Below, one piece after another: positions 1 through 64,000 of a DNA stretch of 64,000 bases. The notes under the pieces are model-generated. The model saw nothing but the letters and a program-made list of their open reading frames with translations, did no database searches and was not told the DNA's origin. Origin of the DNA: Streptococcus sanguinis (GTDB lineage Bacteria; Bacillota; Bacilli; Lactobacillales; Streptococcaceae); NCBI RefSeq assembly GCF_900635155.1, contig NZ_LR134002.1:2161001-2225000 (forward strand). Direction: 5' to 3'. Position 1 is the first letter of the stretch, and each line of letters starts with the position of its first letter. The position numbers and the translations under genes are program-made.

Positions 1-235
1 AGTGATGCTCACACATGGAATGAAAGAAAATATCCTTCTCCACTACCATATTATTGTCAATGATTTCAAAAGACTTAGCCAGATGCTCCTCAGCAGTCCC
101 ACCCAGCCCAGCAAAGATTTCCTGGTACATTTTAGCAATGCGCTGTGGCGTCTCCTGCAAACCTTCGCGGCTTCCATCTTCTCCAACCGCCTCAATAATC
201 TGGGCTACAGCCGCTTCAATTTTCTTCGTGTCCAT
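1..235 (-). CDS. folE: GTP cyclohydrolase I, N-terminal part (cut by window edge)
   Basis: First enzyme of tetrahydrofolate synthesis, converting GTP to dihydroneopterin triphosphate in the cytosol. About 78 codons are present, starting [20 protein letters not shown] and continuing through an [10 protein letters not shown] stretch to a SMCEHH stretch, which is the family's zinc/active-site Cys-Glu-His-His region. The rest of the gene lies left of base 1. The start ATG (complement of 233-235) follows an AGGAG-type ribosome site and overlaps the end of folC by 20 bases, so the two are probably translationally coupled in one folP-folC-folE operon. The identification is firm; only the truncation limits it. 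Confidence 0.9.
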
Positions 236-1610
236 ATATACTCCTATGTTCATTTTTATTTTTTGATAATTGACTTGACTGAGAAGGACGCTCAGCAAAG
301 TCTAACTTGCGATTCTCAAGGATTGATTTTCTAACCTGAGCCAGAAAATAAAGAGAACCCGTAATCAGCAAAAGCTCATCTGACTCATGCTCTACTGCTA
401 AATAATCTGCTAAATAATCCGGCCATTCTTTGTAAGACAGACCTTGCTGCTCGGCCAAGGCTTGCATACTTTCTTTAGAAAAACTCCGCGGATCAGCAAA
501 GGTTGTCAAGCTTATAGCTGCTTTGGGAATCTTTTGCAGCAGCTCCACCATATCATCCAAGGCCTTGGTTTGGATACAAGCAAATAAAATATGCTTTCTA
601 TACGTCGGATAATGCTGGTCCAATGTCGCTGCTAACGACCGCAGAGCATGGGGATTATGGGCTCCATCCAGAAGGATGAGCGGCTGATCCGATATCCTTT
701 CCAAACGCCCTGGCCATACAGCAGCAAGCAAGGCCCTCTCAACCTCTTCTTTTGTTAAAAAGGGCAGCGACTGCAGCTGACAGTATAGGTCACACAAGTG
801 CAGAGCCAATCCAGCATTGTCCGCCTGATGCAGTCCCATCAGAGCTGTTTGATAGGAGTCTTTGACCCGATAGGCATTCGAAAAGGAAAAGCACTCCCCC
901 TCCTCTGACTCTTGATGTTCCACTTGATAGTCTTGAGACCAAGAAAAGTGAGGAGCATCTTTTTCAGCAGCCTTTTGCTCGACTACTGCCAGAGCCTCCG
1001 GCTCCAACCTACCGGTCACAAGGGGAACTCCAGGCTTGATAATGCCTGCTTTTTGCTGGGCAATAGCCTCTAGACTGTCACCCAGCAGGGCCACATGATC
1101 CAGACCGACTGTCGTGATTGCAGTCAGCAAAGGCTGGCAGACATTGGTACTGTCCAAAAGCCCACCCATGCCGACCTCGATAATAGCCACATCCACCTGC
1201 TGCTGGACAAAATAATCATAAGCCAGAGCAGTTATAATCTCAAACTCAGTCACTCCCTGTAAACTAGAGTCAGCCGCATGCTGGGCCAAGAGGTCTTGAT
1301 AAAGGCTCAGCAATCTCTGAAGGTCTTGGTCGGAAATCGCATTGCCATTAATGGCAATCTGCTCATTGTAGCTGACTAGATAAGGAGAGGTAAAGGTGCC
1401 AACACGCAGGTCTCGCACCTCCAAAAGTTGGCGCAGATGGGCAATGGTTGAGCCCTTGCCATTCGTCCCTGCAATATGAATGGCTGGTAGCTGCAAATGC
1501 GGATTCCCCCGCAGCTCCAGCAAACGCTCCATCCGCTCCAAACCAAAATTGGGACTGGCTGTCCGATAGGCTTCCAGCCAGCTTAAATCAGGTAATTCTT
1601 GTTTTTTCAT
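216..1610 (-). CDS. folC: Dihydrofolate synthase / folylpolyglutamate synthase
   Basis: Mur-ligase-family enzyme that adds glutamate to dihydropteroate or folates using ATP. The 464-residue product has the ATP-binding loop GTNGKGS at residues 48-54, the folate/acyl-phosphate region [13 protein letters not shown] near 144-156, a WPGRLE motif at 299-304 and DGAHNPHA at 315-322, all diagnostic of FolC. Length is close to the usual 420-450, slightly long. It starts one base after folP ends and its stop lies inside the folE start region, so it is the middle gene of a tight folate operon (called sulB in streptococci). Confidence 0.93.
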
Positions 1611-1611
1611 C

Positions 1612-2577
<966 letters not shown>

Positions 2578-2607
2578 TCATTTCTATCGACTGCCCTGCT
2601 CTTCAAC

Positions 2608-2634
2608 AAAAAAGGCACACTCATCTAGTGTACC
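2608..2634 (-). terminator. Intrinsic terminator inside the folP leader (attenuator candidate)
   Basis: On the minus strand an 8-bp stem GGTACACT/AGTGTGCC (one G-U pair) with a 5-base loop is followed directly by six T. It lies between the predicted folP promoter and the folP start, about 40 bases before the ATG, so transcripts must read through it to express the folate genes. A CATCT segment upstream can pair with the AGATG that lies in the loop and distal stem, giving a possible but weak antiterminator. Confidence 0.6.
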
Positions 2635-2723
2635 GCAAAGCTCTCAGCAGATGCAGCATCCAGTCCTATGAACTGCACTCGACTTCACAAGAAGACCTTA
2701 TCTAGTCCCTTGTTTCATTTACC

Positions 2724-2751
2724 ATTCTACCATAATTATTCTATTTGACAA
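2724..2751 (-). promoter_or_regulatory. Promoter of the folP-folC-folE operon
   Basis: Minus strand TTGTCA (2746-2751), 16-base spacer, then TAGAAT (2724-2729) preceded by TGG (extended -10). It lies just beyond the stop of the upstream membrane-protein gene and gives a leader of about 150 bases ahead of folP. Confidence 0.6.
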
Positions 2752-2759
2752 AACACTTT

Positions 2760-3398
2760 CTAAAAGCAAAAGGGTAAAAGGCTGAGAATAATCATATTTC
2801 GGAGAATATGGGCCAGCATAGACAGCTCCAAACGCTGAAAATAAGGCCTGAGGAGATGGGCGAAGACTAATCCCAAAACTAGATAGGAGAGAAAACACAG
2901 AGTTTCCTGAAGATTTTTCGCAAGGGAAAAGCAGAGCAAACCTAGTGCAATCCCCCAGCTCTTCCGATAGCGAAGAGAGAAGTCCCTACCAACAAATTTC
3001 GGTGCCGCAGGGGATAAAACGGCAATATCAATCCCCAGAAGCAAAAGAGAAGATGACAGAAAACTCTCCGTTAGCATCTGCTCCATCGCCTGTCCTGACT
3101 GCGCCTCCTTACCACACAGCAGAAGAACCCCCGCAGCATTGACCAAAATCATCAAAAAATACAAGAAAAGCAGGTGTCGATAGTTGCTTGACTGACGCAA
3201 AGAACCTTTGATTTCCTGCAGTTGTCTGGAAAAATAAAAGGCACAACAAAAAAGCAATCCCAGCAAGCCCACCATAAAAAGCAAATTAGCATGACTAAAG
3301 ACCAAGCGATGAGGCATTGGATGAAGTATGAGCAGCAGTCCCGTCTGAGTCAACATAGCCAGCAATAACAATTGAATGATTTTCTCTAATTTCAGCAT
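2760..3398 (-). CDS. Membrane protein, apparently decayed CPBP-type paralogue
   Basis: A 212-residue, very hydrophobic protein with six or so membrane segments. Its C-terminal stretch RLELSMLAHILRN is nearly the same as RLEMSILAHMLRN in the CPBP intramembrane protease encoded next door, which shows shared ancestry. The catalytic EExxxR motif of CPBP proteases is absent; the equivalent region reads as ordinary membrane sequence with several Cys. I infer a paralogue that lost protease activity or now has another role. No operon partner is obvious; the folP promoter starts right after it. Confidence 0.6.
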   Translation of the reverse strand: MLKLEKIIQLLLLAMLTQTGLLLILHPMPHRLVFSHANLLFMVGLLGLLFCCAFYFSRQLQEIKGSLRQSSNYRHLLFLYFLMILVNAAGVLLLCGKEAQSGQAMEQMLTESFLSSSLLLLGIDIAVLSPAAPKFVGRDFSLRYRKSWGIALGLLCFSLAKNLQETLCFLSYLVLGLVFAHLLRPYFQRLELSMLAHILRNMIILSLLPFCF

Positions 3399-3515
3399 AT
3401 TCTCTCCATTCTTCTCTTCTCATTATAGAAGAAGTAAGAGCAAGCTGGGAGAAATCCCCTCAAATGTCCTAATTTGTGCCTCAAATGACAAAAAAAGCAG
3501 ATATTCTCTGCTTTC

Positions 3516-4193
3516 TTACTTGTTCACCAAACCTGTCAGTATCATAATGAGTACTGCAACTCCATTTCTCAGCATGTGTGCCAAAATAGACATTTCCAAA
3601 CGCTTAAATATGTAAGCAACCGCGGCTAAAACAGCCCCCATACCTGCATATATAACAAAACTGCCGATGTTGGTCGGACTATGAAAAAGACCGAAAAGAA
3701 TGACTCCTACAACCAATCCCAAAACATAATGCTTGGTAAAAATCTTCTGAGGAATCAAGCCACGAAAGACTACTTCCTCCAAGATAGGGGCCTGAATCAC
3801 AGCTCCTACCACTAATAAAATCTTGGGTACATGCTGAAATAATACATTCAAGGCATCCTGATTGGCAGTGGATATGGCCTGACCTTCCAGCATCATAATA
3901 ATTGCTCCCAACATGTTGACACCAATCATGACAACATTAGAAACAGCTAACCAGCCCAACGAAGACCATTTGAAGAAGCTAAAGTCAAGACTCAGCAGTT
4001 CTTCTTGCTTAGCCATTCTCAGAACAAAAAAGATAATCAAAAGATATACCACCAGCACAAAGATAGTCTGTCCAGCTGAAAAACTCTTCTCAGAAGCAGT
4101 CATCTGTCGGATAAATATAAATGGTATCTGGCTGAGAAATAAGACAAACAGAGTCAGTAGGATGTACTCTAATTTTTTTAGAATTGCTTTCAT
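3516..4193 (-). CDS. CPBP family intramembrane metalloprotease
   Basis: A 225-residue multi-pass membrane protein with the CPBP (Abi, CAAX-protease-like) motif EEVVFRG at residues 139-145 (E139, E140, R144), a conserved H171 in the next membrane segment and H206 in SILAHMLRN. In streptococci such proteins are often tied to bacteriocin self-immunity or surface processing; the substrate here is unknown. The start MKAILKKLEY (complement of 4191-4193) is chosen because an AAGGAGGAAGA ribosome site precedes it; a longer frame extends upstream without one. The gene on its 3' side is its decayed paralogue. Confidence 0.8.
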   Translation of the reverse strand: MKAILKKLEYILLTLFVLFLSQIPFIFIRQMTASEKSFSAGQTIFVLVVYLLIIFFVLRMAKQEELLSLDFSFFKWSSLGWLAVSNVVMIGVNMLGAIIMMLEGQAISTANQDALNVLFQHVPKILLVVGAVIQAPILEEVVFRGLIPQKIFTKHYVLGLVVGVILFGLFHSPTNIGSFVIYAGMGAVLAAVAYIFKRLEMSILAHMLRNGVAVLIMILTGLVNK

Positions 4194-4365
4194 ATCTTCC
4201 TCCTTTTCCTTCCTAGTATAGCTTAATTTTCTCTTTTTGTATAGACAATTCTTAACTGCAAGCATTTTGTATATCACGTATTGAGAACTAATACTGACAG
4301 TGGCTATGAGATAGAATCGCTCAATGTTTTCAAGGCCAATAACCAAGAAAATCCTTTCTTAACGC

Positions 4366-4395
4366 ATACAAAAAGCCCAGTCAAACTGAGCTTTT
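4366..4395 (-). terminator. Intrinsic terminator after ackA
   Basis: Stem AAAAGCCCAG/CTGAGCTTTT (one mismatch) with a 5-base loop, followed on the minus strand by a T run, 14 bases past the ackA stop. Confidence 0.75.
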
Positions 4396-4408
4396 AGATT
4401 TTCTTAAT

Positions 4409-5602
4409 TTATTGATTTTTGAATCGTTCAACATCACGCGCGATGACCAATTCTTCATCAGTCGGGATAACCAAGACTTTGACCTTGGCATCAGGACTTG
4501 AAATCACGCCTTCAGCACCACGCACATTCTTTTCTGGATCCACGTTACAGCCAAACCAAGAGATACCTTCAACAACCAATCTACGAATGGTTACAGAATT
4601 TTCACCGATTCCTGCGGTAAAGATGATAGCATCAGCTCCATTCAAAACAGCAAGATACTGACCAATGTATTTCTGAATCCGGTCTACAAAAATGTCGTTG
4701 GCTAATTGAGCCTTGGCATCACCTGCCCGCATTGCCTCATGGATATCACGCATATCACTAGACTTCTCAGAAACTCCCAGCAGGCCTGACTCACGGTTCA
4801 AGACGCGGCTAATATCTTCTGGAGTATTAAAGTCATCTGTGTATTGCATCAGGTAAGGAATGATAGCGGGGTCGATATCTCCTGTACGCGTTCCCATCAT
4901 GACGCCGCCAAGTGGTGTGAATCCCATAGAGGTATCTACAGAAACGCCCTTGTCAACTGCTGTGATGGAAGCTCCGTTACCGATATGGCAAGTGATAAGT
5001 TTGAGTTCTTCAATCGGACGACCCAAAATTTTAGCAGCTTCCTTGGCCACATACTCATGGCTAGTTCCGTGAGCTCCGTACTTGCGAACCTTGTTTTCAG
5101 TGTAATATTTAGTCGGAATCGGATAGCGATAAGCTTTCTCCGGCATAGTGGTATGGAAAGAGGTATCAAAGACTACCACGCTGGTGATGTCTGGCAGAAT
5201 TTCTCTAAAAGCACGGATGCCTGCAGCGTTGGCTGGATTATGCAATGGAGCTAGAAGAGACAACTCCTCTACCTTTTGAATCACTTCTTCATCAACGAGA
5301 GCTGAATCCTTAAAGTATTCACCGCCAGCCACAACACGATGGCCCACACCGGTAATCTCATCATAAGATTCAATGATATTAAAGCGTTTCAAATCATCCA
5401 GCAAAATTTTTACGGCCTGCGTGTGATCTTCAATATCAAGAACCTGCTTCTCTGACCGACCATCAAACTTCACTGTTGAAATAGAATCCTTGAGACCAAT
5501 CCGTTCCAGCAGGCCCTTAGCCAAGACCTTTTCTTCTGGCATCTGATAGAGTTGCCATTTTAAGCTTGAGCTTCCTGCATTAATGGAAATTGTTTTCGAC
5601 AT
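4409..5602 (-). CDS. ackA: Acetate kinase
   Basis: Transfers phosphate between acetyl phosphate and ADP, the ATP-yielding step of the pyruvate-to-acetate route; in streptococci it also sets acetyl phosphate levels. The 397-residue product has the N-terminal [14 protein letters not shown] signature, [19 protein letters not shown], the CHIGNGASI phosphate loop, [17 protein letters not shown] and FTAGIGENS, all in the ASKHA-fold order of AckA. Length is standard. It stands alone with its own terminator and follows the comG-linked methyltransferase gene, as in related streptococci. Confidence 0.97.
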
Positions 5603-5638
5603 TTCTTCACCTCTTTAAGCGTTTTCAAAATCATTATA

Positions 5639-6604
5639 TCAAAATTTTGTTTGAATTTCACTATCTTTGTACCAGTTTTGAAAACTTTGACGGAATTTAA
5701 ACATTTCATCATGATCCTGCAAATCCCGCAGAGGATAGATAAAAGGCTGAATATTATTCGCTTCTTGTTTCCTCAATACAAAAAGAGTTTTGGCATGCTT
5801 GCTGCTTGAGAAAATAGACTCTGGCAAGGTTATCATCGCGATAAACTGAGCCTTGGCTAGGAGCCATTTTTTCAGCAGAGGAGCTTGAGCGCTGGTCAAG
5901 AGGTCATTTGGCGCCAGAAATATAGCATAACCACCTGGCTTCAGATATTTGAGCGATTGCTCCATCAGGAGATGATGGGCATAAGTGTGCTCATCTGTAC
6001 TCGCTACTTCATAGCGAGAGGCGATACTGTCGTCTGGATAATAACCGACCGGTAAATCACTGATAATGATATCACTCTCTTTCAGAAACTGAGGCCGAAC
6101 TGCATCCCCCTGAGCAAAGTGAGCCTTAGAGTTCATAACCTCCGCAATGCTGGCTGAAAGATCGATTAACAAGTCATCCAACTCCAGACCTAAGTAGTCT
6201 ATCTTCTTTTGGGTATGGTTGAGAATGGTCTCCGCCAAACTTCCTGTTCCGCTGCCGATTTCTAATACATCAGCTTCCTCTCCGTGAGCTAGCTGGTCCA
6301 ATAAGAAAGTAATCAGAAAACCAATTGTATCAGGAGTGAACTGATGATTGACCTGCATGGGCTCCGTCTGGGCCGCCTTCATCAGGATAAACTGATAGGC
6401 TCTCCGCCACTCTTCCTTGTTCAAATGCAGAGAGCGGATTTTTTCATCGTTGGTCAGAACCTCTTGTAAGTCCGTATCTCCATCTAGGTAAATGCCGTTC
6501 TGCTCAATCAGAGCATCATAAAAATTGGTCGCCAGAGCGTTTTGGATATTCTGGACGTTTTCGAGAATCAGAGTATAAGCTTGTTCTATCTTTTCAAAAT
6601 TCAT
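5639..6604 (-). CDS. Class I SAM-dependent methyltransferase of the comG locus
   Basis: A 321-residue protein resembling N6-adenine DNA methylases: SAM-binding motif VLEIGSGTGSL at 113-123 and a catalytic-type SDLPVGYYP at 182-190 in place of the classic NPPY/F. A helical N-terminal domain of about 90 residues precedes the Rossmann fold. It lies at the 3' end of the comG operon and before ackA, a conserved streptococcal arrangement. The substrate is not known; the variant catalytic motif (DLPVGY) makes DNA methylation unproven. Confidence 0.8.
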   Translation of the reverse strand: MNFEKIEQAYTLILENVQNIQNALATNFYDALIEQNGIYLDGDTDLQEVLTNDEKIRSLHLNKEEWRRAYQFILMKAAQTEPMQVNHQFTPDTIGFLITFLLDQLAHGEEADVLEIGSGTGSLAETILNHTQKKIDYLGLELDDLLIDLSASIAEVMNSKAHFAQGDAVRPQFLKESDIIISDLPVGYYPDDSIASRYEVASTDEHTYAHHLLMEQSLKYLKPGGYAIFLAPNDLLTSAQAPLLKKWLLAKAQFIAMITLPESIFSSSKHAKTLFVLRKQEANNIQPFIYPLRDLQDHDEMFKFRQSFQNWYKDSEIQTKF

Positions 6605-6685
6605 GGAATCCTCCGTTCATCCTATCATACCAAAAATAAGGAACCTTTCCAAGATATATAAAATTACAAAGATTTTACAGTTATA

Positions 6686-7078
6686 TTAGTCCGATTTACC
6701 AGCTTCGTCCGAAATCGCTTTCTCTTTTTTGTCAGTTGCTTTCTTGTCTTCCTTTGCTTTATCCTCATCTTTCTTAGAAGTACTAAAAGTAAAGGAATAA
6801 GAATGACCGCTGCTGAGCTGACTGCTGATTTCAAAATTCTTCCCTTGCCTGCGATAGACAGCCTTGCCCTGTTCAAACTCCATCTCACCGCTATCCTCCT
6901 TGGACCCAGCTTTTGTCAGAACTGCCATTGCATAGGCTTCCGTCCTTTCCCTGTTGAAAAGCTGCAAACGCTGACTGCTGACTTGACGGTTGAGATAAAA
7001 CTGCAGGAGTAGGCTAAAGACAGCGGCCATCAGCAGCGCATACAGTAAAATACCAGCATCAACTTTCTTCTTCCACAC
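6686..7078 (-). CDS. comGG: Competence pseudopilus protein ComGG (CglG/ComYG)
   Basis: Last small gene of the comG operon, 130 residues. It has an N-terminal membrane segment ([23 protein letters not shown], about residues 9-31) typical of minor pseudopilins and a lysine/aspartate-rich C-terminal tail ([19 protein letters not shown]) that looks disordered. Starts within the last codons of comGF. Poorly conserved family; the name rests on position and on the membrane-segment pattern. Confidence 0.8.
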
Positions 7079-7496
7079 GATAGATGAACTCCCTCTCTAA
7101 GCCTTTTTCAAAGCGAAAATGCATATGAATAAGCTTACCTTTCTGATGGATATCAGCTGCTTCCAAACCATAAATCATCGGCTGGTAGCCGCGACCGCTC
7201 TTATCTGTTTTACGGAAATCATCCCCCTTGGATTTACCCAAGGCCAGGTCCCTGCCATCCTGTCTGATGTAGATTTTGTTATCTTCAACCTTATCAAATT
7301 GACTTCGCGAAAGCTCCGTCTCCAGTTGGTCGGCAAACAAAAGCCACTCTTGCTGCTGATTATTCTCCTGCTGATGCAGTTCTGAAGATAAGAGCTGGGT
7401 CATGGCCTGAAAGACCAGCATGCCACCACTGAGAACCAGCAAGGCTACTAAGGCCTCCAAGAGAGTAAAGGCCTTGACTTTAAGGTTTTTGAACAC
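7059..7496 (-). CDS. comGF: Competence pseudopilus minor protein ComGF
   Basis: A 145-residue minor pseudopilin with a prepilin-like start [20 protein letters not shown]: the A-F-T-L-L-E pattern marks the prepilin peptidase ComC cleavage site and methylation-type Glu, followed by a hydrophobic helix. The C-terminal part has the ComGF-type pattern ending [19 protein letters not shown]. Overlaps both neighbours, consistent with coupled translation in the comG operon. Confidence 0.85.
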
Positions 7497-7773
7497 GAAT
7501 GACTACCTCCCCCTCATGATAGACCAGCAGCTGCTTTTCTGTCTTAAGCTGACGTACAGCAATTCCGTTGATATGAAGCTCTTCCTGCCCTGTCTGCAGA
7601 GCCATGCGAGCTACCCGGAGCACCTCTTCCTGCTGCAAAAGGACCCGCTGCTCCTTACGAGACCGGCTAATCTGCCCCAAAAGCAAACTGGCAATAGCCG
7701 CAAAAACTGCCATGGCCACCAGAGCTTCTAGCAGAATGCTAGCTTGAAGCTGTCGTCTTTTTAAACTTGCCAT
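7480..7773 (-). CDS. comGE: Competence pseudopilus minor protein ComGE
   Basis: A 97-residue minor pseudopilin. The start [20 protein letters not shown] (complement of 7771-7773) is chosen because it puts the prepilin-like motif [23 protein letters not shown] at the N terminus; the open frame extends upstream but only through comGD in another frame. It overlaps comGD by 35 bases and comGF by 17. Function: component of the transformation pseudopilus that pulls DNA through the wall. Confidence 0.8.
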
Positions 7774-8173
7774 TGCCCATATAAAGTTGGTAAACAACTG
7801 TCCTGTCCTCCGTCTGAAAAATAATCTTGCTGAGCGATGAGTTCCCACCGGCCCGGTCAAACTGGATAACCTGCTGCTCATGTTCCTGCAGAGTTTGCGG
7901 AAAATCCAGCTCTTGATAGCCATTGGAAATCTGCCGTCCTGAAAGCTTCAGGGAAAGCTTCTCATGACTGGCTAAGCTCAGCCTCTGCGTCTCCTGATAG
8001 AGTCTCTCAAACTCTAAAAAGAAGAGTTGCTCTTGAACCTGATTGAAGCCAGCCCTTACCGAGCCAGATAAGCCTAGTAGTAGAAAACTAACAACAAAAA
8101 GAACGAGTAGACTTTCCAGCAGTGTAAAAGCCTTAATTGGCAACCGCTTGAGTTTCGCCACTGTGTTTTCCAT
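7739..8173 (-). CDS. comGD: Competence pseudopilus minor protein ComGD
   Basis: A 144-residue minor pseudopilin with the prepilin motif IKAFTLLESLLVLFVVSFLLL near residues 13-33 and a soluble C-terminal domain ending in [17 protein letters not shown]. It overlaps the end of comGC by 41 bases. Part of the late-competence DNA uptake machine. Confidence 0.87.
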   Translation of the reverse strand: MENTVAKLKRLPIKAFTLLESLLVLFVVSFLLLGLSGSVRAGFNQVQEQLFFLEFERLYQETQRLSLASHEKLSLKLSGRQISNGYQELDFPQTLQEHEQQVIQFDRAGGNSSLSKIIFQTEDRTVVYQLYMGNGKFKKTTASS

Positions 8174-8450
8174 AGTAAGCCTTATAAGAATCTGCCTGTT
8201 TCTGGCTGATATTTCCTGCGCTGACCAGCTTGCTTAGGCTAGCCTTTTCATTGGTATTCTTCAGCTCATAGAGCTCCGCCTGGCTTTCTACCACCTTGAC
8301 CACCGCTGCAGTTCCTGTATCTGAAACAGCATCTTTTTGCTTGGTCAGATTAGGCACAAAGAGCAGCAAGAGAACGCTGATAACCAGCAAGACAATCAGC
8401 ATTTCCACAAGGGTGAATGCTTGAACTTTTAAGGTATTAAGTTTTTTCAT
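8133..8450 (-). CDS. comGC: Competence major pseudopilin ComGC
   Basis: The major subunit of the streptococcal transformation pilus, 105 residues. Start MKKLNTLKVQAFTLVEMLIV (complement of 8448-8450) gives the class 3 prepilin leader with the cut site before F in AFTLVEML, a 20-residue hydrophobic helix and a short helical C-terminal domain (KVVESQAELYELKNTNEKASLSKL). The start codon touches the last base of comGB. Length and sequence are typical of ComGC/ComYC. Confidence 0.93.
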   Translation of the reverse strand: MKKLNTLKVQAFTLVEMLIVLLVISVLLLLFVPNLTKQKDAVSDTGTAAVVKVVESQAELYELKNTNEKASLSKLVSAGNISQKQADSYKAYYGKHSGETQAVAN

Positions 8451-9484
8451 TACAAATGAACCTCCATATTCTGATAAATGGGCAAGAGCATTGCCGCATA
8501 AAGTAAAACAATCACTAAGGCAACAAAAATAAATACTAGGGGCTGAATGAAATTCATGGCTCGGTTGATACGTAGGAAAAATTCCTCCCAAGTCTTTTCT
8601 GCATAGACTTCCAGCTCACTGCCTAGCTTGGACTTGACCTCACCATACTCGATCATCAGGGACAATTCTTTCTTAAAGAATGGATAGCTTGCCACCTTGT
8701 CCGCATAACCTTGTCCAGCTTGCAAAGCGGCCGCCATGTCTACTCCGATCTCCTGAAAGAGTTGGGAAGGTTGATCCTGCATAATCGCAAAAATCTGACT
8801 CAACTCCAAGCCCTGACCAATCATATTTCCCCATTCACGAGCATAATAAGCTGTCAAGTAAGCCTGTACCAAACGTCCAATAAAAGGCAGAGCTGCTAGT
8901 TTGCTGAAAAAACGAATCTTAGATGACTTTCGATAGTAAAAGAGAGCCACTGAAACCAAGACAGCTAAAGCAAGGCTGCTCCACAAAAAGATCTGAGGCA
9001 GGTGATTAATCAGACGAGTAGCTAGATTCTGGCTGTCCAATTGAGGCAGAAGATAGTTGCGCAATCCCAGCATGATAAGGACCAAAAAGCCCAGCAGCAT
9101 GAGAGGATAAGTCCCTACCTCTATCAATTTTTTCTTAACCTTGGACAGATTTTCCAGATAGGCCTCAATTTTCCCCAGACTTAGAGTCAAATTGCCATGC
9201 AGCTCAGATAAGGACAGCTGGGTGACAACGCTGTCGGAAAATCCCAGTCGGCTGACAATCTCTGAAAAGGACTGGCCAGCTGACAATCCTGCCCGCATTT
9301 CTGCGACATACACTTCCTCCAGCAAGGCACTTCGTCTCAGAAAGTCTACAATCTCTGCTAGGTGAAAACCGCTGCTAAAGAGATTATGAAAGAGCTCAAT
9401 AATCTTTTTCTGCTTAGGCGTAGACAATTTTTTCGGTCTGCCTTTGCTCAGCACTGATATGTCCTTCTGCAAAAAGCTGATCAA
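8450..9484 (-). CDS. comGB: Type II secretion-like membrane protein ComGB
   Basis: Polytopic inner-membrane platform of the competence pilus (GspF/PilC family), with membrane segments near LIEVGTYPLMLLGFLVLIML, FLWSSLALAVLVSVALFYY and the C-terminal PLVFIFVALVIVLLYAAMLLPIY. The start is uncertain: the frame opens at 9559 with a TTG deep inside comGA; I prefer the TTG at 9484 (M-ISFLQKDIS), but a GTG at 9454 has the better ribosome site (AGAAGGA seven bases ahead). All choices overlap comGA. Assignment to ComGB is secure, start about even. Confidence 0.88.
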   Translation of the reverse strand: MISFLQKDISVLSKGRPKKLSTPKQKKIIELFHNLFSSGFHLAEIVDFLRRSALLEEVYVAEMRAGLSAGQSFSEIVSRLGFSDSVVTQLSLSELHGNLTLSLGKIEAYLENLSKVKKKLIEVGTYPLMLLGFLVLIMLGLRNYLLPQLDSQNLATRLINHLPQIFLWSSLALAVLVSVALFYYRKSSKIRFFSKLAALPFIGRLVQAYLTAYYAREWGNMIGQGLELSQIFAIMQDQPSQLFQEIGVDMAAALQAGQGYADKVASYPFFKKELSLMIEYGEVKSKLGSELEVYAEKTWEEFFLRINRAMNFIQPLVFIFVALVIVLLYAAMLLPIYQNMEVHL

Positions 9485-10355
9485 TCTGCTGATTCCAGAC
9501 TGCGGCTTCGTGCTCTTGATAGTTTTGACTGACAAAATCAACGACACCCCCTCCCCCAATTAAACGCTGGTAACAAACACCTTGCAACACCATTCTTAGC
9601 TCATCCTCGCTAACACCCAATTCCAAAAGCCGCTCATAGACCCCTCGAACACTCTTAGCATGAATGGTCGAAAAGACTGTAGCTCCAGTCAAACTTGCCC
9701 GAACCACTGCTCTAGCCGTCTCTTGATCACGGATTTCCCCGATAATCAAGAGATCCGGTCGATGTCGCAGAGACAGCTTAATCAGAATATCATAAGTCAT
9801 GCCAATGGTTTCGTTCAGCTGCAGCTGCAGCATAGCCTCTTGCTTAATCTCAACCGGATCTTCAATCGACATAACCTGCTGACCAGAAAATTTAAGCTGA
9901 GCCAAATGGTACATCAAGGTCGTCTTGCCGCTGCCGACTGGACCCGAGAAAAGATAGAGACCGCGAGCCTGAATTTTCTTGCGCAGCTCCGGCAATTGCT
10001 CAAACCAAAAGCGCAGCTCCCTGTCTTCATCATGCAGAAGTCGGATGACCAGACTTTCAAAACCACGGTAATCCCCAACTGTCGACAGCCGGATTGAAAC
10101 CTTGGCTTCCTCACAGTCATAATCGCAAGACCCCAGCTGACTTCGGCGCTTCTCTCCAACATTCATACCTGCGACAAACTTAAAGTGGCTGATAACAGCT
10201 GACAGAAGTTCAAAATCATAAGTCTTTATAAAGCGGCGTTCATCACCAATTCTCATATAAAGCTCATAGCAAGTAGTCTTAGGAATGAGGTAAATATCTT
10301 GCGCCCCTTCTTGCCGAGCCTGCCTGATCATTTCTTTTGCAATTTCTTGAACCAT
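9414..10355 (-). CDS. comGA: Competence pilus assembly ATPase ComGA
   Basis: First gene of the comG (comY) operon, a PilB/GspE-type hexameric ATPase that powers assembly of the transformation pilus. The 313-residue product shows Walker A GPVGSGKTT at 138-146, the Asp-box region SIEDPVEI, Walker B LLIIGEIRDQETA at 202-214 and the His-box segment STIHAKSVRG. Length matches streptococcal ComYA. A ComX-type promoter lies 19 bases upstream of the ATG. Confidence 0.96.
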   Translation of the reverse strand: MVQEIAKEMIRQARQEGAQDIYLIPKTTCYELYMRIGDERRFIKTYDFELLSAVISHFKFVAGMNVGEKRRSQLGSCDYDCEEAKVSIRLSTVGDYRGFESLVIRLLHDEDRELRFWFEQLPELRKKIQARGLYLFSGPVGSGKTTLMYHLAQLKFSGQQVMSIEDPVEIKQEAMLQLQLNETIGMTYDILIKLSLRHRPDLLIIGEIRDQETARAVVRASLTGATVFSTIHAKSVRGVYERLLELGVSEDELRMVLQGVCYQRLIGGGGVVDFVSQNYQEHEAAVWNQQIDQLFAEGHISAEQRQTEKIVYA

Positions 10356-10373
10356 ACATCCTCCTCACCTTAC

Positions 10374-10381
10374 TATTCGCA
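10374..10381 (-). promoter_or_regulatory. ComX (sigma-X) cin-box-like promoter of the comG operon
   Basis: The minus strand reads TTTTTTGCGAATAGTAAGG; TGCGAATA differs by one base from the streptococcal cin-box TACGAATA and sits behind the usual T-rich stretch. It lies 19 bases ahead of the comGA ATG, implying a very short leader with an AGGTGAGGAGG ribosome site. Confidence 0.75.
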
Positions 10382-10484
10382 AAAAATCCAGAAAAAGAAA
10401 AAACAGCGGAAGAAACTTAACTTCTAACAAGTTAGGTCTCTTCTGCTGCTCTATTATCAGATTTGCAAAATATATTCTGTCGAT

Positions 10485-10865
10485 TTAAAGAGGCTTAGCG
10501 TTTTTTAGTTTGACTGAGCAAGCTCGGTGCTTTTCAAGGCCGTTCTGCTTAGTATAGCCTGGCCGGTACTTGCTCTTAGGAATCTTGCACTCATTCTCCA
10601 GCAAAAACAGCGAGTGATACTGCTGAACATTCTCATCGCACTCCTCGCACCAGCGCTGATCCTCCGGATCCCAAAAAATTGTCATTAAATCACTACGGCT
10701 CTTATACAAAGGTGACTGCTCTTCCATCTGCAGCCAGCGGTTTTTATAATATTTAAGGGCTTCATAATAATCATCGAAGTGCTTCTTTGCAATGACATCT
10801 ACTTCCCAGCCATCCAGGAACCACCACGGTTCATAGTCCCCGTACATCTCAATTACACAATACAT
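10485..10865 (-). CDS. DUF1033 family protein
   Basis: A 126-residue cytosolic protein of the DUF1033 family, starting MYCVIEMYGDYEPWWFLDGW; the aromatic-rich N terminus and the WDPEDQRWCEECDENVQQYHS segment with paired Cys (CEEC) are characteristic. The start is set by homology and by an AGAGAGGAC ribosome site; a 22-codon upstream extension is unlikely. Streptococci commonly keep this gene directly upstream of comGA, but it has no cin-box of its own here and its role is unknown. Confidence 0.82.
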   Translation of the reverse strand: MYCVIEMYGDYEPWWFLDGWEVDVIAKKHFDDYYEALKYYKNRWLQMEEQSPLYKSRSDLMTIFWDPEDQRWCEECDENVQQYHSLFLLENECKIPKSKYRPGYTKQNGLEKHRACSVKLKNAKPL

Positions 10866-10946
10866 ACTCGTCCTCTCTTTGTACCGTATATTATATATGA
10901 ATTTTTTGACGAACAAAACTATTTTGCTCAAAATCAGAAAACAATA

Positions 10947-10978
10947 TAAAAACCCCTTTTAACCAAAGATTAAAAGGG
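10947..10978 (-). terminator. Intrinsic terminator after the alcohol dehydrogenase gene
   Basis: Perfect 9-bp stem CCCTTTTAA/TTAAAAGGG with a 7-base loop, followed on the minus strand by a T run; 26 bases past the dehydrogenase stop. Confidence 0.75.
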
Positions 10979-11003
10979 ATAGGTAAAAGACAACTTAAGA
11001 ATT

Positions 11004-12065
11004 TTATTGGACTGGAGAGAGGTCATTTTCTATAATAACCTTAATGGCATGATGGTTCGCAGCTTGGCCGAAAACCTTGAAAGCTTCTTCAATTTCACTC
11101 AACTTAAAGTAATGAGTCACTAGCTTTTCTGGCTCAATCTTATGACTTTCCAGAGCCTTTAGCAGCTGTGGAGTAGTATTGGTAGATACCAGCCCGGTCG
11201 TCACATTGATATTTCGAATCCAGAGCCGATCTAACTCAAACTCTACAGGTTTGCCATGAACTCCACAGTTAGCAATGGTTCCATCAACGGCAATGACTTT
11301 CTGACAAAGATCAAAACTGTCTGGAATCCCTACTGCTTCAATGGCTACATCAACTCCACATCCATCTGTCAAGTCAAAGATAGCCTGCACAGCTTTTTCA
11401 GCATTCGCTGAATTTACCTTATCTGTTGCCCCAAAGGCCATGGCCGTATCTAAACGATTCTCATCGATGTCAACCATGATAATCTTTGACGGAGAATAAA
11501 ACTGAGCTGTCAGCAGAGATGCGAGACCGATTGGTCCAGAGCCAACGATAGCTACTGTACATCCAGGCTCTACTTTACCTTTTAAAACTCCTATTTCATA
11601 AGCTGTTGGCAGGATGTCTGACAGCATGACTAAGGCTTCATCTGATAAATCAGATGGTGTGTGATAGAGAGTATTATCCGCATGGGGCACACGCAGATAC
11701 TCAGCTTGAGTTCCGTCAATCAAATGCCCGAAAATCCATCCACCTTCATCTTCACAATGGGCGTAGATACCTTTCTTGCAATAGTAGCACTTGCCACAGG
11801 CACAAACACAGGAAATCAGAACCTTATCGCCCTTCTTGAAATTGGTTACACTGTCACCAACTTCTTCAACAATACCGATGCCTTCATGTCCTAGAATAGT
11901 ACCGCTCTTGCAGGCAGGTACGTCTCCTTTAATAATATGAAGATCAGTCCCGCAGATAGTGGTCTTTACCATACGGACAATAGCGTCTGTTGGCTTACGT
12001 ACGACAGGTTTATCAACATCTAGAAACTTGGCAAATCCCGGTTTAACATAAGTATAGGCTTTCAT
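11004..12065 (-). CDS. Zinc-dependent alcohol dehydrogenase (MDR family)
   Basis: A 353-residue medium-chain dehydrogenase/reductase. Catalytic zinc ligands C38, H60 and E61 (CGTD, GHEGIG), a structural-zinc loop with C90, C93, C96 and C104, and the Rossmann motif GSGPIG at 175-180 are all present. An acidic residue (D199/D201 in VDIDENR) at the end of the second strand suggests NAD rather than NADP. The closest match I recognise is the secondary-alcohol / isopropanol-type dehydrogenase group. It has its own terminator and is separated by about 170 bases from the polysaccharide operon. Confidence 0.85.
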   Translation of the reverse strand: MKAYTYVKPGFAKFLDVDKPVVRKPTDAIVRMVKTTICGTDLHIIKGDVPACKSGTILGHEGIGIVEEVGDSVTNFKKGDKVLISCVCACGKCYYCKKGIYAHCEDEGGWIFGHLIDGTQAEYLRVPHADNTLYHTPSDLSDEALVMLSDILPTAYEIGVLKGKVEPGCTVAIVGSGPIGLASLLTAQFYSPSKIIMVDIDENRLDTAMAFGATDKVNSANAEKAVQAIFDLTDGCGVDVAIEAVGIPDSFDLCQKVIAVDGTIANCGVHGKPVEFELDRLWIRNINVTTGLVSTNTTPQLLKALESHKIEPEKLVTHYFKLSEIEEAFKVFGQAANHHAIKVIIENDLSPVQ

Positions 12066-12151
12066 AGGATATCCTTTCTATTGTTATTTTATGATGAATG
12101 TTTTCCATTTTATTTTAACAGTTTGTGAAATAAATCTCAATCTTTTTCTTC

Positions 12152-12184
12152 AAAAAAGGTGAGACAAATATCATTTTGTCCCAC
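12152..12184 (-). terminator. Intrinsic terminator of the polysaccharide operon
   Basis: Hairpin GGTGaGACAA/TTGTCcCACC with a short loop, followed on the minus strand by TTTTTTG. It lies about 50 bases beyond the GH8 stop and closes the epimerase-to-GH8 operon. Confidence 0.75.
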
Positions 12185-12235
12185 CCTATTATCTGCATGA
12201 TCTTAAGCAAAATTTTCATCTTACTCGTTTCTGCA

Positions 12236-13342
12236 TTATAAAGTTTCTAAAGCAATCATCGTTGTCACAGCTGCGTCATAGTAATTATCTGACGGCAAAC
12301 CTTGCATGAAGAGATATTTATTCTGCTGCACCAATTTGCGGAATTCCATATTGTTATTAGCCGCATAGAATACTGGAGCAGTAAAGCTGCCAGCCTGATT
12401 ACTATTGAGAGCCTTCCCTTTCAGAGTGTAGCCCGCATAGATCTTTTCTTGACTGAGGAAGAAGTTTAACATCTTCTTCAGCATTTTTTGACTTTTTTCA
12501 TCCTTGCTTTGAGCCAGGTTGTAAGGAAGTCGGCAGGCATTATAAGAATAATAGCCATCATTTGCAGATTCAACCGTATCAGCATCAGCTGCCCGAACTT
12601 TGTCGCCTTCAACCCAGATAAAGTCTGGTATCAAACCAGTCTTATTATCAGCGCTGATTGCTTCAAGTTTGCTAAGCATGTTATCCCGGATTGTCAGCCA
12701 CTGCTTATCCTTTGTCAACTCATAGAAAGCTTGGAACTGCTGCGGCAATGTATCAGAAGTCCGCATGAGATTATAAAATTTCGATTCTGCATTTGCCCAG
12801 TTCCCAACCGTCAAAACGCCGTTACTTTCATTATAGTTATATGCCAAGACATCTTTCAGAATGGCCTGAGCCTGATCTTGGTATTCTTTAGCCTTGTCCG
12901 GCCACTGCTTAGCAGCCTGAATCAAAGCATAGGCAATGTAGAGATCGCCGTCTGTAGCATTGTTTTCGTCTTCATGATTGCTCTTTCCATCCTTAATCGT
13001 CTGTTTCCAAGACATGAGCTGGGTATCTTTCAGACGATGAGCTAGATAATATTGGTAGAGCTTTTCAAAATCAGCCGAACTGGCATCGCCTTGCTTAGCT
13101 GCATCCACAGCAATCACCATGCCATAACCCTGTGCCTCAGACAGCACAACATCTTCAGTCTTACTGTTTGTCGTCCTGATATAAGACAATTTGTCCTTGG
13201 TTACGACATATTCTTTAGACCATTGGCTGTATATCTTCTTTTTGATATTAGGAGTACTGCCCATGCGGGTGTACAACAGGATACCAGCCAAGACAGCCAG
13301 AATTGTCACAAACCAAATAAATCTTAATCTTGTTCTTTTCAC
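12236..13342 (-). CDS. Membrane-anchored glycoside hydrolase family 8
   Basis: A 368-residue protein with one N-terminal membrane anchor (about residues 8-24, no cleavage site obvious) and a GH8 domain facing outward. GH8 signatures are SEAQGYGM (E69, predicted general acid) and ATDGDLYIAYAL (D131 and D133 region). GH8 enzymes cut beta-1,4-linked glucans, chitosan or related polymers; BcsZ in cellulose and PssZ in Listeria work with a polymer synthase. Being the last gene of an operon with a processive glycosyltransferase (8 bases apart), it most likely trims or releases that polymer. The substrate is inferred, not shown. Confidence 0.85.
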   Translation of the reverse strand: MKRTRLRFIWFVTILAVLAGILLYTRMGSTPNIKKKIYSQWSKEYVVTKDKLSYIRTTNSKTEDVVLSEAQGYGMVIAVDAAKQGDASSADFEKLYQYYLAHRLKDTQLMSWKQTIKDGKSNHEDENNATDGDLYIAYALIQAAKQWPDKAKEYQDQAQAILKDVLAYNYNESNGVLTVGNWANAESKFYNLMRTSDTLPQQFQAFYELTKDKQWLTIRDNMLSKLEAISADNKTGLIPDFIWVEGDKVRAADADTVESANDGYYSYNACRLPYNLAQSKDEKSQKMLKKMLNFFLSQEKIYAGYTLKGKALNSNQAGSFTAPVFYAANNNMEFRKLVQQNKYLFMQGLPSDNYYDAAVTTMIALETL

Positions 13343-13350
13343 ACTTTCTC

Positions 13351-14661
13351 CTAACCTGCAAATCGTTTTGTTTTAACCCACTTGGTTTCTTTCCGCTTCA
13401 AAATCTTGTCCAAGATAACAGATCCTACTGCATCTAAAGAGACAACGATAAAGAGCTGAGAGTAAGTCAAATAGGACACAAGTGCCAGCCAAATCTGTTT
13501 GGTGGTCGCCTGTCCAAACTGAGAAGCCAGGGCGATATTGATTTGCAAAAGATAAAGCAAAATCATCAGAAGCCAGTTAAAGAGCATCAGCTGGACGATA
13601 TAGATATTCTGAGCATCAAAAGCGAAAGGAATCCGCACATCCGGTATAAAGAGCTGGGTAATCATCGCCGCTACATTGGCAAAGAAAACCAAGTCAGATA
13701 AGACAATCGCCAGATTGAACCAGAAGAAGATACAAGAATAATTGAACACTTCCAGTTTCACGCGCCAGTTACCACCACTAAAAAGATGTTTGAAGTTGGC
13801 AAGAACTACCTCGTAATTCCCCTTAGCCCAGCGCTTACGCTGCATGTAGTAGGACTTGAGGGTTTCTGGCTCTTGTTGGAAGGCCTCTGAGTTATAAGCC
13901 AAGGCAATCAGCTTGCCGCTCTGCATAATCTTAAAGGAAATTTCCGTGTCCTCTGTCAAGGCACCATTTTTCCAACCACCAATACTCTTAACAAACTCAG
14001 TGTTAATCAAGAAGTTCGTACCTGGAATCCGTCCAATCTTAAAGAGATGCCACATACCTACGTGGTAAACACGCTGAGTTACAACGATTTCTTGGTTGAT
14101 ACAACGTGTCAGGAAGTTCTGGTTGGCATTGCGGGTCTTGTTGCGTCCGAAAGAAGCAACGTGGCGTTCTGGATCTTCCAAAACTTTCTTGACTAGGAAG
14201 TAAAGAGCATTCTTTTCTGGCATGGCATCCGCATCATAGACACAGATATATTCACCCTTGGCCATCTTCAGGGCGTCATTCAGCACCCCTGCCTTACCTC
14301 CCGTACCAGTACGGTCTGTAATTGTAATATTGCGTCCAGCATACTCAGGCATAGCCTGAACTTTCAGCATTTCTTGATAAGTGTCATCCGAGCAGTTGTC
14401 CGCAAAGAGCAGAACTTCCACTCGGTCATGAGGATAGTCCAAGTCCAGAATGGCCTTAGTTGTCTGAGCGATAACCACATCTTCATTGTGAGCTGGGACA
14501 ACGACAGTAACCATAGGATAATGTTCCAATGGGCTGGTATCCACGTTGAAGTCACTGCGTTTCATCCAGAAATGCACGGAAGAGCATAGAATAACCAAAG
14601 CCCAAGCCAGAGACATCCAGATGGAGAACAGAGTGACAATCATAATAAGTTGACTAATCAT
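13351..14661 (-). CDS. Processive family 2 glycosyltransferase (BcsA/PgaC/PssC-like)
   Basis: The polymer synthase of the locus, 436 residues. An N-terminal membrane segment is followed by the GT2 domain: VVVPAHNE (54-61), FADNCSDDT (86-94), DAD (143-145), PGTNFLI (213-219), the catalytic TED (236-238) and QRKRW (274-278), the signature of processive beta-glycan synthases. Three or four C-terminal membrane segments form the export channel. No PilZ domain is fused. Together with a UDP-GlcNAc 2-epimerase in the same operon this points to a ManNAc- or GlcNAc-containing polymer. Start overlaps the 3' end of the preceding small gene. Confidence 0.9.
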   Translation of the reverse strand: MISQLIMIVTLFSIWMSLAWALVILCSSVHFWMKRSDFNVDTSPLEHYPMVTVVVPAHNEDVVIAQTTKAILDLDYPHDRVEVLLFADNCSDDTYQEMLKVQAMPEYAGRNITITDRTGTGGKAGVLNDALKMAKGEYICVYDADAMPEKNALYFLVKKVLEDPERHVASFGRNKTRNANQNFLTRCINQEIVVTQRVYHVGMWHLFKIGRIPGTNFLINTEFVKSIGGWKNGALTEDTEISFKIMQSGKLIALAYNSEAFQQEPETLKSYYMQRKRWAKGNYEVVLANFKHLFSGGNWRVKLEVFNYSCIFFWFNLAIVLSDLVFFANVAAMITQLFIPDVRIPFAFDAQNIYIVQLMLFNWLLMILLYLLQINIALASQFGQATTKQIWLALVSYLTYSQLFIVVSLDAVGSVILDKILKRKETKWVKTKRFAG

Positions 14662-14797
14662 GACGAGTCACCGCCCTAAAATTTTTATTGACCCGATTGT
14701 AAATAACCAGATAATAAATGAAGAGGACCAAAAAGCTAATAGCAAAAAAGATACTTAGCACCATAGAGATGATAAAAAATACTTCTGTTAAAGACAT
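14654..14797 (-). CDS. Small single-pass membrane protein, 47 residues
   Basis: An overlooked small gene between the GGDEF-like protein and the glycosyltransferase. It begins MSLTEVFFIISMVLSIFFAI, has one long hydrophobic helix (about residues 5-32) and a short basic tail RVNKNFRAVTRHD. Its start has an AGGAGG ribosome site (minus strand, bases about 14804-14809) and its stop overlaps the ATG of the glycosyltransferase by 3 bases, strong signs of real coupled translation. By position it may be a subunit of the synthase complex, as small membrane partners occur in other synthase systems. No known family is recognised. Confidence 0.72.
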   Translation of the reverse strand: MSLTEVFFIISMVLSIFFAISFLVLFIYYLVIYNRVNKNFRAVTRHD

Positions 14798-14808
14798 GTG
14801 TTTACCTC

Positions 14809-15597
14809 CTAGTATTCTACGATAATGTCGGTTTCAAGCTGACGCTCCAGATTGCTCAAAGCGTCATCAAAATTATGGAATTTGTCAATGTTTTGAGCGT
14901 TCAATTTTAAACTGCCGGACTGAAACTGAATTTTTTGGTCAGTTTTCTTATTCTCAAAGTGCATCATCGTTAAATCATCACGCACTTTCTCTTGGAAATA
15001 TTCCTTGACTTCCTGATCCAGATCTTCTACCAGAACGAGAAAGTTACCATTGGATACATAGTAAACTGTTTCTACATTCTGGAAGTCCCAGTTAAGCAGT
15101 CGTAAAATTCTCTTGAGCATCCGCTTGTACTCCCGAGAGTGAATTTGATAAAAATGATGATTGTGTGCCCAATGGACCAACAAAGCCTGAAAGGCTGGAG
15201 CTTGTTTCTGATTTACTTTCTGAACCATTTCTTCATAGGCCTCAGCAGCATCTTCACTGTCATCCTGCACTAATCCCAAGCGCTGATGGAGATAGAAATT
15301 CACTCGGCTGGTCAGCCAAGCACTGACAGGGAAGACATAAAGCAAGAAGAGAACTTGATTGTCCGGTAGGTAGGTTACATCAAAGAGCAAGATCAGAGTT
15401 GCGATAACCACACCCAGAATCATAGCCCATGTCACCAAGAGATCAGATAGGACAAAGACACTAAAAATACCTAATAAAATCAGCGCGATTCCGATATAAA
15501 ATATGTTAGCTGCAAAATTCCAACTGTAGAAAAGAATTAGTCCAATTGCCAGTACAAAGACTGCTAATGATTTTTCTAGTCCTTTTTTCCTAAACAT
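14809..15597 (-). CDS. Membrane protein with degenerate GGDEF-like domain (PelD/PssE-like)
   Basis: A 262-residue protein: four or five membrane segments in residues 10-97, a linker, then a cytosolic domain (about 110-262). The domain pattern HSREYKRMLKRILRL...VYYVSNGNFLVLVEDLD resembles a GGDEF fold in which the GGDEF loop has become SNGNF (182-186); the inhibitory-site RxxD equivalent reads Q173-N-V-E176, so neither cyclase activity nor canonical cyclic-di-GMP binding is expected. PelD and Listeria PssE are similar regulators of polymer synthases. The call rests on reading the pattern by eye; fold prediction would settle it. Overlaps the epimerase end by 8 bases. Confidence 0.6.
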   Translation of the reverse strand: MFRKKGLEKSLAVFVLAIGLILFYSWNFAANIFYIGIALILLGIFSVFVLSDLLVTWAMILGVVIATLILLFDVTYLPDNQVLFLLYVFPVSAWLTSRVNFYLHQRLGLVQDDSEDAAEAYEEMVQKVNQKQAPAFQALLVHWAHNHHFYQIHSREYKRMLKRILRLLNWDFQNVETVYYVSNGNFLVLVEDLDQEVKEYFQEKVRDDLTMMHFENKKTDQKIQFQSGSLKLNAQNIDKFHNFDDALSNLERQLETDIIVEY

Positions 15598-16747
15598 TTT
15601 TTACTCCTGTCTTAAATTCTTCTGGTCTAGCCGTTTGCTTAAAATAGTGGGCAATAGCTTGAGCAATCCGCTCAGAAGCCTTACCGTCACCATACGGATT
15701 GCTGGCTTGGGCCATTTCCTGATAGAGTGACTCATCTGTCAGCAGGGCTTCCATTGCCTCTGCTACTGCTTGAGTTTCTGTACCGACCAGCTTCAAGGTG
15801 CCGGCCTCAACTCCTTCTGGTCTCTCTGTTGTATCACGAAGTACTAGTACAGGCTTACCTAAGGAAGGTGCTTCCTCTTGTACTCCGCCTGAGTCTGACA
15901 TGATGAAGTAGCTTTTAGCTGCGATATTATGGAAATCCAACACATCTAAAGGCTCAATCAGATGAATTTTCTCATTGTCACTCAGAATTTCTCTAGCCGC
16001 ATCCTGAACTGCTGGACTCAGGTGAACGGGATAGACAATTTCCACATCATCATGGGCATCTACAATCTGCCGTAGAGTTCGAAAAACTCTTCTCATCGGC
16101 TCACCTTGATTTTCCCGGCGATGCATGGTCACTAAAATCATCTTGCGAGCTGGATCAATACGGTCAAGCACCTCGTGCTGATAATCAGCCTGGACTGTCA
16201 GCTTGAGAGCGTCGATAGCTGTATTCCCTGTTACAAAAACTGTTTCCGCCGGATGGTTTTCCTTGAGCAAGTTAGCCTTACTCTGATCCGTTGGCGCAAA
16301 ATATAAGTCGGTCAAAGAGTCGGTCATCTGACGATTCATCTCTTCTGGGAAAGGAGAGTATTTATTCCAAGTCCGCAAGCCAGCTTCTACATGGCCGATA
16401 CGAACTTGATTATAAAACGCTGCAAGACTAGCCGCAAAAGTCGTTGTCGTATCACCGTGCACCAGCATAATATCTGGCTTGTTTTCCTTTAAGATATCAT
16501 CTAGCTTATGCAAGATCTTGACAGTAATATCTGTCAGGGTTTGATTCTTCCCCATAATATCCAAATCATAATCAGGCTTAATCTTAAAAGTTTCAAGTAC
16601 CTGATCCAGCATCTGACGATGCTGAGCAGTCACAACTGTTGTTGTCTCAAACAAGTCTGCCTGCTTCTTCAGTTCAATAACCAGCGGAGCCATCTTAATC
16701 GCTTCTGGACGAGTTCCAAAAACAACCATTACCTTAATTTTCTTCAT
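15590..16747 (-). CDS. wecB: UDP-N-acetylglucosamine 2-epimerase (non-hydrolysing)
   Basis: Interconverts UDP-GlcNAc and UDP-ManNAc in the cytosol. The 385-residue product shows the family landmarks VVFGTRPEAIKMAPLV at the N terminus, VHGDTTTTFA, GHVEAGLRTW, PFPEEMNRQ, VTMHRRENQG, SDSGGVQEEAPSLGKPVLVLR and TERPEGVEAGT. Also named mnaA. First gene of the five-gene polysaccharide operon, so the polymer is likely to contain ManNAc; in Listeria the equivalent sugar supply feeds the Pss polymer. Confidence 0.93.
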   Translation of the reverse strand: MKKIKVMVVFGTRPEAIKMAPLVIELKKQADLFETTTVVTAQHRQMLDQVLETFKIKPDYDLDIMGKNQTLTDITVKILHKLDDILKENKPDIMLVHGDTTTTFAASLAAFYNQVRIGHVEAGLRTWNKYSPFPEEMNRQMTDSLTDLYFAPTDQSKANLLKENHPAETVFVTGNTAIDALKLTVQADYQHEVLDRIDPARKMILVTMHRRENQGEPMRRVFRTLRQIVDAHDDVEIVYPVHLSPAVQDAAREILSDNEKIHLIEPLDVLDFHNIAAKSYFIMSDSGGVQEEAPSLGKPVLVLRDTTERPEGVEAGTLKLVGTETQAVAEAMEALLTDESLYQEMAQASNPYGDGKASERIAQAIAHYFKQTARPEEFKTGVKNV

Positions 16748-17482
16748 TTTTCCTCACCAAAAATCAACATTGTTATATTAACTTTTTACTAAAAAATGTT
16801 TGCTTTAAGTAACCTTAGTTATTTTACCATCAAGCGTTTCAATAATCAAAGCATGAACTATTATTTTATACTTTCTTAATAGTAATTTACATGTTGGTAA
16901 CTTATTTAAGATTATTTTAATTTTCTTAACTTAACTGTAACTTAAAATTACTGAAATTTTTTGGTTTTCTCAAAAAAATAAATAAAAAGGAAAGAATTTA
17001 TAGGCTTAAAGCCCTGATTTATGCAGAATTTTGTGTTTTTTACCTATATTTTTTAATCTTTATTCATTGTAATAAAATATTATTCTATTTGTAATCTAAT
17101 TGTTTTCTACTCTTTATATTTCAAAATCCTCCCTTCATGAATGAGCTAGCTAGATAAATGCCAGCTACTGTTCTCCACAATCTTCGACTACTACCATTAA
17201 AACCAACCTCCTCTTTTTTAAAATTTCAAACCTGCCCCTCCTACTATTTTAGGATTTTTAAAATAGTATAACCTAGCGCTATCATACTACAAAAAAACCA
17301 GCTACCTCCCTGATTAAAAATAAATATGGCATCTCGCATCATAGAAAAACTGAAACAGGAAATCTTGAGTGATTCTCCTATAATAGTTTAGTCATAAAGG
17401 GGAGCTTAAAAAGCACTGCTCCTAATTATATTATAGGATAATATCTAGTGGCGGGCCAGAAATTATCGGCTACAACAAAAAT
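16748..17482. other. Long AT-rich intergenic region between rpoC and the polysaccharide operon
   Basis: About 730 bases without a convincing gene. The part next to the epimerase must hold that operon's promoter, but several AT-rich candidates exist and none stands out. Around 17130-17275 the minus strand shows a TATACT-type -10, two purine-rich ribosome-like sites (GTAGGAGGGG and AGAGGAGG) and a 10-codon frame MVVVEDCGEQ behind the second; another frame reads LWRTVAGIYLASSFMKGGF without a start. This may be a remnant of a small peptide gene. No repeats of note were seen. Confidence 0.4.
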
Positions 17483-17503
17483 CCCTCCCGATTTTCGGGA
17501 GGG
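17474..17503 (-). terminator. Intrinsic terminator of the rpoB-rpoC operon
   Basis: Stem CCCTCCCGA/TCGGGAGGG with a 3-base loop and an ATTTTTGTTG tail on the minus strand, directly after the rpoC stop. Confidence 0.85.
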
Positions 17504-17511
17504 AAAGTTCT

Positions 17512-20500
17512 TTATTTAAGAACAATATTTTCTTCAGTTTCAAATCCATCTGGCAGTTCTGTCACTTCGTTGATAATTTCAACTTCATTGACAGCCTGAG
17601 GTTCCAGATTGCGGTAGCGGGCCATACCAGTACCAGCTGGGATAATCTTACCGATGATAACATTTTCCTTGAGGCCAAGCAGATGGTCTTTCTTACCACG
17701 GATAGCAGCATCTGTCAGGACACGAGTTGTTTCCTGGAAGGAAGCTGCAGACAGGAAGCTATTTGTCTCAAGGGAAGCCTTGGTGATTCCCATGAGGACT
17801 GGACGAGCTGTCGCAGGCACACCGCCTGAGATAACCACATCACGGTTAGCATCTGTAAAGTCTGTAATATCCATGAGAGTTCCCATGAGAAGATCTGTAT
17901 CTCCTGGATCCATGACACGCACCTTGCGAATCATTTGACGAACCATTACTTCGATGTGTTTGTCGCCAATTTCTACCCCTTGGCTGCGGTAAACTTTTTG
18001 TACTTCAGCAAGCAGATAAGTTTCAACAGACAAGACATCGCGGACGGCCAGCAAGTGCTTCGGCTGGATAGAACCTTCAGTCAAGGCAGCACCGCGAGAG
18101 ACTTGGTCGCCCACTTCAACCTTCATGCGGGCTGTAAATGGCACCACATATTCACCTTCGCCAGTCGCACCTGTAACAAAGACTTTCTTAGTCCGAGTAG
18201 AAGCATCTTCTTCGATGGCAGTAACTTCACCCTTGACTTCAGTGATGACCGCTTCCCCTTTCGGATTGCGGGCTTCAAAGATTTCTTGGACACGAGGAAG
18301 ACCTTGTGTGATATCGGTATTAGAGGCAACACCACCCGTGTGGAAGGTCCGCATGGTCAGCTGTGTACCAGGTTCCCCGATAGATTGGGCAGCGATGGTT
18401 CCGACTGCTTCACCGACTTCAACTGCATCACCCGTTGCCAAGTTGATACCGTAACAATGACGGCAGACACCATGGCGGGTGTTACATGTAAAGACAGATC
18501 GAATCGTCACTTCGTCAACACCAGCATTAACAATTTCGCGCGCCTTGTCTTCGGTGATCAATTCATTTGGACCAATAATGACAGCACCAGTTTCTGGATG
18601 TTTAACTGTTTTCTTAGTGTAACGACCATTTAGGCGCTCTTCCAGAGACTCGATCATTTCCTTGCCTTCTGTGATAGAAGTGATGAGCAAGCCGCGATCT
18701 GTACCACAGTCATCTTCACGGATAATCACATCTTGGGCAACGTCAACCAGACGACGAGTCAGGTAACCTGAGTCGGCAGTCTTAAGGGCCGTATCTGTCA
18801 TACCCTTACGAGCACCGTGGGTAGAGAAGAACATTTCCAAAACAGACAGACCTTCACGGAAGTTAGACAAGATTGGCAATTCCATGATACGTCCATTTGG
18901 CGCAGCCATCAGACCACGCATACCGGCCAACTGGGAGAAGTTAGAGATGTTACCCCGCGCTCCAGAGTCCATCATCATAACGATAGGGTTCTTCGGATCC
19001 TGGTTGGCAACCAGACGTTTTTCCAATTTCTCACGAGCTGCCCGCCACTCAGCAGTAACTGCATTGTAGCGTTCATCGTCAGTGATCATACCACGGCGGA
19101 ATTGTTTAGTAATTTGTTCAACACGCTTGTGGGATTCTTCAATAATCTCAGCCTTGTCTTCGACAACTGGGATATCAGCGATACCCACTGTCAGACCAGC
19201 CAAAGTAGAATGGTGATAACCCAAGTTCTTCAAGCGGTCAAGAAGAGCAGATGTTTCTGTTGTACGGAAGCGTTTGAAGATTTCTGCGATAATGTTCCCC
19301 AGATTTTTCTTCTTAAACGGAACATTGATCTCAAGCTGTTCAATAACTTCCTTGATGTCTTGTCCTGACTCCAAGAAGTACTTAGCTGGCACACCTTCTG
19401 TCAAGTTAGCATTAGTTGGCTCTTGCAGATAAGGCAATTCCTCTGGCATAATCGCGTTAAAGAGAATTTTACCAACAGTTGTAATCAAAATCTTATGCTT
19501 CTGGTCTTCTGTCCAAGGCTTATTGAGACTGTCCGTTGCAATACCAACACGAGTATGCAAGTGAACATAGCCGTTGCGGAGGGCCATGACCGCCTCATCC
19601 ATATCCTTGAAAATCATGCCTTCTCCTTCGCGGCCAGCCTCTTCCATGGTCAGGTAGTAGTTCCCCAAGACCATATCCTGAGATGGTGTTACAACTGGTT
19701 TACCATCTTTTGGATTCAAGATGTGCTCAGCAGCCAGCATGAGGATACGAGCTTCAGCTTGCGCTTCCTCTGACAATGGTACGTGGATGGCCATTTGGTC
19801 ACCGTCAAAGTCGGCATTGTAGGCTTCACAGACCAGTGGATGCAAACGCAGAGCTTTACCGTCAATCAGAACTGGCTCAAAGGCCTGAATTCCCAAACGG
19901 TGAAGGGTCGGTGCGCGGTTAAGAAGCACTGGGTGTTCCTTGATCACTTCTTCCAGAATATCCCAGATACGCTCATCTCCACGCTCTACCAAGCGTTTGG
20001 CAGCTTTAACGTTCTGCACGATATCGCGAGCAACGATTTCCCGCATCACAAACGGCTTGAAGAGCTCAATCGCCATTTCACGCGGCACACCACATTGATA
20101 CATTTTCAACGTAGGACCAACAGCAATAACGGAACGACCTGAGAAGTCAACCCGTTTACCCAGCAAGTTTTGACGGAAACGACCTTGTTTCCCTTTAAGC
20201 ATGTGGCTCAGAGACTTGAGCGGACGGCTGCCTGGCCCAGTAATTGGACGGCCGCGGCGACCGTTATCAATCAAAGCGTCAACCGCTTCCTGAAGCATAC
20301 GCTTCTCATTTTGAACGATGATACCAGGTGCATTCAACTCAAGCAAACGAGCCAAACGGTTGTTCCGGTTGATAACACGGCGATAGAGATCGTTGAGGTC
20401 AGAAGCCGCAAAACGACCACCATCCAGCTGAACCATCGGACGCAAATCTGGCGGAATAACCGGCAGGATGTTGAGGACCATCCATTCTGGCTTATTGCCA

Positions 20501-21159
20501 GACTTGTAGAAGGCATCCAAGACATCCAAGCGACGGACAGCCTTGATCCGCTTTTGACCTGAAGCAGTTTTCAATTCTTCTTTGAGGACAGCAATCTCAG
20601 CTTCCAAGTCCACTTGTTTCAAGAGGTCTTGAATAGCTTCTGCTCCCATTTTGGCTACAAATGAGCCTGCACCATACTCGCGTAAACGCTCACGGTACTC
20701 ACGTTCCGTCATGATTGACTTGTGCTCTAGCGGTGTATCCTTAGGGTCAATCACTACATAAGCCGCAAAATAAATGACTTCTTCCAAGGCACGTGGGCTC
20801 ATATCCAAAGTGAGCCCCATGCGGCTTGGAATTCCTTTAAAGTACCAAATATGTGAAACAGGTGCCTTCAATTCAATGTGGCCCATACGCTCACGGCGAA
20901 CCTTGGCGCGGGTTACTTCAACACCACAGCGGTCACAGACGATTCCTTTGTAACGAATCCGCTTGTACTTACCACAGGCACATTCCCAGTCCTTGGTTGG
21001 ACCGAAGATCACTTCGTCAAAAAGGCCTTCGCGTTCTGGTTTCAGGGTTCGGTAATTGATTGTTTCAGGTTTCTTCACTTCCCCATAAGACCATGAACGG
21101 ACCTTGTTAGGAGAAGCTAGGGTGATTTGCATACTTTTAAAACGATTTACATCAACCAC
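17512..21159 (-). CDS. rpoC: RNA polymerase beta' subunit
   Basis: Largest subunit of RNA polymerase. The 1215-residue product has the N-terminal zinc ribbon ([20 protein letters not shown]), the lid/rudder region, the catalytic Mg-binding [12 protein letters not shown], the bridge-helix segment and the second zinc site ([13 protein letters not shown]). Length is normal for streptococci and there is no sign of interruption. Second gene of rpoBC, 41 bases after rpoB. Confidence 0.99.
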
Positions 21160-21200
21160 TATTTCTTACCTTTCTTCATTTTCTAAATCAGTGTGTATTC

Positions 21201-24200
21201 TTATTCTTTTCCTTCAGCCTCAAAAGCTGCTTTCGCTTCTTGAGCTGCTTTTTCACGCGCTTTTTCAAGATCGTCAACGTGAATCACATCATCATCTTCA
21301 CCTTCGTCTAGGTCACGCAGTTCTACTTCATTGTCATCTTCATCGAGAACGCGCATATCCAGACCAAGAGATTGCAATTCTTTGACAAGAACGCGGAAGG
21401 ATTCTGGCACACCTGGTTTTGGAATTGGTTTCCCTTTGGTAATAGCTTCATAAGCCTTCAAACGTCCATTGACATCATCTGACTTGTAAGTCAGGATTTC
21501 TTGCAGAACGTTAGAAGCACCGTAAGCTTCCAAGGCCCAAACTTCCATCTCACCAAAACGTTGTCCACCAAATTGAGCTTTACCTCCGAGCGGCTGTTGA
21601 GTAACCATTGAGTAAGGACCTACTGAGCGGGCATGGAGTTTGTCATCTACCATGTGGTGGAGCTTGATCATGTACATGACACCGACAGATACACGGTTAT
21701 CAAACGGCTCACCGGTACGTCCGTCATAAAGAATAGTCTTGGCATCGCTGTCCATACCAGCTTCGCGCACTGTATCCCAGAGATCTTCTGAGCTTGCTCC
21801 ATCAAAGACTGGAGTTGCAATATGGATGCCCAAGTTACGTGCTGCCATACCAAGGTGAAGCTCCATAACCTGACCAATGTTCATACGAGATGGTACCCCG
21901 AGTGGATTCAACATGATATCAACTGGTGTTCCATCTGGCAAGTAAGGCATGTCTTCCACAGGAACGATACGGGATACAACCCCTTTGTTTCCGTGACGAC
22001 CGGCCATCTTATCTCCGACCTTGATTTTACGTTTTTGAGCGATGTAGACGCGAACCAGCATATTAACGCCAGATTGCAATTCATCACCATTAGCACGGGT
22101 AAAGATTTTCACGTCACGAACCACTCCATCGGCACCATGTGGCACACGCAGAGAGGTATCGCGGACTTCACGAGACTTGTCTCCGAAGATAGCGTGCAAG
22201 AGACGTTCCTCAGCAGAAAGGTCTTTTTCACCCTTAGGGGTAACTTTACCTACTAGGATATCACCTTCCTTGACTTCCGCCCCGATGCGGATAATACCCA
22301 TTTCGTCCAGATTGCGCAAGGCATCTTCCCCTACGTTTGGAATTTCGCGGGTAATTTCTTCTGGGCCAAGCTTGGTGTCACGAGTTTCTGATTCGTATTC
22401 TTCCAAGTGAACAGAGGTGTAGACGTCGTCTTTCACCAGACGCTCACTCATGATAACCGCATCCTCGAAGTTGTAACCTTCCCATGTCATGTAGGCAACG
22501 ATTGGGTTTTGTCCCAGGGCCATTTCTCCATTTTCCATAGAAGGTCCGTCAGCGATAAAGTCGCCTTTTTCAACGACATCGCCAACTTTTACCAAGGTAC
22601 GTTGGTTGTAAGCAGTTCCCGAGTTAGAACGACGGAATTTTTGAATTTGGTAAACATCAAGAGAACCATCTTCACGGCGAACTTCAACCTTGTCTGCATC
22701 CGCATAGGTAACCTTACCATCATGCTGGGCAATGACCGCTGCACCAGAGTCGTGGGCAGCTTGGTATTCCATACCAGTACCGACATAAGGCGCTTTTGGA
22801 TCAATCAAAGGCACAGCCTGACGCTGCATGTTGGCACCCATGAGAGCACGGTTGGAGTCGTCATTTTCTAAGAAAGGAATACATGCTGTCGCTACGGCAA
22901 CTACCTGCTTAGGCGATACATCCATGTAGTCTACTTGGTCTGATGGGAATTCTTGGTTATTACCTTGGTGGCGTCCCATAACGATAGGCTCAGCAAAGCC
23001 GCCTTTTTCATTCAGCTTAGAGTTGGCCTGCGCTACGATAAATTCATCTTCCTCATCAGCTGTCAGCCAAACGATTTCGTTAGTTACTACGCCAGCTTCA
23101 CGGTCTACCTTACGGTAAGGAGTCTGAATAAAGCCATATTTGTTAAGATGTCCATAAGAAGACAAGTTATTGATCAAACCGATGTTTGGTCCTTCAGGCG
23201 TTTCAATTGGACACATACGGCCATAGTGAGTATAGTGCACGTCCCGCACTTCATAACCAGCGCGGTCACGTGTCAAACCACCAGGTCCCAAGGCAGAAAG
23301 ACGGCGCTTGTGAGAGAGCTCAGACAGCGGATTGTGTTGGTCCATGAACTGTGACAACTGAGAAGAACCAAAGAATTCTTTAATGGCTGCAGTCACTGGA
23401 CGGATGTTAATGATTTGCTGTGGAGTCAGTACTTCATTGTCTTGAACAGACATCCGTTCGCGAACATTACGCTCCATCCGAGAAAGTCCCAGACGGACTT
23501 GGTTAGCCAAAAGCTCACCAACAGCACGAATACGACGGTTCCCCAAGTGGTCAATATCGTCCACACGACCGATACCTTCAGCCAAGTTGAGGAAGTAGCT
23601 CATCTCAGCCAAGATATCAGCTGGTGTTACAATCCGTACCTTGTCAGAAGGATTTGCGTTACCAATGATAGTTACAACGCGGTCTGGATCAGTTGGTGCC
23701 ACAACCTTGAACTTTTGCAATTCTACAGGATCTGTCAAGACAGCTGAGTCGTTTGGAATATAAGTGATTTTGTTCAAACCATTGTCCAGCTGCTCTGCAA
23801 TGCTGTCAATCACACTGCGGGTCATAACTGTACCAGCTTCAACCAAGATTTCTCCTGTTTCAGCATCTACCAATGGCTCTGCAATTGTTTGGTTCAGCAA
23901 GCGTGTCTTGACGCTGAGTTTTTTATTAATCTTGTAGCGACCTACTGCTGCCAAGTCATAACGATGCGGATCAAAGAAACGCGCTTCAAGAAGGGAACGA
24001 GAACTTTCAGCCGTCTTAGGCTCCCCTGGACGAAGACGCTCATAGATTTCTTTCAGGGCTTCATCTGTACGAGAGTCCATTGGGTTCTTGTGGATATCTT
24101 TTTCAATGGTATTGCGCACCAAGTCGCTGTCACCAAAGATGTCCAAGATCTCATCATCACCTGAGAAACCAAGCGCACGCACCAAAGTGGTAAATGGAAT

Positions 24201-24767
24201 CTTCCGTGTCCGGTCAATACGAGTGTAGGCAATGTCTTTTGAGTCTGTTTCCAACTCTAACCAAGCACCGCGGTTAGGAATAACCGTTGAACCGTAGCCA
24301 ACTTTTCCGTTTTTGTCAACTTTATCGTTAAAGTAAACCCCTGGAGAACGCACCAACTGGGATACGATAATCCGCTCACCACCATTGATGATGAAAGTTC
24401 CCATTTCAGTCATGATTGGGAAATCACCAAAGAAGACTTCCTGAGTCTTGATTTCACCAGTTTCCTTGTTAATTAGACGGAAAGTCACAAAGATTGGCGC
24501 TGAATAGCTAGCATCGTGAATGCGTGCTTCTTCCAGCGTATATTTAGGCTCACGGATTTCATAGCCGACAAATTCCAATTCCATGGTGTCGGTAAAGTTT
24601 GAAATAGGAAGTACATCTTCAAAGACTTCCTTCAGACCATGATCCAAGAAATCTTGGAACGAATCCGTTTGGATTTCAATCAAATTTGGTAAATCAAGAA
24701 CTTCCTTAATTCTTGAAAAACTACGACGGGTACGGTGTTTACCGTATCGAACTTCATGTCCTGCCAA
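21201..24767 (-). CDS. rpoB: RNA polymerase beta subunit
   Basis: Catalytic beta subunit, 1188 residues. The start codon is TTG (complement of 24765-24767) behind an AAGGAG site, giving [20 protein letters not shown], the usual streptococcal N terminus. The rifampicin-binding cluster reads [20 protein letters not shown] followed by [13 protein letters not shown], the wild-type pattern, so no rifampicin-resistance change is visible there. The C-terminal tail is strongly acidic ([20 protein letters not shown]), as in close relatives. Confidence 0.99.
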
Positions 24768-25160
24768 GTTTTTACTCCTTTATGATAAGATACTAAGCCC
24801 TTGATAAAGCGAGAAGAAATGTGTCTCTGTCTCAAGGCTCTTTAGGGCGAGTTCTGTGAAATGTTTTCAGAGGAAAATCCTCTGTCATTTACAATGCTGC
24901 AAACAGCCACAATCAGTCCCTTTTGTTTAATTTTCAGAAAAATTAAATTATGGTTACATAATTCTTTTTTCCTAAAAATAGGCACAAAAAGAGCAGCTAA
25001 ATCTGACTTATTCAAGTTTGATTTAACTGCTGTAAGCTTCTATTTGGACAATATTTCAAATAAAGCACACGACAAATTATTGTTATCATTATACCTTATT
25101 TAGCTAGAAATTGCAAGGATTTCATCCGCTTTCTGAAAAGTTAAAACTGTTCTTGATGCG
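24768..25160. other. rpoB leader and pbp1b 3' region
   Basis: Nearly 400 bases without a gene. It holds the pbp1b terminator (24986-25031), an AT-rich promoter zone for rpoB, and in the rpoB leader an imperfect stem AGCCTTGA/TCAAGGGCT (about 24792-24840) just ahead of the ribosome site. No ORF or known riboswitch pattern was found. Confidence 0.5.
24986..25031 (-). terminator. Intrinsic terminator after pbp1b
   Basis: Twelve-base arms AGCAGCTAAATC (24992-25003) and GATTTAACTGCT (25020-25031) pair with one wobble; a T run follows on the minus strand (24986-24990). Confidence 0.75.
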
Positions 25161-27575
25161 CTAGTTCCCTTGCCGATTATTGTTAGAATTGGAGCTGGAA
25201 TTAGAATTAGAGGTAGAACCGCCCAGTATAGCTGACCAAGCCTTCTGATAATCCGCATCTGATGCCCCGATACCAAACCGGTAGGTCGTGGTCGGAGCAC
25301 CGTTTTTAGCCCAATAGCTAGGCACTGTCGGACCGCTGAGATTAACAGAGCGGCCGTTCACCGTTACTGTACCTGGCTTTTCCCCTGTGGACTTGAGTAC
25401 ATCAGACTTAATCACACTCGGATCAAGAGTGAACTTATCACCAACACCCCAGGCATTCGGATCTGCCTGATAGATAGCATCTGCCATATAGGCCATGTAG
25501 GAAGCGTTATTGTTATAACCAGTCAACGCCGCCATAGAGCTATTATCATCATGACCAATCCAGCCTCCCAAAGTCATCTTTGGAGTAGAAAGCATCAGCC
25601 ACATATCACCGTTGGTGTTGGTCGTTCCAGTCTTACCAATCCAATCGGCTCCAGCCAAGGTTCCATTGACCTGACTGATTCGAGATTTGTAGGTCGTAGT
25701 AGCCCCAGAATTGATAACTCCCCGCATGAGCTCCTGCATAATCGTAGCAGCTGCTGGGCTGTAAATCTGAACAGGATTGGCCTTATGCTGGTAAATCACC
25801 TTGCCATCTCGGTCTGTGATTTTTTCAACCATGTATTTTTTCTGGTAGGTTCCATTATTAGCCAAGGTTTGGAAACCATTGGTGTGCTGAGCTACAGATA
25901 CTTCAATTCCCCCGCCCATAGGCAGACTCTCAATGCTGTAGTCATCAATGTAATAGCCCATTTTTTCCATATAGCCACGGACATTGACACCTTTTTCGCG
26001 TAATCCGCGGTAAGTCCAATAAGCCGGGATATTCCAAGAAGTATTGAGCGCTTCTTGCAGGTCCATCATGGCTGTACCACGGCTGTCCACGTGCATGATT
26101 GGATCGCCGCTTGAAAAGTTAGTTGGATAATTGGAAAGAACGCTGGCACTACCCATCAGACCTTGGTCAATAGCAATCCCATAAGCAAGAATCGGCTTAA
26201 TAGTCGAACCCGGTGATCGTTCCGTATCAAAGGCGTGATTGTTCTGATTGGAAGCATAGTCTCTGCCTCCTACAAAGCCAATCACAGCACCGGTTTTATT
26301 ATCCAAGAGGACATTTCCCACTTCAACTGCGCCAGTTCCGTCGTCCAAGATGCCGCCATAGTTGGCTACTGCATTTTGCATAGCCGTATGAATGTTCTTG
26401 TTAATTGTGGTGGTGACAGTATAGCCGCCATCGCTCAGTTCCTTAGCGGCCAATTCCTTGTAGGCTTTGACAGTGTCATTGTTTTTCAGCTCTTGCTGAG
26501 AAACATTATCCCGCTGAATCAAGTACTCGTACATGGTCTGCTGGGCTTCTTCGACTGCTGTGTAGTAAAGGTAGCCATGCGAAGATTTTTCCGAGCTTTC
26601 AGAAGGCTTGAAATCCTTGGTCAAGTCGTAGTCCTTGTACTCCTTGTACTCTTTCTCGCTTAGCTTGCCCGTCCGATACATATTATAGAGCACATCCTTG
26701 GCACGTTCCAAGCCCAGAGCCATATCCCCTTCACTCTTGAGACTGCCATCCGCTGCATAAGGCGAATAAACAATCGGGCTCTGTGGCAAGCCAGCAATAA
26801 AAGCAGACTGGGGCACTGTCAAATCCTTAGCAGAAACACCAAAAATCCCTTGAGCAGCTTCTTCCACACCGGCGATATTCTGCCCCTTATTGTTGCGCCC
26901 GAAAGGCGAAACGTTCAAGTAAGTCGTCAAAATATCATCCTTGGACATGTAGCGCTCCAAAGCCATCGCATCAACAATCTCCGCCGCTTTCCGCTTGAAG
27001 GTCGGCGCATCGCCCACCACCTGCTGCTTGATCAACTGCTGGGTAATGGTTGACCCCCCGCTAGACGAGCCAACTCCAACAACTGAACCGAGCGTAGCCC
27101 GAAGCACAGCCTTGGGCACCACTCCGTTATGCGTTTCAAAATTCTCATCCTCTGTAGCGATAACGGCTTTTTTTACATTTTCAGAGATGGCGTCACTCTT
27201 AACCGGAATGCGGAGCAAATCATTGTCCACTTCTGCAATCAAGCTGCCATCGGCATAGGTAAGTTTAGAAATACCAGAGATATTATTCACCTGCTTGACC
27301 AGCTCTTCTTGCTTGGGCACTTCCACCTTACTGAAAAGACTAGCTGCATAGCCTATCCCAATCCCAGCACCGATGACGCCACCGAAGAAGATAAACACAA
27401 AAGCCATATTCATCAGAAGTTTAAAAGTCCGCAAGAAAACAGCAAAAACATCACCGATAGACCAGCCATTGTTGCCACTAACGATCTTCTTGCTCCATTC
27501 TGGAAGATGTATTTTTTTGATAAACTGCTGGGCTTTTCCCCAGAACTCTTTTAATTTCTCTATTAATTGTTCCAA
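25161..27575 (-). CDS. pbp1b: Class A penicillin-binding protein 1b
   Basis: Bifunctional peptidoglycan synthase anchored in the membrane. In 804 residues: cytosolic head, one membrane segment (about 56-80), a GT51 glycosyltransferase domain with [11 protein letters not shown] at 141-151, then a transpeptidase domain with SxxK at S457-K460 (SPGSTIKP), and KTGTT further on. The C-terminal tail is Ser/Asn-rich and low complexity. Divergent from tyrS; located upstream of rpoB as in related streptococci. Confidence 0.95.
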
Positions 27576-27637
27576 GTTTGATTCTCCTTGTTATCTTCCC
27601 ATTATACCAAATATCTATGATTTATTTCAAGGAAACA

Positions 27638-27665
27638 TTGCTATTTAAAAGCATTATGATACAAT
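27638..27665 (+). promoter_or_regulatory. Promoter of tyrS
   Basis: TTGCTA (27638-27643), 16 bases, TACAAT (27660-27665) with TGA before it (extended -10). The resulting leader of about 55 bases contains a 7-bp hairpin AAGCCAA/TTGGCTT (27693-27710) followed by only a few T; it is too short for a T-box, unlike many Firmicute tyrS leaders. Confidence 0.65.
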
Positions 27666-27726
27666 AGAGTAACATAAATTTAAAATATAGATAAGCCAAT
27701 TTCTTGGCTTTTAGAATAGGAGAGAC

Positions 27727-28986
27727 ATGATGCACATTTTTGATGAGCTAAAAGAACGTGGCTTGGTATTCCAAACCACTGATGAAGCAGCTTTACGCAA
27801 GGCCTTAGAAGAAGGACAAGTCTCTTATTATAGTGGATACGATCCGACCGCTGACAGCCTGCACCTTGGCCACTTGGTAGCCATTCTGACTAGCCGTCGC
27901 TTGCAACTAGCTGGACACAAACCCTACGCTCTAGTCGGAGGAGCAACTGGATTGATTGGCGATCCATCCTTTAAGGATGCAGAGCGCAGTCTCCAAACCA
28001 AGGAAACCGTAGAAGGCTGGGTAAAATCTATCCAAAATCAGCTTTCTCGCTTTCTGGACTTTGAAAAAGGCGATAATAAGGCCGAAATGGTCAACAATTA
28101 TGACTGGTTTAGCAGCATTAGCTTTATCGACTTCCTGCGCGACGTCGGCAAATACTTTACTGTCAACTACATGATGAGTAAAGATTCCGTTAAGAGCCGG
28201 ATTGAGACAGGGATTTCTTATACAGAATTCGCCTACCAGATCATGCAAGGATATGACTTCTATATCCTCAATCAAAACCACGGCATAACCCTGCAAATCG
28301 GTGGCTCTGACCAGTGGGGGAATATGACAGCAGGTACAGAGCTCCTGCGCCGCAAGGCTGACAAGACTGGCCATGTGATGACCGTTCCACTCATTACCGA
28401 CGCTACTGGCAAAAAATTCGGCAAGTCAGAAGGTAATGCTGTCTGGCTCAATCCTGACAAGACTTCTCCTTACGAAATGTATCAATTCTGGATGAATGTC
28501 ATGGACGCAGACGCTATCCGCTTCCTGAAAATTTTTACCTTCCTATCCTTGGATGAGATCGAAGAGATTCGCCAACAATTTGAAGCAGCACCACACGAAC
28601 GCTTGGCGCAGAAAGTCCTAGCTCGCGAAGTGGTCAGTCTGGTTCACGGTCAAGAAGCTTACCAGGAAGCCCTCAACATCACTGAGCAGCTCTTTGCTGG
28701 AAATATCAAGAACCTATCCGTTAAGGAACTCAAACAAGGTCTGCGAGGTGTTCCTAACTATCAGGTCCAAGCAGAAGACGACCTCAATATTGTAGAACTG
28801 CTTGTGACAGTTGGCGTGGTAAACTCCAAACGTCAAGCCCGCGAGGACGTCCAAAACGGCGCTATCTATGTCAATGGTGAACGCATCCAAGATTTAGACT
28901 ATGTCCTCAGCTCCTCAGATAAACTGGAAGGCGAGCTGACAGTTATCCGCCGCGGTAAGAAGAAATACTTTGTCCTGACCTACTAA
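27727..28986 (+). CDS. tyrS: Tyrosyl-tRNA synthetase
   Basis: Charges tRNA-Tyr. The 419-residue class I synthetase has the HIGH-type motif HLGH at 46-49, the tyrosine/tRNA-binding region [21 protein letters not shown], the KMSKS-type loop KFGKS, and a C-terminal S4 RNA-binding domain (about 350-419, [18 protein letters not shown]). Either of two adjacent ATG codons could start it; the first follows AGGAGAG closely. Single-gene unit with its own terminator. Confidence 0.97.
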
Positions 28987-28990
28987 AGAT

Positions 28991-29019
28991 AAAAATCCGA
29001 TTACCTGAATCGGATTTTT
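28991..29019 (+). terminator. Intrinsic terminator after tyrS
   Basis: Arms AAAAATCCGA and TCGGATTTTT pair around a short loop, five bases after the tyrS stop; symmetrical A/T flanks could work in both directions. Confidence 0.8.
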
Positions 29020-29078
29020 CTATGTTTTACCAAGAAGAAGTCATTCAGCTATATAAAAACAATAGAAAGAGAGCGCCT

Positions 29079-29927
29079 ATGAAACCAAAACTCGCCCGCT
29101 TTGCCCAAGCTCCGGCTCTGGCCTGTCCACTCTGCCAGCAAAGCTTAGCTATGGAAGAAAACAGCCTCAAGTGCCCCAATCGCCATTCCTACGACATCGC
29201 CAAATTCGGTTATGTCAATCTAGCTCCCCAGGCTAAACAAGCTAAAGACTATGACAAAACGAGCTTTCAAAATAGGCAATTCATCTTGGAAGTCGGCTTT
29301 TATCAGCATATCCTAGACGCGTTGCTGGATCTGCTGCAGGCTCTTCCTGAAGAACAGACCATCCTAGACGTCGCTTGCGGAGAGGGCTACTATGCTCGAA
29401 AAATTCAGGAAGAATTTCCCAACAAAGAAATTTACGCTTTTGATTTATCCAAAGATTCTATCCAGTTAGCTGCCAAAAGCGATCAGAGCCTTGCTGTAAA
29501 ATGGTTCGTCGGTGATTTGGCACACTTGCCCGTTCAGGATCAAAGCATAGATGTCTTGCTGGACATCTTCTCACCAGCTAACTATCATGAATTTCAGCGA
29601 GTATTGAAAAAAGAGGGGCTTATCATTAAAGTCATCCCAACAGAAAACCATCTGAAAGAAATTCGTCAAAAAGCTGCTCAGTATCTGGACAAGAAAGATT
29701 ATTCTAATCAAGATATCATCCAGCACTTCCAGAAACACTTTACAATCCTATCTAGAAAGACTGTAGAATCCACACATGCTCTGCATTCTGAGGAGAAAAC
29801 TGCCCTGCTGCAGATGACTCCTTTACTCTTTCATGTTGAAAAAAAACTAATCAATTGGGAGCAGCTTACACATGCCACCATTTCAGCCGAGATTCTTATC
29901 GGAAAACTAAAACAAGCAAAAATCTGA
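29079..29927 (+). CDS. rlmA: 23S rRNA (guanine-N1)-methyltransferase RlmA
   Basis: Methylates a guanine in the peptide-exit-tunnel region of 23S rRNA; the Gram-positive RlmA-II type modifies G748 and affects tylosin/telithromycin response. The 282-residue product opens with a zinc finger CPLCQQ...CPNRHSYD (two Cys, Cys and His ligands) and then YVNLAP, followed by a Rossmann SAM site ILDVACGEGYYA. The start MKPKLARF with an AGAAAGAGAG site is chosen; a 19-codon upstream extension runs into the tyrS terminator. Subtype II is inferred from the genus. Confidence 0.88.
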   Translation: MKPKLARFAQAPALACPLCQQSLAMEENSLKCPNRHSYDIAKFGYVNLAPQAKQAKDYDKTSFQNRQFILEVGFYQHILDALLDLLQALPEEQTILDVACGEGYYARKIQEEFPNKEIYAFDLSKDSIQLAAKSDQSLAVKWFVGDLAHLPVQDQSIDVLLDIFSPANYHEFQRVLKKEGLIIKVIPTENHLKEIRQKAAQYLDKKDYSNQDIIQHFQKHFTILSRKTVESTHALHSEEKTALLQMTPLLFHVEKKLINWEQLTHATISAEILIGKLKQAKI

Positions 29928-29967
29928 GCATCTTTCAATAAAAAATGATGTTATAGCAGCCATTTTA

Positions 29968-29995
29968 AAAACGCAGACAAGCCTGTCTGCGTTCT
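29968..29995. terminator. Bidirectional terminator between rlmA and msmK
   Basis: Perfect stem ACGCAGACA/TGTCTGCGT with a 4-base loop, T-rich on the plus side and TTTT on the minus side; serves the convergent rlmA and msmK genes. Confidence 0.8.
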
Positions 29996-30010
29996 TTGTT
30001 TATCAACTGA

Positions 30011-31141
30011 TTAATAGACTGTCTTCTCTGTCTCTGGATCAAAGAAGTGCGCTTTATTGAGGTCAAAGCCTAGGTCAATACCCGCACCAGTTTCTAGGTA
30101 ATCCCGTGAATCCACACGCGCTACAAACTCACTAGAACCCACTTGACAATAGAGATGAGACTCTGCTCCCAGCAATTCTGAAACAGAAATCTTGGCATGC
30201 ACAACTGAATTAGGGAAAGTTTCCAAGAAAGCAGCTTCTGCATTAACATCCTCTGGACGAATACCGAAGATCAGCTCCTTGCCCTCGTAACCTTTCTCCC
30301 GAAGAACCTTGAGTGCTCCTTCTGGCACAGTCAAGCGCAGACCTTCTGCGACAATCTCATTCCCTTCAAGCTTAACTGGGATGAAGTTCATAGCTGGGCT
30401 GCCAATGAAGCCGGCAACGAATTTATTAACTGGGTTGTTATACACTTCCTGCGGCGTACCAATCTGCTCCACTCGTCCAATCGTTCCAGTTCCAGCAGGG
30501 TTCTTGGTCGCTGACATGATAACAATACGATCCGCCAAGGTCATAGCTTCTGTTTGGTCGTGCGTTACGTAGATAGTTGTTGCTCCGATACGGCGGTGAA
30601 TCTTGGCAATCTCCGCCCGCATAGAAACACGCAGCTTCGCATCTAAGTTTGACAAAGGCTCATCCATGAGGAAAACCTTTGCATCCCGAACGATAGCGCG
30701 TCCCATAGCTACCCGCTGACGCTGACCACCAGACAAATCAGCTGGCTTGCGCTGCAAGAATTCCTTCAAGCCTAAGATTTCTGCTGCTTCGTTCACCCGT
30801 TTGTCAATATCTTCTTTACTGTACTTGCGCAACTTAAGACCAAAGGCCATGTTGTCGTAGACAGTCATATGTGGATAAAGGGCATAGTTCTGGAAGACCA
30901 TAGCGATGTCACGGTCTTTTGGCGCCACATCATTGACCACTGTACCGTCAATAGAGGCAGTTCCTTCTGTGATGTCCTCAAGACCTGCAATCATACGCAG
31001 CGTAGTTGATTTCCCGCAACCAGACGGACCGACAAAGACGATAAATTCCTTGTCCTTAATATCAAGATTGAAGTCTTCCACTGAGTAGTGGTCGCTGTTG
31101 GGATATTTTTTATAGATATTTTTCAGATTTAATTCGACCAT
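30011..31141 (-). CDS. msmK: Multi-sugar ABC transporter ATPase (MsmK/UgpC family)
   Basis: Cytosolic ATPase that in streptococci is shared by several carbohydrate importers (raffinose, maltodextrin, sialic acid and others). The 376-residue protein has Walker A GPSGCGKST at 38-46, signature LSGGQ at 136-140, Walker B VFLMDEP at 156-162, the H-loop VTHDQTEAM, and a C-terminal OB/TOBE regulatory domain (IRPEDVNAEAAF onward). No permease or binding-protein genes lie beside it, consistent with the shared-ATPase role. Two cre-like sites upstream suggest catabolite control. Confidence 0.92.
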   Translation of the reverse strand: MVELNLKNIYKKYPNSDHYSVEDFNLDIKDKEFIVFVGPSGCGKSTTLRMIAGLEDITEGTASIDGTVVNDVAPKDRDIAMVFQNYALYPHMTVYDNMAFGLKLRKYSKEDIDKRVNEAAEILGLKEFLQRKPADLSGGQRQRVAMGRAIVRDAKVFLMDEPLSNLDAKLRVSMRAEIAKIHRRIGATTIYVTHDQTEAMTLADRIVIMSATKNPAGTGTIGRVEQIGTPQEVYNNPVNKFVAGFIGSPAMNFIPVKLEGNEIVAEGLRLTVPEGALKVLREKGYEGKELIFGIRPEDVNAEAAFLETFPNSVVHAKISVSELLGAESHLYCQVGSSEFVARVDSRDYLETGAGIDLGFDLNKAHFFDPETEKTVY

Positions 31142-31190
31142 AATAAGCCCCTTCTTTTGATTAAAAATATTTTCTTTTAAGCTCTCGTTT

Positions 31191-31204
31191 GCAAAGCGCT
31201 TTCA
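31191..31204 (-). promoter_or_regulatory. cre-like site upstream of msmK
   Basis: Minus strand TGAAAGCGCTTTGC matches the CcpA box TGWAANCGNTNWCA at 12 of 14 positions around a perfect AAAGCGCTTT core; 50 bases ahead of the msmK start. Confidence 0.6.
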
Positions 31205-31250
31205 CATTGTCCATTATATCGTTTTTTTTTAACTTTTTCAAGCACTTTTA

Positions 31251-31264
31251 GTAAAACGTTTGCA
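31251..31264. promoter_or_regulatory. Second, weaker cre-like site upstream of msmK
   Basis: GTAAAACGTTTGCA matches 11 of 14 positions of the CcpA box; about 110 bases ahead of msmK, just after the end of the surface-protein gene. Confidence 0.35.
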
Positions 31265-31318
31265 TAATTTTTAAAAATTTTCTCCATCAAGAAAGAGGCC
31301 AAGTGGCCTCTTTAAAAT

Positions 31319-33541
31319 TTATTCTTCTTTTTTTCTACTACGGAATGTCAATCCAGCTGCGCTTAAAATGCTGATAACTCCTGTGACTGTGAGAAGAGCA
31401 TTAGAAGCTTGCCCCGTATGCGGCAAGACTGACGCTCCACTCCTACTTTCCTTGTTTTTAAGCTGAGCTAGCTGGGTGACCTTAGCTGATGAAGACTGCT
31501 CTTGTACTGATTTGGTCCCATCAACTGCTGGCAAAATACCGCTAGTTACTTGGTAAGCAGGTAAAGCATCAGCTACTGTCGCGTCAGCAGCATTGACACC
31601 ACCATTAAATTCCGGAAGAGCCGCCATCTGAGGAGCGCTGTCTGGATGGGCACTCCTGACTGATGGCTGAACACCAGCATCATAGGTTTTATGTTCTGTC
31701 ATAGTTGGCTCAGAATCATTGACGCCTCCACTAAATTCAGGCCGTGTTACGGTTGCCGCTTCTGAATCATTAACATTTCCACTGAATTCTGGTTGTGCAG
31801 ACGCCTGTGGAGCTGTATCAGGATGAGTTCCAACTTCATGGTTAGATAAATCATATTCCGACGACGTTTCCGTTGCTGGCTCAGAGTCGCTGACGCCTCC
31901 ACTAAATTCTTTCCTGGTTTCTTGTGGTGAATCACTTGGAACAGAAGAAGCTGTCTCAGCTTTATCAGCATTCTTGACAATCGCTTCTAGATTTTCAAGA
32001 GCTTTTATCTGCTCAGCAGCGATCTGTTCCTGCAGCTTATCTGCTTTTTCTGCACTGTCTACACTATCGTCTAGCTGTGCAATCGCATCTGTCACCGTCT
32101 TTAATACTGCTCGAATCTTTTCTTTAGCTTGCTTTTTATCGAGCTCTGAAAGTGTTTGATGATGTTCAATTGCTTCAATCTGTTTATCAGCTTCTTCTTC
32201 AAGCTCATCTAAAACCAAATCTTTGCCAACTGGATGAATCGTGTCCAAACTAGCAATTCCAGCTGCCTCAATTCTCTCTAGTTCCTCTTCGGTATCAGCC
32301 TTTTCAAGAACTCTTTTCGCATCTGCTAAAGTTGCTTCCGCTTCAGCTTTAGCCGTAACCTGTTCTGCCTCTGACAGATTCGGGTTGCTCCGTAAGTCTG
32401 CTAGCTTATCAGACAGAGCAAGATCTAGTTTCAGACCAGTCGTAACTTTTAACAAACTTTGCTTCTCTGCAGCTACCTGTCCTTGAATTTTTTCAGCATC
32501 ATCAGGACTTTCAACCCAAGCATTATAAGCTGCAATTGCTTTTTGAGCTATGGCTGCTGCATCTTCAATCTTCTTTTTAGCTGCAGTTTTTTCCTCAGTA
32601 GAAAGACTTTGACTCTTCTCAACAGCCTCGATAGTAGCTGTTTTTTCTTCCTGAATTTCTTTTAAGAACTGCTCTTTGCCAATAGGGTGAATCTTGGCTA
32701 AGTGGGCTATGGCTGTTTCTTTTGCCCGGTCATAGATTTCCTGAGAATCTGCTCCTTCAATAGCCTTCTTGGCTGTTTCTACCACTTGCTCTATTTCGCC
32801 TCTAACTGCTTTCTTTTCTGCTTCTGAAAGATTAGGATTTGCTTCCAAGTCAGCTAACTTGGCAGCCAGAGTGAAATCTACGGTTGAACTTGCTATAAAT
32901 TTGAAAAACTTATCTTCCTCGGTTACTGCTTGCTCTTGAATCACTTCCGCCTGCTCTGCTGTTGCTGCATTAACATCTAATTTCTGAATTGCATCTTCTG
33001 CTTCTGCAGCCTTCCTCCTTACAGACTCTTGGAAGCTTTTCTTTTGCTCCTCAGGCAGCAAATCGCTACTATCTACAAGTTTGTCAAACTCTGCTTTCCC
33101 ATTTTGGATTTCATCTAGAAGTAAATCTTTGCCGACTGGATTGATAGATTTGATGTCTGCCAATCCATCTTCTTTAGCTTGATCAATCCTTTCTTTATCC
33201 TCAGCTGCGGCAATTTCATTCTGAGCCTTTGCAGCTGTTTGATTGACTTCGTCCTTAGCTGCTGCAAGCTCCTCATCTGACAAATTTGGATTATTCCCAA
33301 GATCTGTCACTTTCTCAGCCAGAAATGTGCCTACTTCTGTGTTAGCAGCCTCCCTAACCGTTGTCAAATCCTGATTTACTGGCGATGCAGCAACTGGGTT
33401 CTCTACTGCATTTGCCACTGGCTGTTCCTCATCCGCCGCCACCAAACTGTGACCCAAAAACAGAGCACAAATAAGGACTGACCCAACACCTAAAACAGAC
33501 TTCCGAATAGAATATCGCAAAACTTTTTCTGTTCTTTTCAT
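31319..33541 (-). CDS. Repeat-built cell-wall surface protein with YSIRK signal and LPHTG anchor
   Basis: A 740-residue sortase substrate. It has a YSIRK-type signal peptide (YSIRKSVLGVGS at 10-21, cleavage near A36), three helical DUF1542-like repeats and an anchor LPHTG at 706-710 followed by a hydrophobic segment and RSRKKEE. The repeats are exactly 151 residues apart (NPNLS at 84, 235 and 386; GK at 137, 288 and 439). Between repeats and anchor lies a linker (about 530-700) with four EF(S/N)G(G/N)V copies near 545, 585, 602 and 644. His replaces the usual Glu in the anchor motif. Likely a stalk-type adhesin; ligand unknown. Confidence 0.85.
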   Translation of the reverse strand: MKRTEKVLRYSIRKSVLGVGSVLICALFLGHSLVAADEEQPVANAVENPVAASPVNQDLTTVREAANTEVGTFLAEKVTDLGNNPNLSDEELAAAKDEVNQTAAKAQNEIAAAEDKERIDQAKEDGLADIKSINPVGKDLLLDEIQNGKAEFDKLVDSSDLLPEEQKKSFQESVRRKAAEAEDAIQKLDVNAATAEQAEVIQEQAVTEEDKFFKFIASSTVDFTLAAKLADLEANPNLSEAEKKAVRGEIEQVVETAKKAIEGADSQEIYDRAKETAIAHLAKIHPIGKEQFLKEIQEEKTATIEAVEKSQSLSTEEKTAAKKKIEDAAAIAQKAIAAYNAWVESPDDAEKIQGQVAAEKQSLLKVTTGLKLDLALSDKLADLRSNPNLSEAEQVTAKAEAEATLADAKRVLEKADTEEELERIEAAGIASLDTIHPVGKDLVLDELEEEADKQIEAIEHHQTLSELDKKQAKEKIRAVLKTVTDAIAQLDDSVDSAEKADKLQEQIAAEQIKALENLEAIVKNADKAETASSVPSDSPQETRKEFSGGVSDSEPATETSSEYDLSNHEVGTHPDTAPQASAQPEFSGNVNDSEAATVTRPEFSGGVNDSEPTMTEHKTYDAGVQPSVRSAHPDSAPQMAALPEFNGGVNAADATVADALPAYQVTSGILPAVDGTKSVQEQSSSAKVTQLAQLKNKESRSGASVLPHTGQASNALLTVTGVISILSAAGLTFRSRKKEE

Positions 33542-33900
33542 CTTTTTCTCCTCTGAACATATTTTATTATCCTGATCAGTAACCCTTAATAAAAAGTCCA
33601 GTCAAACCTCCCATAAATCTTTCAGATTTGGTAATTTTTAAACTACACTTTCTATTTGACTTCTGATAAGAATTTCTTTTTATTATTTTAACATATTAAA
33701 TTATTAAAATAAAAGAATTATCGGCTTGATATATGTACAATTTTTGCAATATTGTCTATTTTTAAATAGATGACATGTCCAGAAATAAAACTGAAATTTT
33801 TCCCATTTAACAATGTGTAAACTTTTTTAGTAAAAATTCTGGGCTATTTTCTAGATTATTTCAGACAGAAAAAGTAAAATGGTATAGGAGGGATAAAATT
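33542..33900. other. Divergent promoter region of the surface protein and first TetR gene
   Basis: About 360 AT-rich bases separating divergent genes. It must carry both promoters. Runs of A and T are frequent around 33650-33730, and no clear palindromic operator or ORF was identified. Confidence 0.4.
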
Positions 33901-34503
33901 ATGGCTCTTAATACACGAGATAGGATTTTGGATGCATTTTTTGAATTAGCAGATAAACAGCCAGACAGGCTACGTTTTACCTTTACAGAAATCGCTAAAG
34001 AAGCCGGTTTGTCAAGACAAGCCATTTACAAACGACACTTTAATAACACTACTGAAATTATCGAATACATTCGCCAAGACATGGTAAAGCAAGCCTTTGC
34101 TCCCAACTGGAATAGCAACAATTCTGAAGCGGACTTAGATCCTTTCACCTTTTTAGCTCAAACGATTCTTCCCGCTATTTATGAGCAACGCCAACGCATT
34201 AAAATATTATATACTAGTTCTGTCGATCCTCTGTGGAGCGATTTTATTACTGCCAGTTACAAGGACTGGATCGAGCAGAATTTAAATCTTGACCACCAAA
34301 AATTAGGTATTCCTGAAGACCTGGCCAATCAACTGCTGGCCGGCTGGATTAGTTCTCTTATCGAGAATTGGATCACTCAGGATGACCCCGTTCCTTGCAA
34401 GCAGTTTTCTAAGACATTTCTCAACCTTGTATCTTCACCCCTAACCAGCTTTGCTGCTTATGATAGTCCAGCTGGTCCTTCAAACAAAATTGTTATCGCA
34501 TAG
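33901..34503 (+). CDS. TetR/AcrR-family transcriptional regulator (first of a pair)
   Basis: A 200-residue protein with an N-terminal DNA-binding domain (DRILDAFFELADKQPD...FTFTEIAKEAGLSRQAIYKRHFNN, about 7-49) and a helical C-terminal ligand domain. Unlike classic TetR proteins the C-terminal half is rich in Trp and has the pattern LYTSSVDPLWSDFITASYKDWIEQNL, shared with the next gene. Preceded by an AGGAGGG-type ribosome site. Possibly controls the divergent surface-protein gene, which is inference from position only. Confidence 0.78.
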   Translation: MALNTRDRILDAFFELADKQPDRLRFTFTEIAKEAGLSRQAIYKRHFNNTTEIIEYIRQDMVKQAFAPNWNSNNSEADLDPFTFLAQTILPAIYEQRQRIKILYTSSVDPLWSDFITASYKDWIEQNLNLDHQKLGIPEDLANQLLAGWISSLIENWITQDDPVPCKQFSKTFLNLVSSPLTSFAAYDSPAGPSNKIVIA

Positions 34504-34533
34504 CCAACCAGAAGAAAAACAGAGAAATGACAG

Positions 34534-34566
34534 AACCGGTCCTTGTAAGGGAAGACTGGTTTTTTA
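34534..34566 (+). terminator. Intrinsic terminator after the first TetR gene
   Basis: Imperfect stem AACCGGTC/GACTGGTT with TTTTTT immediately following; about 30 bases past the stop. Confidence 0.6.
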
Positions 34567-34708
34567 TATTAAATTTTAAAAATAATTGGACATTTTCTCT
34601 ATAAAGTGTTATTATTTTAGTTGACAAATGGTAAACTGCTTTGTTGGAGTCTGCTCTATTTTTTTAGACATACCAGCAAGAAATTAATAAAAAAGAAGGA
34701 AGGTACTT

Positions 34709-35281
34709 ATGCCCCAAGATACTCGAGACAAAGTCGTCAATGCCTTAATTGAGCTGGCAGAGCAAAATCCTGAAAAGTCTTATTTTACTTTTTCAGAGAT
34801 TGCTAAACAAGCCGGTCTATCGCGCCAGGCTATCTATAAAAAGCATTTTAGTAATGTTGAAGATATTATCCAATACATCCGCCAGACAATTATGACTCCG
34901 TTTTTGCCCCTGTATGAAAGCTACGAAGAAGGAAATGGAGAAAATCCATTCTGCTTCTTTGCCAAGCATATGATTCCTACCCTCTATGAACATAGGAAAT
35001 GGATGAAGGTGCTCTACACTACAGCTATCGATCCTTTCTGGAGTGACTATCTATCTACCTTCTTCACTCAGTGGGTCGTACAAAATTTAGAAATTGACTC
35101 TAAAAAGTTGGGAATTCCAAAAGAAATGGCTACGGAAATTGTTGTTAGATGGATTAACTCCCTCATTGAGATCTGGATTATCAAAGAAAAACCTATGCCT
35201 GCAGAGGATTTCGCCAAGCTCTTCCTGAATGTGATTTCAACCCCTATGGATCAGTTTATAACACCTCATAGTGAGTCCTAA
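34709..35281 (+). CDS. TetR/AcrR-family transcriptional regulator (second of a pair)
   Basis: A 190-residue paralogue of the gene 200 bases upstream. Both share the helix-turn-helix segment FSEIAKQAGLSRQAIYKKHF and the C-terminal landmarks LYTTAIDPFWSDYLSTFFTQW, KLGIPKEMA and W-I-N-S-L-I-E-I-W-I. Preceded by AAGAAGGAAGG. A tandem duplication with independent promoter and terminator. Target and inducer are unknown. Confidence 0.78.
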   Translation: MPQDTRDKVVNALIELAEQNPEKSYFTFSEIAKQAGLSRQAIYKKHFSNVEDIIQYIRQTIMTPFLPLYESYEEGNGENPFCFFAKHMIPTLYEHRKWMKVLYTTAIDPFWSDYLSTFFTQWVVQNLEIDSKKLGIPKEMATEIVVRWINSLIEIWIIKEKPMPAEDFAKLFLNVISTPMDQFITPHSES

Positions 35282-35301
35282 TTCAACTAAAAGCTATAAA
35301 A

Positions 35302-35328
35302 CCTGCCTAATTTAGGCAGGCTTTTTTG
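35302..35328 (+). terminator. Intrinsic terminator after the second TetR gene
   Basis: Perfect stem CCTGCCTA/TAGGCAGG with a 3-base loop followed by CTTTTTT. Confidence 0.85.
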
Positions 35329-35423
35329 TCGGTAAAATTTCTTACTTTACAAAAGAAAAAAGAGCAGATGTTTTTCTGCTCTCATCAACTATATAGATTT
35401 TAACATCAAAAGCCAAGCTTCGT

Positions 35424-35993
35424 TTAATCTACCCGATAATAGAAGTTGCCTTGCTCGTCAAAGCTATTCAGGCCAACCCCTGTCCAGATTCTATCTTGGC
35501 CAGCATCGGAGTTGTCTGTAAAGTTTTCCTTGTCTGCGACCTTAACTCCCTTAGGAAGAAACTCAATCAGAAAACCTCCGCTTTCTCCGCCGTAGACACC
35601 GCCAGCAGCAGTGCCATAGTCTGTCAGAGAAGCTCCATACAATTCATAAACACTTGAAACCAAGCCCTTGTCATCAAAAACAAGCTGGTTGCCAGAAGCA
35701 TCCTGCCAGGTTCCTTTAACGCTGGCATAATTGCCATTTGCAAGTGCTGAAATGTCCATCGCTTCCTTCTTTTCCTTGTTTTTTTCTGTGCTTGCACTCT
35801 CTGAGCTAGTGCTGCTAGCCGCTGAAGATGCTGACACAGTTGATTGACTGGATACCTGCTCCACAGAACTTGTTACTGAGCCAGTACTGCTAGTAGGCGT
35901 CTCTGATTGATTCGTAGCACTGCCGTTTGAGCAAGCTGTCATTGCTAATAAAGCAGCTCCTGCTAGTAAAAAAGGTAAAGCTTTTTTCTTCAT
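35424..35993 (-). CDS. Lipoprotein with DUF6287-like domain
   Basis: A 189-residue exported lipoprotein. Signal peptide MKKKALPFLLAGAALLAMTA with lipidated C21 (TAC lipobox), then a Ser/Thr-rich linker of about 50 residues, then a small domain starting MDISALANGNYASVKGTWQD that resembles DUF6287 found in streptococcal lipoproteins. The start is fixed by the signal peptide; an 11-codon upstream extension is not expected. Role unknown. Confidence 0.75.
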   Translation of the reverse strand: MKKKALPFLLAGAALLAMTACSNGSATNQSETPTSSTGSVTSSVEQVSSQSTVSASSAASSTSSESASTEKNKEKKEAMDISALANGNYASVKGTWQDASGNQLVFDDKGLVSSVYELYGASLTDYGTAAGGVYGGESGGFLIEFLPKGVKVADKENFTDNSDAGQDRIWTGVGLNSFDEQGNFYYRVD

Positions 35994-36111
35994 TTTTCTC
36001 CTCTTTCTCACGGTAAGATAAATCATGTGATTAGTAACATTATAGATTATTTTATCGCTTTTTACAAGAAGAATTCTAGCAACTGGGCAGGCGCAAAGCT
36101 ACTGACTTTAT

Positions 36112-36330
36112 TCACTCAGCTTCTGCCACATCCAGAACCCTGTAGATTGTCTTTGCCAGAGCTGCTTCATAATCTGATGCGCCATAAGGCTTATCAGTCG
36201 TGACGTGGGCTGTCTGCTTTTCTAGGTCTACCGCCACATCTGACATTCCCTCCATAGATAGGAAGTGCTGAGTGACATGTTTAACACAATTTTGACAAGA
36301 TAAGTTTTCTAATTGGACTGTTTGTTTCAT
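36112..36330 (-). CDS. copZ: Copper chaperone CopZ-like protein
   Basis: A 72-residue heavy-metal-associated domain protein carrying Cu(I) in the cytosol, with the metal site C-Q-N-C (residues 14-17, LSCQNCVKHV) and the expected beta-alpha-beta-beta-alpha-beta length. Last gene of copY-copA-copZ, 20 bases after copA. The usual Met two residues before the first Cys is replaced (L-S-C instead of M-x-C), a mild departure. Confidence 0.85.
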   Translation of the reverse strand: MKQTVQLENLSCQNCVKHVTQHFLSMEGMSDVAVDLEKQTAHVTTDKPYGASDYEAALAKTIYRVLDVAEAE

Positions 36331-36350
36331 AGATTCATTCCTCCGTATAT

Positions 36351-38594
36351 TTAGTTCATTTTAAAGCGTCCTAGACGCAGAGCATTGGCCACAACTGACA
36401 CTGAGCTCAAGCTCATGGCCAGACCAGCCAGCATCGGATTAAGCAAGGGACCGCCGAAAAGATGCAGAAGCCCCATAGCAATCGGAATACCTAGTGTATT
36501 GTAGGCAAAAGCCCAGAAGAGGTTTTCCTTGATATTGCGGATGGTCGCCTGGCTGAGCTTGATAGCCTTGACCACATCCTGCAAATCACTATGCATAAGC
36601 ACTACATCTGCCGACTCAATAGCTACATCTGCACCTGAACCGATGGCAATCCCAACATCTGCCTGAACCAGAGCCGGTGCGTCATTGATACCGTCCCCTA
36701 CCATAGCCAGTTTTTTCTCAGCTTCCTGTAAGTTCTTGATAGCAGTAGCCTTACCATCTGGCAATACACCTGCGATAACTTTTTGGATTTCGGCTTTCTG
36801 GGCAATAGCTGTCGCGGTTTCTTCACGATCTCCTGTCAGCATAATGACTTCTAGTCCCATAGACTGGAGCTCCTGCACCGCCGACAGACTGCTGGATTTC
36901 ATCTCATCTGCTACCGCTAAAATACCAGCCAGCTGTCCATCTACTGCGACAAACATGGCTGTCTTTCCTTCCTGGGATAGCCCCAACAACTGCCCTTGAA
37001 AGGCACTGCTATCAATGTGCTCTTCTTTCATCAATGACTCATTTCCCACCAGAAGATGCTTACCTTCAACCTGAGCTGACAAACCTCGGCCAACAATGGC
37101 CTCAAAATGGCTGACAGGCAGCAAGTCAAGTTCCTCCTCTTCAGCTGCTTCCAAGATAGCCTGAGCCAAAGGATGCTCAGAATGCTGCTCAGCGCTAGCT
37201 ATTAGCTGCAACAAGTCGGAGCGATCAAAAGCACGCAAAGGTAACAAATCTGTCAGGCTGGGCTTACCAACCGTAATCGTCCCCGTCTTATCAAGAACAA
37301 TAGTATCCAGTTGATAAGCTGCTTCCAAAGCTTGTCCAGACTTAATCAGAATTCCATTTTCAGCCCCTTTACCAGTCCCAACCATAATGGCTGTCGGAGT
37401 GGCTAATCCCAGCGCACAAGGGCAGGCAATGACCAGAACTGCGATAAAGATTGACAGAGAAAAGCTAAGACTCTCACCAGCTAGAACATACCAGCCCAGC
37501 GCAGACAAAGCAGCCAAGCTCAGCACGATTGGAACAAAATAAAGCGAAATCTTATCTGCTAAAGCCGCTATCGGCGCCTTAGACCCCTGCGCTTCCTCCA
37601 CCAATCTGACAATCTGAGCTAAGGTCGTATCCGAACCCACCCTAGTTGCTTGGTAGTCAATACTACCATTTTGATTGATTGTTGCACTAGTAATAGTGTC
37701 GCCAACTTTCTTTTCAATCGGGACACTTTCACCAGTCATCATGGACTCATCCACAAAGGTCTGGCCCTCTGTCACAAGGCCATCTACAGGCATACGCTCC
37801 CCTGGCTTGATACGGATAATGTCTCCAACTCGGATATCCTCCGTATCAATGGTCACAGCCTCTCCATAGCGAATCACTGTCGCCTGACTAGGCACTAGCT
37901 CAAGCAGAGACTGAATTGCCTGAGACGTTCTCCCCTTAGCTGAACTTTCCAGATATTTACCCAGAAGAACCAAGGCAATAATCACTGCAACCGACTCAAA
38001 ATAGAGTTGATGAACAAAGGCATGATAACCTAGAAAAACCTGACTGACCGAGTAGAGACTGTAGAAAAATGCTGCGCTGGTTCCCACTGCAATCAGACTA
38101 TCCATATTGGGATGTCGCTTGATAAGATTGCGAAATCCTCTCTGATAGAAGCCGCGCCCAATCCACACAGCAGGCAGAGTCAAAAGAAGTTGTGACAGAA
38201 CGAAGACCAAGGGATGCGCCATATGGTCCAAAAAGCTAGGTAGAGGAAGACCGACCATACTGCCCATAGAGATATAAAGCAAAGGCAGAGCTGTAACCAA
38301 AAGAATTAGTAATTCTTGCTTCTTCCTTCGCAATTCCTGCGCTTTCATTGCAGCCTCTTCGCTCACATCGGACGGTCGGTCTTTTCCTTTTTCTTCTGCC
38401 TGATAACCAGCCTCGGCTACAGCAGCCAGCACTTGCTGGCTGTCAAATCCCGCCTTAGGAAGCAAACTGAGACGTTCTGTCGCCAGATTGACACTGACAT
38501 CCTCAACCGTTTCTAAATCTTTGACCGCCATCTCAACTGTCATAGCACAAGATGCACAGGTCATTCCTGAGAGTTTGTATTCTTTTTTTTCCAT
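36351..38594 (-). CDS. copA: Copper-exporting P-type ATPase CopA
   Basis: A 747-residue P1B-type ATPase expelling Cu(I). It has one N-terminal metal-binding domain (GMTCASC near residue 10), eight membrane segments, the transport motif CPC in VIACPCALGLATPT, phosphorylation site DKTGT, MLTGDREETA and the GDGINDAPAL hinge. The start (ATG at 38592-38594) is chosen over the adjacent ATG because AGGAG is then seven bases away; a longer frame runs upstream through copY. The second gene of the cop operon, 10 bases after copY. Confidence 0.94.
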   Translation of the reverse strand: MEKKEYKLSGMTCASCAMTVEMAVKDLETVEDVSVNLATERLSLLPKAGFDSQQVLAAVAEAGYQAEEKGKDRPSDVSEEAAMKAQELRRKKQELLILLVTALPLLYISMGSMVGLPLPSFLDHMAHPLVFVLSQLLLTLPAVWIGRGFYQRGFRNLIKRHPNMDSLIAVGTSAAFFYSLYSVSQVFLGYHAFVHQLYFESVAVIIALVLLGKYLESSAKGRTSQAIQSLLELVPSQATVIRYGEAVTIDTEDIRVGDIIRIKPGERMPVDGLVTEGQTFVDESMMTGESVPIEKKVGDTITSATINQNGSIDYQATRVGSDTTLAQIVRLVEEAQGSKAPIAALADKISLYFVPIVLSLAALSALGWYVLAGESLSFSLSIFIAVLVIACPCALGLATPTAIMVGTGKGAENGILIKSGQALEAAYQLDTIVLDKTGTITVGKPSLTDLLPLRAFDRSDLLQLIASAEQHSEHPLAQAILEAAEEEELDLLPVSHFEAIVGRGLSAQVEGKHLLVGNESLMKEEHIDSSAFQGQLLGLSQEGKTAMFVAVDGQLAGILAVADEMKSSSLSAVQELQSMGLEVIMLTGDREETATAIAQKAEIQKVIAGVLPDGKATAIKNLQEAEKKLAMVGDGINDAPALVQADVGIAIGSGADVAIESADVVLMHSDLQDVVKAIKLSQATIRNIKENLFWAFAYNTLGIPIAMGLLHLFGGPLLNPMLAGLAMSLSSVSVVANALRLGRFKMN

Positions 38595-38604
38595 CATATT
38601 CTCC

Positions 38605-39036
38605 TTATCTGTGACCACAACGACACTGACCTTGCGGGCAGTCGCATTTGATTTCCAATGGTGCCGAGGCTCTTTTCTTATCAATGACCTGGCTGAGCCG
38701 CTCCAAGTCCCCTTGACTGAACTGACTTCTCTCAATCATCGAAATCAAAAGGTCACCGTGTTTAGTATTACAGATATTGTCAAAAAGAGCCTGCCAAGTA
38801 CTTTCCAGATGGTCCGCTTCTAAAATCCGAGCATCGTAGTAAAACTTGCCCTCAATTTTTTCCATAGCGATAAATTCTTTGGTCTTCAGACGATTCAAAA
38901 GGGTCTTGATGGTTGCCGGTTTCCAAGAAAAATCGGCTTCCAACCGCGCTATAATCTCTGTACTGCGACTGTGTGGATAGGCCCATAACACACGCATCAC
39001 TTGCCATTCTGCTTGACTAATATTTTGCTGTTCCAT
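38605..39036 (-). CDS. copY: Copper-responsive repressor CopY
   Basis: A 143-residue BlaI/MecI-type winged-helix repressor of the cop operon. The DNA-binding half (QAEWQVMRVLWAYPHSRSTEII) is followed by a dimer domain and a C-terminal metal motif CDCPQGQCRC (CxCxxxxCxC) that binds Zn or Cu(I) and sets DNA release. Two cop boxes lie immediately upstream. Confidence 0.94.
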   Translation of the reverse strand: MEQQNISQAEWQVMRVLWAYPHSRSTEIIARLEADFSWKPATIKTLLNRLKTKEFIAMEKIEGKFYYDARILEADHLESTWQALFDNICNTKHGDLLISMIERSQFSQGDLERLSQVIDKKRASAPLEIKCDCPQGQCRCGHR

Positions 39037-39058
39037 TGTTTAACACTCCCTTATCATT

Positions 39059-39068
39059 TACATTTGTA
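39059..39068. promoter_or_regulatory. CopY operator (cop box) 1
   Basis: TACATTTGTA, matching the consensus TACANNTGTA, 23 bases ahead of the copY start. Confidence 0.9.
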
Positions 39069-39087
39069 ATCTAACTCTTTATTAGTT

Positions 39088-39097
39088 TACATTTGTA
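39088..39097. promoter_or_regulatory. CopY operator (cop box) 2
   Basis: A second identical TACATTTGTA, 29 bases from the first; tandem boxes are the norm for streptococcal and enterococcal cop promoters. Confidence 0.9.
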
Positions 39098-39140
39098 ATC
39101 GTAATTTGTCAAGTATTTTTATCATCATTTCCTGATATAG

Positions 39141-39171
39141 AAAAAAGAAGGCGGGAAAATCCCGTCTTCTT
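39141..39171 (-). terminator. Intrinsic terminator of the adc operon
   Basis: Stem AAGAAGRCGGG/CCCGTCTTCTT around AAAAT, followed on the minus strand by TTTTTT; 13 bases beyond the adcA stop. Confidence 0.85.
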
Positions 39172-39183
39172 ACTTTATTTATA

Positions 39184-40686
39184 TTAATGCGCCAACATCT
39201 CTTGGGCAATTTCTTGACCTGTCAACTTACTTGGATAGTAGGTTGGCCAGTTTTCCAGCTCGTCAAAGAGTGCTTCCTGGCTTTCGCCGCCATAGAAGAT
39301 ATGGAAATGAGCTGCCTTAGTTGGTGCAATGTTGTGATCGCTAAACTGAACATACTTGTACTCCCCAGCATCCTCGTCTGTCGCTTCAAACATGAAGCGT
39401 ACCCCTCGATTTCCCTTAGAGTAAGTCAGAGTGTGCTTACCAACGTATTTATAAGTATATTTCTTAGATTTTCCATCTACCACAAATTCCATAGTCTTGT
39501 CTGTGATATTGATATTGGAAACATCCGTTTTGTAGCCCTTGTCATAGTAGTCCTTGTATTCAGCTGCCGTCATTTTCCCAGTCAGCTTAGCCTTGTAGTC
39601 AAAGACTTGGTCCAAGGTCCCGTCCTTCAGATAAGGGTAAACAGACTGCCACTCGCCAGCATAGTCAGACAAGGTCCGATCCTTGACAGCACTGTCTTCA
39701 AAGTAGCCGTTTTGGACTGTCTTATCGTCTTCTTCCTTCTCGGCTGCAATCTCTGCTCCCTCTTGGTCAGTTGTCTTCTTGAGAGCCTTTAGATTGGCCT
39801 GCATGATAGAAATATAGTCCGCTCCATCCTTGGTCTGCTCTTCGGTCAAGCTTTCCAACGGATTCAAGACATCAAGTTCTACCCCTGTTTCCTTAGCCAG
39901 AGTAGAAGCAAGAGCCTGAGAGGCATTCTCTTCAAAGTAGATATACTTGATTTTATTTTTCTTGATATACTCAGTCAATTCCGCCAAGCGCGAAGCGGAT
40001 GGCTCACTGTCTGGTGAAAGTCCAGAAATTGGCACCTGCTTCAAGCCATAGTCCAATGCCAGATACTTAAAGGCTGCGTGCTGAGTGACAAAGCTTTTTT
40101 GCTTGGCATTAGCCAAACCATCTTCATATTCCTTGTCCAAGGCTTCCAGCTTCTTGATATAAGCCGCTGCATTTTTCTCAAAAGCAGCTTTCTTATCAGG
40201 ATAAGACTTGCTCAGGCTATCACGGATGTGCTCCACCATTTTAATAGCCCGCTTCGGAGATAGCCAGACATGAGGATCATAGGCATGATGATGTCCCTCT
40301 TCCCCATGGTCGTGGTCTTCTTCCTCTTCACCACCAGGCAGCAAGAGCATGTCTCCTGTTGCTTTGATAACCGTTTCTTCCTTATTTTTCAAAGTTTTTA
40401 ACAGTTCAGGAACCCAAGTCTCCATATTTTCATTTTCATAGACAAAAGCATCTGCATCCTGAATCGTCGCAACTGCCTTAGCTGAAGGCTCATAATCATG
40501 CGGCTCTGTACCAGCCCCGATTAGAAGTTCAACATTGGCCTCATCTCCAGCCACCTGCTTAGTAAACTCATAAACCGGATAAAAAGTCGTGACAATATTG
40601 AGCTTTCCGTCTGCATTTTTTTGATTGGAACAAGCTACTAAGAAAATACTCAGTAAACCTGCTAATAGTAAGCTAATTTTTTTCAT
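39184..40686 (-). CDS. adcA: Zinc-binding lipoprotein AdcA (ZnuA-ZinT fusion)
   Basis: Extracellular zinc-capture protein of the AdcCB importer, 500 residues. Signal peptide with lipidated C19 (LVAC), a ZnuA-type cluster A-I domain with an acidic/His-rich loop (EEEEDHDHGEEGHHH, about residues 117-131) and zinc ligands around H139 and later, then a ZinT domain (from about 320; NGYFEDSAVKDRTLSDYAGEW to HFHIFYGG). The two-domain fusion is typical of streptococcal AdcA. Confidence 0.95.
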   Translation of the reverse strand: MKKISLLLAGLLSIFLVACSNQKNADGKLNIVTTFYPVYEFTKQVAGDEANVELLIGAGTEPHDYEPSAKAVATIQDADAFVYENENMETWVPELLKTLKNKEETVIKATGDMLLLPGGEEEEDHDHGEEGHHHAYDPHVWLSPKRAIKMVEHIRDSLSKSYPDKKAAFEKNAAAYIKKLEALDKEYEDGLANAKQKSFVTQHAAFKYLALDYGLKQVPISGLSPDSEPSASRLAELTEYIKKNKIKYIYFEENASQALASTLAKETGVELDVLNPLESLTEEQTKDGADYISIMQANLKALKKTTDQEGAEIAAEKEEDDKTVQNGYFEDSAVKDRTLSDYAGEWQSVYPYLKDGTLDQVFDYKAKLTGKMTAAEYKDYYDKGYKTDVSNINITDKTMEFVVDGKSKKYTYKYVGKHTLTYSKGNRGVRFMFEATDEDAGEYKYVQFSDHNIAPTKAAHFHIFYGGESQEALFDELENWPTYYPSKLTGQEIAQEMLAH

Positions 40687-40695
40687 TTTCTGCTC

Positions 40696-41502
40696 CTATT
40701 TCATAAATTTTTTGACCAGATTGACCAGCAAGAACAAGCTGACAAAGATAATCGTAATGCTAGCACTAGCTGGTGTCTCTGCATAGTAAGAAATATAAAG
40801 TCCGGCAATCATACCAAAGAAGCCGATGGCATTTGCCAGCAAAATAACTGACTTGAAATTTTTCCCAATCCGCAGGGCAATACTAGCCGGCAAAACCATG
40901 ATGGTCGAAACCAGCAAGGCTCCCGCAGCTGGAATCATGAGGGCAATCGCAACACCCGTCACGATATTAAAGAGAATAGACATGGTCCGCACAGGCAGCC
41001 CATCCACAAAGGCCGTATCCTCATCAAAGGTCAAGATATACATGGGGCGAATGAAGAGGAAGGTCAAGACAAGCACGACGGCCGCAATGACAAAGAGCGA
41101 AATCACCTGCTCCCTACTGATAGTCACAATGGAGCCAAACAGATACTGGTCCAGACTTATTGAGCTAGAACTCTTGCCCTTACTCATAACAATCAAGGAA
41201 ATAGCTAAGCCGGTTGACATGAGAATGGCTGTTCCGATTTCCATGAAATTCTTATAGATAGTTCGCAGATACTCTAAAAAGACTGCTGCGACAATGACGA
41301 CAAACACCGTTGTGAGGGTGGGCGATAGTCCAAGAACCAAACCAAAAGCTACACCTGCCAATGAAACGTGACTGAGCGTGTCACTCATGAGACTCTGCCT
41401 ACGTAAAATCAGGAAGGTCCCCAGAATCGGTGAGAAGAGACTCATGGCAATAACTGCCAAGAAGGCTCGCTGCATAAAATCATAGGAAAATAGATTAAGC
41501 AT
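40696..41502 (-). CDS. adcB: Zinc ABC transporter permease AdcB
   Basis: A 268-residue ABC-3-family permease (ZnuB type) with about eight membrane segments and the conserved [14 protein letters not shown] loop that contacts the ATPase. It overlaps adcC by 8 bases and precedes adcA by 9. Confidence 0.94.
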
Positions 41503-42205
41503 GACTCACCTCCTGACTATTGTCGCTTTCATGCACATTGAAACAGCGCCAAGGCGAGTCCTGATTACGGACCAGATGAATGTTGCGGTCGGCATATTTA
41601 CGAACTTCTTCCGGATCGTGTGTAATCATCAAGACAGCTTTTCCATGCTGATGAGCACTATGGTGCATGAGCTTATAAAATTCATCCTTACTGCCTGTAT
41701 CCATACCTGTTGTCGGCTCATCTAGGACAAAAATATCCGGATCCGAAGCAAACATCCGAGCAATCACAGCCCTCTGCTTTTGCCCGCCAGAGAGAGAACC
41801 AATCCTCTTATCCCGATGTTCCCACATTCCAACCGACTCCAGACTTACCTTAATATGCTCCTCATCATGCTCATTCAAACGACGAAACCAACCCTTGCGC
41901 GGATAACGTCCCGACTTGACAAACTCATACACCGTACTAGGAAAACCTGCATTAAAACTAGCAATCTGCTGAGGTAGATAAGCAATCCGCAGTTTCTTGC
42001 CTAGCACATTAGTCTTGGAAATCTTCACTTCCCCATGCTTAGGCTGCAAAATACCCAAACTAGCCTTGATAAGCGTCGTCTTAGCAGCTCCATTTTCCCC
42101 TGTCAAAGTTACAAACTCACCGCTGTCTAGAAAATAATGAATATGCTCCAGCACCGGCTCCTTGTCATAGTAAAAGGAAAGATTATCTACTGTGATATAT
42201 CTCAT
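41495..42205 (-). CDS. adcC: Zinc ABC transporter ATPase AdcC
   Basis: A 236-residue ATPase with Walker [10 protein letters not shown] (Ala where most have Gly, as in other AdcC proteins), signature LSGGQKQR, Walker [13 protein letters not shown] and the H-loop ITHDPEEV. Overlaps adcR by 4 bases. Confidence 0.95.
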
Positions 42206-42645
42206 TTCCCAATCTCTCCCACTAAGGAATCCAAAAACTTAGCAATTGCAGCTTGTTCAGCATCAGAAAACTGCTCTGCTACTTTATGATAAGTTGCCAA
42301 AGTATGCGTGTGATGATGCTGATGTTCCTTTGCAATCGGCTGAGCTAACTCAGTCAAACGGTAAAAGGTAACCCGTGCATCTCTCTTATCTTTAAAAGCT
42401 TGCAGCATCTCTTGCCGAACCAAAGATTTCACAGCCTTGGTTACAGCAGCTTGACTCACATTCAGTTTTTTTGCCAAATCAGAATTTGTCAAAGATTCCT
42501 CAGACAAAAGCATCAAAATATGCTCCTGCGTATTGGTTAAAGGCACATCACTCGTGCAAGAACCAATCAGAATCTCATGCTGATTTTCTGCTTTCAAAAT
42601 AACTTCATTTAAAAATTGATCGATCTTCTCTGCTAAATGAGTCAT
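42202..42645 (-). CDS. adcR: Zinc-responsive MarR-family repressor AdcR
   Basis: A 147-residue winged-helix repressor that binds its operator when zinc-loaded. The HTH is [24 protein letters not shown]; His-rich residues near the middle ([15 protein letters not shown]) fit the zinc sites of AdcR. First gene of adcRCBA, with an AdcR box directly upstream. Confidence 0.95.
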
Positions 42646-42660
42646 TTCCTCCTCCTTCTC

Positions 42661-42687
42661 TTAACCAGTTAAAGCTTTACTGGTTAA
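42661..42687. promoter_or_regulatory. AdcR operator(s) upstream of adcR
   Basis: TTAACCAGTTAA at 42661-42672 is a perfect match to the AdcR box TTAACYRGTTAA; a second, TTTACTGGTTAA at 42676-42687, differs at one position. They sit 16 bases ahead of the adcR start. Confidence 0.88.
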
Positions 42688-43240
42688 TTATACCACAAAA
42701 AAGAAAAGAGTCAAGAATTTTCAGTAAAGGTCAGATGCTTTTCACAAAAAATATTTAATCATACAATTAGATTCTTAAGACCTAAATAAAAACACAATCA
42801 GAGAATAAAAAGGAACAAACCAAGTTGAGACTTTTTAGCATTCCAGATTTTATAAGACATTTAATAGTAAAAGTCTTCAATATCCATCACACTAATTGAG
42901 TATAAATTTACAAACAAAATCAAAATTCAATCTTCCGCTTTAGCTTGCAAGTAAATACTAGAAAAAAAACAAAAAACGAAGCTAAAAAGCTTCGCTAAAC
43001 TTAAGCTATACCGGCGGCCGGTAAATAAATGGAGAAAATCAAGTAAATAAGCAAATAAACCAGCGATATGTTAAGGCTTTGTCAATTAATTTAGAGGAGA
43101 TAAATTATGAAAGTTGACCAAATGGGTGACCAAAAATAAAAATAAGATAAAGTGTACGAGTGAGTTTTTGTTCATATATTTTATCTTATTTTTATATGAT
43201 GTGTGGTATAATATTTGTATTCAATATTGGAGATAGGGCT
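42688..43240. other. Junction region between the adc operon and the ICE cargo
   Basis: About 550 bases without a clear gene. Contents: AT-rich sequence; a hairpin GAAGCT/AGCTTC (42979-42994) resembling a weak terminator; a GC-rich spot CCGGCGGCCGG; and, at 43108-43140, a 10-codon frame MKVDQMGDQK behind AGAGGAG that contains two direct TGACCAAA repeats (43115-43122, 43127-43134). The chromosome-ICE border probably lies here, but without the right end the attachment site cannot be fixed. Confidence 0.4.
43207..43212 (+). promoter_or_regulatory. Extended -10 promoter of the first cargo lipoprotein
   Basis: TGGTATAAT gives an extended -10; the surrounding TTTTTATATG...TATAATATTT is also found before the paralogous lipoprotein near 45475. 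Confidence 0.55.
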
Positions 43241-43597
43241 ATGAAAAAAATAATTGCAGCGATTGTTTTTGTAATTTCAGTTTTTGCATTGGTTGCTTGT
43301 AGCAACCAGCAGAGTTTGGATGGGAAGTATTATAATCAATATGATTATCTAGTACTTGAAATAAAAGGAAATCAAGGAACATATCATGAAAATCATGATC
43401 ATACTATAACTAGTATAGATTTCCAGAAAAAAACGTTTACTTTTTCAGCTTCTGGAAGGGAGTATGTTGCGACTTATGATGTTAAAAAAGATGGGACATT
43501 AACGTTTGATACTGGAAACTTTCTTATAGGAAGTAATAAACAGGTTGTTTATAGAAAAGATAGTGAAAGTTATAAGAAAAATATAAAAAATGACTAA
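43241..43597 (+). CDS. Small cargo lipoprotein (paralogue 1)
   Basis: A 118-residue lipoprotein: signal MKKIIAAIVFVISVFALVAC with the lipidated Cys in LVACSNQQSLDGKYY, then a compact, polar, beta-rich domain. The start follows GGAGATAGGG. Its N-terminal half is almost the same as the lipoprotein at 45513-45869, including promoter, so the pair arose by duplication. Small lipoproteins on streptococcal mobile elements are sometimes superinfection-exclusion factors, but no such function is shown here. Confidence 0.75.
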   Translation: MKKIIAAIVFVISVFALVACSNQQSLDGKYYNQYDYLVLEIKGNQGTYHENHDHTITSIDFQKKTFTFSASGREYVATYDVKKDGTLTFDTGNFLIGSNKQVVYRKDSESYKKNIKND

Positions 43598-43616
43598 AAA
43601 ATCTTAGTCATTTTTT
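43585..43616. terminator. Intrinsic terminator overlapping the lipoprotein stop
   Basis: Stem AAAAAATGACTAA/TTAGTCATTTTTT; the left arm includes the last codons. A/T-symmetric, so it may stop both strands. Confidence 0.8.
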
Positions 43617-43775
43617 AGTTATTAAAAGGATCCCCCTCATCTGAGCTTTTAGGATACTTTTGAATAACAAACAAGTAATAAAGAATGTCATTTTAACATA
43701 ATTTAGTTGAACTATTTTTAGTTCACTCTAAAGCTCCATATATATGATTATGAAAATCACTGTAGATTTATTTTT

Positions 43776-44825
43776 TTAATCCAATCTAATTAGTAAAAAT
43801 TTTTTCCAATCTTTTGGACAACCAATTTTAGTTTCCTCTATGATATTACTTTTCGTAAACTTTTCTTCAATATCCTCAATAAATGTATTCCACTCGTCAT
43901 GAACGTTTGAATTGTGGCAAATAAGAATTTGTTTTATTGCCAACATATATGCAAATAAATCTTTATTATGAGTTTTTTTCTTCCCACACTTGCGTAATTC
44001 CCGAAAAGTTGGCTCATAAAATTTTGGGACATTCGCATTAAAATTAGCTGCATAAAGTCGGCCATAATGTGCACTAACATTTCGAATAAAACATGTAGCC
44101 GAAATCCAACTTCTACTAGCTGATATAATATGATCTTTCATTGAAGTTTCATAATAATTATTATTAAAAAATAACTCTTCAATCCATAAATTATAAAACT
44201 TTTCGTTTAATTGCTCAATCAATTTAGTTGTTTCTCCAAAAGTAAGTTCTGGCACGATAACCCAAAAAGGAAATTTGCAATTTTTATTTTCGACATGGTG
44301 TTTTATTGGAAGAGATTTTTTTCTTAAATGATACAAGCTCATCCCTATTCTTTCAATAACGCCCTTAAAATATTCTTCGTTTTTATAAATTGATTTATCT
44401 AAGTAGCACTCTCCAGCTTGTAAACTACCTCTATAATTACTACATAAGGTATGAACAATAGATGATTTGATTAATAATTCTATTTTACCAGTAAATTTCA
44501 TCAAGTTTTCTCTCAAGAAAGAATTGAATTCATATAGTTCGATACAGTCTTGAAAAGTAAAATCTTGATTATTTAAATTTGGCAAGTGCTTCTTATATAT
44601 AGAGAAATCATAGTAATTTGTCTGAAAAAGAAACTGTTTAGCAAATTTTTCTTGTTCTTCTGTAATAGTTACTTTAATGCTATTTTCATTTTCTGGATTA
44701 GAGAGCTTTTCTTTCAGTTCATCAAATTCAAGAAACGCCTTCATTGACTTGTCACTATCAGGAGATAACTTATAATATTTAAAAGTTTCTTGTTTTTCTC
44801 CAATTTTAGTTTCTTCAAAGCTCAT
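43776..44825 (-). CDS. abiF: AbiF/AbiD-type abortive infection protein (Abi_2 family, HEPN)
   Basis: A 349-residue cytosolic protein of the Abi_2 family, which aborts phage infection. Diagnostic points are the central FWVIVPELTFGETTKLIEQL (187-206) and the C-terminal HEPN ribonuclease motif R248-N-V-S-A-H253 (RxxxxH). It is single-gene, on the opposite strand to the flanking cargo lipoproteins, and is preceded by a short structured RNA with its own promoter (see 44838-44912). Low GC and many AT-rich codons set it apart from the chromosome. Whether RNA cleavage occurs here is inferred from the family. Confidence 0.85.
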   Translation of the reverse strand: MSFEETKIGEKQETFKYYKLSPDSDKSMKAFLEFDELKEKLSNPENENSIKVTITEEQEKFAKQFLFQTNYYDFSIYKKHLPNLNNQDFTFQDCIELYEFNSFLRENLMKFTGKIELLIKSSIVHTLCSNYRGSLQAGECYLDKSIYKNEEYFKGVIERIGMSLYHLRKKSLPIKHHVENKNCKFPFWVIVPELTFGETTKLIEQLNEKFYNLWIEELFFNNNYYETSMKDHIISASRSWISATCFIRNVSAHYGRLYAANFNANVPKFYEPTFRELRKCGKKKTHNKDLFAYMLAIKQILICHNSNVHDEWNTFIEDIEEKFTKSNIIEETKIGCPKDWKKFLLIRLD

Positions 44826-44837
44826 AAATTATACCTC

Positions 44838-44912
44838 AAAAAAAAAAGCCTCTCGAACTTTCTAATTAAAATTCTGTGAAAATTAATTAGAGGGAGCTCT
44901 TCGAGTTCTTGT
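44838..44912 (-). ncRNA. abiF-type structured RNA upstream of abiF
   Basis: About 75 bases on the minus strand, between a strong promoter and the abiF start. The transcript would contain an outer pairing CUCGAA/UUCGAG, an inner 8-bp stem CUAAUUAA/UUAAUUAG capped by a 13-base loop, an unpaired AGAGCUCCCU stretch, and a run of ten U ending 12 bases before the abiF ATG. A conserved 'abiF RNA motif' ahead of abiF genes is described; the arrangement agrees, though I could not test the match. The U run implies termination, so abiF would be made by read-through. Confidence 0.6.
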
Positions 44913-44918
44913 GAGATT

Positions 44919-44947
44919 ATTATAGCTTATTCTTTATTATTTGTAAA
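44919..44947 (-). promoter_or_regulatory. Promoter of the abiF RNA
   Basis: Minus strand TTTACA (44942-44947), exactly 17 bases, TATAAT (44919-44924). Predicted start near 44912. Confidence 0.75.
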
Positions 44948-44962
44948 CCCTGCTTCTGAACA

Positions 44963-45004
44963 CTATATATAGTATACAAAAAATATAAACCTATATATAG
45001 TATA
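44963..45004. repeat. Direct repeat of a palindromic TA-rich 14-mer
   Basis: CTATATATAGTATA occurs at 44963-44976 and 44991-45004, start to start 28 bases; each contains the perfect palindrome CTATATATAG. They lie just upstream of the abiF RNA promoter and could be operators. Confidence 0.5.
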
Positions 45005-45277
45005 GTTCCTTTCATCGAAAGTACAACATATAGAATTTCGAAAAGAGTCGCATCTACATTTTGTGTTTTTTGTTTTTAAAAATTTTTTAAAAATCTTTAA
45101 ATTTTTTAGGTTGAAACATATTCTCACCGAAAGTTAATGATATAATTGACTTTATTATAAAAAATGAAATTATTGTTTATAGTATAAAGCAGAAGTTTAT
45201 CATAGTCATTTGAGGGTAAAAAGAGTGCATTTTAGGGAAAAAATTTTTTTATTAACAAAATATGCTACAATTAATTT

Positions 45278-45445
45278 ATGGATAAATTTCAACATAATTT
45301 TACAAAAGAAGAAATGCTCTGGAGCGTTAAAGATGTTTCCCAACATTTTAGATGGGATAAAACTAATAAAGAACTGAAATGGCAGATCTGGCGGATGCGT
45401 TCTCGATTAAATATGCTAGAAGAAATTTTGGAAAGAGAAGAATAA
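45278..45445 (+). CDS. Small hypothetical protein, 55 residues
   Basis: A frame starting MDKFQHNFTKEEMLWSVKDV and ending EEILEREE, rich in charged and aromatic residues, predicted helical and cytosolic; the middle QIWRMRSRLNMLEEIL looks like a short coiled helix. There is no Shine-Dalgarno; a TACAAT -10-like element ends 6 bases before the ATG, so translation could be leaderless. Located between abiF's promoter region and the second cargo lipoprotein. No family recognised. Confidence 0.5.
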   Translation: MDKFQHNFTKEEMLWSVKDVSQHFRWDKTNKELKWQIWRMRSRLNMLEEILEREE

Positions 45446-45512
45446 AGTTTAAATGTCTTTTTTATATGTTTTATAGTATAATATTTATAGATAGTTTTTG
45501 GAGGTGGGAAAG

Positions 45513-45869
45513 ATGAAGAAAATTTTTTCGACAATCTTCTTTGTGGTAGCTGCTTTTGTTTTGGTTGCTTGTAGCAACCAACAGAGTTTGGATGGTGAAT
45601 ATTACAAAATATATAATGGTAAAGAAAGTTCTTTGGTTTTCAAATTAGAGGGAGATAATAGTTATTATTATCCAGATGGTGTTAAAAATTCGGCTACTGT
45701 TGATGAAAAAAATCATAAAATCAACTATACTGATAAAGGTGTAAATTTTAGTTTAGATTATGATTACAATCCTTCTGGCGAACTAACTTATTCAGGACCT
45801 TTTGGAAAAGACCAAGTATACAAAAAGGGCAGTGAAGCATATAAAAAAGCATTAGAAAAAAAGGATTGA
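45513..45869 (+). CDS. Small cargo lipoprotein (paralogue 2)
   Basis: A 118-residue lipoprotein, MKKIFSTIFFVVAAFVLVAC then SNQQSLDGEYYKIYNG, with the lipidated Cys in LVAC. The start follows GGAGGTGGG; five codons of upstream frame are ignored. Strongly similar to the lipoprotein at 43241-43597 in signal peptide, the NQQSLDG stretch and the C-terminal pattern (YKKGSEAYKKAL against YRKDSESYKKNI), but the central domains have diverged. It converges on immA. Confidence 0.75.
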   Translation: MKKIFSTIFFVVAAFVLVACSNQQSLDGEYYKIYNGKESSLVFKLEGDNSYYYPDGVKNSATVDEKNHKINYTDKGVNFSLDYDYNPSGELTYSGPFGKDQVYKKGSEAYKKALEKKD

Positions 45870-45888
45870 TTCATTATCAATCCTTTTT
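45858..45888. terminator. Bidirectional terminator between lipoprotein 2 and immA
   Basis: Perfect stem AAAAAGGATTGAT/ATCAATCCTTTTT with a 5-base loop; overlaps the 3' ends of both convergent genes. Confidence 0.85.
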
Positions 45889-46755
45889 ATTTTGTAGGTC
45901 ATAGAAGGCAAATTTAACTTTTCTACTAACTTCCATATCCGTTAGTTGCTTGCTGTCCCAAGCATACCATAGTGTAAGTCCTTTATCGTACTTAGACCAG
46001 GTTTTGATATGTGGAAGGGCGCTTTTTATTTTTTGGCAAAACGATTGATTTTGAAGTTCTGGAAACTCAATATGAGTAATAAAATTATTCTTCTCTAGCA
46101 GTAGTTTTAGTTTATCACTAGCTTTAATTTTAATCATTTCATAGTTGCTGATGATATTGTCTTTAATAATCTCCAAGTAAGAAATTAATTTTCTTCCAGC
46201 AGATGTACCTGCCCTAAAGCTAGTCACAATTCCTTGTGCTTTGGGGTAGCTCATATCTGTATAGTGTTGAAATAGTTGAGTCAGACGAACTTCCAAAGCT
46301 TTATTAGAGACTGCTAAATCTTGCATAACTCCTTGATAAGTTTTTTGTTGATAGAAAATCTTAGTTAAGAGCACTATATCTGGCATTAAAATAATAGAAG
46401 CAAAATAATCTGCTTCTAATTCTTGGGCGGTTTTATTTCTTAGACTTTCTGTAAAGAGGCTACCTTTATGATTTAAAAGTAAGTGTCCTAATTCATGACA
46501 TTTTGTGAAATTTTGCCTTTCTTGGATACAATCTTTTTCGTAAGATATAGAGACTCCAAGAGGATCAATCATTGTGATGCCTGATATTAAATCATTTTCA
46601 AAATGATGTTCAAAAACCTTGATGTGATACTGTTCTTTTTTTGCTTGAAAATAACTTTCAAAAGAATAGTTTATTAGGGAAATGTCGTGAAGTTTAATAA
46701 ACTGGTAAATTTCAGTACGAGCTATAGCGGCAATTTTTTGGTAAATAGGATTCAT
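45877..46755 (-). CDS. immA: ImmA/IrrE-type metalloprotease (ICE anti-repressor)
   Basis: A 292-residue protein with the zinc-protease motif H87-E-L-G-H91 in KCHELGHLLLNH and the downstream acidic ligand region QELEADYFASIILMP (E114/D116). In ICEBs1 and related elements ImmA cleaves the repressor ImmR on DNA damage or quorum signals, switching on excision and transfer. Its ATG is one base after the repressor gene's stop, the same two-gene layout. The C-terminal 130 residues are not recognised. Confidence 0.85.
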   Translation of the reverse strand: MNPIYQKIAAIARTEIYQFIKLHDISLINYSFESYFQAKKEQYHIKVFEHHFENDLISGITMIDPLGVSISYEKDCIQERQNFTKCHELGHLLLNHKGSLFTESLRNKTAQELEADYFASIILMPDIVLLTKIFYQQKTYQGVMQDLAVSNKALEVRLTQLFQHYTDMSYPKAQGIVTSFRAGTSAGRKLISYLEIIKDNIISNYEMIKIKASDKLKLLLEKNNFITHIEFPELQNQSFCQKIKSALPHIKTWSKYDKGLTLWYAWDSKQLTDMEVSRKVKFAFYDLQNKKD

Positions 46756-47103
46756 TTAGTCTTGTTCTTCTTCAAAAGCTTTTCTTCTCATTTCAATAAA
46801 ATTGTCAATGTCAATTTTAAATTGCTCTTGCTGCTCTTTTGTTAGGTTGAAATCATCTACTGTTTTTCTAAAAAGCACTTGTGCTGTTTCTAAAACAGGT
46901 TTCTTTTCATCAGCATTACCCAAGAGATAGTCTACAGAGACATCAAAAAGTTCAGCTATTTTAGTTAGCTTGTCTTGGGTTGGCTTTTTGTCACCTTTTT
47001 CCCATTTTTGATATGCTTGTTGGGAAACTCCTATTTGAGCAGCTATTTCTTTTTGTGTCAATTTAGCTTGCTTTCTTTGTTCTTTTAACCGCTCTGAAAA
47101 CAT
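46756..47103 (-). CDS. immR: ImmR-type XRE-family repressor of the ICE
   Basis: A 115-residue repressor with an N-terminal Cro/CI helix-turn-helix (LKEQRKQAKLTQKEIAAQIGVSQQAYQKWEKG, about 5-36) and a helical C-terminal part with a charged tail. Lies directly upstream of immA in one transcript and divergent from the transfer region. Palindromes that would suit this repressor lie at 47157-47173 and 47184-47200, over the divergent promoter. Confidence 0.85.
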   Translation of the reverse strand: MFSERLKEQRKQAKLTQKEIAAQIGVSQQAYQKWEKGDKKPTQDKLTKIAELFDVSVDYLLGNADEKKPVLETAQVLFRKTVDDFNLTKEQQEQFKIDIDNFIEMRRKAFEEEQD

Positions 47104-47148
47104 AGTTTTATCCTTCTTAAAAAAATTTAATTTTTTTTCAAAAAAACC

Positions 47149-47177
47149 TTGACAAATACAACCATAGGATGTATAAT
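47149..47177 (+). promoter_or_regulatory. Strong rightward promoter of the ICE (Pxis-like)
   Basis: Near-consensus: TTGACA (47149-47154), 17-base spacer, TATAAT (47172-47177). It drives the region of the putative large RNA and probably the transfer genes, as Pxis does in ICEBs1. Confidence 0.85.
47157..47173. promoter_or_regulatory. ImmR operator-like site O1 in the promoter spacer
   Basis: TACAACCATAGGATGTA, a palindrome with 12 of 16 paired positions symmetric, lying between -35 and -10; it shares ACAACC(N)TAGG with the perfect site downstream. Confidence 0.6.
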
Positions 47178-47183
47178 GTATTT

Positions 47184-47200
47184 AACAACCTAAGGTTGTT
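47184..47200. promoter_or_regulatory. ImmR operator-like site O2 at the transcription start
   Basis: AACAACCTAAGGTTGTT is a perfect 8-bp-arm palindrome around a central A, beginning at the predicted transcription start; 27 bases centre to centre from O1. Occupancy would block the rightward promoter. Confidence 0.75.
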
Positions 47201-47740
47201 GGAAAAATCTAGTCCAATCTTACTCAATGGTATGGTTTAGATAGTTAAAGAATTGAGCAGTAAGATTGACAATATAGATTTAAGATTGTTCTTTGAAAAT
47301 AGAATAAAAGTGCGTCAGACAGTTCCCACTGAAACCAACTAACACACTTAACTGTAGCAAGTTAATTATATCTTAAAATTGACGATATGTCAAACTTGAG
47401 ATTTTTGGGTTAAAAGCGAGGAGAAACTGGAGTTGTTTTAGGTTTTAACAAATCTAAGAACACACGCACCAGCTTTTGCCTTGTGAGCTGGCTTGGATAA
47501 ATCATAAGGAACTGCTGGCGCTGGAAGCGTTGGAGATGAAGCTTGTCTATATAGAGTGAGATATAGAAAGCGGGAGACATTTGTTTTTCGTTGGCAAGTG
47601 GATTGGGCGGTGTGTGGGCTTATTCTATAAGCTTGCTAAGGGATAAGGTGAGAAACTTTCGTGACTTATCCGAGCGAGTAGCTTTGTCGAGAGATAAGGT
47701 GAAAGAGTATGCGAAGATACGAGCATACACTAAGTAGAAA

Positions 47741-47835
47741 ATCATCTGCTTAGGAGAGTAGAAAATGTTTAATAAATTCAGAAGCAGATTGCTTTAGTTA
47801 GCAATCTGTTTTTTCTGTTTTCTTAAGCAGATGAT
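47741..47835. repeat. 12-bp inverted repeat enclosing the terminator
   Basis: ATCATCTGCTTA (47741-47752) is the exact reverse complement of TAAGCAGATGAT (47824-47835). Its left arm also takes part in the CTAAGTAG/CTGCTTAG hairpin, so the two pairings exclude each other. Confidence 0.7.
47785..47820 (+). terminator. Strong intrinsic terminator of the large RNA
   Basis: Perfect 9-bp stem CAGATTGCT/AGCAATCTG with a 6-base loop followed by TTTTTTCTGTTTT. Located 55 bases before the next gene, so downstream genes need read-through or another promoter. Confidence 0.88.
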
Positions 47836-47874
47836 ATAAAGAACGTCTTTATCTTGTAGAAATGAGGTTTAAGA

Positions 47875-48528
47875 TTGAATAAAATAATTTCAAAAATCCA
47901 AAACTTATTGGAGTTAGCTTATGATTCTCCTTCCGATGAAGAAGGACAGACAGCTTTGTTGATGGCACAGAAATTGATGCTAAAACATAAAATTTCTTTA
48001 GCTCAAGTTGAATCGAAAAAGGAAGAAACTCATTCTTTCAATGAAGCTTCTGGAAAAACAGCTGGGCGAATTTTATGGTGGGAAAGTTCCTTAGCAGCTC
48101 TTTTGGCTAAAAATTTTAGATGCCATGCAATTAGAAATCGAAATTTTGCATCGAGAGAGACTTCGATTAATTTCTTTGGTCTTGAAGAAGATGCTGAATT
48201 ATGTAGCGAAATTTTTAATGCCACTCGTTTGTATTTGATGTATAGATTTAAGAGATTGGTTGGAAAGGAAAAGAAAAACTCTTATTTATCAGGCTTCTTA
48301 CTTGGTTTAGATGAACGTTTTGAAAAACAGATACTTGAGAAGCAAGAATACGCATTAGTTGTGCAAGTTCCTGCAGTAGTTGAACAAGAATTTAAAAGGC
48401 AGTATGGAAATTTAAGAAATCATAATTCTAAAAAACCTGATTTTGATTTAGATATAGAAGCTTATTTTGAGGGATATTATCATGCCAAAGAATCAATTAT
48501 CATGCCAAACGAGTTGTTAAGAGAGTAA
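47875..48528 (+). CDS. DUF2786 domain protein
   Basis: A 217-residue protein starting at TTG (GAGG seven bases ahead): MNKIISKIQNLLELAYDSPS then DEEGQTALLMAQKLMLKHKISLAQVE, which is the DUF2786 pattern found in phages and conjugative elements. A central WWESSLAALLAKNFRCHAI segment and a long helical C-terminal half follow. Function unknown. First gene after the large-RNA terminator, ahead of the transfer genes. Confidence 0.75.
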   Translation: MNKIISKIQNLLELAYDSPSDEEGQTALLMAQKLMLKHKISLAQVESKKEETHSFNEASGKTAGRILWWESSLAALLAKNFRCHAIRNRNFASRETSINFFGLEEDAELCSEIFNATRLYLMYRFKRLVGKEKKNSYLSGFLLGLDERFEKQILEKQEYALVVQVPAVVEQEFKRQYGNLRNHNSKKPDFDLDIEAYFEGYYHAKESIIMPNELLRE

Positions 48529-48557
48529 GTATTGAAAGGAGTATAGATGAAGTAGGA

Positions 48558-48809
48558 ATGAATTATAATGATACGGTGTCTGAATACTATAAAAAGAGTT
48601 ATCGAAGAATTTTTGATAACTTTTTATTTTCGTTAAAAATCTATGCTTGTGATTGTCTGATGATGAAAAGAGCATGTGTAAGTACACTCAAACAATTAGA
48701 GCAGCTTAATCAAAAGTCGATTTCTCTGGATCAATTATCAACTTATCGGCTAATGCTGCCTTATAAACAAGCTGTAGAAAGAGAGCTAAGAAATTTAGAA
48801 AAGAGGTAA
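48558..48809 (+). CDS. Small hypothetical ICE protein (helical, paralogue a)
   Basis: An 83-residue, charged, mostly helical protein: YKKSYRRIFDNFLFSLKIYACDCLMM then helical segments ending ERELRNLEKR. It shares the F-(D/E)-x-F-x-F-S-(L/V)-(K/R) pattern with the next gene, which begins three bases after its stop. No family recognised; probably cytosolic. Confidence 0.55.
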   Translation: MNYNDTVSEYYKKSYRRIFDNFLFSLKIYACDCLMMKRACVSTLKQLEQLNQKSISLDQLSTYRLMLPYKQAVERELRNLEKR

Positions 48810-48811
48810 AA

Positions 48812-49039
48812 ATGGACTATTTTAAAAATAGATTTGAGGGAATCTTAGAAAGATTTAGATTCTCAGTACGAATGTATCGTGAAAACAAAGCACATTGTGA
48901 ACAATGTTATCAGGAGAGCTTGGGGGAAATGGAATCTCTTTTTAATCGTCATGATTGCCATGATAGCTTTTCCAAGCGCTTGATGGATTGCAAGAATAGC
49001 TATCAGCGACGTTTGAAGAAAGAATATTTAGGAATTTGA
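48812..49039 (+). CDS. Small hypothetical ICE protein (helical, paralogue b)
   Basis: A 75-residue protein, MDYFKNRFEGILERFRFSVR then MYRENKAHCEQCYQE, with several Cys and His residues (HCEQC, RHDCHD) that could bind metal. It starts with an AAGAGG site three bases after the previous gene and looks like a diverged copy of it. Function unknown. Confidence 0.55.
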   Translation: MDYFKNRFEGILERFRFSVRMYRENKAHCEQCYQESLGEMESLFNRHDCHDSFSKRLMDCKNSYQRRLKKEYLGI

Positions 49040-49048
49040 GGTGGAATA

Positions 49049-49093
49049 ATGAGATTGGCTCGTGCTCCTGCTTCTTCTCTCTCAAAAATGTAA
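49049..49093 (+). CDS. Possible 14-residue leader peptide
   Basis: MRLARAPASSLSKM between two small genes, preceded by GAGGTGG five bases before the ATG. Basic and Ala/Ser-rich. Could be chance; listed because the ribosome site is good and nothing else uses this gap. Confidence 0.2.
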   Translation: MRLARAPASSLSKM

Positions 49094-49128
49094 GAAGCTA
49101 GATAAAAAAAGAAATGAGGAAAATTGTA

Positions 49129-49425
49129 ATGGAATACGGAACTTTGAAAATGAAACCTGAATTTATCGGGAAAGCTTACTATGAGAAATTGGGGAATGCT
49201 CCTCGAACAGTGATGGGGAAACCTGGACAGTACCAGCGTCATATTCTGAACAGTGAAAAGCACGGGTCTTTTCATGTGATTACTCCTGCTTCTGCTGAAG
49301 TGATTCCAGAAGATTCACTTGTGGAAGTAGTTAATCCTATCTTTTTCCCTGACCGTAGCTTGAATGGTCGCAATGTTGCTCCAGCTCTGAATGTCTTTGC
49401 TGAAAAATTGAAAGTTGTAAAATAA
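49129..49425 (+). CDS. DUF961-family protein (Tn916 Orf23-like)
   Basis: A 98-residue protein, [20 protein letters not shown] and onward, in the place of Tn916 orf23. The start at 49129 is preferred over an ATG five codons upstream because GAGG lies before it. First of two adjacent DUF961-type genes that precede the coupling protein in the Tn916/ICEBs1 superfamily. Function not established. Confidence 0.6.
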
Positions 49426-49438
49426 GGAGAAATAAAAC

Positions 49439-49888
49439 ATGGCAAAAATTGGTTTGAATTTTGGTGAAAAACTGCAGATTGCAGATAAATCTTATCGGGT
49501 AATCAGTGATGGCCTGGATTTGGCTGCTCTTTTTGGTAAACTGACTTTTCGGAAAATTGAAGGGCAGGATGTCATTTATGAAGATGATACCAGCCGTCGG
49601 AATCAGGATGGGACATTCGCTCAAGTGTCTACTGGAGAAGTTCGGGGGACAGTTGTTGGAATCCATTCTGCTACCCAGCGTGAAACGCTATTCTTTATGA
49701 TTGTTGACATGACTCAAGGAGAAATTGAGGACCTTGGTTTGAATTATCGTGAAGAAGTGACACTCACGGATCCAGTAGTGACCTATTCATCTGTCAATGG
49801 GAATGACAACTATAAACTCTTTGCGTCTTCAATTGCTAAGAAAGCGGCTGCTCCTACACCAAAACCAAAAGATGAAAACAAACAGTAA
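49439..49888 (+). CDS. DUF961-family protein (Tn916 Orf22-like)
   Basis: A 149-residue protein beginning MAKIGLNFGEKLQIADKSYR, with LTFRKIEGQDVIYEDDTSRR in the middle and a KPKDENKQ tail. Its order, directly before the FtsK-type gene, and its core pattern (conversion of a short beta domain around GTVVGIHS and EVTLTDPVV) match the DUF961 proteins of conjugative transposons. Role unknown; possibly regulation of transfer. Confidence 0.65.
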   Translation: MAKIGLNFGEKLQIADKSYRVISDGLDLAALFGKLTFRKIEGQDVIYEDDTSRRNQDGTFAQVSTGEVRGTVVGIHSATQRETLFFMIVDMTQGEIEDLGLNYREEVTLTDPVVTYSSVNGNDNYKLFASSIAKKAAAPTPKPKDENKQ

Positions 49889-49901
49889 GGAGCTGATGTG
49901 A

Positions 49902-51581
49902 TTGTTCAAGGATATTTGGAGTTTCAAGGGGCTGCGGGTTAGGAAATTTTATAAGGATATTCGGGCTATGCAGATAGTCCTTTTTTTCTTGCCCTTTGCT
50001 TCCCTGTTGGCTTGGTCTGCCTATTCTCTTCAGTCTGAATTTATGCGACAACCTATTCTCTATGGCGGACTGTATGGTGGCGGTTTGGTATTTTCCTTGT
50101 TGCTTTCGGTCTACATTGTTTTGAAATTAGAAGCACATGTCCTGTTCTTCTCTCGCTTACGTTCTCTAGCCATTATGCAACGTTTCCTATATGAGAATGG
50201 CTTTATCTACCCTGTAAAATCTCGTTGGCAAGAGAAAAAAGACACTTACCGCCTGCCCAAAGTCTATATCAAACAGAGTAAGTATGGAATGGATATTTAC
50301 TTTGAGCTGCGAGGCGGTAAATTTCAGGAGCGATTCTTAAAATTGGGCGGAGAATTAGAAAATACCTTTGATGGAGACTTTATGTCTCGGAATCATATCA
50401 AAGGCTATACATTCTATCGTATCGCAATTGACCGCTTCTCTAGCCGCTTGAATGTCCACCAAGTAGTGGTTGATTCAAAAGGTTTGCGGCTTATGAAAGA
50501 TGTCTGGTGGAACTTTGACAGTGAACCGCATTTGCTTCTAGCAGGTGGTACTGGTGGTGGTAAAACTGTTCTGATTATGGAGATTGCCTTAGCCTTGGCC
50601 AAAATTGGTTATATAGACTTGTGCGATCCAAAAGAATCAGACTTGACAGTTTTGAAGAAAGCGAAAGTCTTCAAAAATCGTGTTTTTGCTTCTAAGGAAG
50701 AAATGATTCAATGTTTGCGGGATAATGTGGCTCTGATGGTTGAGCGCTACCGTTTTATGGCAAGTCATCCAGATAATAAGATTGGGAAGTCCTACAAGGA
50801 CTATGGCTTAAAGCCTAAGTTTATCATCTTTGATGAATGGGCTGCCTTTATTGCTCTCTTGGATAGTGACTATAAGATGGCTTCTGAAGTTGTTCAACTG
50901 TTGACGCAAATTATACTTAAAGGTCGTCAGGCTGGAATCTTTATGATTTTAGGTTTACAGCGTCCAGATGGTGAATTTATCAAAACAGCTCTCCGTGATA
51001 ACTTTATGAAGCGTTTGTCAGTTGGTGTTCTGGAAGATACGGGCTATACCATGCTCTATGGAGACGCTAATCGAAACAAGAACTTTAAGAATGTAGATGA
51101 AGTCAATGGCGAAAAAGTAAAAGGTCGTGGCTATATAGCTAATGGCGGCCAAACGGCTGGTGAGTTTTTCAGTCCCTATGTGCCATTTGACAAAGGTTTT
51201 GATTTCTTAGAGGAATTTGAGAAGCTACCTGTATTGCCAGATGATGAAGTATCCCTTTCTACTGAACAAACTCAGGAAGAGTTACTGTCTGAAGCCAAGC
51301 ATTTACCAGTTGACCCAATCTTTGAAGAACAAGAGCGGACTATTTGGTATGTAGACAATTTGGCAAAACAGCTCAATAAGAGTTTTAAGCAGGTAAAAGA
51401 TGTGATTGATCGCATTGAGCAAGGAGCATATTATCAATTCAAGCGAGAAGAAAATAAGGTTGTTCTCAAGGAATTTGAAAAAGATGTGATTGTGGCGATT
51501 TTTGAAGAAAAGGAAAAGACAGGAGAACGGTATCAGGAAGTGATTCAAAAAATCTTCGAACAAGGCAAGGAAGTGGCTTAG
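49902..51581 (+). CDS. FtsK/SpoIIIE-type conjugative coupling protein (Orf21/ConQ/TcpA-like)
   Basis: A 559-residue membrane ATPase that delivers the relaxase-DNA complex to the transfer channel. It starts at TTG behind AAGGAG, has two membrane segments (about 23-46 and 58-76), then an FtsK-like domain with Walker A GGTGGGKT at 215-222 and Walker B FIIFDEW near 308-314, and a C-terminal winged-type region. Directly upstream of oriT and MobT, as in Tn916 and ICEBs1. Confidence 0.92.
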   Translation: MFKDIWSFKGLRVRKFYKDIRAMQIVLFFLPFASLLAWSAYSLQSEFMRQPILYGGLYGGGLVFSLLLSVYIVLKLEAHVLFFSRLRSLAIMQRFLYENGFIYPVKSRWQEKKDTYRLPKVYIKQSKYGMDIYFELRGGKFQERFLKLGGELENTFDGDFMSRNHIKGYTFYRIAIDRFSSRLNVHQVVVDSKGLRLMKDVWWNFDSEPHLLLAGGTGGGKTVLIMEIALALAKIGYIDLCDPKESDLTVLKKAKVFKNRVFASKEEMIQCLRDNVALMVERYRFMASHPDNKIGKSYKDYGLKPKFIIFDEWAAFIALLDSDYKMASEVVQLLTQIILKGRQAGIFMILGLQRPDGEFIKTALRDNFMKRLSVGVLEDTGYTMLYGDANRNKNFKNVDEVNGEKVKGRGYIANGGQTAGEFFSPYVPFDKGFDFLEEFEKLPVLPDDEVSLSTEQTQEELLSEAKHLPVDPIFEEQERTIWYVDNLAKQLNKSFKQVKDVIDRIEQGAYYQFKREENKVVLKEFEKDVIVAIFEEKEKTGERYQEVIQKIFEQGKEVA

Positions 51582-51604
51582 TGTCCGATAGAATGGTAAA
51601 TTTC

Positions 51605-51687
51605 AGGATTGGCTGGAAGGTCAGGGTCAGCCCAGCGACCAGCGGGAGCTGGGCGGTACGACCCGATACGACCTGAAAGCCAATCCT
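51605..51687. repeat. Nested inverted repeats flanking oriT
   Basis: Outer arms 51605-51622 and 51670-51687 pair over 15 of 18 positions (AGGATTGGCT fully); inside lies a perfect 7-bp hairpin GCCCAGC/GCTGGGC (51630-51654). A TACGACC direct repeat (51657-51673) is also present. Located between the coupling-protein stop and the nic-region hairpin. Confidence 0.7.
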
Positions 51688-51689
51688 GA

Positions 51690-51745
51690 TGAAAACCCCC
51701 ATATTCTAATAGGGGGGTTACGATTTGCAAAAATCGAAAAAGCGA
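51690..51745 (+). other. oriT: Origin of transfer (oriT) of the Tn916/ICEBs1 type
   Basis: Inverted repeat AACCCCC...GGGGGTT (51694-51719) separated by TATTCTAAT, followed by TACGATTTGCAAAAATCG. The C-rich and G-rich arms followed by a T-A junction are the arrangement seen at the nic sites of Tn916 and ICEBs1. Its place between the coupling-protein gene and the MobT gene agrees. Confidence 0.8.
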
Positions 51746-51836
51746 CTCCCCTTGTCCTTAGAGTACCAAGGTTTTTCAATGTCACTGACTTGTACTACTT
51801 TCTCCGAAAATTTGTACCACTTTAGAAAGGAAAATC

Positions 51837-53099
51837 ATGCCAAAAGCAAGAATCATTGATGGAAAGCATTTGGTAGAACTGCGAAAAGCAACAGGCCTGA
51901 CTCAAAAAGAGTTTGCGAAAGCGGCAGCTGTGAGTGTAGATAGTCTGCGCTCCTTTGAAAGAGGGCGGCGAGCTTTAACGACTGAGCGGTTTCAGTTGAT
52001 GAAGCTAGCATTAGGTTATGAAATTTCAAAAAGTCAGCGTTTGCGAGTCATGATTGATTATCTGAGAATCACTTTTAAAGAAGTTCGAAACTTGGCTTAT
52101 TTTTGTCAGACTTTTTTACATTGTGATTTAAAGGAATTTACCTCAAACGATACCCGGCTCATGACTTATAGCCATTTATGGCGGCGGGGCGATATTTGGA
52201 TTTTTGATTACTTTGATAAGGAAGTGACAGATAATTATCAGATTACGCTACAGTTATCCGGTCATGGTTGCCGACAGATGGAATTGATTCTAGAAAAGAA
52301 TGGTCTCACTTGGTATGACCTACTGCAGAAAATGGTCTATGAGCGGTCAGATATGAAAGTGACTCGGCTAGATATTGCTATGGACGAGCTGTATCGGGGT
52401 TATGGCCATGAACATGAACAGTTCCATTTGGTGGATATGATTGCTAAGGTTTATCAAAAAGAAGTCGTTTTTGACCATCTGCGAACCTGGAATCATATCG
52501 GCGGTGGTGGCTTGAAATTTGAGAATCGGGAAGAAATTGCAGAACGAAGTCAAGGAATTTCTATATATTTTGGTTCTAGGCAATCCAATCTCTACTTTAA
52601 CTTTTATGAGAAGCGCTACGAACTAGCCCGAAAAGAGGGGCTTAGTTTAGCAGAATCATTAGAAATATTTGGAATATGGAATCGCTATGAGTTGCGCTTC
52701 TCCCAAGCAAAGGCTAATGAAGCTATCAAAAGGTTTGTAGAAGGTACAGATTTAGCTGAAATTGCAAAAGGAGTTGTTAATGCTGAAATGCAGGTGTATG
52801 ACCGCACAAATCAATACGGAGCTTTTCTGCCAGATAAGAAATGGCAAGCCCTCTTTGGCGGTACAGAAAAGCTGAAATTATCTGTTCGGCCAGAACCTTA
52901 TAATATCGGTCGTACGATTAAGTGGCTCTTGCATCAAGTATCGGATAGTCTAGCTTTAGTGGAAGAAGCAGACAAAATCATGGATACCAAGTATCTGGAA
53001 ATGATTTTAGATACCGGCTGTATAAATGAACGTGGCGAATTAATTTTGAAGGATATACAAGCCGATGTGCTACTAAAAAAATCAAAGGAGAGTACATGA
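51837..53099 (+). CDS. MobT-family relaxase (Rep_trans, Tn916 Orf20-like)
   Basis: The nicking enzyme for transfer and rolling-circle replication, 420 residues. An N-terminal XRE-like helix-turn-helix (LVELRKATGLTQKEFAKAAAVSVDSLRSFERG, 11-42) precedes a Rep_trans/RepB_C fold with the metal-binding strand TRLDIAMDE (180-188 region) and aromatic-rich FYEKRYE segment. Same architecture as Orf20 of Tn916 and NicK of ICEBs1. It ends overlapping the next small gene by 4 bases. Confidence 0.9.
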   Translation: MPKARIIDGKHLVELRKATGLTQKEFAKAAAVSVDSLRSFERGRRALTTERFQLMKLALGYEISKSQRLRVMIDYLRITFKEVRNLAYFCQTFLHCDLKEFTSNDTRLMTYSHLWRRGDIWIFDYFDKEVTDNYQITLQLSGHGCRQMELILEKNGLTWYDLLQKMVYERSDMKVTRLDIAMDELYRGYGHEHEQFHLVDMIAKVYQKEVVFDHLRTWNHIGGGGLKFENREEIAERSQGISIYFGSRQSNLYFNFYEKRYELARKEGLSLAESLEIFGIWNRYELRFSQAKANEAIKRFVEGTDLAEIAKGVVNAEMQVYDRTNQYGAFLPDKKWQALFGGTEKLKLSVRPEPYNIGRTIKWLLHQVSDSLALVEEADKIMDTKYLEMILDTGCINERGELILKDIQADVLLKKSKEST

Positions 53100-53479
53100 A
53101 GCAAACAGCAGAAACTTATCTTGCCAGTAATATCCATCATTTAAACCAGGTCATAAAGCAGTTGGCTATCTTACTACCTGATCGTCAATTTTATCAACCA
53201 GAAATTCATGAAGTCCCTTTTGTGACTGATAGAAAACAGCTAAAAACAATGGCAGCCAAATTGCATTCCTTTGCTTACAGGGGAGACAAACAGCTACAGG
53301 CTCGCTATTATCAATTGTTATCCAGTTATCAAGATAGACTAGATGAATTAGTACGGTCAAAACGTCAAATCTGGGAAGAAACCTTATTAGAAGCAGATTT
53401 AGAGATAAAAGCTGCATTGTTATTGCTGACACTAAGTCAACATAAATACTTGTTGAAGCATCTAAAGACTTACAATTAG
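53096..53479 (+). CDS. Small hypothetical helical ICE protein
   Basis: A 127-residue, all-helical, basic protein (MKQTAETYLASNIHHLNQVI; later KAALLLLTLSQHKYLLKHLK). Its ATG overlaps the relaxase stop (ATGA), so it is translationally coupled and may help the relaxase. No family recognised. Confidence 0.6.
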   Translation: MKQTAETYLASNIHHLNQVIKQLAILLPDRQFYQPEIHEVPFVTDRKQLKTMAAKLHSFAYRGDKQLQARYYQLLSSYQDRLDELVRSKRQIWEETLLEADLEIKAALLLLTLSQHKYLLKHLKTYN

Positions 53480-53491
53480 AAAGGAGAATAG

Positions 53492-53557
53492 GTGAATCAG
53501 ATTCATGCTCCACCTCTACATAGAAATAAACCTATTAAACAAAATGGCTTAAAATGA
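53492..53557 (+). CDS. Possible 21-residue peptide with strong ribosome site
   Basis: GTG-started frame directly behind AAGGAG, beginning MNQIHAPPLHRNKP. Basic and Pro/His-rich. Its stop lies just before the next gene's ribosome site. Could be a leader peptide or chance. Confidence 0.25.
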   Translation: MNQIHAPPLHRNKPIKQNGLK

Positions 53558-53571
53558 AAGGAAAATCAATC

Positions 53572-53844
53572 ATGAGTGAAAAAGATAAACAATTAAAAGT
53601 GGCCTTGCAAGAAGCTTCTGAGTTGCTGATAAGTTATAAATGGGCTGAAGGGCATGAAGCCATGAAAAAAGTCCATGACTTGACAAAGGACATGGAAGGA
53701 ACGAGTTTGCCAGCTTTTGCAGTTGATGCTCTGATGAACTACAAGAAAAACTACTACTACCAAGTCAATGTGGAGAAGAAAGCTCACACTGTAATGGCAA
53801 AAGTTGGTCACCAGTTGGCAGATATTGCTACGGCTATTAAATAA
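53572..53844 (+). CDS. Small hypothetical ICE protein
   Basis: A 90-residue soluble helical protein, MSEKDKQLKVALQEASELLI and onward, with MNYKKNYYYQVNVEKKAHT near the end. The ATG at 53572 has AAAGGA nine bases upstream; a start 18 bases earlier lacks one. Typical of accessory genes between the relaxase and the channel genes. Function unknown. Confidence 0.6.
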   Translation: MSEKDKQLKVALQEASELLISYKWAEGHEAMKKVHDLTKDMEGTSLPAFAVDALMNYKKNYYYQVNVEKKAHTVMAKVGHQLADIATAIK

Positions 53845-53896
53845 GGAATAGGAGAGGTTCGATTCCTCTCTTTTTCATTTTGGAAGGAGTATTAAA

Positions 53897-54157
53897 ATGT
53901 GGGCTAAAATTGGACTAGCAATTATGATGATGTTGGATTTTCTCAGTTCAGATGCCGGTCAGAAAACTGTATCGAACTTAAATGCAGCACTTGTCAAGGT
54001 GCATGAAAAGAAAAACCGTGCTGATCCTGAAGAAGACTTGACAGACCTTGACCGCCAAGCCCAGCTTTGTCAAAGACTGGTAGATGAACAGAAAGCCTTG
54101 CAGAAAAAGATTGAGGTTGAATCGGTCAAACTCAATGCTTTGCTGGAGCAAAAGTGA
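53897..54157 (+). CDS. Small hypothetical protein with N-terminal hydrophobic helix and coiled coil
   Basis: An 86-residue protein: MWAKIGLAIMMMLDFLSSDA (one short hydrophobic helix), then a strongly charged helical part ending LQKKIEVESVKLNALLEQK. Starts after GGAAGGAG. Possibly membrane-associated. No family recognised. Confidence 0.55.
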   Translation: MWAKIGLAIMMMLDFLSSDAGQKTVSNLNAALVKVHEKKNRADPEEDLTDLDRQAQLCQRLVDEQKALQKKIEVESVKLNALLEQK

Positions 54158-54166
54158 GGGGGGACT

Positions 54167-54613
54167 ATGACACAGTTTGCAGAGATCACAAATACACGAA
54201 CTGGGCAAAAAGCTCAGTTCGCTTTACCATTTCCAATTAACCATCTAAGTAAAATCGGAGTAGATGAGACTTTCGACGGTGTGCTGTTTGTAAATGGAGA
54301 TGACGACACCTTCGGTTTTGGAATGGATGGCTATCTAACTTTGGAAGAACTAGAAGCTTATCTAAAACAATATCAAAATCGTCAAAATCCTAATCATTTT
54401 GATTATATGATGTTAAGTCGTTTGAAAATGGACTGTGACTACTTTTTGGGGTATGGTAATCGTTATGAGGGTCACCTTTGGGCAGGTAACGTTCCAGGAC
54501 AAATCGCAGAGATGAAAAAAATCTGGCGAAAATTTCCTGAAGAGGGAAAACCAGAATGGTTAACTTGGGAAGACATTTTAGACTATGAAAGGAAAATGAC
54601 AGAGCAAATATGA
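54167..54613 (+). CDS. LPD11-domain protein (mobile-element accessory)
   Basis: A 148-residue protein whose C-terminal two thirds, YMMLSRLKMDCDYFLGYGNR then HLWAG, then MKKIWRKFPEEGKPEWLTWE, matches the pattern of the large polyvalent protein-associated domain LPD11 seen in conjugative elements. The N-terminal part is acidic with FGFGMDGYLTLEELEAYL. The gene starts with GAGGGGGG. Its stop overlaps the next ATG by 4 bases. Some LPD-carrying proteins act in host-defence evasion; not shown here. Confidence 0.65.
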   Translation: MTQFAEITNTRTGQKAQFALPFPINHLSKIGVDETFDGVLFVNGDDDTFGFGMDGYLTLEELEAYLKQYQNRQNPNHFDYMMLSRLKMDCDYFLGYGNRYEGHLWAGNVPGQIAEMKKIWRKFPEEGKPEWLTWEDILDYERKMTEQI

Positions 54614-55080
54614 TTGCCAATATTAGAATCCGAGCAGATGGCCAAAGTTCTGCTCTTTGTCCCTTGGATTTGATGAAATTCGGTATTGATGATGTTCGGC
54701 AGAGAATGAAAGAAAGAGGAATCACAAATGATTCCTTTTTCATTTGTGGTTTTTCTGATTGGGGGATTGATACTGTCCTAACTTTAGAAGAAGCCTATCT
54801 TCTCAAAACAGCTATTATAGGTTTTTATGATGGCGATGATTATGTAGTACAGCATATGCTGCGGAATCATAAACCTATATCGGAAGTCATTTCGCACTAC
54901 TACCGCTTTCTTTCCAAAGATGAAGTTGAGGTGATGCAACACCTTTTGAGAAATCAAGAGGTTAGCAGCGTTGTAGAATTCTTCTTCAAAGCAAATAATT
55001 GGATAAGTGCGCTGCAGCTTTACATCAATCAGGGCTTAATCTTGAATACGAATAAAGGCTTCTATATACAAGTTATATAA
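54610..55080 (+). CDS. Hypothetical ICE protein, possibly ArdA-like
   Basis: A 156-residue acidic, mainly helical protein. The order of a short beta start (MIANIRIRADGQ), an acidic DxxLTLEEAYLLKTAII stretch and a C terminus INQGLILNTNKGFYIQVI loosely recalls ArdA antirestriction proteins of Tn916-like elements (whose end reads STNHGIFEIVY), but the resemblance is weak. ATG overlaps the previous stop, so it forms a unit with the LPD11 gene. Confidence 0.45.
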   Translation: MIANIRIRADGQSSALCPLDLMKFGIDDVRQRMKERGITNDSFFICGFSDWGIDTVLTLEEAYLLKTAIIGFYDGDDYVVQHMLRNHKPISEVISHYYRFLSKDEVEVMQHLLRNQEVSSVVEFFFKANNWISALQLYINQGLILNTNKGFYIQVI

Positions 55081-55106
55081 AGAGGTCTAAATAGAAGTCT
55101 TTAAAA

Positions 55107-55130
55107 ATGGAAAATTTTAAAATTTTCCAT
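55107..55130. repeat. Perfect 24-base palindrome
   Basis: The 24 bases at 55107-55130 are self-complementary with no spacer (arms ATGGAAAATTTT). No T run follows, so it is not an ordinary terminator; it lies between the ArdA-like gene and the next ribosome site. Confidence 0.6.
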
Positions 55131-55160
55131 TGAAGCGGAAATAAATAAAAAGGAGAAAAA

Positions 55161-55391
55161 ATGACTAAATACACTATCCGCTATCATTTTAAAAAAGAAA
55201 ATTCCTACAGTGTTTGGAATGATACGGGAGAGCTTATTGAGGATAATTTATCTTATGGAGAAGCCCTCTATTGGTCTTTTCGAGAATTGGCTAAATATGT
55301 TCAACTAGGCTATTTAGCCCAGAATGAGGCAGACAGCATGCGAGGGGATATTGAAGCTTACAATAACTTTATAAATAAATTAGCGGGGTAA
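55161..55391 (+). CDS. Small hypothetical ICE protein
   Basis: A 76-residue soluble protein, MTKYTIRYHFKKENSYSVWN and onward, with an aromatic-rich first half and a helical second half (MRGDIEAYNNFINKLAG). Strong AAGGAG site. It ends five bases before tcpC, so it belongs to the channel operon. Function unknown. Confidence 0.6.
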   Translation: MTKYTIRYHFKKENSYSVWNDTGELIEDNLSYGEALYWSFRELAKYVQLGYLAQNEADSMRGDIEAYNNFINKLAG

Positions 55392-55395
55392 AAGA

Positions 55396-56373
55396 ATGAA
55401 TAAATTATTGCATATGTACGAGCGTGTCCAAAGCTTCTTTAGCCAATTTGTGAAGCGGGACAAGAAACGGAAATCTGGTGGTTTGAAAGTAGTCAATAAA
55501 AGGACTGTCAATCTGGCTGTCCTGTCAGGATTGGTTTTCATTTTGCTAACTGGCTTGATGGGTGGTATTCGAGCTATGACTTTATCAAATAAAGTATCTA
55601 ACCTTGAAAAATCTATTTCATCAGCTAAAGCAAGCAAAACAGCGGAAAGGGCGGTATCAGGTACTGACAATAGCTTGGAGTATTATCTCAATGATTTCGT
55701 CTATTATTTCTTTACCATTCCAGAAAATCCTACAGAACAAACCGAGCAAGCCGATAAGTTAAATGCTTTCTATGGTACTGCTCCAGATGTTCAGTCACAA
55801 GGACAGGTGAAGAATCCAAGCGAATTAATCTGGTATCGGCTTCTGCAGGTAAAAGAAAATATCGCAACTTATCAGGTGCGCTATAAACAGAAAGTAAAAG
55901 AGGGAGAAGGAACGAAAGAGGAAGAAATTCTAACAGAATTCAATATTCCTTACGGTCAGACAGAAAGCGGTTATTATGTGTCCGGTTTGCCTTGGTTCTC
56001 TAGCTATACGAACAGACAGGATAAATCAAACAATGTTGATTTAAAATTAAATCAGTCTGATCGAGTAGATGAAAAAATTCGGAAGAAGTTAGATAAATTT
56101 CTGGAAGTTTTTTTCACTAATTATACAACCAGTCAGGATAATCTGGATTTAGTCGCAAAGGATATAAAGATTGTAAACAATACTGTCTTTAAAACATTAG
56201 ACTTTTCTTACTATAAGGAAAGTAAAGGGCAAATTGTAGCCTATGTGCAGGTAACATTTGAGGTCGCTGGCTCTAGCCATGCAGAAAATTTCACTCTTTA
56301 TCTTTCTGAAAAAGGCAAGTCTTACTATGTGAACAAGATGGAACATCAAATTCCGTCAGATTATGCAAAATAA
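55396..56373 (+). CDS. Conjugative transfer channel protein TcpC (Orf13/ConC-like)
   Basis: A 325-residue bitopic membrane protein with one membrane segment (about 36-58, NLAVLSGLVFILLTGLMGGI) and an extracellular part holding two NTF2-like domains (FYGTAPDVQSQGQV; then after residue 215 the DEKIRKKLDKFLEVFFTNYT domain). This is the VirB8-like TcpC fold of Gram-positive transfer systems. Located where orf13/conC lies in relatives. Confidence 0.88.
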   Translation: MNKLLHMYERVQSFFSQFVKRDKKRKSGGLKVVNKRTVNLAVLSGLVFILLTGLMGGIRAMTLSNKVSNLEKSISSAKASKTAERAVSGTDNSLEYYLNDFVYYFFTIPENPTEQTEQADKLNAFYGTAPDVQSQGQVKNPSELIWYRLLQVKENIATYQVRYKQKVKEGEGTKEEEILTEFNIPYGQTESGYYVSGLPWFSSYTNRQDKSNNVDLKLNQSDRVDEKIRKKLDKFLEVFFTNYTTSQDNLDLVAKDIKIVNNTVFKTLDFSYYKESKGQIVAYVQVTFEVAGSSHAENFTLYLSEKGKSYYVNKMEHQIPSDYAK

Positions 56374-56391
56374 AAAAGGAGAAGAAACAAT

Positions 56392-56619
56392 ATGAATACA
56401 GGTGGTTTGACAGGTTGGATTCAAGGAGACGGCTTTATTTTTCTTTCAGTAGGAGCTGCTGCAATGGCTATTATAGCTTGGCGAGAGGGCTCTTTTGGAA
56501 GACTTTTTAAAACGTTAATTTTTTATGCGGTTATCGCTTCTTTACTAAAAGGCCAACAAATTCTTAAATTCGTTGGTTGGCTCATTCGTACTTGGCTTGG
56601 AATTGAAACGGGGCTTTGA
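56392..56619 (+). CDS. TcpD-family small membrane protein
   Basis: A 75-residue protein with two membrane segments (GDGFIFLSVGAAAMAIIAW and LFKTLIFYAVIASLLKG). A glycine-rich start MNTGGLTGWIQG is typical of TcpD-family transfer proteins. Its stop overlaps the ribosome site of the next gene. Confidence 0.75.
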   Translation: MNTGGLTGWIQGDGFIFLSVGAAAMAIIAWREGSFGRLFKTLIFYAVIASLLKGQQILKFVGWLIRTWLGIETGL

Positions 56620-56620
56620 T

Positions 56621-57031
56621 ATGGATAAGGAAACAATCTATGACTACAAAAGAGGTGTAAACGCTCCTTATTGGATTCAGGAGATTAAAACCCAAAAAGG
56701 GAAGCGGATTTGGTATTTTGCGACACCTATGCAGGTGGACTTCTTTGTAGTCTTCGCTTTGGTTTTAGTACTTATGGTGACCTATTTAAGTCCCTTGTTA
56801 CTGCCATTGAACAAGATGACTCATTCCATTTCACTTTACCTTTATTGGTTTATCCCTTATAAGCTGGCTAAGCTCTATACAGAGTACGAACCGCAAGGTA
56901 AGAAAATGCACGTTTTCTTGTTAGACTGGCTGCGCTATTGCTGGGAATACCGTTTAAACAACAAGGCGATTTATCAAGGGGATCGAGTGGAAACACAAGA
57001 AGAGATGGTTTATGAAAAAACAGAATTATAG
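56621..57031 (+). CDS. TcpE-family conjugative membrane protein
   Basis: A 136-residue protein, MDKETIYDYKRGVNAPYWIQ and onward, with two membrane segments (FVVFALVLVLMVTYLSPLLL and a nearby ISLYLYWFIPYKLAKL), matching the TcpE/ConD family. The start at 56621 is preferred over an upstream extension that overlaps tcpD and lacks a ribosome site. Confidence 0.8.
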   Translation: MDKETIYDYKRGVNAPYWIQEIKTQKGKRIWYFATPMQVDFFVVFALVLVLMVTYLSPLLLPLNKMTHSISLYLYWFIPYKLAKLYTEYEPQGKKMHVFLLDWLRYCWEYRLNNKAIYQGDRVETQEEMVYEKTEL

Positions 57032-57043
57032 AAAGGAGTTTTA

Positions 57044-59569
57044 ATGGCTACAAAATTAGCTTACCCAATTATTCGTACACAGGATAATCTAGCCATGAAA
57101 CAAGATAAAAGCGTGATGGCTTTTTATCGTGTACCAAATACTCCCATCACTATTACAGATAAAAGCAAGAAATGGGAACATAAAACGGCTGTCGCTCAAA
57201 TGCTGCGTAAGTTGGCCAAAAACAAAGCTTTTGAAATTTCTCTGATTCCTAAAGACTTTTTGCTGGCGGAAAAAATGAAAGATTTTTCTGCGACTCTGTC
57301 TCCAGATTGTCAGGAATTGGGAGAGCAGCTTTTGTCTGACACGGTAAATCAGCTAACGAATGAAATGGAAATCCCTTATCAGTATGATTGGCTGATTGGT
57401 ATCAATCTTCCTAAGAACTCCCAACAATTAAATATGCAATCTTTGGCCTTGGAACGCTTCACAGAGCTGTCAGAGTTTGCGGCTAAAGGCTTAGGATATG
57501 AGCTGGAAATCCCTGAAAACTGGTTTGAGGAATATCAGCTAAGTGAATCAACTGTTTATCAAATTCTTTCTGGTTTCCAGGCTAAAAGGTTAACGGATGA
57601 ACAGCTTTTTTATTATCAGCGTATGCAATTCTTACGCTATATCCCTCACTTTCGGGAAGAGGTGACCGCTAATCGAGCCCTTTTGAATGTAACAGATACC
57701 TTAATGAAAGTCATGGATGGGGGCTTCCTAAAATTAGAAAGTCCTTATGGTTCGTCCTTTGTGACGATTCTTCCAATTGCCAAGACACCAATCATTTTTA
57801 ATGGTTTTCACTTGGGAGAGTTTACCCAGAGATTCGATTTTCCTGTAGAACTTCGAATCAAAGCGGAGTTCATGGATAAAGGGACTTTAAGAGGTCGAAT
57901 GGAGCGTTCTAACAATCGCTTTCGCAATATCATGAATGAAGCAGAAAGTACGGATACTGCCCAACAGGACGACATCATCTTAGGAGCGATGTCCTTGAAA
58001 GACTTAATGAAAAAAGTTGGATCTAAACGTGAAGAAATTATTGAATATGGCGCTTATTTAATCGTTTCCGGTTCTAGTCTGGAACAATTGCGCCGCCGTA
58101 AACAAACTGTACTCTCCTATTTTGATGAAATGCACGTCGAAGTCAGCGAAGCTAGTTTTGATACTCCTTATCTCTTTCAGTCTTTGCTTTACGGCAATCC
58201 TCTGGAGAGCAAAACTAAAACTTGGTCTCATTTTGTGACACCAAGGGGAATGGCGGAACTCATGCCCTTTACCAATACTAAGGCTGGCAATCATATCGGC
58301 TGGCATATTGGCCGAGTAGATAATTACATTGGCCAATGGGAGAGCTTGGAAAAAGCTCAACAGTCTTCAAAAAATATGGTGTTGTTTAATGCAACGGTTG
58401 GGAATAAAGAAAATATTGCCGGCAAACAAACGAAGAATCCGCATATCCTGATTACGGGTGCAACCGGTGAGGGGAAATCTTTTCTAGCTGAGCTAATCTT
58501 TATCCTGACTTCCTTACAAAATGTTAAGGCGCTGTATGTTGACCCTAAACGGTCAATCAGAAAACATTTTGAAGCCATTGTCAATCATTCAAATTTTGAA
58601 ATGAACTATCCACTTTTGGCAAAACATATCAAGAGTATGAACTTTGTGACTTTGGATAGTAAGAATAAGGCTAATCACGGAGCGCTTGATCCAATTATCA
58701 TGTTAGATAAGGACGATGCTATCTCTGTAGCCAAGAATATGTTGAATTACTTGTTAAATTCTAATAAGCATATTCAGGTCACTATGAACCAGGTCACAGC
58801 TATTTCAGACGCCATCAATACGATTGCAGAGCGTCGACAGAGCGGGGAACAAGTCGGCTTGAAACATGTCTTGGAGCTGTTGCTGCATGATAAAAAGGAA
58901 GAAATCCAGTCTGTTGGTCGCTATTTGAATAGTGTCGTAAAAGGATCTATTTTGGAGTTAGCTTTCTCTTACGGAGATGTAGAGGGACTTTCTTATGATA
59001 AACGGGTTACTGTCTTAGAAGTTGCAGATTTGGCTTTGCCTGATGACAAAAAGCAAAATCAAGATACCACTCGTGAAGACAAAGAAATCAATTCTACAGT
59101 GCTCATGTTTGCTTTAGGAGCTTTCTGTTCTCGCTTTGGTGAACTCAATCGCCATGAAGATACGATTGAATTCTTTGATGAAGCATGGGTCTTGATGAAG
59201 TCTCCAGAGGGTCGGGCAATTATCCAATCCATGCGCCGAGTTGGCCGCTTCTACAACAATATTCTTTGTTTAATTACTCAATCTGTTCATGATGCAGAGA
59301 GCGACGACGATACAACTGGGTTTGGGACAGTCTTTGCATTCAAGGAGAAAAACGAACTGCCAGATATTCTGGAACATATGGATTTGGAAACGAGCAAGGA
59401 CAATCTGGAATGGCTGAACAATATGATTTCTGGCCAATGTCTCTACCGAGATGTCTATAACAATCTCAATATGATTACCATTACCAATATCTTTGAAGGA
59501 ATTGATCCACTCTTAAAACCGATGGAAGATACTGTTTCATCAGAATTAGAAAACAAATACGCTACTTAG
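57044..59569 (+). CDS. VirB4-like conjugation ATPase (TcpF/ConE/Orf16-like)
   Basis: The main channel ATPase, 841 residues. Walker A GATGEGKS lies near residues 472-479; Walker B and HerA/VirB4-type motifs follow in FFDEAWVLMKSPEGR and ITQSVHDAES. The N-terminal 400 residues are the VirB4 assembly domain. Length and position agree with ConE of ICEBs1 and Orf16 of Tn916. Confidence 0.93.
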   Translation: MATKLAYPIIRTQDNLAMKQDKSVMAFYRVPNTPITITDKSKKWEHKTAVAQMLRKLAKNKAFEISLIPKDFLLAEKMKDFSATLSPDCQELGEQLLSDTVNQLTNEMEIPYQYDWLIGINLPKNSQQLNMQSLALERFTELSEFAAKGLGYELEIPENWFEEYQLSESTVYQILSGFQAKRLTDEQLFYYQRMQFLRYIPHFREEVTANRALLNVTDTLMKVMDGGFLKLESPYGSSFVTILPIAKTPIIFNGFHLGEFTQRFDFPVELRIKAEFMDKGTLRGRMERSNNRFRNIMNEAESTDTAQQDDIILGAMSLKDLMKKVGSKREEIIEYGAYLIVSGSSLEQLRRRKQTVLSYFDEMHVEVSEASFDTPYLFQSLLYGNPLESKTKTWSHFVTPRGMAELMPFTNTKAGNHIGWHIGRVDNYIGQWESLEKAQQSSKNMVLFNATVGNKENIAGKQTKNPHILITGATGEGKSFLAELIFILTSLQNVKALYVDPKRSIRKHFEAIVNHSNFEMNYPLLAKHIKSMNFVTLDSKNKANHGALDPIIMLDKDDAISVAKNMLNYLLNSNKHIQVTMNQVTAISDAINTIAERRQSGEQVGLKHVLELLLHDKKEEIQSVGRYLNSVVKGSILELAFSYGDVEGLSYDKRVTVLEVADLALPDDKKQNQDTTREDKEINSTVLMFALGAFCSRFGELNRHEDTIEFFDEAWVLMKSPEGRAIIQSMRRVGRFYNNILCLITQSVHDAESDDDTTGFGTVFAFKEKNELPDILEHMDLETSKDNLEWLNNMISGQCLYRDVYNNLNMITITNIFEGIDPLLKPMEDTVSSELENKYAT

Positions 59570-59580
59570 GGGGTGATAAT

Positions 59581-61440
59581 GTGCAAGAAGCGTTTGAAAA
59601 ACTCAAAGGAATAGATATCTTTTCATTGAAATCTTATTTAGAAAAAACTGAATCTATTGAAACTTCTACAATAGCAATGTTAAATGAGATTTTTGTTAAC
59701 TTTCCCTTCTTTCTCTTGAATCTAGTTGTAGGATTCTTTTCTCTTATGATTCGTATTCTTGAAAAGATAGACCTATATGGTTCTTATAAGCAGTATGTGT
59801 ATAATGGTTCTAAAGCTATCTGGCAGTCCTTTACAGGGGCAGCTTCCGGGGTAGCTCAGGGCTCACTGGTTTTTCTGCTCTTGTTAGTTTTAGGATTATA
59901 CCTATTCTTTTGCTTTGTATTGTCTAACGGTTCTTTCTCTCGAAAGCTTCTGCATGTATTGGCTATTGTAGGTTTAGGTTTTGCTTGGTTTGGCACAGTT
60001 TCAGGCACTTCTGGGGGCCTTTATATTCTGGATACGATTGATAGTGTAGCTGATACAGCAACCGAGCAGATTGCTAATATTTCTGTTCCTTATGGGGATA
60101 ATCAGAATTTGAAGATTGGGGAATCCATGGCGGACAGTTATATAGCAGAAACCAGCTATAAAGCTTATCTCTTTGTCAATACAGGTCAGGAGAATGGCAA
60201 ATACAAGAATAGGCAGACAAACAAAGAAGAACCATTTGACGATTCCAAAGTTTTAGGAAGTCTGGATAACGATAGGAAGTTTAAGGCTGTTTCTAGTAAA
60301 GATAGAACTGATTATATTGATGACATGGGGAATAAAGCCAATGATGATGCAGAAAAAAACCGTTGGGTTTCTGCAGTGTTTGATTACATGTTTATTAAAT
60401 TGTTTTATGTACTCTTTAAAACTGTAGAAGCCATTGTCATTGCCATTCCTATTGTTTTGGTTCAGCTGTTAAACCTTATTGCTCAAGGATTGGTTCTGAT
60501 TATGATTCTTCTCTTCCCGGTGGCTTTGTTGGTCTCGTTCATTCCTAGAATGCAAGATACTCTCTTTGGAGTCTTTAAAATTATGTTTGGTGGTCTGGCC
60601 TTTCCAGCTATTACCAGTCTTCTGATTCTCTCTATCTTCTATCTTGAAAAGATGACTGAAGGCTTACTCTTAAAGGGATTCACTGGTGCGATTGGAAGTT
60701 ATAGTTCACTCTCAACTTTTGAGGGCTTGTTTCGTCTCATGGTGGGAGTTGTGGGAAAGGCTGCGGTTTATTTCCTTATTTGGAAGTACAAAGGAGAGTT
60801 AATAGAGCTATTGTTAGGTTCTCGTTCAAAGGTTATTGTAACTCAGGTAGATGATAAGATGAGACAGGCTGCAGTAAATGGAAAAGAAAAACTGTCAAAA
60901 GCATCTATCAGTGCTTTTGAAGGTGCTCAAAAATCAACTGCTTATCTTTTAGCTGGAGCTGGTTTGGGAGCTGGTATAGTAGCTACTTCTGGAAAACAGA
61001 TAAAAGACTGGTTTTCAGGTACTCGTCCTTCTGAATCTGAAAAACCTGTAGAAAATTCTGATGTTTCTAAAGAAGATGAAACAAGAACTGATCCACTTGC
61101 AACTGAAGCGAGTCCATTTTCTTATGAAGGAACTGATTATGAGCAAGCCAAAGCTGCTGACATGTCATTTTCTGCAGAAAGCAGAACGATTCAGGAAACT
61201 GAAGAATTTGAAAAGCTGCGAGAAAACCGATTATCTCGCTCAGAGAAGTGCAAAGTCGAAAAGTTGGAGAAAGAATTAGAAAGTTATCAAGAGCCTGAAG
61301 CTATGTATCAGGCACAAGGTTCTAATGCTTTTATTCGTGGTTATCACAAAACTATGTCAAAAGATGATATTTTGAAAGAGAATATCCGTAGGAAAAACGA
61401 CATCATCAATGAATTAAATAAGTTGAGAGGAGAGGGATAG
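59581..61440 (+). CDS. Large polytopic conjugation protein (Orf15/ConG/TcpH-like, VirB6-like)
   Basis: A 619-residue membrane protein starting at GTG behind AGGGGG. About seven membrane segments lie between residues 35 and 420, with an extracellular loop near 160-270 (SYKAYLFVNTGQENGKYKNR), then a long hydrophilic cytosolic tail (445-619) rich in Glu/Lys with coiled-coil tendency. The place between the VirB4-like ATPase and the wall hydrolase is that of orf15/conG. Confidence 0.85.
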   Translation: MQEAFEKLKGIDIFSLKSYLEKTESIETSTIAMLNEIFVNFPFFLLNLVVGFFSLMIRILEKIDLYGSYKQYVYNGSKAIWQSFTGAASGVAQGSLVFLLLLVLGLYLFFCFVLSNGSFSRKLLHVLAIVGLGFAWFGTVSGTSGGLYILDTIDSVADTATEQIANISVPYGDNQNLKIGESMADSYIAETSYKAYLFVNTGQENGKYKNRQTNKEEPFDDSKVLGSLDNDRKFKAVSSKDRTDYIDDMGNKANDDAEKNRWVSAVFDYMFIKLFYVLFKTVEAIVIAIPIVLVQLLNLIAQGLVLIMILLFPVALLVSFIPRMQDTLFGVFKIMFGGLAFPAITSLLILSIFYLEKMTEGLLLKGFTGAIGSYSSLSTFEGLFRLMVGVVGKAAVYFLIWKYKGELIELLLGSRSKVIVTQVDDKMRQAAVNGKEKLSKASISAFEGAQKSTAYLLAGAGLGAGIVATSGKQIKDWFSGTRPSESEKPVENSDVSKEDETRTDPLATEASPFSYEGTDYEQAKAADMSFSAESRTIQETEEFEKLRENRLSRSEKCKVEKLEKELESYQEPEAMYQAQGSNAFIRGYHKTMSKDDILKENIRRKNDIINELNKLRGEG

Positions 61441-61441
61441 G

Positions 61442-62548
61442 ATGAAAAAAATCGTTGGTTTTGGTTTAGTCTTGTCCTTCTTCTCTCCTTTGTTACTAGT
61501 CTTAGTTATCGTTGGAGCCATGGCGGGGAATTCTGGTTCAAATACCACGACAGAGGTTGATGGTGTGACCTATGTAGAGCATTGGTCGAATGGGGATGCC
61601 TATACTCATAATCTGTTGGCTCAACGTTATGGGATAAAAGCTGAGCAGCTGGACAGTTTTCTGGATTCAACAGGTATTCATTATGATAAATCCAGAATCA
61701 ACGGAAAAAAACTCTTAGAATGGCAGGCTGCTTCTGGCTTAGATGTTCGAGCGATTGTTGCAATTGCTCAGCTGGAGAGTTCCCTAGGAACTGCAGGTGT
61801 TGCCACTCAAAAAGGGGCTAATATGTTTGGCTATGGGGCTTTTGATTCTAATCCAGATAATGCAACTAATTTCAATGATGAATCAGCTGTAACGGGATTA
61901 ACAAAAGTCACGATTATTGAGAATAAAAATGAGACTTTTAAGATTCAAGATGACAAAGCTAAAAAGAATGCGGCTGGAACACTTAACACGGCTGCAGAGG
62001 GTGGGGTTTATTTTACTGATACATCTGGTAGCGGCAGACGTCGAGCAGATACAATGGAGAAGCTGGATAGGTGGATTGATGACCACGGCGGTACTCCTAA
62101 ACCACCCCAGACTAAAACAGCCAAGTCTAGAGAGGGCGGGGGTGTTACTTCAGCAGGAGTTCCTGAAGGCTATAGCTTGACCAAACAGATTGGCTCTGCT
62201 GGTTATATTGCTTCCTCGTATCCTTGGGGTCAGTGTACTTGGTTTGTATTCAATCGTGGAAAAGAAGTCGGAGTATCTTTTGATCCATATATGGGAAATG
62301 GTGGTCAGTGGAAATACAAATCAGGCTATCGAACAACGAATACCCCAACGGAGCATGCAGCGCTTTGTTTTGACCCTGGACAGGCCGGAGCAGACAGTAC
62401 CTATGGCCATATAGCTTTTGTGGAGCAGGTTAAGTCCGATGGCTCAATTCTGATTTCAGAATCCAATGTCCAAGGTTTGGGGGTGATTTCCTATCGCACT
62501 TTTGACAAAGCGACGGCCAGTCAATTTACTTATGTGATTGGTCATTAA
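61442..62548 (+). CDS. Two-domain peptidoglycan hydrolase of the transfer system (CwlT/Orf14/TcpG-like)
   Basis: A 368-residue wall hydrolase opening the way for the channel. One N-terminal membrane anchor (about 7-28), a lysozyme-like/glucosaminidase-type domain (VRAIVAIAQLESSLG, E112 likely catalytic; ANMFGYGAFDS), a Gly/Pro linker, and a C-terminal CHAP amidase/endopeptidase domain (YPWGQCTWFV with C265; YGHIAFVE with H323). In Tn916 and ICEBs1 the second domain is NlpC/P60; here it is CHAP, a domain swap seen in other streptococcal elements. Confidence 0.9.
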   Translation: MKKIVGFGLVLSFFSPLLLVLVIVGAMAGNSGSNTTTEVDGVTYVEHWSNGDAYTHNLLAQRYGIKAEQLDSFLDSTGIHYDKSRINGKKLLEWQAASGLDVRAIVAIAQLESSLGTAGVATQKGANMFGYGAFDSNPDNATNFNDESAVTGLTKVTIIENKNETFKIQDDKAKKNAAGTLNTAAEGGVYFTDTSGSGRRRADTMEKLDRWIDDHGGTPKPPQTKTAKSREGGGVTSAGVPEGYSLTKQIGSAGYIASSYPWGQCTWFVFNRGKEVGVSFDPYMGNGGQWKYKSGYRTTNTPTEHAALCFDPGQAGADSTYGHIAFVEQVKSDGSILISESNVQGLGVISYRTFDKATASQFTYVIGH

Positions 62549-62570
62549 AAATAGAAATGGAGAAAATAAG

Positions 62571-62837
62571 ATGAAAACATTAAATAAAGAAAAAGCAGCA
62601 GCTCTTGGAGTTCCTCAATATGTGAAACGTCCGATTCCAGCTTATGCTATTCAAATTGTTCCTGAAAATCAAGCATGGCTAGAAGAGGAAGAAAGATTGA
62701 ATCTTGAAAAGTTGACCGTTCAAACTCTTGAGGGTCAGTTCAATTTTGAAATTGGTGACTACTTAATCATTGGAAATGATAATGAAGTCTGGACTGTCAA
62801 GGAAAAGATTTTTGAAGCAACATATAAGCAAGTCTAA
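62571..62837 (+). CDS. Small hypothetical ICE protein
   Basis: An 88-residue soluble protein, MKTLNKEKAAALGVPQYVKR and onward, ending in a beta-rich segment FEIGDYLIIGNDNEVWTVKEKIFEATYKQV cut here to its pattern F-x-I-GDYL-I-x-N-x-x-E-x-W. This pattern is common to small proteins of Gram-positive ICEs and phages. GGAG lies eight bases before the ATG; an 11-codon upstream extension overlaps the hydrolase stop and is less likely. Function unknown. Confidence 0.65.
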   Translation: MKTLNKEKAAALGVPQYVKRPIPAYAIQIVPENQAWLEEEERLNLEKLTVQTLEGQFNFEIGDYLIIGNDNEVWTVKEKIFEATYKQV

Positions 62838-62853
62838 TCAGGCTTGCTTATTT
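62825..62853 (+). terminator. Weak intrinsic terminator after the transfer genes
   Basis: Stem TAAGCAAG/CTTGCTTA with a 10-base loop and TTT following; overlaps the stop of the preceding gene and probably ends the transfer operon. Confidence 0.5.
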
Positions 62854-62925
62854 ACAAAATCACTGGATATGTTGGCTTGGAGTCTGGTTATTGTATTTTA
62901 GGGATAGAAAGGTTGGTTGTAGATT

Positions 62926-63264
62926 ATGAATAAACTAATTGTTAGTTTGGAAAATATTACTATTGCACTTCCTGAGGATAAAGTGATTATTGAAAAGGGA
63001 GAGTATGAGGAGCTGAAAAAGAATGCTAACAAAGGAAAATATATGACTATGAATGAGCTTTTGGAGCTGCTTTCAGTTAGTCGTCCTTGGTTAATTGAAC
63101 ATATCCTTTATCGGCCATCGATTAAGCAGGAAATTGATATTGAACAAAATCCCAAAGGTTTTGTTAAGTATCCAAGCGCTCAGAGTGGGAAATATTTATT
63201 TTTAGCTTCAAAAACAAAGGAATACTTCGAAAAGAATTTTCGAGAAATTCTTATTGGAGCATGA
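62926..63264 (+). CDS. DUF771/excisionase-like protein
   Basis: A 112-residue protein: a basic N-terminal helix region, then YMTMNELLELLSVSRPWLIE (a MerR/Xis-type winged-helix start) and FVKYPSAQSGKYLFLASKTKEYFEKNF, the DUF771 pattern common next to integrases in streptococcal phages and ICEs. It precedes the integrase by 50 bases, so it probably serves as the excisionase or in control of recombination. Confidence 0.7.
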   Translation: MNKLIVSLENITIALPEDKVIIEKGEYEELKKNANKGKYMTMNELLELLSVSRPWLIEHILYRPSIKQEIDIEQNPKGFVKYPSAQSGKYLFLASKTKEYFEKNFREILIGA

Positions 63265-63270
63265 TATAAT
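63262..63270 (+). promoter_or_regulatory. Extended -10 promoter of the integrase gene
   Basis: TGATATAAT (TGn plus TATAAT) directly at the end of the DUF771 gene, about 45 bases before the integrase ATG; no good -35. Confidence 0.5.
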
Positions 63271-63316
63271 AGTCGGGACAAAGTCTTGATTATCGCTTTT
63301 TTAGGAAGGGGTAAAT

Positions 63317-64000
63317 ATGGCTATATCATATAGACAGCGAGGCAAGAAGAAACTATGGGACTATAGGGTCTTTGACAGTAAAAAGAAAGTGATTGCATCT
63401 AATTCTGGTTTTCGGACAAAGAAGGAAGCTCAGATTGAAGCTCTTGCTTTTGAGATGAAAGTAAAAAATGGAGTAGTCGTTGATAGAGAAGTTACTCTGT
63501 ATCAGTTATGGGAGCGTTGGTTTGAATTACAGATTCTACCTTTAGGAAAATCAGAATCTGCTTTAAACAAACATAGATTCCGTGGGAAGATTATACAGAA
63601 GTATTTCCAGGATAAGCCGGTATGTGATATTCGATCAAGTGAATACCAGGAAATTATAAATGTTTATGCTAGAACAAATAGTCGGGATAATGTTAGTCGT
63701 TTAAACTCTGAAATTAAGAAAGTCATTATTTTTGCAAAAAGGGATAAGATTAATGTTCATGATTTTGCTGAAGGAGTTATATTGTCTGGGCGACCTTCTC
63801 CTAAAGGGAAGAAAGATAGGTATATCCATAGTCTAAAAGATTATGCACGTTTAGCAGTTTATCTTGAAGAACAATTGGATTATAGAAAATCTGTAGTTCC
63901 TTTCCAGCTATATGTGCAACTAAAGACAGGTTTGCGAGCTGGTGAAGTTTCAGGATTGAGTTGGGATTGTGTTCTCTGGGAGCGTCAAGGTATTCGTACC
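63317..64000 (+). CDS. int: Tyrosine recombinase (ICE integrase), N-terminal part cut by window edge
   Basis: The first 228 residues of a phage/Tn916-type integrase, starting MAISYRQRGKKKLWDYRVFD behind AGGAAGGGG. It has an arm-type DNA-binding domain (1-50), a SAM-like core-binding domain (about 58-155) and the start of the catalytic domain with the first catalytic Arg, R207, in LKTGLRAGEVSGLSW. The remaining catalytic residues and the right attachment site lie beyond base 64000. Confidence 0.9.
   Translation, partial: MAISYRQRGKKKLWDYRVFDSKKKVIASNSGFRTKKEAQIEALAFEMKVKNGVVVDREVTLYQLWERWFELQILPLGKSESALNKHRFRGKIIQKYFQDKPVCDIRSSEYQEIINVYARTNSRDNVSRLNSEIKKVIIFAKRDKINVHDFAEGVILSGRPSPKGKKDRYIHSLKDYARLAVYLEEQLDYRKSVVPFQLYVQLKTGLRAGEVSGLSWDCVLWERQGIRT

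Follow-up and report, generated by a model that had tools for sequence, protein, structure and literature searches.

The region is the untranslated 5′ leader of the conjugation operon of an ICE of the ICESt/ICEBs1/Tn916 group, and both of its strands matter. The anatomy of this leader is well supported. From it we infer the mechanism: on balance, the leader probably acts as a two-strand RNA switch, in which boxA-based antitermination resembling that of canT would be countered by an antisense RNA resembling Anti-Q. The window referred to below is the whole 64,000-nucleotide stretch that was analysed, positions 2,161,001-2,225,000 of the 2.36-Mb genome of Streptococcus sanguinis.

Results

The leader and its surroundings

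A first-pass annotation had described about 630 bases of structured RNA without a credible ORF, lying between a near-consensus promoter and a strong intrinsic terminator on an ICE under ImmR control. Both boundaries were found, the promoter matching the consensus at all 12 positions and the terminator with a 14-bp stem (Table 1). The placing on an ICE under ImmR control also holds; the element is of the ImmR/ImmA type, with HTH_3 and Peptidase_M78 genes. No ORF of at least 50 amino acids is present on the plus strand of the leader, and a conserved ORF is not supported. On the minus strand, a 56-aa ORF (47410-47580) is interrupted by in-frame stops in two of the three relatives found. The rightward operon that the leader feeds encodes FtsK-like, Rep_trans and AAA_10 proteins and contains 22 terminator-like sites, compared with 10.6 ± 3.3 in shuffled sequences (both strands counted).

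Table 1. Features of the leader and the adjoining ICE genes, in window positions.
Feature	Position	Strand	Remarks
ImmA-like protease gene	45877..46755	-	Peptidase_M78
ImmR/cI-like repressor gene	46756..47103	-	HTH_3
Conjugation-operon promoter	47149..47177	+	TTGACA-17-TATAAT, 12/12 consensus; counterpart of Pcr of ICESt1/3
Imperfect dyad in promoter spacer, candidate repressor operator 1	47157..47174	.	Read from sequence; putative
Dyad AACAACCTAAGGTTGTT at transcription start, candidate operator 2	47184..47200	.	Read from sequence; putative
rRNA-type boxA TGTTCTTTGAAAA	47287..47299	+	Extended match to rRNA boxes 47291-47306
Predicted antisense RNA, about 60 nt, 3′ end beside boxA	47296..47358	-	
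Antisense-RNA terminator hairpin	47308..47349	-	U tract to about 47300; fold and covariation
Convergent antisense promoter	47365..47393	-	12/12 consensus; counterpart of Parp2 of ICESt1/3
Module B, conserved plus-strand RNA domain	47605..47741	+	
Module B 3′ hairpin, loop GAAGATACGA	47707..47728	+	4/6 pairs change on both sides
Hairpin CTAAGTAGA...TCTGCTTAG	47730..47753	+	By eye; comparable hairpins occupy this site in L198, L204 and L217-L220
Intrinsic terminator, 14 bp, between leader and first gene	47780..47813	+	
First gene after leader	47875..48528	+	DUF2786/DUF7168
FtsK-like coupling protein and Rep_trans relaxase genes, in the operon fed by the leader	49902..53099	+	

Several other features of the window were recorded. 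The sequence CCCCCATATTCTAATAGGGG at 51696-51715, upstream of the relaxase gene, resembles an oriT. A hairpin, GGAGAGGTTCGATTCCTCTC, followed by a T run lies between two operon genes (53850-53872) and is similar to the T arm of a tRNA; no tRNA gene is present within the window. An Abi_2-family gene (43776-44825) adjoins the regulation genes of the ICE, and a Lacto-rpoB RNA is found on the minus strand at 25019-25077.

The strong structure claimed for the leader was confirmed, as the stretch of about 630 bases folds better than its dinucleotide shuffles (z -6.9 with 20 shuffles, z -5.3 with 40). The reverse strand likewise beats its shuffles (z -6.8), and fold energy alone therefore cannot tell which strand acts; this equally good fold of the opposite strand across the entire leader counts against the switch proposed here. 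Among shorter segments, those that stand out on the plus strand are 47605-47754 (z -4.2) and the terminator (z -3.9; reverse strand -3.7). In segment 47291-47400 the plus strand is ordinary (z -1.2) and the minus strand better (z -3.4). A second perfect promoter, absent from the first-pass annotation, is located here on the minus strand (47393-47365). The purine-rich composition that was said to set the leader apart from nearby genes was not borne out, since its value of 0.568 falls inside the range of 0.516-0.621 for the coding strands of 13 neighbouring genes.

The earlier suggestion thus stands as regards a structured non-coding RNA in an ICE, and falls as regards membership in ROOL, GOLLD or any other Rfam family. 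In a full Rfam 15 scan no family reached its gathering score in the region, and a permissive scan (E up to 10, 46900-48000) gave nine weak matches, with neither ROOL nor GOLLD among them; every other Rfam family was rejected for the leader on the same two scans. A giant ornate RNA that acts as a free molecule, like ROOL, GOLLD or OLE, would suit the size of about 630 nt, the strong fold and the location on a mobile element. Nevertheless, we regard it as extremely unlikely in view of the lack of Rfam matches, the variable spacing of the conserved blocks (about 310 to 760 nt) and the absence of DNA relatives of the leader from phage and plasmid records at E 1e-5.

Relatives of the leader in Streptococcus

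Relatives of the leader were collected by blastn in 59 relatives and then in 284 genomes of the genus. Two are close (81-82% over 310-480 nt), and many other loci have short colinear blocks in common. We compared 27 loci with their flanks; two of these, L206 and L224, are near-identical, and the core is present in 26 of the 27 (L223 lacks it) as well as in the window. A repressor homologue is encoded upstream on the minus strand in 27/27. A sense promoter with at least 10 of 12 consensus positions lies no more than 400 nt upstream of the core in 23 leaders, and an antisense promoter of at least the same quality lies downstream of it in 26. By a crude scan, a terminator-like site is located within 1.5 kb after boxA in 21 leaders and is missing in six, which counts against antitermination as the role of the leader.

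A boxA of the rRNA type

In the host rRNA operons boxA reads CTTTGAAAACTGAACA in leaders and CATTGAAAATTGAATA in 16S-23S spacers, and the box in the ICE leader has the sequence of the host rRNA boxA. The genome has nine copies of the extended pattern CWTTGAAAANNGAAYA. Seven are in rRNA operons (four leaders and three spacers, the fourth spacer being masked in this count), one is in the ICE leader, and one lies some 365 nt upstream of one further gene, where it looks like chance. This gene is presumably pnp-like. The reversed pattern is not found in the genome. For B. subtilis, the pattern CNTTGAAAACTANAYA gave three matches (reversed, none), namely one in ICEBs1 and two in a single rRNA operon, in its leader and its spacer; further rRNA copies of boxA in that genome may be masked or differ. 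The C.TTG motif is kept in 41/41 leaders, 27 from Streptococcus found by blastn and 14 from elsewhere, of which only the 27 are independent because the other 14 were found with models that include the boxA block. In the E. coli rrnB leader (L197), boxA is followed by CAGACAATCTG and CGAAGATACG; words similar to CAGACAAYCTG and CGAAGATACG of that leader are present in Streptococcus ICE leaders at a different spacing, and this may be chance.

Could the resemblance to boxA itself be chance, with the plus strand conserved merely as the complement of the antisense terminator described below, through its stem and U tract? In favour of that explanation, the A-rich stretch following boxA is complementary to the U tract of the antisense RNA. 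However, C.TTG falls outside the U tract and is present in all 27 independently found Streptococcus leaders, the genome-wide pattern counts favour rRNA operons and leaders, and Tn916 contains the box although no antisense gene is recognised there. We therefore consider a fortuitous match very improbable.

The boxA block in Tn916

The boxA block also matches one near-identical locus in many genomes. In plasmid records the gene beside this locus is the Tn916 excisionase gene, and the 83-aa orf5 is present there on the minus strand. According to the accessible part of PMC11658703, the interval between orf8 and xis of Tn916 constitutes canT, an orientation-specific, cis-acting, processive antiterminator that is most likely an RNA and that passes intrinsic terminators. 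We found that a pemK RNA (RF02913) lies inside canT (L009 1666-1766, 55 bits, E 2.8e-9); Rfam gave no pemK RNA in the window, in ICEBs1 or in an ICESt-like leader, a point in which these depart from canT. The change that inactivates canT, canT(S3), targets a tyrosine codon of orf5 (PMC11658703, in the same part). There are two such codons in orf5, and both fall within the pemK match, in the 11 nt at its 5′ end, where it is most conserved. The S3 change is outside boxA, and a 400-bp canT fragment is insensitive to it, with some shorter fragments active (same excerpt of PMC11658703); these observations count against an explanation based on boxA. Neither the word boxA nor the terms 'pemK RNA' and 'pemK motif' occur in the accessible text of that paper. 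Judged by sequence, canT combines boxA with a known, unexplained structured RNA, and the other families keep boxA with a different second domain. The pemK RNAs found elsewhere may be antiterminators.

In E. coli, boxA is necessary and sufficient for formation of the rRNA antitermination complex (PMC10250234, excerpt). A published abstract describes this rRNA antitermination as mainly protection from Rho and not from intrinsic terminators, which counts against antitermination by the leader. The box could accordingly provide Rho protection or other shielding instead of resistance to intrinsic terminators, and the leader would then be a passive attenuator governed by the antisense RNA alone. That arrangement is improbable in our estimation, because the leader terminator and the terminator-like sites of the operon must be passed, and because canT, which has the same box, passes intrinsic terminators in the account cited above.

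A predicted antisense RNA gene that ends beside boxA

The antisense gene is laid out as a promoter, 61-74 nt, a hairpin and a U tract. Its terminator hairpin folds at -20.5 kcal/mol, compared with -6.4 kcal/mol for the same stretch read as sense, and between the antisense start and boxA the antisense fold is the better one in 27/27 leaders (-13.6 to -26.1 versus -3.7 to -12.3 kcal/mol). Just after boxA the minus strand pairs well and the plus strand poorly, C.A mismatches on the plus strand being G.U pairs on the minus strand; among 24 distinct sequences, 98 of 359 pairs in the stem are G.U.

RNAalifold predicted no pair on the sense alignment A1 and none on the first antisense alignment A2, and the stem was derived from single folds and later alignments; the missing consensus fold in A1 and A2 counts against the proposed switch. 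In a MAFFT alignment of 17 sequences, 97.1% of cells are paired, compared with 26-48% when the partners are slid. Shuffles rarely equalled the covariation score of this alignment (3 of 500) or its number of double-change cells (5 of 500). However, just one of the eight pairs changes on both sides, a result that 330 of 500 shuffles gave as well. When 45 sequences were aligned to the model, a procedure that leans towards structure, seven of the eight pairs changed on both sides (37 cells) and 0/500 shuffles did as well on any of five measures. The most widely conserved helix of the region is that of the antisense RNA, on the minus strand.

The convergent promoter might instead serve the repressor gene only, as Parp2 does for arp2, with the terminator tuning the repressor level and the short antisense RNA having no target. 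Consistent with this, Parp2 drives the cI-like gene in ICESt1/3, and no other conserved minus-strand promoter was seen between boxA and the repressor gene. However, the distance from the antisense promoter to boxA is steady at 70-85 nt (a spacing that, in loci outside Streptococcus, is partly built into the search model), whereas that to the repressor gene varies from about 100 to 1800 nt in Streptococcus and is about 1 kb in ICEBs1, beyond two other genes. This constant spacing to boxA, which the repressor gene does not show, speaks against an antisense promoter that serves repressor expression alone, and we judge such a role unlikely.

Module B and alternative second domains

The 3′ end of module B is a hairpin with the near-constant loop GAWGATANGA, located 314-764 nt after boxA in Streptococcus. 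Compensatory changes, which the first-pass annotation had left to be checked, are present in this plus-strand hairpin, with four of six pairs changing on both sides. Its cells are 99.1% paired, and 0/500 shuffles reached its paired cells, double-change cells or covariation score; the other two measures were reached by 4/500 and 21/500, and sliding the partners by two columns leaves 70-72% of cells paired. Among the 27 Streptococcus leaders, the hairpin scores above shuffles in 20 (at most 3/200), 19 of these being the ones that defined it. Outside the genus, L291 and L292 stand at 2-3/200 shuffles, L270 at 15/200 and L294 at 19/200. By this test module B is missing from seven Streptococcus leaders and from 10 of 14 others, including ICEBs1, which counts against antitermination as the common role of these leaders. 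The seven (L200, L202, L203, L210, L212, L214 and L222) have in its place a different RNA, also strongly conserved and about 250 nt long, together with a terminator, and appear from their gene order and the TACAAT -10 element of the antisense promoter to be ICESt1/3-like. In L202 this RNA extends from box+150 to +430, and likewise in its relatives.

Distribution of the module

Two models, neither of which contains any gene, were used for wider searches: R1 describes the minus-strand gene, and R2 is wider. Among 284 Streptococcus species genomes R1 matched 77; when the order was sampled, it matched 25 of 395 genomes, which belong to 4 of 80 genera. R2 matched 8 of 398 genomes of the class, 3/29 in one family and 9/80 in another. 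One weak Streptococcus match, L271, looks like a decayed copy. Outside Streptococcus the module was found at 17 places in other Bacilli, with E-values of 6e-6 to 5e-3 per genome that would be unconvincing alone over hundreds of genomes. We read the surroundings of 14 of these places (all except L283, L284 and L285) by tblastn with window proteins. An FtsK-like or relaxase gene lies downstream on the sense strand in 14/14, and a repressor homologue lies upstream in 12. These weak matches were accepted because their surroundings hold conjugation genes, which the models do not contain. A pattern search of genome contigs gave 106 loci, of which 35, all from Streptococcus, fit the model, the other 71 being taken as chance; among 13 pattern matches in viral contigs none fits the model at E 0.01, and two reach E 0.8.

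In B. subtilis the ICEBs1 leader is located at 532,561-532,674 of a 4,215,606-bp contig. Integrase and repressor genes are upstream, followed by an 86-aa ORF, the leader, a 126-aa ORF, and the genes for the FtsK-like protein and the relaxase. DevI (YdcO), encoded by the third ORF downstream of Pxis, is 86 aa long (PMC8032392, excerpt); HelP (YdcP) has 126 aa and precedes conQ and nicK, and sncO is an ICEBs1 gene deleted in the same study (PMC3542172, excerpt). As the lengths of the flanking ORFs match DevI and HelP, the leader lies between devI (ydcO) and helP (ydcP). Further down operons of the ICEBs1 type, a Bacillus-plasmid RNA (RF01691) was observed (L289 7381-7434, also in L277, L290 and L293-L296). 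For TnSmu1, the region between SMU_217c and immR is strongly induced and its product is not known (PMC10233336). The TnSmu1 oriT of that paper matched in L097 only and no Fst-like peptide was recognised in L225, and for these reasons no locus was assigned to TnSmu1.

Discussion

A proposed two-strand switch

Ahead of the conjugation genes, the leader contains two promoters, a boxA, a covarying antisense stem, the module B hairpin and a terminator. Work by others on relatives has shown that both promoters are active in ICESt1/3 and that canT of Tn916 antiterminates. We propose that departure of the ImmR-like repressor would allow transcription to start at the conjugation-operon promoter (47149-47177), and that the nascent leader would expose the rRNA-type boxA and so recruit NusB/S10 and other Nus factors to RNA polymerase. 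With boxA and a downstream structured RNA, here module B, the polymerase may then resist the terminator at 47780-47813 and the later operon terminators in the manner of canT. The convergent promoter inside the leader would produce a short antisense RNA with its 3′ end abutting boxA. Either pairing of this RNA with the leader, which would crowd boxA because the antisense RNA ends beside it, or collision of polymerases could hinder the antitermination complex, and stray transcripts would stop at the leader terminator, as with Anti-Q in pCF10. Where the repressor gene is adjacent, read-through of the antisense terminator would feed it.

Antitermination by the leader is supported because its boxA is rRNA-like, Tn916 canT has the same box and canT is a proven antiterminator, and also because all 14 inspected contexts are conjugative and the module B hairpin covaries. 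For an inhibitory antisense RNA, support comes from the minus-strand folds in 27/27 leaders, the covariation of the stem, the promoters in 26/27 and the mapped promoters of ICESt1/3. It is possible, if somewhat short of probable, that these leaders form an unrecognised RNA class of ICEBs1/ICESt/Tn916 elements of Bacilli, an rRNA-boxA antitermination leader with a countertranscript off switch fixed 70-85 nt away. The arrangement may be a switch for gene transfer.

If this is true, ICEs drive their transfer operons with ribosome-making machinery. How canT RNA acts on RNA polymerase was left open by its authors, who suspect direct binding (PMC11658703, excerpt); the common rRNA-type boxA names NusB/S10 as a candidate host factor. 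ICE control is usually described via repressors, and a countertranscript linked to boxA would give it a further layer made of RNA. The presence of the module in ICEBs1, the best-studied Gram-positive ICE, makes these proposals testable in a laboratory strain. In the accessible open-licence literature we found neither a boxA nor an antisense RNA gene described for such ICE leaders, and their combination is likely new.

Comparison with known systems

One of the closest known systems is the Pcr/Parp2 region of ICESt1/3, which has the same convergent promoter pair. According to the excerpted text of PMC3234194, Pcr was mapped by 5′RACE for ICESt1 and by RT-PCR for ICESt3, the convergent Parp2 (-10 TACAAT) was mapped too and drives the cI-like gene, and the leader has 5′ ends about 100 bp in and a sense stem-loop of -6.4 to -6.7 kcal/mol. 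That text notes this weak stem-loop but not boxA or an antisense terminator. S. infantis ATCC 700779, which it names as a relative, carries the module (L178).

The leader resembles canT in position, both being untranslated and flanked by the main promoter on one side and, before the conjugation genes, by the first terminator on the other. The boxA block is shared as well (27 nt, 93% identical), so that by sequence the leader would belong with canT-type leaders in these two respects. The function of canT is proven, whereas antitermination by the window leader is proposed by analogy. Neither model of the antisense module matches Tn916, which counts against the proposed switch; Tn916 has a promoter-like site of 9/12 with its -10 at 76 nt from boxA, and a weak hairpin.

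The antisense gene recalls prgQ/Anti-Q of pCF10, where a conjugation-operon leader likewise contains convergent promoters, a short countertranscript and a terminator, and where the repressor is also read from the opposite strand (PMC6540685, excerpt). With a convergent promoter and a short terminated antisense RNA in its leader, predicted from sequence, the ICE would be of the Anti-Q type. By contrast, pCF10 uses peptide signals, boxA is not mentioned in the part of PMC6540685 at hand, and the likeness is drawn from published descriptions. Antitermination at the start of a Gram-positive conjugation operon is also known from conAn of pLS20, which differs in needing the protein ConAn1 and was compared by description only (PMC8955417, excerpt). 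Finally, the leaders and spacers of rRNA operons have the same boxA sequence, including its 3′ extension, but in the ICE leader no rRNA follows; boxA is succeeded by an antisense gene and another RNA domain.
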